Assembly (NCBI GenBank): GCA_003223555.1
Contig: QHVM01000048.1
Coordinates: forward strand, 1 to 34,133
DNA: 34,133 nucleotides
Source: Acidobacteriota bacterium
GTDB lineage: Bacteria > Acidobacteriota > Vicinamibacteria > Fen-336
Direction: 5' to 3'
The notes under the pieces are model-generated. The model ran no database searches and was not told the origin of the DNA. It was given only the letters and a program-made list of their open reading frames with translations. Within the stretch, counting starts at the first letter, position 1, and every line of letters begins with the position of its first letter. Of the stretch, positions 1 to 34,133 are shown piece by piece. Both the position numbers and the translations under genes were made by a program.

Positions 1-861
1 AGCTACAAGCAGAAGACGGGCCGGACGGTCGCCATCAACCAGTCCCACGGCGGCTCGGGCAAGCAGGCCCGAGCGGTGATCGACGGCCTCGAGGCGGACG
101 TGGTCACGCTGGCCCTCGCCTACGACATCGACGCCGTCCAGGAGAGCGGCCTGATCGCGCCCGGCTGGCAGAAGCGCCTGCCGCAGAACAGCGCGCCCTA
201 CACCTCCACGGTCGTGTTCGTCGTCCGCAAAGGAAACCCGAAGGACATCAAGGACTGGCCCGACCTGCTGAAGCCCGGCGTCGCGATCATCACCGCCAAT
301 CCCAAGACCTCCGGCGGCGCCCGCTGGAACTATCTCGCCGCGTGGGGCTACGCGCAGCGACAGCCCGGCGGCGACGAGGCGAAGGCCCGCGCGTTCGTGA
401 CCGAGCTCTACAAGCGCGTTCCGGTGCTCGACTCCGGCGCGCGCGGCTCCACGACGACCTTCGTCCAGCGCGGCATTGGCGACGTGCTCCTCGCCTGGGA
501 GAACGAGGCCATCCTGGCCGTCAACGAGCTGGGCAAGGACAAGCTGGAGATCGTGGCTCCCACCGTCAGCATACTCGCGGAGCCGCCGGTGGCGGTGGTG
601 GACAAGGTGGTGGACAAGAAGCGCACGCGGGCCGCGGCCCAGGCGTATCTGGAGTACCTGTACACGCCCGAGGGCCAAGAGATCGTGGCCAGGAACTTCT
701 ACCGGCCGCGGCTGGCCAGCGTTGCGGCCAAGTACGCGAGCCAGTTCCCCAAGGTCAAGCTCTTCACGATCGACGAGGCCTTCGGGGGCTGGACCAGGGC
801 CCAGAAGACCCACTTCGCCGACGGCGGCGTCTTCGACCAGCTGTATCAGCCGGGGAAATGA
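1..861 (+). CDS. sbp: Sulfate/thiosulfate-binding protein of ABC importer (5' truncated)
   Basis: The reading frame is open from base 1, so the signal peptide and N-terminal lobe lie outside the window and 286 residues remain. The visible part is typical of the Sbp/CysP periplasmic sulfate receptor. It has the [16 protein letters not shown] anion-site segment, then [14 protein letters not shown], and the later Y-T-P-E-G-Q helix near the C-terminus. It should capture sulfate or thiosulfate outside the membrane and hand it to the CysT/CysW channel. The TGA stop overlaps the ATG of the next gene (ATGA), so the four genes are one transcriptional and translational unit. Sulfate versus thiosulfate preference cannot be told from the sequence. 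Confidence 0.93.
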
Positions 862-1694
862 CGTCCGCGACCTCTCGCCGCCGCGTGCTGCCGGGGTTCG
901 GGCTCACCCTGGGCTTCACGCTGCTGTATCTGAGCCTGATCGTGCTGGTGCCGCTGTCGACGCTGGCGCTCCGGACGGCCTCCATGGGCTGGGGGTCGTT
1001 CTGGGCGACCGTCACGTCACCGCGGGTGCTGGCGTCGTACCGTCTCACCTTCGCCGCGTCGCTGGGGGCGGCGGCGCTGAACGGCGTGTTCGGACTCGTG
1101 GTGGCCTGGGTGCTCGCGCGCCACCGCTTTCCCGGCCGGAAGATCGTGGACGCACTCGTCGACCTGCCGTTCGCCCTGCCGACCGCGGTGGCCGGCATCG
1201 CCCTGACCTCGCTCTATTCGCCGAACGGCTGGCTCGGACGGCCGCTGGAGGCGCTGGGGCTGAAGGTCGCGTTCACGCCGTTGGGCATCGTCGTCGCGCT
1301 CACGTTCATCGGCCTGCCGTTCGTCGTGCGCACGCTCCAGCCGGTGATCGAGGACCTGGACGTGGAGGTGGAGGAGGCGGCGGCCAGCCTGGGCGCCGGC
1401 CGGCGCCAGACCTTCGCGCACGTGATCCTGCCCGCCCTCTTCCCGGCCTGGCTCACCGGCTTCGCCCTGGCGTTCGCGCGGGCGCTCGGCGAGTACGGCT
1501 CCGTCGTCTTCATCGCCGGGAACATGCCGATGCGCACGGAGATCACGTCGCTGCTCATCATCACCAAGCTGGAGCAGTACGACTACGCCGGGGCCACCGC
1601 CATCGCGGTGGTGATGCTGGTCGCCTCCTTCCTGCTGCTGGGGGCCATCAACCGCCGGCAATCCTGGGCCAGCCGCCGTGGGGCCACGGCATGA
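858..1694 (+). CDS. cysT: Sulfate ABC transporter permease CysT
   Basis: This 278-residue integral membrane protein has the usual CysT/CysU length. It begins MTSATSRRR and runs into a first hydrophobic helix at about residues 12-34, with about six membrane segments overall. The cytoplasmic coupling loop (EAA motif) is seen as [15 protein letters not shown], and the conserved [14 protein letters not shown] segment near residue 210 is diagnostic for sulfate and molybdate permeases. It forms a heterodimeric channel with CysW and is driven by CysA. The start is set by the ATGA overlap with sbp. A much longer open frame upstream in the same phase is only a GC-rich shadow of sbp. Confidence 0.94.
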
Positions 1695-2542
1695 GGCGAG
1701 CCCTCACCGAGCCGCCGCTGGTGCGGGGAGCGCTGCTGGCCGTGGCCCTCGTGTTCCTGGCCATCTTCCTGGTGATGCCGCTCGTCGCCGTCTTCGCCCA
1801 GGCCCTCGAGAAGGGGTTCGGCGCGTACCTCACCGCCTTGCGCGAGCCCGACGCGTGGGCGGCGATCCGGCTGACCCTGCTCACGGCGGCCATCACGGTG
1901 CCGCTGAACCTCGTCTTCGGCCTGGCCGCGAGCTGGGCGATCGCGAAATTCGAGTTCCCGGGCAAGGGCACGCTGCTGACGCTCATCGACCTTCCCTTCG
2001 CGGTCTCGCCCGTCATCTCCGGGATGATCTTCGTGCTCCTCTTCGGGCGACAGGGGCTCCTCGGTCCCTTCCTCGGCGCGCACGACGTGAAGGTGATCTT
2101 CGCGTTCCCGGGGATCGTCCTGGCCACGGTCTTCGTGACGTTCCCCTTCGTCGCCCGCGAGCTGATCCCGGTGATGCAGGCGCTGGGCAACGAGGAAGAG
2201 GAGGCGGCGCGAGTGCTCGGCGCCGGCGGCTGGCAGATCTTCTTCCGCGTCACGCTGCCCAACGTGAAATGGGGCGTGCTCTACGGTGTGATCCTCTGCA
2301 ACGCCCGCGCGATGGGCGAGTTCGGCGCGGTGTCGGTCGTGTCGGGCCACATCCGGGGCCTGACCAACACCATCCCCCTCCACGTCGAGATCCTGTACAA
2401 CGAGTACAACTTCCAGGCCGCCTTCGCCGTCGCCTCCCTCCTGGCCTTCCTGGCCCTGGTGACGCTGGTGGTCAAGAGCCTGATCGAATGGCGGGCGCGG
2501 AGCGTCGCGTCCCGCGAAGAGCACGTCCGGGAGGCGGCATGA
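1691..2542 (+). CDS. cysW: Sulfate ABC transporter permease CysW
   Basis: This 283-residue permease is the second half of the sulfate channel. Its first helix is [20 protein letters not shown] (about residues 15-34). The EAA coupling loop reads [18 protein letters not shown], and the family signature [20 protein letters not shown] identifies CysW rather than a second CysT. It starts by an ATGA overlap with cysT and ends by another with cysA, so the subunits are probably made in fixed ratio by translational coupling. Length and motifs match the family, with no sign of damage. Confidence 0.94.
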
Positions 2543-3600
2543 ACATCGAAGTCAGGGGCGTGACCAAGAAGTTCGGCCGCTTCACCGCCGTCGACGACGT
2601 CAGCCTGACCGTCCCCGCCGGAGAGCTGGTGGCGCTGCTGGGGCCGTCGGGCTCCGGCAAGACCAGCCTGCTGCGGATCATCGCGGGCCTCGAAGCGCCC
2701 GACGCCGGCGCCGTCCTCTTCGAAGGGGAGGACCAGGCCCGGCGCGACGTCCGCCACCGCAGGGTGGGGTTCGTCTTCCAGCACTACGCGCTCTTCCGGC
2801 ACATGACCGTCTTCGAAAACGTCGCCTTCGGCCTCCGGGTGCGGCCCCGCGGCTCCCGCCCCCCGGGGGTCGAGATCCGGGCCAAGGTCATGGACCTGCT
2901 GAAGCTCGTCCAGCTCGATTGGCTCGCCGACCGCCGGCCGTCGGAGCTGTCGGGCGGCCAGCGGCAGCGGGTCGCCCTCGCGCGGGCCCTGGCCGTGGAG
3001 CCGAAGGTCCTGCTCCTCGACGAGCCCTTCGGCTCGCTGGACGCCCGGATCCGCCAGGAGCTGCGCCGCTGGCTGCGCCGGCTCCACGACGACATCCGCC
3101 TCACCAGCGTCTTCGTCACCCACGACCAGGAGGAGGCCCTCGACGTCGCCGACCGGGTGGTGGTGATGAACCACGGCCGCATCGAGCAGGTGGGCGCGCC
3201 GGACGAGGTCTTCGAGCACCCGGCCACCCCGTTCGTCATGACGTTCCTCGGCCAGTCGGCGACGTTCGCCGGCCGGGTCCAGGGCGGCAAGGCCTTCCTC
3301 GGTCCGCTGGCGGTGGACTTCCCCGGCCACCCGCACGAGGAGGCCCGCCCCGCCGCGGGCTATACGCGGCCCCACGAGATGGAGGTGGGCCGCGCCGAGA
3401 ACGGGGGGGGCGGCCTGTGGGCGACCCTTCGGCACCTGAGTCCGGCCGGGGCGGTGGTGAAGCTGGAGCTGGCCGACGCCGAAGGCCGCAGCTTCCAGGC
3501 CGAGGTGAACCGCGAGCAGCACGAGACGCTCCGGGCCCGGGTGGGCGAGCGCCTCTACGTCAGGCCGCGCAAGCTGCGGATATTCGTCGAGCCGCGGTGA
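2539..3600 (+). CDS. cysA: Sulfate ABC transporter ATP-binding protein CysA
   Basis: This 353-residue ATPase powers the importer. The Walker A motif GPSGSGKT is at residues 35-42, followed by the Q-loop FVFQHYALF, the signature LSGGQRQR, Walker [13 protein letters not shown] and the switch histidine in FVTHDQEEA. From about residue 240 a TOBE-like regulatory domain follows ([15 protein letters not shown] onward). Substrate assignment rests mainly on the sbp-cysT-cysW context, because the ATPase alone resembles other anion importers. No cys regulator or assimilation enzyme is adjacent. The gene ends 27 bp from the convergent hydrolase, and no clear terminator is seen there. Confidence 0.93.
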
Positions 3601-3627
3601 ACCGCCGCGACTGCCGGGGGGGCGGGC

Positions 3628-4308
3628 TCACGAGGCTGCGCCGAGATGGCGTACGAACCACGCGGCGGCCAGGTTGGCCACCGCCTCCAGCGTCCCCGGC
3701 TCCTCGAACAGATGCGAAGCCCCGGGCACGATCTGGAGATCCTTCACGCACCGCAGCCTTTCGAGGGACTGGCGGTTCACGGTGATGACCGAGGTGTCGC
3801 GGCTGCCTACGATGAGCAGCGTGGGGGCCTCGACCCGGGGGAGAGCCTCTCCCGCCAGGTCCGGCCGGCCGCCGCGCGACACCACGGCCTTCACCACCTG
3901 CGGACGCTCCGCGGCGGCCACCAGGGCGGCGCCCCCTCCGCTGCTGGCCCCGAAGTAGCCCAACGGCAGGTCGTGGATGCGCGGATCCTCGCCCAGCCAG
4001 TCGGTGGCCGCGAGCAGGCGCCGGGCGAGCAGGTCCATGTCGAACCGCAGGCGGGCGGTCCGGGCGTCCTCCTCGTCCTCGCTCGGCGTCAGCAGATCCA
4101 TGAGGAGCGTGGCCAGGCCGGCCTCTTGCAGCCGGCGGGCCACGAACTGGTTGCGGCGGCTGTGGCGGCTGCTCCCGCTCCCATGGGCGAACAGGACAAC
4201 GCCGTGAGCCGTCTCCGGCACCTCCAGGTCGCCTTGCAAAGAGACACTGCCCGCGGGGATCACGATCTCCCGCCCTCCGACTCGCGTTTCCGCCTCGGTC
4301 TCGTGCAT
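3628..4308 (-). CDS. Alpha/beta hydrolase (dienelactone hydrolase-like)
   Basis: This 226-residue cytoplasmic hydrolase has a clear catalytic triad. The nucleophile elbow is G-A-S-S-G at 120-124 (Ser122), the acid is Asp171 in VGSRDTS and the base is His199 in GASHLFEEPG. An oxyanion-type HGSGSSRHS lies at 42-50. It resembles the phosphoribosyltransferase-associated or dienelactone-hydrolase-like group, for which substrates are mostly unknown. The ATG at 4308 is preferred over an upstream in-frame ATG because an AGGAGG ribosome site sits 5 bases before it and the longer N-terminus has no family resemblance. It is divergent from the aminotransferase gene, with 94 bp for both promoters. Confidence 0.85.
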   Translation of the reverse strand: MHETEAETRVGGREIVIPAGSVSLQGDLEVPETAHGVVLFAHGSGSSRHSRRNQFVARRLQEAGLATLLMDLLTPSEDEEDARTARLRFDMDLLARRLLAATDWLGEDPRIHDLPLGYFGASSGGGAALVAAAERPQVVKAVVSRGGRPDLAGEALPRVEAPTLLIVGSRDTSVITVNRQSLERLRCVKDLQIVPGASHLFEEPGTLEAVANLAAAWFVRHLGAAS

Positions 4309-4402
4309 CGCTGCCTCCTGGGCCGCTCTACTGGATGCAAGAGGAATGCCGGTCCAGGCACGGCCCGGATTAGAATGACCGCGAGCATCAGGGTGGCATG
4401 AG

Positions 4403-5527
4403 ATGAAGCTCGAGCCCTTCGAGATGGAGCGGATGCAGTCGACGTGGGAGAACCGCGTCGCCCACAACCTGTCCGAGAGCGGCGTGCACCCGATGACGGT
4501 GGAGGAGCTGCTGGGGCCGGAGGAGCGCGCGGAGCTGATGCGCGAGCGGCTGGTCTACGTCCAGTCCAACGGCACCGAGGAGCTGCGGGCCGCGGTCGCC
4601 CACCTGCATCCGGGGGCGCGGGCGGAGAACGTGACCGTGGCCAACGGCACCGCGGAGGCCAACTTCATCGCCGCCTGGCGGCTGGTGGAGCCGGGAGACG
4701 AGGTGGTGCTCGTCCTCCCGAACTACATGCAGCTCTGGGGCCTCGTCCGTGCCTTGGGCGCCACCGTGGTGCCCGTGCGCCTGCGCGAGGAGACGGGCTG
4801 GGGACTCGACGCCGGCGAGCTGGGGAGGGCGGTGGGGTCCCGCACCCGGTTGATCGCGGTCTGCAACCCCAACAACCCGACCGGCGCCATCCTCTCCGAC
4901 GCAGAGCGGAAGGAGATCGTGGCCGCCGCCGGCCGGCACGGCGCCTGGATCCTGGCCGACGAGGTCTACCGCGGGGCGGAGCGCGACGGCCAGGAGACGG
5001 CGAGCCTCTGGGGCGCCTACGACCGGCTGCTCGTCACCGGCGGCCTCAGCAAGGCCTACGGCCTGCCGGGGCTGCGCGTCGGCTGGGTGGTCGGGCCGGC
5101 GGGGATGGCGGGGGAGCTGTGGGCGCGCAAGGACTACATCACGATCAGCCCCGGCGCGCTGTCCGACCGGCTGGCCCGCGCCGCGCTGCGTCCCGACCTC
5201 CGCGCGCGGATCCTCTCCCGCACGCGGCGGATCCTGGCCGAGAACTACCCCGTGCTCGAGCGGTGGGTGCAGCGCCGCGGCGACTCCTTCCGGCTGGTGC
5301 CCCCGCGGGCGGGCGCGATCGCCTACCTGGGCTACGCATGGCCGGTCAACTCGACGGAGCTGGTGACGCGCCTGCGCGAGGAGCAGAGCGTGCTCATCGT
5401 GCCCGGCGACCACTTCGGGATGGACGGATTCCTGCGGATCGGCTTCGGCAACGAGCCGGGCGAGCTGCGGGCCGGTCTCGAGCGCATCGACGCCGTGCTC
5501 GACCGCCTTCCCGCTCCCGCCGCATGA
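4403..5527 (+). CDS. PLP-dependent aminotransferase, class I/II
   Basis: This 374-residue fold-type I aminotransferase has the full active site. The Schiff-base lysine is Lys217 in GGLSKAYGLPGLRVGW. NPNNPTG at 155-161 binds the cofactor pyridine ring and phosphate region, ADEVYRG (Asp186, Tyr189) holds the cofactor, and the substrate carboxylate arginine is in FLRIGFGNE. It looks like the general aspartate-aminotransferase superfamily, and the amino acid substrate cannot be assigned. Its TGA overlaps the start of the lipoprotein gene (ATGA), which in turn overlaps a homoserine dehydrogenase, so an amino-acid role in the aspartate/homoserine area is an inference from context only. Confidence 0.9.
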   Translation: MKLEPFEMERMQSTWENRVAHNLSESGVHPMTVEELLGPEERAELMRERLVYVQSNGTEELRAAVAHLHPGARAENVTVANGTAEANFIAAWRLVEPGDEVVLVLPNYMQLWGLVRALGATVVPVRLREETGWGLDAGELGRAVGSRTRLIAVCNPNNPTGAILSDAERKEIVAAAGRHGAWILADEVYRGAERDGQETASLWGAYDRLLVTGGLSKAYGLPGLRVGWVVGPAGMAGELWARKDYITISPGALSDRLARAALRPDLRARILSRTRRILAENYPVLERWVQRRGDSFRLVPPRAGAIAYLGYAWPVNSTELVTRLREEQSVLIVPGDHFGMDGFLRIGFGNEPGELRAGLERIDAVLDRLPAPAA

Positions 5528-6480
5528 TCCGCGGTTCCGGCCGCCGCCCCTGGCTGGTGGCGCTGGGCGCGATGGCCTTGGGCGCCGGTGGCTGCCGGTC
5601 GATCAACCCGGAGAAGACCGTGGTGCTGCCGAGCCCGGCCCCGATGGCCGAGTTCTGGGCCGAGCCGGCGGACCTCGCCTCCCGCAACCTCCTCCACGGC
5701 GAAGGGGGGGCGGCGCTCGCCCCGGCGCCCGGCGCCCCGTTCATGTTCGTCAAGAAGAAGGAGCACGGCTTCAGCCCCGGCTACACGGTGAAGGACGCCC
5801 GGGGGACGCGCTGGCACGCCAAGATGGGGATCGAAGCGCGGCCGGAGGTCACGGTCTCGCGGCTGCTGTGGGCGATCGGCTTCCGGCAGCCGCCCCTCTA
5901 CCTCCTGGAGTCGTGGACGCTCGGCGGCGGGCCCGAGCCCGGCCCGAAAGGGCCGGCGCGATTCCGGCCCGAGCTGCCGGGGTGGAAGGACCGGGGCTCG
6001 TGGCTGTGGCGCAGGAACCCGTTCGTGGGCACGCGGCCGTTGCGCGGCCTCATCGTGTTCATGCGCCTCGTCAACAACTGGGACATCCTCGACCGCAACA
6101 ACGAGGTGTACGACCTCGACCCGCCCCGGCACGGGGTGCGTCGCTTCTACGTGGTGAAGGACCTCGGCTCCTCGCTCGGCCGCACCAGCGCCTTCGTGCA
6201 CCAGGGCACCAAGAGCGACGTGGAGGACTTCGAGAAGCAGGCCTTCATCGACCAGGTCGAGGGGGGGATCGTCCATTTCGACGACAAGGGGCGCCGCCAC
6301 CGCGACCTCTACCGGAACATCGGCGTGGACGACGTGCGCTGGACCTGCGACCGGCTGGCGCGGCTGACCCCGGAGCAGTGGCAGGACGCCTTCCGCGCCG
6401 CCGGCTACGACGCGCCGACCGCGGGACGCTTCATCCGCCGGCTCCAGGACAAGGTCGAGCAGGGCCGCCGCCTCCCGTGA
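5524..6480 (+). CDS. Putative lipoprotein with atypical kinase-like (HipA/FAM20-like) motifs
   Basis: This 318-residue protein has no sure family. The N-terminus (two Arg, a hydrophobic stretch, then Gly-Gly-Cys24) resembles a lipoprotein signal, though the lipobox is not canonical. The body has an ordered series recalling atypical protein kinases of the HipA/FAM20 type. These are a lysine in GYTVKDARGTRWHAKMG (about residues 80-100), an acidic residue in the next helix (EARPEVTVSRLLW), a catalytic-loop-like NNWDILDRNN (about 185) and a metal-site-like VVKDLGSSLGR (about 215). The fold call is inference from motif order. It is coupled at both ends by 4-base overlaps to an aminotransferase and a homoserine dehydrogenase. 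Real gene: high confidence. Function: low. Confidence 0.8.
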   Translation: MIRGSGRRPWLVALGAMALGAGGCRSINPEKTVVLPSPAPMAEFWAEPADLASRNLLHGEGGAALAPAPGAPFMFVKKKEHGFSPGYTVKDARGTRWHAKMGIEARPEVTVSRLLWAIGFRQPPLYLLESWTLGGGPEPGPKGPARFRPELPGWKDRGSWLWRRNPFVGTRPLRGLIVFMRLVNNWDILDRNNEVYDLDPPRHGVRRFYVVKDLGSSLGRTSAFVHQGTKSDVEDFEKQAFIDQVEGGIVHFDDKGRRHRDLYRNIGVDDVRWTCDRLARLTPEQWQDAFRAAGYDAPTAGRFIRRLQDKVEQGRRLP

Positions 6481-7562
6481 GCGGCCGTCCCGGCACGACG
6501 ACCGGCGCCGCGCGCCGCCCGCTCCGCATCGCGCTCGTCGGCTTCGGCCACGTCGGGCGGCGGCTGGCCGCGCGCCTGTCGCGCTCGGGGCCCTACGCCC
6601 GCGCCCTGCGTGCGGCGGGCGTGACGCCGAGGGTCACCGGCATCGCCACCGCTCGCCACGGCCTGGCCGTGGACGAGCGCGGCCTGTCCCTGGCGCGCTG
6701 CCTGTCGGCGGTGCGGGCTGGGCGCTCGCTCGCCGCCTTCCACCGCGGGCCGCCGCTCGCGTCGGCGGCGGCGTTCGTGCGCCGCGTGCCGGCCGATGTG
6801 CTCGTGGAGCTGACCCCGCTCGACCCCCGGCGGGGCGAGCCGGCGATCGCTCACGTGCGCGCGGCCCTGCGCCGGGGACTGCACGTGGTGACGGCCAACA
6901 AGGGGCCGGTCGCCTTCGCCTACCGGAGCCTCCGTGGCCTCGCCGGCCGCCGGCGGCGGCTGTTCCTCCACGAAGCGGCGGTGATGGACGGCGCGCCCGT
7001 CTTCAACCTCGTCGAGCGCTGCCTGCCCGGCGCCCGCGTGCTCGGGTTTCGCGGCACCCTGAACAGCACCACCAGCCTCGTGCTCACCCGGATCGAGCAG
7101 GGGATGGCGGCGGCGGCGGCGGTGCGGGAGGCCCAGGCCCTCGGCATCGCGGAGGCGGACCCCGCGAACGACCTCGACGGGTGGGACGCGGCCGTGAAGG
7201 GCGCCGCGCTGGCGAGCGCCCTCATGGATGCGCCGGTCCGGCCGGCGCGCGTGCGGCGGCGGGGCATCCAATCGCTGCCGGCGGCGGCGGTGCGACGGGC
7301 GGCCCGACAGGGCCGGCCGTTCCGGCTCGTGACCCGCGCCTGGCGCGCCGCGGGCGGGGTGCGGGTCCGCGTGGGGCCGGAGCGGCTCGCGGTGGAAGAC
7401 CCCCTGTACGGCGCGGGCAGCGACTCTGCGCTCGTGCTGCAGACGGACCTGATGGGCGAGATCGCCGTCCTGGAGCGGGGAGGCACGGTCGAGCAGACCG
7501 CCTACGGTCTGCTGTCCGATCTGGTGGCGGTGGCCCGGGCCCACGCCGCCCGGCGGCCGTAG
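6477..7562 (+). CDS. hom: Homoserine dehydrogenase (short form, no ACT domain)
   Basis: This 361-residue enzyme should interconvert aspartate-semialdehyde and homoserine. The NAD(P) site GFGHVG is at 22-27. VELTPLDPRRGEPA, VVTANKGPVAF and the family signature GIAEADPANDLDGWDAAVK (near residue 225) are all present. The C-terminal ACT regulatory domain of long Hom proteins is absent, so feedback control by threonine is unlikely. The GTG start at 6477 overlaps the previous stop (GTGA). The N-terminal extension before RIALVGFGHVG is short and Arg/Thr-rich. It is not beside thrB, thrC or asd. Its pairing with an aminotransferase and a lipoprotein is unusual, so a specialised paralogue is possible. 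Confidence 0.88.
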   Translation: MSGRPGTTTGAARRPLRIALVGFGHVGRRLAARLSRSGPYARALRAAGVTPRVTGIATARHGLAVDERGLSLARCLSAVRAGRSLAAFHRGPPLASAAAFVRRVPADVLVELTPLDPRRGEPAIAHVRAALRRGLHVVTANKGPVAFAYRSLRGLAGRRRRLFLHEAAVMDGAPVFNLVERCLPGARVLGFRGTLNSTTSLVLTRIEQGMAAAAAVREAQALGIAEADPANDLDGWDAAVKGAALASALMDAPVRPARVRRRGIQSLPAAAVRRAARQGRPFRLVTRAWRAAGGVRVRVGPERLAVEDPLYGAGSDSALVLQTDLMGEIAVLERGGTVEQTAYGLLSDLVAVARAHAARRP

Positions 7563-7563
7563 A

Positions 7564-8523
7564 ATGTCGGCCACGATGTCGACGCCTCCGGCGCCGGGCC
7601 GCGGTCCTTCGGCGTTCGACGCCGCCCAGCAGGCCATCGATCACACCCGCCGCCACCTCTTCCCCTTCCGCTTCGAGCGCTGGCTGGTCCTCGGCTGTGT
7701 GGCCTTCCTCGACCAGTGCGGGCGTCAGCAGGCCATGGGAGGCCGGTTCAGCGCGCCGTGGCCGGGCACCTGGGGCGGCGGTGGAGGCGGCGGTCGTCCG
7801 GCCGGGACCGGGGAGGATGTGACCAAGGCCGTCGAGTGGCTCGGCACCCACGCGCTCGTGGTGGCCATGGTGGCCGCCGCCGTGCTCGCGGTGATGGTCG
7901 TCTTCGTCGCGGTCGTCCTGTGGCTGAACAGCCGCGGCGTCTTCATGTACGCGGACGACGTGGCCAGCGGGCGCGCCGATTTCGAGCGGCCGTGGCGGGA
8001 GCACGCCGCCCGGGCCGGGTCGTACTTCGCGTGGAGCTTCGGCCTGACGGTGGCCACGCTCGCCGCGGTGCTCGTGCTCGTCGCCGCCGCGCTGATGGCC
8101 TTGGTCGCGCTCGTGAGCGGGCCGCCCGGCTCGGGACTCACCGCGGGCCTCGGCCTGGCCGCGGTCGTGGTCCTGTTCCTGGCCGTGCTGGTCGTGGCCG
8201 GTCTGGCCAGCCTGGGCCTGCGTGACTTCGTGGCTCCCTTGCAGATCCACGCCGGGGTCGGCTGCGGAGCCGCCATCCGCCTGCTGCGCGACCTCGTCGT
8301 CGCCCATCCCGGCGTGTTCGTCGTCTACGTCCTCCTCAAGATCGTGTTCGGAATCGCGTCGGGGATCCTGGTCCTCGTCGCCGCCTGCCTGACCTGCTGC
8401 TGCGTCCTCCTGCCGATCGTGACCCAGACCGCTCTGCAGCCGCTCTTCTTCTTCGAGCGCGCCTGGTCGCTGTTCCTGTTGCGCCAGCTCGGTCACGATC
8501 TCATCGGGCCCGCGGCGAAGTAG
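7564..8523 (+). CDS. Uncharacterised multi-pass membrane protein
   Basis: This 319-residue protein begins with a cytosolic region containing a helix with HTRRHLFPFRFERWLVLG, then a glycine-rich linker (GGGGGGG near residue 75). About five hydrophobic segments follow, at roughly 95-120, 155-182, 195-218, 248-275 and 278-292. A TCCC cysteine cluster lies in the last part. The layout recalls a poorly described family of bacterial and archaeal membrane proteins (DUF7544-like, tentative). No enzymatic motif is visible. It starts one base after the homoserine dehydrogenase stop, and a second ATG four codons later is equally possible because neither has a good ribosome site. It may be the last gene of the operon that starts at 4403. 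Confidence 0.75.
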   Translation: MSATMSTPPAPGRGPSAFDAAQQAIDHTRRHLFPFRFERWLVLGCVAFLDQCGRQQAMGGRFSAPWPGTWGGGGGGGRPAGTGEDVTKAVEWLGTHALVVAMVAAAVLAVMVVFVAVVLWLNSRGVFMYADDVASGRADFERPWREHAARAGSYFAWSFGLTVATLAAVLVLVAAALMALVALVSGPPGSGLTAGLGLAAVVVLFLAVLVVAGLASLGLRDFVAPLQIHAGVGCGAAIRLLRDLVVAHPGVFVVYVLLKIVFGIASGILVLVAACLTCCCVLLPIVTQTALQPLFFFERAWSLFLLRQLGHDLIGPAAK

Positions 8524-8748
8524 CCAGGCGGCCCGGAGCGCGGCGAAAACTGCCCCCGGATGATCACCGTCCGGGACTGACAATGTATACAAATAAAACG
8601 TCACCGGATTCACTTCACTCGCTGCGAAGAAACCTCTAGAAATAGATTGACGACGACCACGGGTCAACCCAGAATCACCCGTCCCTTCGCCCGACGTGGA
8701 GGCATCGGTGGCTTTCCGGACGCGGAGCAGCCGGTCCCGCGGTTCGAG
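8524..8748 (+). promoter_or_regulatory. AT-rich intergenic stretch before receiver gene
   Basis: This 225-bp gap contains a short stem-loop (CCCGGA at 8555-8560 pairing with TCCGGG at 8570-8575) with no T-run. After it comes an AT-rich island at 8581-8650, rare in this window, that includes the 8-bp palindrome TGTATACA (8584-8591). The island is the likely promoter area of the receiver gene. No clear -35/-10 pair could be fixed. Confidence 0.35.
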
Positions 8749-9129
8749 ATGACGCGTGTCCTCCTGGCCGAGGACGAAGCGCTGCTGCGCGAGATCCTCT
8801 GCGAGGGGCTCGTCGACGAGGGATTCGAGGTCGAGGCCGCGGTGGACGGCCGGGAGGCGCTCCGGCTCTATCGGGCCCAGGGGCCGTTCGACGTCCTGCT
8901 CCTCGACGAGGAGATGCCCGGCCTGACCGGCCGGCAGCTCCTGCGCCGGCTGCGCGGCGACGGCGACCCGGTGCCGGCCGTGATATTCAGCGGCAACCTC
9001 GTCCTGGACGACGGCGAGCAGGCCGAGCTCGGCGTCGGCCCGGTGCTGCGCAAGCCGGTCGCGATGCGCGACATCTGCGCCGCGCTGCGCGCGGCGATCG
9101 CCGCGGGGCCGGGCTCCGGCGCTCCCTGA
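8749..9129 (+). CDS. Stand-alone response regulator receiver (CheY-like)
   Basis: This 126-residue single receiver domain has no output domain. The acidic pair is in LLAEDEALL, the phosphoacceptor Asp in VLLLDEEMPG, a Ser in VIFSGNL takes the Thr/Ser position, and the conserved Lys is in VLRKPV. Phosphorylation by an unlinked histidine kinase is expected, since none is nearby. The ATG at 8749 fits the usual domain edge. A TTG at 8647 would add a 34-residue basic leader unlike the family and is rejected. The tail is Ala/Gly-rich. Confidence 0.85.
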   Translation: MTRVLLAEDEALLREILCEGLVDEGFEVEAAVDGREALRLYRAQGPFDVLLLDEEMPGLTGRQLLRRLRGDGDPVPAVIFSGNLVLDDGEQAELGVGPVLRKPVAMRDICAALRAAIAAGPGSGAP

Positions 9130-9165
9130 CGGCTCCCCTCTCCTGGTGTAGTCTTAGCGTTCGGT

Positions 9166-9262
9166 GCGCGAAGCGGAGCGTCTCCTCTGCGCCGCGCGGC
9201 GGATTCACTTCGCCGGGCGGCGCTAGTGACGCTCCACGCGGAGCGTAGCGCACCGCATTCGG
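9166..9262 (+). repeat. Diverged copy of the 110-bp palindromic repeat family
   Basis: This segment matches the reverse complement of the repeat at 12256-12501 in three ordered blocks: 9166-9185 (one mismatch in 20), 9196-9207 (12 of 12) and 9237-9261 (two mismatches in 25). Spacing is conserved. The centre can fold (CGGCG around TTCAC, then CGCCG). It ends 15 bp before the DinB start codon, so it may affect that gene's transcript. It shows that the tandem repeat belongs to a dispersed family in this genome. Confidence 0.75.
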
Positions 9263-9276
9263 TAGAGGTAGGAGCC

Positions 9277-9762
9277 ATGCCTTTCACCGCCGCCGAGCGC
9301 GAGGAGCGCATCGCGCAGTACGAGCGGGGCCCGCTGCGGCTCCGTGACGCGCTGGCCCTGGTCCCCGACGACGCGGTGCGCTGGCGGCCCGCTCCCGGGC
9401 GGTGGTCCGTCCACGAGGTCGTGTGCCACTGCGCCGACTCGGAGACCAACGCGGCCGCGCGCATCCGGTATCTCGTCGCCGAGAAGGAGCCGGTGATCGT
9501 CGGCTACGACCAGGACGAGTGGGCCCGGCGGTTCGACTACCATTCGTTCCCCCTCGAGCCCGCCCTGCGCACGGTCGACGCGGTGCGGGCGACCACCACC
9601 GTCCTGCTGCGGAAGCTGCCTGAGGCGGCATGGCGCAAGGAGGGCCGGCACAGCGAGTCGGGACGCTACACGGCCGAGGACTGGCTGCGCATCTATTCCG
9701 ACCATCTCGAGAAGCACGCCCGGCAGATCGAGCGGAACCTGACCGCGTGGCAGGAGTCTTGA
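9277..9762 (+). CDS. DinB/YfiT-like putative metal-binding protein
   Basis: This 161-residue four-helix-bundle protein of the DinB superfamily carries the usual metal histidines: one in SVHEVVCHCADSE (about residue 48) and the H-x3-H pair in YSDHLEKHARQIE (about 143-147). The PGRWSVHEVV segment is typical. Members are thiol-dependent transferases or of unknown function, and the name does not imply DNA damage induction here. The ATG at 9277 follows AGGAG. An in-frame GTG at 9226 would translate repeat sequence and is rejected. The stop overlaps the start region of modA. Confidence 0.85.
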   Translation: MPFTAAEREERIAQYERGPLRLRDALALVPDDAVRWRPAPGRWSVHEVVCHCADSETNAAARIRYLVAEKEPVIVGYDQDEWARRFDYHSFPLEPALRTVDAVRATTTVLLRKLPEAAWRKEGRHSESGRYTAEDWLRIYSDHLEKHARQIERNLTAWQES

Positions 9763-10508
9763 GGGCGCTTCTCTGGGCCGCGCTGGCGCTGCTGTCCGCG
9801 CCGGTCTCCGCGCGGGCCGACGAGTTGACCGTCTTCGCGGCGGCCAGCCTGGCCGAGGCCCTGCAGGAGCTCGCGCGGGGCTACGAGCAGCAGGCGACCG
9901 GCCACCGGGTCGTCTTGAACGTCGGCGCCTCGAGCGACCTGGCCCGGCAGATCCTGGCCGGGGCCGCGGCCGACCTCTTCTTCTCCGCCGACCGGGCCCA
10001 GATGGACGCCCTCGAGCGGGCGGGCCTCGTCCGCGGCCCCGACCGCGTCGAGGTGCTGTCGAACCTCCTGGTCGTGGTGGTGCCGGCCTCGTCGGGTGCG
10101 GCGCTCACCTCGGCGGCCGGCCTCGCCCGGCTGCACCGGATCGCGATCGCGGATCCGGAAGCCGTGCCGGCCGGTGTCTACGCCCGGGCCTGGCTCGAGT
10201 CGCTCGGGCTGTGGTCCGCGCTCGAGGAGCGCCTCGTTCCGACGCTCAACGTGCGGGCCGCCCTGGCCGCGGTGGAATCCGGCAACGCCGAGGCCGGCAT
10301 CGTGTACCGCACCGATGCCGCGCTGTCCCGGCGCGTGCGCATCGCGCTCACGGTGCCGGCCGGGCAGGGGCGGCAGATCGTCTACGTCCTCGCCCCGCTG
10401 GCGGCATCGAAGAGCGCAGCGGCGCGCGAGCTGGCGGGCCGGCTCGCCGGTCCGGAGGCCCGGCCGGTCTACGAGAAGTACGGGTTCCTGTTCATCGCTC
10501 CCCGCTGA
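9747..10508 (+). CDS. modA: Molybdate-binding protein ModA
   Basis: This roughly 253-residue periplasmic receptor for molybdate (or tungstate) has a signal peptide (hydrophobic run ALLWAALALLSAPVSARA) before the mature start DELTVFAAASL. Oxyanion-binding segments are seen as AAASLAEAL, NVGASSDLARQI and AAADLFFSAD, with the family EAGIVYRTDAA near residue 195. The start is uncertain. GTG at 9747 is used here, and TTG at 9759 (TTGA overlap with the DinB stop, AGGAG only 2 bases before it) would give the same mature protein. It heads modABC. No ModE box was found. Confidence 0.92.
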   Translation: MAGVLRALLWAALALLSAPVSARADELTVFAAASLAEALQELARGYEQQATGHRVVLNVGASSDLARQILAGAAADLFFSADRAQMDALERAGLVRGPDRVEVLSNLLVVVVPASSGAALTSAAGLARLHRIAIADPEAVPAGVYARAWLESLGLWSALEERLVPTLNVRAALAAVESGNAEAGIVYRTDAALSRRVRIALTVPAGQGRQIVYVLAPLAASKSAAARELAGRLAGPEARPVYEKYGFLFIAPR

Positions 10509-10514
10509 GCGGCC

Positions 10515-11195
10515 GTGCTGACCGCGGACGAGGCCGGGGTCGTCCTGTTCACCCTCGAGGTGGCCGCCCTCACCACCCTTCTCCTCCTGCCCCCCGGCCT
10601 GGCCAGCGCCTTCGCTCTCGCCCGCTACCGCGGGCCGGGCAAGAGCGCGCTCGAGACGCTCTTGTCGCTGCCGCTGATCCTGCCCCCGACCGCCGTCGGC
10701 CTGGCCCTCCTCGAGGCGTTCTCACGCGGCTCGGCGCTCGGCGGCTGGCTGGCCGGCCGCGGCATCGAGGTCGTGTTCACCTGGAAGGCGGTGGTCCTGG
10801 CCACCGCCGTCATGTCCTTCCCCCTCCTCGTGCGCTCGGCGCGGACCGCCTTCGAAGAGATCGACCCGCGGCTGGTGGGCCTGGCCCGGACGCTCGGCTG
10901 CTCGCCCGCCGCGACCTTCTTCCGGGTGACACTGCCCCTGGCCTGGCGCGGCGTGCTGGCCGGCGCCGTGCTCGCCTTCGCCCGCGCTCTCGGCGAGTTC
11001 GGGGCCACGGTGATGGTGGCCGGCAACATCCCCGGCCGGACCCGGACCCTCGCCCTCGCCATCTTTCACGACAGCCAGGTCGGCCGGGACGACCGGGCGG
11101 CCGTGCTGGCGGGCGTGACCGCCGTCCTGGCCTTCGCCGCCCTGTGGACGACCGAGTGGCTGTCCCGGCGGCTGGAACGGAGGGCGGAGGAGTGA
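10515..11195 (+). CDS. modB: Molybdate ABC transporter permease ModB
   Basis: This 226-residue permease is the normal ModB length. It has about five or six membrane helices, the EAA loop LARTLGCSPAATFFRVTLP, and the family signature ARALGEFGATVMVAGNIPG. The start is GTG at 10515, six bases after the modA stop, with a weak ribosome site, so coupling to modA is likely. The stop is overlapped by the modC GTG. It forms a homodimeric channel in the inner membrane for molybdate uptake. Confidence 0.93.
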   Translation: MLTADEAGVVLFTLEVAALTTLLLLPPGLASAFALARYRGPGKSALETLLSLPLILPPTAVGLALLEAFSRGSALGGWLAGRGIEVVFTWKAVVLATAVMSFPLLVRSARTAFEEIDPRLVGLARTLGCSPAATFFRVTLPLAWRGVLAGAVLAFARALGEFGATVMVAGNIPGRTRTLALAIFHDSQVGRDDRAAVLAGVTAVLAFAALWTTEWLSRRLERRAEE

Positions 11196-12256
11196 TCGAG
11201 CTGAGCTTCGAGCTGCCCCTGGCCACGGCCGAGCTGCGGGTCGAAGCGGAGCTTCCCGCCGCGGTCACCGCGGTCATGGGCCCTTCCGGCGCCGGCAAGA
11301 CGTCCCTGCTGGAGGCGATCGCCGGACTGCGGCGAAAGGCCCGGGGCCGGATCGCCTGCCACGACGTCGTGTTCCTGGACAGCGCGCGCCACCTGCGGCT
11401 GGCTCCGGAGCGGCGGCGCGTCGGATACGTGCCCCAGGATGCCGGGCTGTTCCCCCACCTGACCGCCCTCGGCAACGTCCGCTTCGGGGCGCGAGCCGGG
11501 ACGCGGCAGGCGGAGACGGCCATCGAGACGCTGGAGATCGGCCCGCTCCTCGCGCGCTATCCGGCCTCGCTCTCCGGGGGCGAGAAACAGCGGGTGGCCC
11601 TCGCCCGCGCCCTGGCCACCGCGCCGCGGATGCTGCTGCTCGACGAGCCGCTGGCCGCCCTCGACGTCGAGCTGAAGGAGCGTGTGCTGCCCTACCTCAT
11701 GCGCATCCGCGACGAATGGAAGGTCCCGATCCTGTACGTGACCCACAACGTCGGCGAGGCGCTCGCGCTGGCCGGCCACGTCCTCTTCCTCCGCGCGGGA
11801 CGGGTCGAGGCCCAGGGGGCCCCGCTGGACCTGCTCTCCTCACCGGGTCTCTCGGCGGAGGCCGAGGCCGGCATCGAGAACCTGCTCCGCGGCCGGGTGG
11901 CCGCCCACGATCCGGCCGGGGGCATCACGCGGATCGAGCTCGACGGGAAGCTCGCGCTCTCGGTGCCGCTGGCCGAATCGCGTCCCGCCGGGTCGGCGGT
12001 GACGGTCGCCATCCGGGCCGAGGACGTCCTCGTTTCCACCGCGCCGGTCAAAGGCCTCTCGGCCCGGAACGTGTACGAGGCGCGGGTGGAGGGTCTCGAG
12101 CGGACCGGCGTCGACGTCACCCTGCGGTGCGCGATCACGGGGTCCGGCCGGCCGTGGCTGGTGCGGGTCACCCCGGCCGCGGTCGAGGCGCTCGGTCTGG
12201 CGGTGGGCACCACGGTGTGGCTCGCCGTCAAGAGCCACTCGGTCCGGATCGTCTAG
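11192..12256 (+). CDS. modC: Molybdate ABC transporter ATP-binding protein ModC
   Basis: This 354-residue ATPase has Walker A GPSGAGKT at 30-37, Q-loop YVPQDAGLF, signature LSGGEKQR, Walker B MLLLDEPLAALD and the switch His in YVTHNVGEAL. From about residue 285 a C-terminal TOBE/Mop-type molybdate-binding domain follows (GSAVTVAIRAEDVLV to the end), which is typical of ModC and supports the substrate call. The GTG start lies in a GTGA overlap with modB, preceded by purine-rich GGAGG. The last base of its stop codon is the first base of the 110-bp tandem repeat. Confidence 0.94.
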   Translation: MIELSFELPLATAELRVEAELPAAVTAVMGPSGAGKTSLLEAIAGLRRKARGRIACHDVVFLDSARHLRLAPERRRVGYVPQDAGLFPHLTALGNVRFGARAGTRQAETAIETLEIGPLLARYPASLSGGEKQRVALARALATAPRMLLLDEPLAALDVELKERVLPYLMRIRDEWKVPILYVTHNVGEALALAGHVLFLRAGRVEAQGAPLDLLSSPGLSAEAEAGIENLLRGRVAAHDPAGGITRIELDGKLALSVPLAESRPAGSAVTVAIRAEDVLVSTAPVKGLSARNVYEARVEGLERTGVDVTLRCAITGSGRPWLVRVTPAAVEALGLAVGTTVWLAVKSHSVRIV

Positions 12257-12501
12257 AGCGAATGCGGCGCGCTCCGCTCCGCGGTCGTCGTCCTCCAACG
12301 TCTCGCGTCGGAATGAATCCGCCGCGAGACGGCATCGGAGACGCTCCGCTGCGCGCGCCGGACGTGAGCGAATGCGGCGCGCTCCGCTCCGCGGTCGTCG
12401 TCCTCCAACGTCTCGCGTCGGAATGAATCCGCCGCGAGACGGCATCGGAGACGCTCCGCTGCGCGCGCCGGACGTGAGCGAATGCGGCGCGCTCCGCTCC
12501 G
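12256..12501 (+). repeat. Perfect 110-bp tandem repeat, 2.2 copies, palindromic core
   Basis: Two identical 110-bp units (12256-12365 and 12366-12475) and a 26-bp third partial unit lie between the convergent ends of modC and the next gene. Each unit contains an imperfect inverted repeat (TCGCG-t-CGGA, loop, TCCG-c-CGCGA; 12303-12327 in unit 1) and GC-rich GCGCGCTCCGCTCC blocks. There are no spacers, so it is not CRISPR. A diverged single copy in the opposite orientation is at 9166-9262. It may be a REP/MITE-like element or a bidirectional terminator that was recently amplified. It sits immediately after the stop codon. Confidence 0.95.
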
Positions 12502-12508
12502 AACGCGC

Positions 12509-14140
12509 TCAGGGCTCGACGTCGAACCGGAGCGCGTCCACGAGGTCCGGGCCCGGCCGGCCCCGGCGGGGGACGAGGGCGAGGCCGTCGGCGTCGACGA
12601 TGCCGGGCAGGAGCAGGCACTCCAGGGGCCGGCCCGGCTCGAGAGCCATGCCGGGATCGATGACGAGGGCGCGCTTGCCCTCGTCGTAGGCGAGCTTCAT
12701 CGTCGCGAAGCCGGACGGGTCGGCAGAGTCGGCGTAGCGCAGGAGGACGTGGCCGAGGAAGCTGTCCTCGTCCATGTACTTGTTGAACTGGAGGACGAAG
12801 CGGGCATCGGAGCGGACCCGCTCCCCGTCGAGGGGCAGGGTGAAGACGACGACGGGGGGCACGCCGCTGCCGGCCACGATGCGCACGCTCTTGACGCGGG
12901 CGGAGGCGGGCGCCGGCACCAGGGCCAGCTTCTCCGCGCGCAAGACGACCTGGCCGTCGCGCACGACCGGCCGTCCCACCACCTCCAGCCAGCTCCGGAC
13001 GTCCTCCTGGGCCGAGGGGTCCAGCCGGAAGTCGCGTCCCCGGGGCGACCTTCCGGTCACCCACACCGCCGCCCGGTCGTCCTTGATCACCCAGTCGTTG
13101 CGGTGGCGGAAGGAAGCGGAAGGCAGGTCTGCGTAGAGGTTGTAGCCGCGGAACTGGCCGACCACCCGGACGAGCCGGCCCTTGACGGCATCCGGATCGG
13201 CGACCAGCTCCGGCAGGCGGAGAGTCGGCGCCTCGGAGGACAAAGCCGTGGCGGCCCGCGTCCCCGACGCATCGAAGTCCCAGAAGCCGACGACGTAGCG
13301 AGGCCCCTGGCCCGGTCCGGCCGACTCACGGCGCACGACGCCGGTGAGGTCGATCGGCTGTCCCGCCCAGCCCTTCGCCTCGGCCGCGACGAGCCGAGCC
13401 ACTTCGGCATCCGGTGTGACGAAGACGCCCGTTCCCGCCTCGTCCACGAGGCGGGCCGGGGATGTCGCGGTCGCCGGCTCGAAGCGCCCGCCCAGGTGCA
13501 CGGCCTGGCCCTCGAACTGCGTCGGCGACTCGGCCAGCTCCGACGGGCTCGTCTCCCAGGTCGCGCCGTAGAGGGCTTCCCGGATCAAGGTCCCCGGCGC
13601 GGGCGTGCGTCCGAGCGCGTCCCGGATCGCATCCACCGCGGCGCGCGTGTCGGCGCTGACCGCCGAGGGCAGGTTCAGGTGCTGGAGGACCGGCGCGGTG
13701 GAGGCGGCCGAGCCGGTGAGCGGCAGCGGATCGCCGTCCGGGCCCTTGTAGTCCAATCGGCCTTCGGTGGCGAGCTGGGAGAGCTGCGACGTCCTGACGC
13801 GGCGCTCCTGGAGCAGCCACTGCGCGTGGGGCCGGGGGATGAGGACAAGGCGAGGCCCCTTCCCCTTGCGGAACTCCAGGGCGAATCCCGGTTCCCCGGT
13901 CGAGACCGAGCGCAGGTCGTCGAAGGAGACCTCGACCTTCGTCCGGCAGCCCAGCTCTCCCGCGATGCCCTGCCACATCACGACCCGCCGCCGCGGGTCG
14001 ACGGTCAAGATGCCTCCGTCGAGGCGGTCGACCTCGCGATGGGCGAGGGCCAGCTCGACGGCGCCGTCGCGAACCGCCATCCAGTCCCGCGGAGCGGGCA
14101 GAGAGCTTCCGAGCAGCAGCGCCAGGGCGAAGGCGGTCAT
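12509..14140 (-). CDS. Secreted protein with OB-like segments and C-terminal Ig-like domain
   Basis: This 543-residue protein is of unknown role. It starts with a short signal-like segment (MTAFALALLLGSS). Residues about 25-110 are beta-rich. Two repeats with OB-fold-like wording follow: FEGQAVHLGGRFEPAT with LVDEAGTGVFV (about 205-255), and VKGRLVRVVGQFRGYN with WVIKDDRAAVWVTG (about 318-370). Residues about 430-530 look like a bacterial Ig-like (Big_5/SbsA) domain, with PLDGERVRSDARFVLQFNKY and MKLAYDEGKRALVIDPG. It is probably periplasmic or surface-exposed. The gene ends 7 bp from the tandem repeat and its start is 38 bp downstream of the boxR stop, so it may be co-transcribed with boxR. 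Confidence 0.8.
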   Translation of the reverse strand: MTAFALALLLGSSLPAPRDWMAVRDGAVELALAHREVDRLDGGILTVDPRRRVVMWQGIAGELGCRTKVEVSFDDLRSVSTGEPGFALEFRKGKGPRLVLIPRPHAQWLLQERRVRTSQLSQLATEGRLDYKGPDGDPLPLTGSAASTAPVLQHLNLPSAVSADTRAAVDAIRDALGRTPAPGTLIREALYGATWETSPSELAESPTQFEGQAVHLGGRFEPATATSPARLVDEAGTGVFVTPDAEVARLVAAEAKGWAGQPIDLTGVVRRESAGPGQGPRYVVGFWDFDASGTRAATALSSEAPTLRLPELVADPDAVKGRLVRVVGQFRGYNLYADLPSASFRHRNDWVIKDDRAAVWVTGRSPRGRDFRLDPSAQEDVRSWLEVVGRPVVRDGQVVLRAEKLALVPAPASARVKSVRIVAGSGVPPVVVFTLPLDGERVRSDARFVLQFNKYMDEDSFLGHVLLRYADSADPSGFATMKLAYDEGKRALVIDPGMALEPGRPLECLLLPGIVDADGLALVPRRGRPGPDLVDALRFDVEP

Positions 14141-14178
14141 CGGCTGTGATCTCGCGCGATTCTAACCCGCGCCGCGGC

Positions 14179-14934
14179 TCAAGGGGGCAGGAGTCTTTCG
14201 ACCGCACGTACGGTTCCTTGGATGCGAAGCCGGGAGGTGTCCACCGTGCGGTCGGCCTCCGCGTAGAGGCGTTGCCGGGCGGCCAGCAGCCGGCGCAGCT
14301 CCGCCATCGCTTCCGGGTGGTCCGCCATCGGGCGGCGGTCGCCTTGCTGCACCACGCGGTTCCAGTGGTCCTCGGGATCGGCCCGTAGCCAGACCGTGAG
14401 CGCGCGGCGCCGCAGCAGCGAGTAGGTCTCGGGCGAGGTCACCAGCCCGCCGCCGACGGCGAGCACGGCCGGCCGGCCGGCGGCCCGGGCTTCATCCAGC
14501 ACGCGCTCCAGCGTCTCCCGCTCCAGCCGGCGGTAGTACTCCTCGCCATGCAGGGCGAACAGCTCGGTCAGGGACATCCCGGCGGCCTGCTCCACGCGCC
14601 GGTCCAGCTCCACGAAGGGCACCCTCCGTCGCCGGGCCAGCCGGCGGCCGATGGTGGTCTTGCCCGCGCCCCTCAGCCCAAGCAGCGCGATGACGGAGGG
14701 GCGATCCGTCCCGCCGTCCGGCTCGGCGAGCAGGGCGGTGGGCGTGGAGCCGAGGGCCCGGGCCAGGTCGGCCAGACGGCGCACCGAGATGTTGGCCTGG
14801 CCGCCCTCCACCCCGATCAGGAAGCGGCACGAGAGCCCCGAGCGCTCGGCCAGGGCGTTCAGCGTGTAGCCCCGCTCGGCGCGCCGCTCGCGCACCCGGC
14901 GTCCCAGCGTCTCCAACAGCCGATCGGCCCCCAT
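14179..14934 (-). CDS. boxR: BzdR/BoxR-type regulator: XRE HTH fused to shikimate-kinase-like domain
   Basis: This 251-residue regulator has an N-terminal XRE helix-turn-helix (residues 8-66; TLNALAERSGLSCRFLIGVE). A short linker leads to a shikimate-kinase-like domain (80-251) with P-loop GLRGAGKTT at 86-94, ELDRRVE (Asp111), AVGGG at 159-163 and lid QGDRRPM at about 197-203. This fusion is known in Azoarcus BzdR/BoxR, where the kinase-like domain senses benzoyl-CoA and releases repression. The position opposite boxCB strongly supports that role here. Its predicted transcript start is only a few bases before the ATG, so translation may be nearly leaderless. The inverted repeat overlapping its own -10 suggests autoregulation. 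Confidence 0.93.
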   Translation of the reverse strand: MGADRLLETLGRRVRERRAERGYTLNALAERSGLSCRFLIGVEGGQANISVRRLADLARALGSTPTALLAEPDGGTDRPSVIALLGLRGAGKTTIGRRLARRRRVPFVELDRRVEQAAGMSLTELFALHGEEYYRRLERETLERVLDEARAAGRPAVLAVGGGLVTSPETYSLLRRRALTVWLRADPEDHWNRVVQQGDRRPMADHPEAMAELRRLLAARQRLYAEADRTVDTSRLRIQGTVRAVERLLPP

Positions 14935-14944
14935 CGCGCCCAGT

Positions 14945-14987
14945 GCACTATATTACACTATCAGCCGCTGTCAATGAACTATAGTGC
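14945..14987. promoter_or_regulatory. Putative BoxR operator: inverted repeat GCACTATA-N27-TATAGTGC
   Basis: An 8-bp perfect inverted repeat (14945-14952 and 14980-14987) flanks the boxR promoter. A third partial copy, CACTAT, starts at 14956, ten bases after the first. The left arm covers the boxR -10. The right arm abuts the boxC -35. The word TGCA, described in BzdR operators, occurs once at 14944. Binding by BoxR is inferred from position and symmetry. Confidence 0.6.
14947..14974 (-). promoter_or_regulatory. boxR promoter (TTGACA-N16-TATAGT)
   Basis: On the minus strand TTGACA (14969-14974) and TATAGT (14947-14952) are separated by 16 bases, close to the sigma70 consensus. A transcript start near 14940 would leave about 6 bases before the ATG at 14934, so boxR mRNA may be almost leaderless. 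The -10 is contained in the left arm of the operator-like inverted repeat. Confidence 0.7.
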
Positions 14988-15016
14988 TTGACGCCCGGGG
15001 GCGGGACGGCTATGCT
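14988..15016 (+). promoter_or_regulatory. boxCB promoter (TTGACG-N17-TATGCT)
   Basis: TTGACG (14988-14993) and TATGCT (15011-15016) have the ideal 17-base spacing and precede the boxC ATG by 28 bases. The right arm of the inverted repeat ends at the base before the -35, so a bound repressor would block polymerase. Confidence 0.7.
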
Positions 15017-15044
15017 GAGAGCCACTGGGAGCAGGGGTCGTTGA

Positions 15045-16697
<1,653 letters not shown>

Positions 16698-16741
16698 CGG
16701 ACTCAACGCAGAGGGCGCCGAGGACGCAGGGGAAAGAATAG
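16698..16741 (+). repeat. Short GCAGAGG-rich motif between boxC and boxB
   Basis: The 44-bp spacer is made of CGCAGAGG / CGAGGACGCAGGGGAAAG-like words. A related stretch occurs in the opposite orientation at 31450-31505. Similar purine-rich words are scattered in many high-GC environmental genomes. The function is unknown. It contains the only candidate ribosome site for boxB (AGGGGAAAG). Confidence 0.4.
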
Positions 16742-18157
<1,416 letters not shown>

Positions 18158-18163
18158 GACGGC

Positions 18164-19180
18164 ATGAAGACGGTGGTGCTCCAGGAGCCGGGCCGGCTCG
18201 TCCTCTCCGACGGTCCGGCCCCGGCGCCCCCGGCGAGCGACGAGGCGCTCGTGCGAGTCCGGCGCATCGGCGTCTGCGGGACGGACTTCCACGCCCTGCG
18301 GGGCGACCAGCCTTTCTTCGCCTATCCGCGGATCCTCGGCCACGAGCTGGGCGTGGAGCTGCTGCAAGCGCCGGCCAACCCGGCCGGTCTGCGGGCGGGC
18401 GACCGCTGCGCGGTCGAGCCGTATCTGGAGTGCGGCCGCTGCGTGGCCTGCCGGCGAGGGCGCACCAACTGCTGCGTGGAGCTGCGGGTGCTCGGCGTCC
18501 ATGTGGACGGCGGGATGAGGGAGATGATCACGCTTCCCCTGCGCAAGCTCCACCGCTCGGACTCCCTTTCGTTCGAGCAGCTCGCCCTGGTCGAGCCCTT
18601 GAGCGTCGGCGCCCATGCCGTGGGCCGGGCCGGGCTGGAAGCGGGCGAGACGGTGCTCGTGGTGGGCACGGGTCCCATCGGGCTGTCGGTCATCGCCTTC
18701 GCGCGGTCGGCGGGAGCGCGGGTGATCGCCGCCGACGTGAGCGAAGGGCGGCGGGAGTTCTGCCGCCGGCATCTGGGCGTCGAGACCGCGCTGGCGGCCG
18801 ACGGCGAGATGGAGACCGCGCTGCGCGCGGCCACCGGAGGCGAGATGCCCACGGTCGTATTCGAGGCGACCGGCAACGCCGCCTCGATGGAGCGCTCGTT
18901 CGGCCTCGTGGCCGGCAGCGGGAAGCTGGTCCTGGTCGGCCTGTGCCAGGGGCGCATCGCGTTCTCCGACCCCGAGCTTCACCGCCGGGAGATGACCGTG
19001 CTCAGCAGCCGGAACGCCGTGGGGGCCGACTTCGAGCGCGTCCTCTCCGCCGTCGAGGCCGGCCGCGTCGACGTTCGCCCGTGGATCACGCACCGGGCGC
19101 CGCTGTCCGAGGTGAGCGAAGCCCTGCCGTCCTGGGGCCGGCCGGAGACGGCTGCGCTCAAGCCGATGGTGGAGGTGTGA
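18164..19180 (+). CDS. Zinc-dependent alcohol dehydrogenase family protein
   Basis: This 338-residue medium-chain dehydrogenase carries both zinc sites. The catalytic ligands are Cys38 and His60-Glu61 (GHE), and the structural lobe is C-x2-C-x2-C-x7-C at 90-104. The NAD(P) site is GTGPIG in VLVVGTGPIGLSVIAFA. It resembles the L-idonate/galactonate 5-dehydrogenase or RspB group. It starts 6 bp after boxB and so belongs to the box operon. It is not BoxD, which is an aldehyde dehydrogenase acting on the semialdehyde, though reduction of a pathway intermediate is conceivable. Its 3' end overlaps the convergent MFS gene by 23 bp. Confidence 0.87.
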   Translation: MKTVVLQEPGRLVLSDGPAPAPPASDEALVRVRRIGVCGTDFHALRGDQPFFAYPRILGHELGVELLQAPANPAGLRAGDRCAVEPYLECGRCVACRRGRTNCCVELRVLGVHVDGGMREMITLPLRKLHRSDSLSFEQLALVEPLSVGAHAVGRAGLEAGETVLVVGTGPIGLSVIAFARSAGARVIAADVSEGRREFCRRHLGVETALAADGEMETALRAATGGEMPTVVFEATGNAASMERSFGLVAGSGKLVLVGLCQGRIAFSDPELHRREMTVLSSRNAVGADFERVLSAVEAGRVDVRPWITHRAPLSEVSEALPSWGRPETAALKPMVEV

Positions 19181-20316
19181 TCCGGGCCCGCGACTCAACC
19201 GCCCCGTACAGGAGGAGCACCGCCACCGCGGTCCCGAACAGGAACGGGCCGACGACCTCGAGGCCGGCGCGGCGCGCGACGAGACCGATCGCGCCCGGAA
19301 GCGCGCCGGCGCCGAGCGCGGCCGCGGAGACCTGGAGCCCGATCGCGTGGCTCGCGTGGCCCGGGCCGACCCGGTCCGGGGTGAGGGCGATCAGCAAGGG
19401 GAACACGGGCGCGAAGCACAGGCCGAGGATCATGAGCCCCACGACGCTTCCGGGCCCGCCGGAGCCGGTCCAGACGAGAATCGCGCCCGCCGGCGCGCCG
19501 GCCAGGGCCGCTCGCAGGAGGACGCGCGGAGCCACCCGATGGGCGGCGAATCCCGAGAGGACACGACCCAGGCTGAAGCTCGCCCAGTAGGCGGCGACGG
19601 CGTAGGCTGCTCTGTCCGGCGCCATGCCGCGCGCTTCCGTGAGCAGGCTGTAGGCCCACCGGCCCGGCGTCGCCTCCAGGCCGGTGTAGAGGCAGAAGAG
19701 CGCGGCGCCGGTCCACGCCACCCGCCGCCGCAGCGTCTCGGCCAGGCGCGGGGGCGGCGGCAGGAGCGCCGCCACCGCGGCCGCATCGGCCGCCTCATCC
19801 AGCTGGCCGCGCGTCAGCGCGAGGCCGACCGTCATGGCGCCCAGCGCGCCCGCGACGACGGCGTAGCCGCCGCGCCACGACCCGCCGGCCTGTAGCATGC
19901 CGCCCACGACGACGGGACCGAGCATGGCGCCCCCGCCGAAGCACGCATGCAGCCACGTGATGACGCGGGGGGAGAAGCGTGCCGCCGCGTAGGCGTTGAG
20001 GCCGGCGTCGATCATCCCGGCCGCCGTCCCCCAGACGAGGCTGGCCAGCAGCAGCGCCCATCCCGGCGAAGGCCAGGTTGCTCCACAGGAGCAGCCGGCC
20101 CGCACCCAGCCGGGCCGCCGCCGGACCGCTGCCGAAGCTGGACAGGAGATGGCCCACCGTCATGACGACCAGCAGGCTGCCCAGCTCCCCGAGGGGCAGA
20201 CCCAGCTCCCGGCGAATGGAGGGCCAGGCCACACCCAGCGCGCCGTCCGGGAGCCCGAGGCTCGCGAAGGCGAGGGCGGCGATCGTGATGGGCACCCACC
20301 CGTTCTTCCGGCCCAC
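19158..20316 (-). pseudogene. MFS transporter, frameshifted
   Basis: Two overlapping frames together give one complete major facilitator of about 385 residues. The N-terminal part starts at 20316 (MGRKNGWVPITIAALAFASLG) and holds helices 1-3 up to LWSNLAFAGM. The rest continues in another frame from ALLLASLVWGTAAGMIDAGLNAY to the stop at 19158. The switch is near 20052-20062 and is explained by one extra G (ATGGGCGCTG instead of ATGGCGCTG on the coding strand). Total length is 3n+1, in agreement. It resembles MdtG/YbjJ-type sugar or drug exporters. Whether it is a true mutation or an assembly error is unresolved. It is convergent with the dehydrogenase. Confidence 0.85.
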
Positions 20317-20330
20317 GCTTTGGATCGGCT

Positions 20331-21134
20331 ATGCTATCGCCAGTCCCTCTCCCTTTGCAGATCGCCACCGGCTTCCTCATCGCGCTCACCATCGGCCTCA
20401 CCGGGGTGGGGGGCGGCACGATCACCGTGCCTGTCCTCGTGCTGTTCATGGGCGTTGCGGCGGCGCCGGCGGTGGGCACCGCCCTCGCGTTCAGCGCCCT
20501 CGTCAAGGTCCCGGCCGCGCTCGTCTACCTCCGGCAGGGGAAGATCGATTTCGGCGTCCTGCGGTGGACGCTCCTGGGCGGCGTGCCGGGGGTGGTGGCG
20601 GGGGGCTTCCTGCTCGGGGCGCTGGAGGAAGCGGGACTGCGCAACGTCGTCCTCGTGGTCGTCGGCGTCACGATCGCCGTCACCGCCGTCTTCAACCTCC
20701 TGCGGCTGCGCCGCGAGCCCGATGCCCGTCCGCCCCAGCGGGACCGGCGGAGGGTGCTCCCATGGCTGACCCTGCCCATCGGCCTGGAGGTGGGATTGTC
20801 GTCGGCGGGAGCCGGAGCGCTCGGGACGCTGGTCCTGCTGTACTTCACGCCGCTGACCGCGGCCCAGGTCGTGGGGACGGACCTCGCCTTCGGCTTCGTC
20901 CTGTCCGTCGTGGGCGGAGGGCTTCACCTCGGCCTCGGACATACCGACCCGGCGCTCTTCTTCCGGCTCGTCGCCGGTGGCATACCCGGCGCCATCGTGG
21001 GCGCCCGGCTGGCCACCGTGCTGCCCACGCGGACGCTGCGGATCGCGCTGCTCGTCTGGCTGGTCTTCCTCGGGACCCAGCTCCTGTATCGGGGCGTGGA
21101 CGCGCTCTCCGCCGCCCCGGTCCATCCGTGGTAG
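20331..21134 (+). CDS. Sulfite exporter TauE/SafE family permease
   Basis: This 267-residue membrane protein with about eight helices has the two TauE-type repeats: LTGVGGGTITVPVLVLFMGV (first) and LSSAGAGALGTLVLLYF (second). A polar loop REPDARPPQRDRRR lies between them. The family exports sulfite, sulfoacetate and other organic anions across the inner membrane, and the substrate here is unknown. Only 14 bp separate its ATG from the divergent MFS start, so promoters must lie inside the coding regions, or the real start is later (a TTG at 20355 is possible). No convincing ribosome site is present. Confidence 0.85.
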   Translation: MLSPVPLPLQIATGFLIALTIGLTGVGGGTITVPVLVLFMGVAAAPAVGTALAFSALVKVPAALVYLRQGKIDFGVLRWTLLGGVPGVVAGGFLLGALEEAGLRNVVLVVVGVTIAVTAVFNLLRLRREPDARPPQRDRRRVLPWLTLPIGLEVGLSSAGAGALGTLVLLYFTPLTAAQVVGTDLAFGFVLSVVGGGLHLGLGHTDPALFFRLVAGGIPGAIVGARLATVLPTRTLRIALLVWLVFLGTQLLYRGVDALSAAPVHPW

Positions 21135-21336
21135 GATCCGCCAGCTAGAGCCGCCTCTGCAGACACTCACCGCAATCCGGGCCCTCACCGCCGCCTGAAG
21201 CGGCGCCGCGCGGCGCCTCTCACCTTCTCGCGGCCTCGCCCGGGCCCCGGCCGCACGCCAGTCGAAAGCCGATTCGCGCCTCGACACGCGGGCAAAGCCT
21301 CGGCGCCGGCCCTTCATCGATCGAGGAGCATCGACC

Positions 21337-22401
21337 ATGTGGAGCCTGGAAGGCCTGGGCTGGTCTGTGGCCCGGGCCGAGCAGTTCGAGCCGTTCACCG
21401 CTCAGGCGCTCGTCCCCGCGCGGGTCGCCGTGGTGCACAAGGACATGTACGGCCTCTATTGGCCGGAGGGCGAGCTGTGGGCGGAGGTGTCGGGGAGGCT
21501 CCGGCACCACGCCGCGAGCGAGGCCGCGCTTCCGGCCACCGGGGACTGGGTGGCGGTGAGGGTCCGGCCTTCCGAGGGCCGGGCGACGATCCACGCCGTC
21601 CTGCCGCGGCAGAGCCGCTTCTCACGCAAGGTGGCGGGCTCGGCCACGGCCGAGCAGGTGGTGGCCGCCAACGCGGACCGCGTGTTCCTCGTGTCCGGCC
21701 TGGACGGCGACTTCAACCTGCGGCGCCTCGAGCGCGGGCTCGTGCTCGCCGCGGAGAGCGGGGCGTCCCCGGTCGTCGTCCTCAACAAGGCCGATCTGTG
21801 TGCCGATCCGCTTGGGCGCCGCTCGCCGATCGCGACGATCGCCCCCGGCGTTGCCGTGCACGTCGTCAGCTCGCTCACCGGAGAGGGGCTCGCCGAGCTG
21901 TCGCCGCATCTCGGCCCGGGTCTGACCGTTGCCCTGGTCGGCTCCTCCGGCGTCGGCAAGTCGACCCTCGCCAACCGCATCCTGGGATGGGACAGCCAGC
22001 CGATCGGCGAGATCCGCGCCCACGACAGCCGCGGACGACACACGACGACGCGGCGGGAGCTGCTGCCCGTTCCCGGCGGAGGCTGGCTCATCGATACCCC
22101 CGGCCTCCGCGAGCTGCAGCTCTGGGCCGACGAAGCGGCGCTTCCCGCGGCCTTCGCCGAGGTGGACGCCGCCGCGGCCCGGTGCCGCTTCCGCGACTGC
22201 CGTCACGAGCGCGAGCCCGGATGCGCCGTGCAGGAGGCGCTGGCCGAGGGGCGGCTGGCTCGCGAGCGGTTCGCGAGCTTCCTGAAGCTCCGCAAGGAGA
22301 TCCGTCACCTCGAGCTGCGCCAGGACGCGTGGGCGAGGCAGGCCGAGAAGCGAAGGGTCCGCTCGCTGCACAAGCTCGCCCGCCGCTTCTCGCGCGATTG
22401 A
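21337..22401 (+). CDS. rsgA: Ribosome small subunit-dependent GTPase RsgA
   Basis: This 354-residue circularly permuted GTPase helps 30S subunit maturation. An N-terminal OB-fold (about 20-95; TGDWVAV) is followed by the GTPase motifs in permuted order: NKAD (150-153), P-loop GSSGVGKS (202-209) and DTPG (253-256). A C-terminal zinc knuckle C-x4-C-x-H-x5-C (Cys283, Cys288, His290, Cys296) and a basic tail follow. GAGGAGC before the ATG sets the start. The 202-bp gap upstream holds a GC-rich palindrome (GGCGCC-GCGC-GGCGCC) near 21202-21217 that could end the TauE transcript. Confidence 0.93.
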   Translation: MWSLEGLGWSVARAEQFEPFTAQALVPARVAVVHKDMYGLYWPEGELWAEVSGRLRHHAASEAALPATGDWVAVRVRPSEGRATIHAVLPRQSRFSRKVAGSATAEQVVAANADRVFLVSGLDGDFNLRRLERGLVLAAESGASPVVVLNKADLCADPLGRRSPIATIAPGVAVHVVSSLTGEGLAELSPHLGPGLTVALVGSSGVGKSTLANRILGWDSQPIGEIRAHDSRGRHTTTRRELLPVPGGGWLIDTPGLRELQLWADEAALPAAFAEVDAAAARCRFRDCRHEREPGCAVQEALAEGRLARERFASFLKLRKEIRHLELRQDAWARQAEKRRVRSLHKLARRFSRD

Positions 22402-22485
22402 GCGAGCCAAGGGGGCAGGGAGCCGAGGCAGCGAGCGAGGGATTCACTCCCGAGCGAGCGACGGGGGGGGAAGCGCGAATGCGCG

Positions 22486-22520
22486 CGGGGGGGTGCTTTC
22501 GTCAGGTCTGTACCCCCCCG
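22486..22520. terminator. GC stem-loop between convergent rsgA and DUF4440 gene
   Basis: CGGGGGGGT (22486-22494) pairs perfectly over 9 bp with ACCCCCCCG (22512-22520) around a 17-base loop. It lies 6 bp beyond the stop of the minus-strand gene and 84 bp beyond rsgA. There is no T-run, so it is a stem-loop of terminator type without proof of intrinsic termination. Confidence 0.45.
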
Positions 22521-22526
22521 AACTTC

Positions 22527-23186
22527 CTAAGGAACCGCGGCGCTGGCGACCACGCGCCAGCCGCCGTCGGAACCGCGCCGCCGGACCTCGACGTACCGGC
22601 CGCGGCGCAGGATCGGCTTCCCGTCGGCGTCGGTGGCTTCGAAGCGCCCCACCGCGTAGTCGAGGTCGCCGGCCTTCGCGGTCTCGCCCCGCTCCCGCGT
22701 CGCCTGGAAGCCGGAGCTTCCCGCCGGGGGTGGTCCCGGATCGCTGGTGTCGACCGCGACCCGCCACGAGCCGTCGACCTGCTTGCGCCACACGGTGAGA
22801 TAGCGGCCGGTCCGGGTGGACGGCTTGCCCTCCCGGTCGGTCCCCTTCGATTCGAACTCGCCGCGGGTGTAGGCGAGGTCCCCGGACGAGGCGACGTCCG
22901 GCTCGGTCGGCCTCCAGGTCAGGGTGGGGCCGCGCTCCTGGAAAAGGGCCGCCCACAGCCGGGCGACGCCGTCGCGGCCCACGGCCGTCTCGGCGCCGTT
23001 GGGGATGAACCACACGTCTTCGGAGAGGAAAGCCAGGAAGCCGGCGAGGTCGCGCCGCGCGGTGGCCTCCGACATGGCGGAGTCGGCCCGCTGCACGGCG
23101 GCCCGCTCGGCCTCGAGGTCCACCGGCGCCGCCGGCGATGCGGGACCGGCCAGGCAGAGGGCCGCCAGCCACGGGCTCATCGTCAT
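22527..23186 (-). CDS. Secreted DUF4440/SnoaL-like protein
   Basis: This 219-residue protein has a signal peptide (PWLAALCLAGPASPAA) and a SnoaL/DUF4440 cone fold at about 25-150 (ADSAMSEATARRDLAGFLAFLSEDVWF, then a W-R-V-A strand). The C-terminal 60 residues repeat the second half of that fold (GDLDYAVGRFEATDADGKPI and WRVVAS echo GDLAYTRGEFESKGTDREGK and WRVAVD), so an internal partial duplication is visible. Function is unknown in the family. AAGGAG 6 bases before the ATG supports the start. Confidence 0.82.
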   Translation of the reverse strand: MTMSPWLAALCLAGPASPAAPVDLEAERAAVQRADSAMSEATARRDLAGFLAFLSEDVWFIPNGAETAVGRDGVARLWAALFQERGPTLTWRPTEPDVASSGDLAYTRGEFESKGTDREGKPSTRTGRYLTVWRKQVDGSWRVAVDTSDPGPPPAGSSGFQATRERGETAKAGDLDYAVGRFEATDADGKPILRRGRYVEVRRRGSDGGWRVVASAAVP

Positions 23187-23216
23187 CGATGCTCCTTTCC
23201 GCTCCCCAGGGCCGGG

Positions 23217-23717
23217 TCAGGGGAAGAAGGCCCGCGCCTTGCCGAAGGCGCGGCGCAGGCCGGAGTCCAGGTCCAGCCGGTCCAGCTCCGGCCAGCCGAA
23301 CCAGCGCAGGTCTTCGCTCTCGGAGGCCGATCGCACCAGCCCCGCCGCGCGCGGGGCGAGCACGAGGTAGCGCAGGTCGAGGTGCAGGTGGGCCGGCTCG
23401 TCCTTCGGGTGGAGCGCGAGCCCCGGGATGCCCGTCTCTTCGAGCGCCTCCCGCAGCGCGACCGCCTCGCCGGCGGCCTCCCCCGGGTCGGCGTGTCCGC
23501 CCGGCTGCAGCCAGCGCTGGAGCTTCCGGTGGCGAAGGAGCAGGACGCGGTCGCCCGCGGCGGAGACGATGAGCGCGCTGCCGGTCAGGTGGCCCTCGGG
23601 GATGCGGCGATCGAAGGGGTCCCGGTGGCGGGCCGCGAACTCCAGGATGCGTCGAAGGTCGTCGGCCTCCCGCGCGTCGGCCGGATGGTGGCCGGCGAGA
23701 CCGGTCTCGTCGAGCAT
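23217..23717 (-). CDS. Nudix hydrolase
   Basis: This 166-residue Nudix protein should cleave a nucleoside diphosphate-linked compound. The Nudix box is GGHADPGEAAGEAVALREAL followed by EETGI (73-97). Spacing from the first Glu to Arg-Glu is one residue longer than the classic MutT box, a known variant with a QPGGHADPGE lead. WLQPGGH precedes it and LRWFGWPELDRLDLD ends the fold. It is upstream of, and in the same direction as, the DUF4440 gene with 30 bp between. The substrate cannot be predicted. Confidence 0.87.
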   Translation of the reverse strand: MLDETGLAGHHPADAREADDLRRILEFAARHRDPFDRRIPEGHLTGSALIVSAAGDRVLLLRHRKLQRWLQPGGHADPGEAAGEAVALREALEETGIPGLALHPKDEPAHLHLDLRYLVLAPRAAGLVRSASESEDLRWFGWPELDRLDLDSGLRRAFGKARAFFP

Positions 23718-23803
23718 CCGTCGATTCTAGCCGAGCGCCTTGCGACCACCGGAGGCTGATGGCACGATTCGCCCGCACGGTCAGAATGAGGGAGGAAGCT
23801 TCT

Positions 23804-24640
23804 ATGCCGGCGCGACCGGAGATGCTCGAGGGCATCCCCTTCTTCCAGACCCTGGACGGCGACGAGCGGGCCGCGGTGGCCGCCCTCATGAAGGAGGCAC
23901 GCTTCCCGCGAGGCGCCACGGTCTTCCGCGAGAAGGACGAAGGCGGCGTCCTGTACGTGATCCGGGGCGGGAAGGTGGAGCTGTCGGTCATCGGAGAGGA
24001 CGGCGAGAAGGTGGTCGTGGACGTGCTGGAGCCCGGGGAGTTCTTCGGGGAGATGTCGCTGCTCGACGGGGGCGGCCGCTCGACCTCGGCCGTCGCGCTC
24101 GAGGACGTGCAGACCTACAGCCTGGCCCGCGAGGAGTTCCTGGGGCTGCTGCGGCGGCGGGCCGACGTGGCCCTCGACGTGATGGCCGCCCTCGCGCGGA
24201 GGTTCCGCAAGACGGACGAGCTCCTCCGGCGGCGGATGCCCAACCCGAACAAGGTCGTCCGGCAACGGGAGACCTTCGGCGAGCGCGTCGCCGACAGCGT
24301 GGCGAAGTTCGGCGGCTCGTGGAGCTTCATCTTCTCGTTCGCCGGGGTGCTCCTGTCCTGGATCGCGGTGAACGCCATCCTCCTCCGCAACGTGGGCAAC
24401 GGCCCCTTCGACCCCTACCCCTTCATCCTCCTCAACCTGTTCCTCTCCATGCTGGCCGCCATCCAGGCCCCGGTCATCATGATGAGCCAGAACCGGCAGG
24501 ACGCGAAGGACCGCATCCGCAGCGAGCTCGACTACCAGGTCAACCTGAAGGCGGAGCTGGAGATCATGCAGCTCCACGAGAAGTTCGACCGCCTGCAGCA
24601 GGAGCTGCTCGAGCGCGAGGCCGGCCGGCCCGGCCGGTAG
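23804..24640 (+). CDS. Cyclic-nucleotide-binding domain fused to DUF1003 membrane protein
   Basis: This 278-residue two-part protein has an N-terminal CRP/cNMP-binding beta-barrel (about 6-120) that keeps a phosphate-binding cassette, FGEMSLLDGGGRSTSAVA. It has no DNA-binding helix-turn-helix. From about 165 comes DUF1003: RVADSVAKFGGSWSFIFSF, a second helix FDPYPFILLNLFLSMLAAIQ, then a long charged helix that may form a coiled coil. It could be a membrane protein gated by a nucleotide. ATG at 23804 follows GGGAGG. An in-frame ATG at 23759, also after GGAGG, would add 15 residues. It is divergent from the Nudix gene. Confidence 0.85.
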   Translation: MPARPEMLEGIPFFQTLDGDERAAVAALMKEARFPRGATVFREKDEGGVLYVIRGGKVELSVIGEDGEKVVVDVLEPGEFFGEMSLLDGGGRSTSAVALEDVQTYSLAREEFLGLLRRRADVALDVMAALARRFRKTDELLRRRMPNPNKVVRQRETFGERVADSVAKFGGSWSFIFSFAGVLLSWIAVNAILLRNVGNGPFDPYPFILLNLFLSMLAAIQAPVIMMSQNRQDAKDRIRSELDYQVNLKAELEIMQLHEKFDRLQQELLEREAGRPGR

Positions 24641-24646
24641 GACTGG

Positions 24647-25315
24647 TTGGAGCCGAGCCGCTTTCCCCGGGTCAAGGTGTGCTGCATCCAGAGTGTCGCC
24701 GAAGCCCGGGCCGCGATCCGGGCCGGCGCCTCGGCCGTCGGCCTCGTCTCCGACATGCCGAGCGGCCCCGGGGTGATCCCCGAAGACACGATCGCCGTCA
24801 TCGCCGCCGCCGTCCCGCCTCCGGTCTCGGCGTTCCTGCTGACTTGCCGGCGGGACGCGGCCTCGATCGCCGCCCAGCAGCGGCGCCTCGGCGTGGGCAC
24901 GCTGCAGCTCTGCGACCGGCTGGCCGGGGGCGCCCACGCCGACCTGCGGGCGGCGCTGCCCGGCGTGCGGCTGGTGCAGGTCGTGCACGTCACGGGGCCC
25001 GAGGCCGTCGACGAGGCGGCCGCGGTGGCCCCTCTCGTCGACGCCGTCCTTCTCGACTCGGGCAACCCCGGCTTGCCGGTGAAGGAGCTGGGCGGGACCG
25101 GCCGCCGGCACGACTGGTCGCTCAGCCGGCGGATCCGCGAGGCGCTGGGCGTGCCGGTCTTCCTCGCCGGCGGCCTCACCGCGGACAACGTCGGCGAAGC
25201 CATCGCCGCCGTCGGTCCCTTCGCCCTCGATGTCTGCGGCGGCGTGCGCACGTCGGGGGCGCTCGACGAGGCCCGGCTGGAGGCGTTCTTCCGGGCCGCG
25301 GGTCCGGCGGCCTAA
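24647..25315 (+). CDS. Phosphoribosylanthranilate isomerase (TrpF)-like TIM barrel
   Basis: This 222-residue protein of TrpF length has the family motifs. KVCCI (10-14) has the catalytic Cys12 in place, but the usual next Gly is Cys. LLDSG (Asp137) precedes GGTG (149-152) and DW (156-157), and the phosphate loop is AGGLTADNVGEA with DVCGGVRTSG. It could catalyse the Amadori rearrangement in tryptophan synthesis, but no trp gene is near and several positions are unusual, so a paralogue with another sugar-phosphate substrate is possible. It has a TTG start, 6 bp after the previous gene. Its last 40 bp are duplicated at 26382. Confidence 0.8.
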   Translation: MEPSRFPRVKVCCIQSVAEARAAIRAGASAVGLVSDMPSGPGVIPEDTIAVIAAAVPPPVSAFLLTCRRDAASIAAQQRRLGVGTLQLCDRLAGGAHADLRAALPGVRLVQVVHVTGPEAVDEAAAVAPLVDAVLLDSGNPGLPVKELGGTGRRHDWSLSRRIREALGVPVFLAGGLTADNVGEAIAAVGPFALDVCGGVRTSGALDEARLEAFFRAAGPAA

Positions 25316-25415
25316 CGGCTAGAATGCCCCATGCCGGTCACCCCCCATGTCGAGAGGCACTTCACCGCGGGCGACACGGTCCGGGACGTCGTGATCGGGA
25401 TGTCCGACGGGCTGA
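25276..25415 (+). repeat. 140-bp exact direct repeat, copy 1 (source)
   Basis: This copy spans the last 13 codons and stop of the TrpF-like gene, the 15-bp spacer and the first 28 codons of the VIT gene. It is the natural context, since both genes read through it normally. Copy 2 is at 26382-26521, identical over all 140 bases. Confidence 0.97.
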
Positions 25416-26026
25416 CGGTGCCCTTCGCCCTGGCGGCCGGGCTGTCGGGCGCTCTCGACGCCAGTGCGATCGTGGTCACCGCCGGCCTGGCCGAGGTGGC
25501 GGCCGGCTCCATCGCCATGGGGCTCGGCGGTTACCTCGCGGCCAAGAGCGACGCCGAGCACTACGCGAGCGAGCGCCGCCGCGAGCAACAGGAGGTGAAG
25601 GAGATCCCCGCCGAGGAGGTGGCGGAGACGACGGAGATCTTCCGCTCGTACGGCCTGACGCCGGAGGAGAGCGTCCGGGTCGTCCAGGCCCTCGCCCGAA
25701 AGCCGGAGACATGGGTGGACTTCATGATGCGCTTCGAGCTGGGGCTCGAGAGGCCCGACGCCCGTCGCGCGGCGCGGAGCGCGCTCACGATCGCGGGGGC
25801 CTACGTGGGCGGAGGCCTCATCCCGCTCCTTCCCTATCTGCTGGTGGCGAGCGCGCGGCGGGCCCTTCCGATCTCGATCGTGGTGACCCTGGTAGCGCTG
25901 GCCGTCTTCGGCTTCGTCAAGGGTCGCTTCACCGGGTCCCGGCCGCTCAAGAGCGCCATCCAGACCGTCCTCATCGGCGCCCTGGCGGCGGGGATGGCCT
26001 TCGTCCTCGCCCGCGCCATCTCCTGA
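25331..26026 (+). CDS. VIT1/CCC1-family Fe/Mn transporter
   Basis: This 231-residue membrane protein of the vacuolar iron transporter family probably moves Fe(II) or Mn(II) out of the cytoplasm. It shows the first helix VRDVVIGMSDGLTVPFALAAGLSGA and GLAEVAAGSIAMGLGGYLAAKS. A cytosolic helical metal-binding insert rich in Glu follows (EHYASERRREQQEVKEIPAEE, about 77-110), and then three C-terminal helices. About five membrane segments fit the family. The start is 15 bp after the TrpF-like stop, without a good ribosome site. Confidence 0.9.
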   Translation: MPVTPHVERHFTAGDTVRDVVIGMSDGLTVPFALAAGLSGALDASAIVVTAGLAEVAAGSIAMGLGGYLAAKSDAEHYASERRREQQEVKEIPAEEVAETTEIFRSYGLTPEESVRVVQALARKPETWVDFMMRFELGLERPDARRAARSALTIAGAYVGGGLIPLLPYLLVASARRALPISIVVTLVALAVFGFVKGRFTGSRPLKSAIQTVLIGALAAGMAFVLARAIS

Positions 26027-26069
26027 CCTCGCGCCGGCAAGGCAGCCTTTCCATCGGGAGGGACGCAAA

Positions 26070-26092
26070 GGGACGGCACCGAGGTCCGTCCC
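26070..26092. terminator. Stem-loop between convergent VIT gene and BON gene
   Basis: GGGACGG (26070-26076) pairs with CCGTCCC (26086-26092), 7 bp, with a 9-base loop. It lies between two converging genes, so it may act in both directions. No T-run follows. Confidence 0.45.
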
Positions 26093-26139
26093 CCGAGTGG
26101 CGAGCAGAGAGCAGGACAGCAGGAAGCCGGCTCGTCGCC

Positions 26140-26927
26140 TCAGCTCTCGGCTGACGTCTTGTCCGTCGGCTCCTTCTCGATGTCGCTCTCGACCTGGACC
26201 TGGTTGTCCACCCGGAAGGCGAGGGTCCCCCGGGCGATCGACTCCAGGGCCGCCTTTTCGACCCGGCTGTTCACCACGCCGGTGAGCGTGATGTTCCCGT
26301 TCTCCACGACGATGCGGATGGGCGGGTTCACGAACGTGGCATAGCGCTCGAAGAGCCCGTCCCCGTAGATCCGACGATAGAGCTGGAGGCGTTCTTCCGG
26401 GCCGCGGGTCCGGCGGCCTAACGGCTAGAATGCCCCATGCCGGTCACCCCCCATGTCGAGAGGCACTTCACCGCGGGCGACACGGTCCGGGACGTCGTGA
26501 TCGGGATGTCCGACGGGCTGAGCGTCACCCCTCCGTGGTCGACACCGACCCCGACGCTGTCGAAGACCCCGTAGTACACGTAGCCGAGCACGGCGTCCGA
26601 TACCGCCTTGCGTATCTCGGAGTCCTCCTTCGGCTTCGCGGGGACCACGAGGAGGCGGTTGTCGACCGTCCTCGTCTCCTTGCGGGCGGCCTTCTCGGCG
26701 CGGCGCTGGGCATCCACCGTGGTCGTGAATCCGGAGAGGACGGCCTCCCCGTTCGTGACCCGGACCTCGATCTGGCCGCGGTCGGCCAGGCCGGCCTTGC
26801 CCAGGCGAGCCTCGATGCGCTCCCGGAGACCGGTGTCATCGGCGAGCGCCGGAGTGATGAAGACGAGCGCGGCGGCCAGAGCCATCCCGCCGCTCCGATG
26901 GGCGTAACGACCACCAGTGGTTGTCAT
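26140..26927 (-). pseudogene. BON-domain periplasmic protein disrupted by a 140-bp replacement
   Basis: The N-terminal part starts at 26927 (MTTTGGRYAHRSGG) with a signal peptide ending at PALADD, a first BON domain (about 32-95) and the start of a second up to GVDHGGVTL. There the frame runs into the copied 140 bp and stops at 26418. Beyond the copy, another frame resumes BON sequence (LYRRIYGDGLFERYATF, then NPPIRIVVENGNITLTGVVN) to the stop at 26140. By comparison with the usual BON layout about 40-45 residues are missing, so the copy replaced rather than split them. The two parts are in different frames, so a full product is impossible as assembled. Confidence 0.85.
26382..26521 (+). repeat. 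140-bp exact direct repeat, copy 2 (inside BON gene)
   Basis: This is identical to 25276-25415 and in the same orientation, 1106 bp further on. It sits inside the minus-strand BON gene. It carries no start-to-stop gene of its own, only the end of the TrpF-like frame and the first codons of the VIT frame. Confidence 0.97.
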
Positions 26928-27094
26928 GTCTGGTGCACCTTCGTGAGGCCCGTGCCCCGCCGCGGGCCCTCAGTCCTTTCATAAGGAATAACGCTGGCCG
27001 CGAGTTGCGAATTGGCAAAGAAGGTCACAACCCGTGAAGGAGGGCATGTGGGCAGCCCGACCCGCTTGGCGGCGCGTTATACTCCCGCCCTCCC

Positions 27095-28024
27095 GTGCCT
27101 GCGCTGGCCGCGTTCCCGAAGGGCTTCTTCACGGAGCTGGTGGAGGGACGCATGTCCCTCTTCCAGTGGGTGGAGCTGGCCGGGGGGCTCGACCTCGACG
27201 GCGTCGAGCTGTACCCGCGCTTCTTCGCGTCGCTCGATCGGTCGTACGTGGGCGAAGTCAGGCGGGCGCTCGCGGATGCCGGGCTGCAGATGCCGATGCT
27301 CTGCAACTCTCCCGACTTCACGCAGCCGCAGGAGGCCGACCGCGCCCGGGAGACCGAGACCACGCGACGCATGATCGGGCTCACGGCCGAGCTGGGCGGC
27401 CGTTACTGCCGCGTGCTCTCGGGCCAGAACCGGCCGGGCCTCGACGCGAAGGAAGCGCTCGGCTGGGTGATCGACTGCCTGTGGCGGCTGGTGCGCGACG
27501 CCGAGGCCGCCGGCATCGTCCTCGTCATCGAGAACCATTACAAGGACGGCCTGTGGCTCTACCCGGAGTTCGCCCAGAGCCACGCGCGCTACCTGGCGAT
27601 CCTGGACGCCGTCGACTCGCCGTGGCTGCGCGTCCAGTACGACCCGTCGAACGCGATCGTGGCCGGCGAGGACCCATACGCGCTGCTCGAGCGCGTGCTG
27701 CCGCGCGTGGCCACCGTGCAGGCCTCTGACCGCTACCTGGAGGGAGGAACGATCGACGACCTGCGGCGGCTGGCGGCCGACGCGCGCCACGGCTACGCGC
27801 CCTTCCTCAAGCACGGCGTCATCGGCCGGGGCCTCAACGACTACGACCGCATCTTCGCCACCCTGGCCGGGGCGGGCTGGGACGGCTGGGTGAGCATCGA
27901 GGACGGCGAGGGCGGCACGATCGACGAGGGCCTGGCCAACCTGCGCGACAGCGCGGCCTTCCTGCGGGCGAAGCTGGGCCGGCACTTCGGCTCCCTCCGT
28001 CCGCATCCCGAGGGGCGCGCGTGA
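27095..28024 (+). CDS. Sugar phosphate isomerase/epimerase (xylose isomerase-like TIM barrel)
   Basis: This 309-residue TIM-barrel protein is of the AP-endonuclease/xylose-isomerase-like family. Likely metal ligands are Glu in IVLVIENHYKDG, Asp in VQYDPSNAI and Glu in WVSIEDGEGG. The first strand is LAAFPKGFF, which needs the GTG at 27095. An internal ATG at 27152 has a better ribosome site (GGAGG) but would remove this strand, so it is not preferred. TATACT at 27078-27083 may be the promoter -10. Its stop overlaps the next gene (GTGA). Substrates in this family include keto sugars, inosose and hydroxypyruvate. The one used here is unknown. Confidence 0.87.
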   Translation: MPALAAFPKGFFTELVEGRMSLFQWVELAGGLDLDGVELYPRFFASLDRSYVGEVRRALADAGLQMPMLCNSPDFTQPQEADRARETETTRRMIGLTAELGGRYCRVLSGQNRPGLDAKEALGWVIDCLWRLVRDAEAAGIVLVIENHYKDGLWLYPEFAQSHARYLAILDAVDSPWLRVQYDPSNAIVAGEDPYALLERVLPRVATVQASDRYLEGGTIDDLRRLAADARHGYAPFLKHGVIGRGLNDYDRIFATLAGAGWDGWVSIEDGEGGTIDEGLANLRDSAAFLRAKLGRHFGSLRPHPEGRA

Positions 28025-28719
28025 CGTTTGCGCTCGACGGAGGGCCTCGGGTGCAGCTCTCCCTCGACCTGACGACGCTGGACGAGGCGCTGGCCACGGC
28101 CGAGATCGGCGTCCGGGCGGGGATCGACTGGCTGGAGGCCGGCACGCCGCTGATCCTGGCCGAGGGTCTCCACGCCGTGCGTGCGCTGCACGAGCGCTTC
28201 CCGTCCCATCCGATCGTGGCCGACCTCAAGACCATGGACGCCGGCTACCTGGAGGCGGAGATGATGTTCCGTGCCGGGGCGGCCTTCGTCGTGGTGATGG
28301 CCCTCGCCCACGAGCGCACCGTGCGGGAGGCGGTGCGGGCCGGCCGCGAGCACGGCCGAGCGGTGATGGCCGACCTCATGCTGGTTCCCGACAAGCCGGG
28401 CATGGCGCGACGCCTGGAGCGGTGGGGGGTCGACGTCATCCTCGTCCACACCGGCTACGACGAGCGCCATCATGATGCGTCGCGGTCGCCGCTCGCCGAC
28501 CTGGCCGCGGTGCGCTCCGCGGTGCGGCTGCCCCTCCAGGCCGTGGGAGGCTTGTCGATCGAGCAGGCGACGAAGATGCCCGCGCTCGGCGCGCCGCTGG
28601 TCGTCGTCGGCGCGCCGCTGGCGGTGGCCGACCGCGAGTTCCGGCCCGCGTCCGACCCCGACGGGCTCCACCGCGTCCTGCGCGACTTCGTCGCCGCGGT
28701 GAAGGGGACGGCCTCGTGA
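28021..28719 (+). CDS. HPS/KGPDC-like (OMP decarboxylase superfamily) protein
   Basis: This 232-residue protein is of the 3-hexulose-6-phosphate synthase / 3-keto-L-gulonate-6-phosphate decarboxylase group. Superfamily residues are present: Asp16 in LSLDLT, Glu39 in WLEAGTPLI, and the D-x-K-x-x-D motif Asp68-Lys70-Asp73 (DLKTMD). The phosphate loop is partly unusual: QAVGGLS is normal, but VVVGAPLA replaces the common V-G-R-A/S-I. It may therefore use a different substrate. It starts with GTG in a GTGA overlap and ends with another, locking it between an isomerase and a dehydrogenase. No hexulose-phosphate isomerase (SIS) partner is seen. Confidence 0.87.
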   Translation: MTFALDGGPRVQLSLDLTTLDEALATAEIGVRAGIDWLEAGTPLILAEGLHAVRALHERFPSHPIVADLKTMDAGYLEAEMMFRAGAAFVVVMALAHERTVREAVRAGREHGRAVMADLMLVPDKPGMARRLERWGVDVILVHTGYDERHHDASRSPLADLAAVRSAVRLPLQAVGGLSIEQATKMPALGAPLVVVGAPLAVADREFRPASDPDGLHRVLRDFVAAVKGTAS

Positions 28720-29771
28720 GCGGACCCGGCCTCATGCCGGCGGTCGTCCACTACGCCTTGCGCGAAGGGGCGGTGGAGCTGCGCGAGGTCCCGGTCCCCG
28801 TGCCCGGCCCGGGCGAGGTGCTCCTGCGCGTTCGCGGCGTGAGCGTGTGCGGGAGCGACCTCCACCAGTACCACAACACGCACTCGTGGCCGGTCAACAT
28901 CCCGGTCATCCTCGGCCACGAGTTCTGCGGCGAGGTCGCCTCTCTCGGCCCCGGCGTGTCGGCCTTCGCCGAGGGGGACCGGGTCGCCAGCGAGACCGCG
29001 GCCGAGATCGATCCCGACTCGCCGCAGACGCGCGAGGGCCGGTACAACCTCGACCCTCGCCGGCGGGGATTCGGTTACGGCGTCGACGGCGCCATGGCCC
29101 GCTTCGTGCGGGTGGCCGCGCGGTGCCTGCATCCCCTGCCCGCCGGCCTGCCCTTCGAGCTGGCCGCGCTGACCGAGCCTTGCTGCGTGGCCTACCAGGC
29201 GGTGGTGGTGAACTCGCGCGTCCGGCCGGGCGACGTGGTGGCCGTGGTCGGGCCGGGACCGATCGGGCTGCTGTGCGCCCAGATGGCGCGCGTGTGCGGC
29301 GCGGGCGACGTGGTGGTCGCCGGGCTGGCCCGTGACCGCGTGCGCCTGGACCTGGGCCGGCGGCTGGGCGCGACCCACGTCGTCGACTCCGAGACGCAGG
29401 ACCTCACCGAGGTCGTGCGGATCCTCGGCGACGGCCAGGGGGCCGACCTGGTGGTGGACGCCTCCGGGGCCTCGGCGGCGCTGATGCAGGCGATGGCCGC
29501 GGTGCGTCCCGGAGGGCAGATCACCAAGGTCGGCTGGGGCCCCCAGCCGCTCGGCGCCTCGCTCGACCCGCTCGTCCAGAAGGCGGTGACGCTGCAGGGC
29601 AGCTTCAGCCACACCTGGCCGGTCTGGGAACGGGTCCTGCGCCTGCTCGGCTCGGGCCAGCTCGATCCGCGGCCGCTCGTCAGCCGCGTCGCGACGCTCA
29701 CGGACTGGCGCGCCTGCTTCGACGGCATGACCGAGGGCGCGCTGACCAAGGCGGTGCTGGTGCCCGAGTAG
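28716..29771 (+). CDS. Medium-chain dehydrogenase without structural zinc cysteines
   Basis: This 351-residue sugar-alcohol-type dehydrogenase has catalytic zinc residues Cys45 and His68-Glu69 (ILGHEFCGE). Its NAD(P) loop is VVGPGPIGLLCAQMA, and LTEPCCVAYQA carries the conserved Glu. The four cysteines of the structural zinc lobe are missing and replaced by a segment with SPQTREGRYNLDPRRRGFG, unlike the dehydrogenase at 18164. It probably oxidises a polyol or aldose carbon in the same pathway as the two genes it overlaps. The GTG start is in a GTGA overlap. It ends 2 bp from the convergent glycosidase gene. Confidence 0.88.
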   Translation: MSGPGLMPAVVHYALREGAVELREVPVPVPGPGEVLLRVRGVSVCGSDLHQYHNTHSWPVNIPVILGHEFCGEVASLGPGVSAFAEGDRVASETAAEIDPDSPQTREGRYNLDPRRRGFGYGVDGAMARFVRVAARCLHPLPAGLPFELAALTEPCCVAYQAVVVNSRVRPGDVVAVVGPGPIGLLCAQMARVCGAGDVVVAGLARDRVRLDLGRRLGATHVVDSETQDLTEVVRILGDGQGADLVVDASGASAALMQAMAAVRPGGQITKVGWGPQPLGASLDPLVQKAVTLQGSFSHTWPVWERVLRLLGSGQLDPRPLVSRVATLTDWRACFDGMTEGALTKAVLVPE

Positions 29772-29773
29772 CC

Positions 29774-31351
29774 TCAGAAAGCCGGCGGCAGCGATCCCGT
29801 CGATCCGCACTGCGGCGGCGGCACGGCCAGCGGACCCCACTCCACGGAGCAGAGGTACGTGTACTCCTTCGCCGAGTTGGCCAGCCCTGCGTAGCTGGAT
29901 CCGAGCACGGCGTAGGCGTCTTCGGTGTTGAGCGACCAGTAGGTGAAGTGCAGGTGGCTCACGGCCAGGCCCGAGTCATTGCCGGCCGTCCGGCTGAAGC
30001 TGCTCTGGACGAAGTTGATGATGTCGGTGAACCACTGGCCCTGCGAGCCGCGGGTGCCGGAGGTCAGGTCGGCGGCCGCGTTGCCGGTGCCGAACTCGCC
30101 GACGTAGAGGGGGGCCACGGTGTATCCGCCGTGGCCCGTGTTGGCCCACGGGTAGGAGGCGTGGCCGGGCCAGACCGGGTTCACCTGGCCGAGGTTGATG
30201 TGGGCCCAGAACTTCTTCCATACGTCGGCCAGGCTCGAGGCCGAGCAGCCCGTCACGTAGCACGTCGAGGCGTTGAACCAGGGCTGCTGGTACAGGTCCG
30301 GGCCGTAGTCGTGGGCGGAGTAGACGAGCCGGTCGTTGACGGGAGCGCCCAGCGAGCTCGAGGAGCCGCCGGCGTTGAGCACCACGGGGGCGCCGGGGTT
30401 GGTGCTGTTGCCGTTCACCCCGAGCAGGGCGCCGCCCCACCACGTGCCGTCGTACGGCCCGCTCGCGGGAGTGCCGCCGGGGGCCGGATACAGGCCGATG
30501 CCCTCGACGATGATCAGGGGAAGGTCCCAGGCGTGCGCGGCGGCCTCGCCCAGGAGGCGGTCGCCGGCGCGCTCGGCGGCCAGCCGCCAGTCGTGGCAGG
30601 CGCCGGCCGCCACGCAGGCGGGAGCGAAGGGATTGGGATTGGGGTTGGCGGCGGGATCGATGCCGTCGCCCGAGCCCCAGGTCGCGCCGTCCAGGTAGGC
30701 GGTGCGCGCGGGCGTGTGCGGCTCGTTGCGCAGGTCGTAGCCGAGCACCACCGGCCAGCCGTCCGATGCGTAGTAGTTGACGGTCACCGTGTCGGTCGCC
30801 CCCAGGGTCTGGCGCACCCCGTGTGCCCACTCCTGGGCGCTGATCCAATCGCGGATCCAGCTCGCTTCCGGGTAGGCTGACGTATACCAGAGGCCGTTGC
30901 CCTCCGCGGAGTTTCCCGCCCCCGAGCGGTGGTTGTCCAGGACCACGTGCAGGCCGATGGAGCCCGCATAGTTGACGATCAAGGCCAGCACGTCGCGCGA
31001 CCGCTTGCCCTTGCAGTCGGGGCAGGCGCTCATGGAGCTGGCCCGGGGCGCGGGGTCCGTCTCCCACATCTCGCTCGAGAACGGGATGCGGACGGTGTTG
31101 AACCCGTACTGCTTCACCTCGTCGAGGATGAACTTGTAGTCTTTCGTGTAGAGGCCGTGGGCCACCTTGTCCCGCGTCTCGAACCCGTACCAGTTGACCC
31201 CGGTCACGTCGAACTCGCCGCCGGCCGGATCGAGGATGAGGGTGCCGCTCGTCGACCATCCTCCGGCCTCCACGATGCCCGCGCCGCCTCCGGCCCCGAG
31301 CGCGGCCAGGACCGCCATCCCAAGCACACGGCCGTGCCATGCCGGCATCAC
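29774..31351 (-). CDS. Secreted glycoside hydrolase family 5 (endoglucanase-like)
   Basis: This 525-residue exported enzyme has a signal peptide (about residues 1-29: VLGMAVLAALGAGGGAGIVEA). The GH5 catalytic domain starts at GVNWYGFETRD, with GFNTVRIPFS, DNHRSG, the acid/base Glu210 in YDLRNEPHT, SAHDYGPDLY (about 345-354) and nucleophile Glu419 in LYVGEFGTG. A C-terminal WSLNTEDAY segment completes the barrel. A Pro/Asn/Gly insert (NPNPNPF near 237-242) and extra cysteines are notable. Overall it is close to cellulase-like enzymes of the Acidothermus E1 type. No carbohydrate-binding module is visible. GGGAG 6 bases before the ATG sets the start. It likely acts on beta-glucan outside the cell. 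Confidence 0.9.
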   Translation of the reverse strand: MMPAWHGRVLGMAVLAALGAGGGAGIVEAGGWSTSGTLILDPAGGEFDVTGVNWYGFETRDKVAHGLYTKDYKFILDEVKQYGFNTVRIPFSSEMWETDPAPRASSMSACPDCKGKRSRDVLALIVNYAGSIGLHVVLDNHRSGAGNSAEGNGLWYTSAYPEASWIRDWISAQEWAHGVRQTLGATDTVTVNYYASDGWPVVLGYDLRNEPHTPARTAYLDGATWGSGDGIDPAANPNPNPFAPACVAAGACHDWRLAAERAGDRLLGEAAAHAWDLPLIIVEGIGLYPAPGGTPASGPYDGTWWGGALLGVNGNSTNPGAPVVLNAGGSSSSLGAPVNDRLVYSAHDYGPDLYQQPWFNASTCYVTGCSASSLADVWKKFWAHINLGQVNPVWPGHASYPWANTGHGGYTVAPLYVGEFGTGNAAADLTSGTRGSQGQWFTDIINFVQSSFSRTAGNDSGLAVSHLHFTYWSLNTEDAYAVLGSSYAGLANSAKEYTYLCSVEWGPLAVPPPQCGSTGSLPPAF

Positions 31352-31449
31352 AGCTCCCTTTCCGGAGCGAGAATGCTCCAGAAATCAGGTTAGAGCGCGC
31401 TCCGAAGCACGGTCAAGGCCGGCCGCCACTTTTCGGGCGGAGGCGTCCC

Positions 31450-31505
31450 CTTCGTATTCGCCTCTGTGTCCTCTCCGTTCCCCTCTGCGCTCTCGGCGTC
31501 AAGAG
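31450..31505 (-). repeat. GCAGAGG-rich motif, second occurrence
   Basis: On the minus strand this reads GACGCCGAGAGCGCAGAGG, then GGAACGGAGAGGACACAGAGG, words resembling the boxC-boxB spacer at 16698-16741. It lies in the 247-bp gap between the glycosidase start and the antitoxin-like remnant. Nothing else is recognised in that gap. Confidence 0.4.
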
Positions 31506-31598
31506 GGCGGGCCCAGGCCCAGCGCCAAGCCACCAGTGTGCTTACCCACGTTGTCACGTGCTTCGTCCACGCTGATGGGTCCGTCGAACCGCAACGGA

Positions 31599-31885
31599 TC
31601 AGCTGCGACGGCCGCGCCGCCTGGCCGTCGCGGACCTCGCCTGCATCTTGTTCGACAGCTTGTCTCTCTCCTCTGGAGCGACGTCCGGAACCCTACGAAG
31701 GACATGCTCGTATGCTTTCCGACTACCGCGCCTCGCGCGAGCGACATAGTCCTCCGTCATGAGCGCGGCCAGCTTTTCACCAACGGCTGATTGATGAGCT
31801 GGTTCATCGACACGCCTTCTCGCACGGCGAGCTCTCGCAGATGACGATGAAGGGAATTGGGAAGACGGACGCTGAGCGTGCTCAT
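31599..31885 (-). pseudogene. Ribbon-helix-helix (HicB-like antitoxin) gene with one-base frameshift
   Basis: From the ATG at 31885 (GGAG 8 bases upstream) the frame gives MSTLSVRLPNSLHRHLREL and AVREGVSMNQLIN, a ribbon-helix-helix DNA-binding start. It then goes out of frame. The adjacent frame continues SAVGEKLAALMTEDY, RKAYEHVLRRVPDVAPEERDKL and a basic tail to 31599. Adding one base near 31790 (AATCAGCC to AATTCAGCC on the coding strand) restores a 95-residue protein like the small HicB-family antitoxins. No toxin gene is seen beside it. As written only a 42-residue truncated peptide would be made. Confidence 0.75.
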
Positions 31886-31926
31886 GTGAGGACTCCAAGG
31901 GCAGCGAGTGCGTCGAATAAGTCCGG

Positions 31927-32442
31927 CTACTTCGGGACGAACGCGAGGTTATTGGCCGCCATGGGCCAGTGCGCGTGGCGAAACAGATACACCCACTTAT
32001 CTCCTTCCTTCCGCCGAAAATCAGTCCACACAACCGTCCGTTCGTCTGGAGGCCCATTCCGCGGCTTCCGGTGATAAACAACCGTGCCAACGGCGATTAC
32101 TCCATCTCCGGCAGGCAAGTATGAGATGTCCTGGATCTCTCCCCGGATCGTGTCCAGGCTCGCGAAGAATTGGGCAAAGGACTCCCTAATTGCGTCCCTT
32201 CCCTTGTGTAGCATGCCACCTGGGCCGATGAAGAACGCATCGGGGCTGTTCGCGAACAAGGATTCGACCATCGCCGCGTCCTTCCGTTCGTGCGCTTCAA
32301 GTAAACGACGGTCCAGTTCACGATTGGCAGTAATCACTTTGTCGTCAAGGGAAACTGGCGGCGCTGCGCGGAGCTCCCGCGTCGAGCCAACCACGAGCAC
32401 GAGACCGCAAACCATAAGCGGGGCGCATCGACGCACTCGCAT
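31927..32442 (-). CDS. Secreted SnoaL/DUF4440-like protein
   Basis: This 171-residue protein has a signal peptide (MRVRRCAPLMVCGLVLVVGS, cleavage probably after LRAA). A cone-fold domain follows: ANRELDRRLLEAHERKDAAMV, DAFFIGPGGMLHKGRDAIRE, ending DKWVYLFRHAHWPM. It is shorter than, and only distantly like, the DUF4440 protein at 22527. AGGAG and AAGGAG lie before the ATG at 32442, favouring it over upstream in-frame starts. GC is clearly lower than in the rest of the window, suggesting transfer with the neighbouring insertion sequence. The catalytic role is unknown. Confidence 0.82.
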   Translation of the reverse strand: MRVRRCAPLMVCGLVLVVGSTRELRAAPPVSLDDKVITANRELDRRLLEAHERKDAAMVESLFANSPDAFFIGPGGMLHKGRDAIRESFAQFFASLDTIRGEIQDISYLPAGDGVIAVGTVVYHRKPRNGPPDERTVVWTDFRRKEGDKWVYLFRHAHWPMAANNLAFVPK

Positions 32443-32507
32443 TGCTCCTATCTCCTTCTTCAGTGGTCCGCAGAACACGCGGATCAGACTGTATGGACCG
32501 ACCGGCT

Positions 32508-32558
32508 CGCGATCGTAATATCGCGGGTTGACGCGCCTGTGAGCGGCATCAGAGCCGC
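32508..32558 (+). other. Two hairpins upstream of the IS110 recombinase
   Basis: CGCGAT (32508-32513) pairs with ATCGCG (32520-32525), and GCGGC (32543-32547) pairs with GCCGC (32554-32558), each around a 6-base loop. They lie just before the recombinase ribosome site and could be part of a left-end non-coding RNA or translation control of the recombinase. Confidence 0.4.
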
Positions 32559-32577
32559 ATACGAAAGGAGCCGGTCG

Positions 32578-33669
32578 ATGAAGCAGGGTATCACTTTTGT
32601 GGGTCTGGACACGCACAAGGAAAGCATCCCGGTGGCGATGCTGCTCCCCGAGCAGGTGAAGCCGGTGGAGTGGACGGTGACCAACGAGCGGGCGTCGGTG
32701 AAGCGGATGGTGAGGAAGGTTCAGCGCCAGGCACCGGGAGAGGTCCGGTTTTGTTACGAGGCTGGGCCCTGCGGATACGCGCTCCAGCGCTGGATCCGAG
32801 ATCTGGGTGCGGTGTGCGTCGTGGTGGCGCCATCACTGATTCCGAGAAAGCCTGGGGAGCGGATCAAGACGGACCGGCGCGATGCACGAAAGCTCGCGGA
32901 GCTGTACCGGGCGAGTCTGGTGCATCCTCCCACCGAGGCCGACGAGGCGGTGAGAGATTTGTGTCGCGCTCGGGAGGGCGCCCACGACGACCTGGTGCGC
33001 TGTCGCCATCGGGTGACCAAGCTCCTTCTGCGCAGGGGATGGATCTGGCGCGGGGGCAAGAGGGCCTGGAGCCAGGGACATCGGCTCTGGCTCAGGAGCC
33101 TGCGCTTCGAGCAAGCCGCAGACCAGGTCGTGCTCGAGGACTACCTCCTCGCGATCGAACAGGTCGAAGAACGGCTCCGGGAACTAGAGGAGCATATTGA
33201 GGTGGTGAGCCAGCACGCACCCTACGCCGAGGCCGTTGGCGCGCTGCGCTGCTTCCGCGGCATCGACACCATTACCGCCATGACCATCGTCGCCGAGCTC
33301 CACAGCTTCATGCGCTTCGACTCGCCGCGTGGACTCATGGCCTATCTCGGTTTGGTCCCCAGCGAACATTCCTCAGGAGGCAAGCGGCGTCAGGGAGCCC
33401 TCACCCTGGCGGGTAACTCCCACGTACGACGGCTACTGATCGAGGCGGCCTGGCACTATCGCCATCGCCCCAGTGTTGTCCACCTCGCGCGGCGCCGGCA
33501 GGGCCAACCCGCTCGTGTCATCGCCCTTGCCGACAAGGCCATGATCAGACTCCACCGCCGATTCCAGCGGATGCTCGCCAAGGGCAAGCCTGCTCCCAAG
33601 ATCGCCGCCGCCGTCGCGCGAGAGCTGACCGGCTTCATCTGGGCCGCTCTGCGCCCCATGGCCGCGTAG
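32578..33669 (+). CDS. IS110-family transposase/recombinase
   Basis: This 363-residue recombinase has an N-terminal RuvC-like DEDD domain: Asp11 in FVGLDTHKES, Glu61 in CYEAGPCGY, and Asp99 and Asp102 in KTDRRDARKLAEL. A helical middle follows, then the C-terminal Tnp_20 domain (FRGIDTITAMTIVAELHSF, LVPSEHSSGGKRRQG, LTLAGNSHVRRLLIEAAW) with its serine. IS110 enzymes move DNA with the guide of an element-encoded bridge RNA. The ATG at 32578 is preceded by AAAGGAG, 7 bases away. An upstream GTG at 32539 would read through the hairpins and is rejected. The gene looks intact and complete in length. Confidence 0.93.
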   Translation: MKQGITFVGLDTHKESIPVAMLLPEQVKPVEWTVTNERASVKRMVRKVQRQAPGEVRFCYEAGPCGYALQRWIRDLGAVCVVVAPSLIPRKPGERIKTDRRDARKLAELYRASLVHPPTEADEAVRDLCRAREGAHDDLVRCRHRVTKLLLRRGWIWRGGKRAWSQGHRLWLRSLRFEQAADQVVLEDYLLAIEQVEERLRELEEHIEVVSQHAPYAEAVGALRCFRGIDTITAMTIVAELHSFMRFDSPRGLMAYLGLVPSEHSSGGKRRQGALTLAGNSHVRRLLIEAAWHYRHRPSVVHLARRRQGQPARVIALADKAMIRLHRRFQRMLAKGKPAPKIAAAVARELTGFIWAALRPMAA

Positions 33670-34117
33670 ACACACGGAACAGAGGAGCGCAACCCGTCAA
33701 ACACCACCTCGTGGAGGTCGCCGTCGACGGATGAAGGCAGGCACGACAAGGAGAATACGCGTCGCCGCTTTGCGACAGGGAGAGCACATCTCCCGGACTC
33801 GCGAGATCAGACGGCGTCCTCTCCCGACGAAGAACGGTCACGCGGCTCTACGTCAAGGCGCAACCCGCGAATGTCAGGGTGACTCGTCGTCGAAGCGCCC
33901 CGCCTCCTCCGTCGACTGCGGCTCCCAAAGGAGGAACGACCAACGGATGCTCTGAAGAGAAAAGACTCTTGACAACCGGTCGGTCCATGTCAGCGGCGAA
34001 GCGCCATCGCTTGCGCCGGCTTCGTCCGCTGCATTGATGAGATGGACTCCTCCTGCGACTTAGTCGGCATCTCGTGCCAAAGTCGCTGCTGGCTTAGAGC
34101 ATGAGGAGGAGCCCATC
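33670..34117 (+). ncRNA. Structured non-coding region downstream of IS110 recombinase (possible bridge RNA/right end)
   Basis: These 448 bp have no convincing gene. Ordered foldable elements are seen: palindrome CCGTCGACGG (33721-33730), GTCGC/GCGAC (33761-33776), GGGAGA/TCTCCC (33778-33794), AAGAG/CTCTT (33955-33970), and an 11-bp stem AGCGGCGAAGC (33992-34002) with GCTTCGTCCGCT (34019-34030), one bulge. TTGACA at 33969-33974 may be a -35. In the IS1111 branch of the family the guide RNA lies on this side of the gene. The RNA assignment is inference and its limits are unknown. Confidence 0.35.
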
Positions 34118-34133
34118 ATGTCGAACGATACTC
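34118..34133 (+). CDS. Start of a gene cut by the window edge
   Basis: ATG at 34118 follows AGGAGGAG with 7-8 bases of spacing, an excellent ribosome site, and opens MSNDT before the window ends. Nothing can be said of the product. Confidence 0.4.

Follow-up and report, generated by a model that had tools for sequence, protein, structure and literature searches.

The gap between boxR and boxC in an acidobacterial genome contains two 16-bp palindromes that match the known BoxR operator. With a probability of approximately 0.88, it constitutes a BoxR-controlled divergent promoter, at which two BoxR dimers would repress both promoters until their release by benzoyl-CoA. This reading was derived from the sequence and from analogy with the regulator BzdR of Azoarcus. 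The operator, the regulator, and the ligand were already known, and the switch itself was largely expected. The additions are the phyla, the divergent boxR/boxCB form, and a quantified operator-promoter layout, newly documented in Acidobacteriota. The known benzoyl-CoA switch would thereby be extended from Betaproteobacteria to Acidobacteriota, Myxococcota, and Planctomycetota.

The boxR-boxC locus

The window, which is the whole stretch of 34,133 nucleotides analyzed, encodes a regulator and box catabolic genes on either side of a 110-bp gap (14935-15044). The features of the locus are given below.

14179-14934, minus strand: boxR, 251 amino acids, XRE-type helix-turn-helix (HTH) fused to a shikimate-kinase-like domain; ATG at 14932-14934
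14943-14958, no strand: predicted operator A, GTGCACTATATTACAC; matches the BoxR consensus at 12/16 positions; includes the boxR -10
14947-14952, minus strand: boxR -10, TATAGT, from the promoter scan; inside operator A
14956-14961, no strand: extra CACTAT, read from the sequence; one helical turn from the first arm of the inverted repeat
14969-14974, minus strand: boxR -35, TTGACA, from the promoter scan; touches the left edge of operator B
14974-14989, no strand: predicted operator B, ATGAACTATAGTGCTT; matches the BoxR consensus at 14/16 positions; flanked by back-to-back -35 boxes
14988-14993, plus strand: boxC -35, TTGACG, from the promoter scan; overlaps the right edge of operator B
15011-15016, plus strand: boxC -10, TATGCT, from the promoter scan
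15033-15037, plus strand: likely Shine-Dalgarno of boxC, AGGGG, read from the sequence; 7 nt 5' of the ATG
15045-16697, plus strand: boxC, 2,3-epoxybenzoyl-CoA dihydrolase (TIGR03222, 810 bits, above the curated cut-off)
16742-18157, plus strand: boxB, benzoyl-CoA 2,3-epoxidase subunit (TIGR03225, 723 bits, above the curated cut-off)
18164-19180, plus strand: zinc alcohol dehydrogenase-type gene (Pfam ADH_N/ADH_zinc_N); 6 bp after boxB

The boxR product was identified by NCBIfam NF006015 (279 bits against a cut-off of 204) and shares 44% identity with a BoxR/BzdR-type protein of Aromatoleum anaerobium. As in other members of the BoxR/BzdR family, an N-terminal XRE HTH and a C-terminal shikimate-kinase-like domain were both present (Pfam HTH_3 and SKI), with an intact Walker A motif (GLRGAGKT), and the gene adjoins box catabolic genes, boxC and boxB being directly divergent from it. 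The dehydrogenase gene downstream probably belongs to the same operon as boxB; it reached no NCBIfam equivalog cut-off.

Two promoters and two palindromes in the gap

A promoter scan of the gap found exactly two promoters, where 0.1 was expected from shuffles. These were TTGACA-N16-TATAGT for boxR on the minus strand (14974 to 14947, 11/12) and TTGACG-N17-TATGCT for boxC on the plus strand (14988-15016, 9/12), the same two that the initial annotation had proposed. Only about 5 nt separate the boxR start codon from the predicted transcription start, and no Shine-Dalgarno sequence is evident there; the boxR transcript may thus have almost no leader. Many relatives likewise have site A close to the boxR start. 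A DNA hairpin was also considered and rejected, as the 110-nt strand folds no better than its shuffles (z -0.75).

Both promoters had been described as sharing one 8-bp inverted repeat. The arms are indeed present, with GCACTATA at 14945-14952 and TATAGTGC at 14980-14987. A perfect repeat of this length occurred in 6.5% of first-order Markov shuffles of the gap region, and 19% of the 110-bp windows on the contig contained one, so that the repeat alone is not beyond chance. Moreover, the two arms turned out not to be halves of one element: one is the left half of palindrome A, the other the right half of palindrome B, and each forms the outer side of its own palindrome.

The published BoxR/BzdR consensus is a 16-bp palindrome, ATGCACTATAGTGCAT, with a TGCA-N6-TGCA core (PMC6449761). 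The core reads TGCA-CTATAT-TACA in site A and TGAA-CTATAG-TGCT in site B; neither site has both TGCA boxes perfect, and each retains the palindromic form of a BoxR/BzdR operator. Multiple sites, another property of these operators, are likewise present, with A and B 31 bp apart from center to center. With a position matrix built from other loci, the window being left out, B scored 21.3 bits and A 16.5, and the next best site in the 34-kb window scored 2.0. The match to the known palindrome is far beyond chance. The suggestion that the site differs from the TGCA repeats of Azoarcus did not hold, since the BzdR operator regions OR2 and OR3 are themselves TGCA(N6)TGCA palindromes (PMC6678401). 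As A and B match ATGCACTATAGTGCAT, the site is of the Azoarcus type.

The right half of operator A is degenerate (TTACAC), and A may therefore be weak. The extra CACTAT noted in the initial annotation starts 10 bp away from the start of the CACTAT within the first arm. The extra copy was not seen in the boxR upstream regions of relatives, and a role as a third operator was ruled out for this lack of conservation. The word looks like an accidental or degenerate half-site and is probably not functional.

Conservation of the twin sites

BoxR homologues and their upstream DNA were collected from relatives of the window genome and from named genomes, where the best named BoxR matches were in Acidobacteriota. 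Locus L007, from the family of the window genome, proved identical to L034 of a Vicinamibacteria genome, which makes this class the most likely source of the window. The resulting set comprised 93 distinct boxR loci from Acidobacteriota, Myxococcota, Planctomycetota, and Proteobacteria, which are related by descent and do not represent independent events. In 80 of the 93 loci, a first site exceeded the 99% level of shuffles, and in 72 a second site exceeded its own 99% shuffle threshold. Among these 72 two-site loci, the spacing was 30-34 bp in 58 and 41-43 bp in eight, and none had a spacing of 35-40 bp. Between loci of equal spacing, identity was 66-67% at the sites, compared to 27-28% in the linkers and 28-29% in the flanks. 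Hence, the DNA between the sites drifts, whereas the sites themselves and the distance separating them are maintained. Conservation in orthologous loci had been named in the initial annotation as a test that could refute the element, and the element passed.

Within the family of the window genome, the twin-site pattern occurred in all seven genomes that have a full-length BoxR, once per genome, and in none of the seven lacking one. Because the pattern was written after these loci had been viewed, finding it there is not independent evidence; its absence elsewhere and its restriction to a single place are. A reversed control pattern had zero matches in the family. The proposal that one regulator controls both its own gene and boxCB, a prediction from sequence comparison, is strongly backed by this conservation and by the co-occurrence with boxR.

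Placement of the operators on the promoters

The sites occupy regular positions on the promoter elements. The boxR -10 was at +4 from the start of site A in most divergent relatives with a recognizable boxR promoter, and the TTG of the boxR -35 was at +30/+31 from the same point in 27 of the 46 divergent loci (+29 in the window). Similarly, the TTG of the boxC -35 was at +14 from the start of site B in 22/46. A TTG beside B followed by TA at a spacer of 16-18 bp was found in 21 of the 46, whereas shifted controls averaged 0.2. In proteobacterial loci with a non-divergent boxC, the module was often mirrored, with a -35 beside one site and a -10 inside the other. Additionally, upstream of boxR in loci L060 and L075 (and nearly so in L078), both -10 boxes lie inside BoxR palindromes 43 bp apart, and the divergent promoters of L060 and L075 appear to share one self-complementary -35, TTGCAA.

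A broader interpretation with four parts was also formulated, and all four together are given somewhat less than even odds. It holds that BoxR control is a fused operator-promoter module across several phyla that evolves as a unit, that the palindrome center supplies the -10 and the palindrome edge the -35, that the module exists in two forms (31-32 bp, with B between back-to-back -35s, and 41-43 bp), and that many BoxR regulators are without the linker thought necessary for ligand response. Evolution of operator and promoter as one unit would follow from the use of the palindrome center as a -10 and of its edge as a -35.

Alternative interpretations

An operator for both promoters made of one wide inverted repeat, with 8-bp arms and 27 bp between them, is favored by the outer arms, which outrank all other half-sites in the window and pair perfectly there and in several relatives (L003, L004, and L006). 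However, the inner half-sites, overlooked in the initial annotation, are kept in relatives and complete two palindromes, for example GCGCACTATAGTGCGT and ACGCAGTATAGTGCTT in L006. Published sites are single TGCA-N6-TGCA palindromes (PMC6449761, PMC6678401), and in the 41-43-bp class the arms separate further while each palindrome stays whole. The single repeat was rejected on the conservation of the inner half-sites, and is considered very unlikely to be the operator. Still less probable is that the palindromes bind another regulator and that BoxR acts elsewhere. Binding of BoxR to the palindromes is a prediction, which leaves room for this idea, but the motif and boxR co-occur across phyla (and in 7/7 against 0/7 genomes within the family), and the motif was assigned to BoxR/BzdR by both experiment and comparison (PMC6449761, PMC6678401). 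The least credible alternative, to which almost no weight is given, is that no operator exists and that TATA-containing -10 boxes resemble half-sites as chance AT-rich promoter words. An 8-bp inverted repeat is not rare and site A does overlap a -10, but chance would hardly keep 16-bp palindromes across phyla beside unconserved linkers, or leave them unique in the genome.

The origin of the spacing is more finely balanced. It may well be, at a little under an even chance, that the 31-32-bp distance follows from promoter geometry alone, with dimer-dimer contacts of BoxR playing no part in it, a view compatible with the preferred reading of a BoxR-controlled divergent promoter. Site A holds a -10 and B adjoins a -35, and a 17-bp spacer accounts for the 31-32-bp class; the fixed distance of the boxR -35 TTG from the -10 in site A (27/46 loci) and the mirrored use of the sites in proteobacterial loci also agree with it. 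In contrast, B lies approximately one helical turn further away (41-42 bp) in L055, L062, and L067 with no promoter reason, as the boxR -35 there no longer touches B, although such loci are few and related by descent. The empty interval at 35-40 bp and the cooperative binding of BzdR in Azoarcus (PMC6678401) also argue for contact between dimers.

Predicted mechanism and the inter-domain linker

Repression by BzdR involves binding to palindromes of this kind that overlie the promoter, and benzoyl-CoA releases the protein by binding to its C-terminal domain (PMC6678401, PMC3602430). In Azoarcus, the TGCA-N6-TGCA palindromes are bound cooperatively by dimers (PMC6678401). By analogy, two BoxR dimers would occupy palindromes A and B. 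Since operator A covers the boxR -10, BoxR would repress its own gene; from operator B, which sits between the back-to-back -35 boxes in contact with each, it would block the boxCB promoter and help to block that of boxR. Once benzoate is activated to benzoyl-CoA, the ligand would bind the shikimate-kinase-like domain and BoxR would leave the DNA, after which both transcripts would rise, including that of boxR (negative feedback). In Azoarcus, four dimers act at the three operator regions of the promoter, and OR1 by itself gave repression that was not inducible (PMC6678401); a two-site promoter may thus behave differently.

The linker between the HTH and the kinase-like domain is approximately 10 residues in the window BoxR, compared to approximately 40 in BzdR (residues 91-130). 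The long linker of the prototype is therefore absent; its length was not treated as family-defining, because it is a trait of the prototype and not of the curated family model. Short linkers were also found in L006, L071 (a planctomycete), and L081 (a proteobacterium). An artificial BzdR-kinase chimera without the linker gave no response to its ligand (PMC3602430), and by this analogy the short linker of the acidobacterial BoxR would count against the preferred reading. These regulators offer a natural test of how the ligand-binding signal passes to the DNA-binding domain.

Comparison with known systems

Sites described in 32 Betaproteobacteria (Suvorova and Gelfand, 2019; PMC6449761) have the same 16-bp palindrome ATGCACTATAGTGCAT and, as in the window, are multiple, several helical turns apart, and adjacent to boxR and box genes. 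In those genomes, boxR mostly lies on the boxCBA side and diverges from boxD/bclA. In the acidobacterium it is boxR that diverges from boxCB, and no site was detected at bclA or boxD, which are located elsewhere. The bzd PN promoter of Azoarcus (PMC6678401) resembles the window in its XRE/shikimate-kinase type of repressor and in TGCA-N6-TGCA palindromes that overlap promoter elements. Its inducer is benzoyl-CoA, as is predicted here by analogy. Only the Azoarcus promoter has the operator regions OR1-OR3 with four dimers, a DNA loop, and activation by AcpR under anoxia (PMC6678401), in contrast to the two sites 31 bp apart, with no sign of a third, and the aerobic box genes of the window. In the open-licence literature, no work on Acidobacteria with boxB and benzoyl-CoA was found. 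The window thus offers a very small two-site divergent promoter that is predicted to respond to benzoyl-CoA, and two palindromes approximately three helical turns apart on promoter elements provide a signature for annotating BoxR control in uncultured genomes.

The rest of the genome

The matrix scan covered the collected loci, while the search with up to three mismatches covered the whole 5.39-Mb genome, where site B was the only match to the consensus. Two benzoate-CoA ligase candidates and boxD were scattered on other contigs, with no BoxR site within approximately 1.5 kb on each side of them. A wider BoxR regulon in this genome was rejected on these two results, though weaker sites may exist elsewhere. 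In addition, boxA (TIGR03224) was not found in the 98%-complete genome, although boxB, boxC, and boxD were present; a different reductase may supply BoxB with electrons. Given the ligase candidates and boxD without nearby sites, and boxA not detected, BoxR seems to be a local switch that acts on its own gene and on boxCB, together with the adjacent dehydrogenase gene. Paired TATANT words were observed at one other place (C43:9774), and a modA-modB-modC molybdate transporter cluster (9630-12256, plus strand) is located on the boxR side of the gap.
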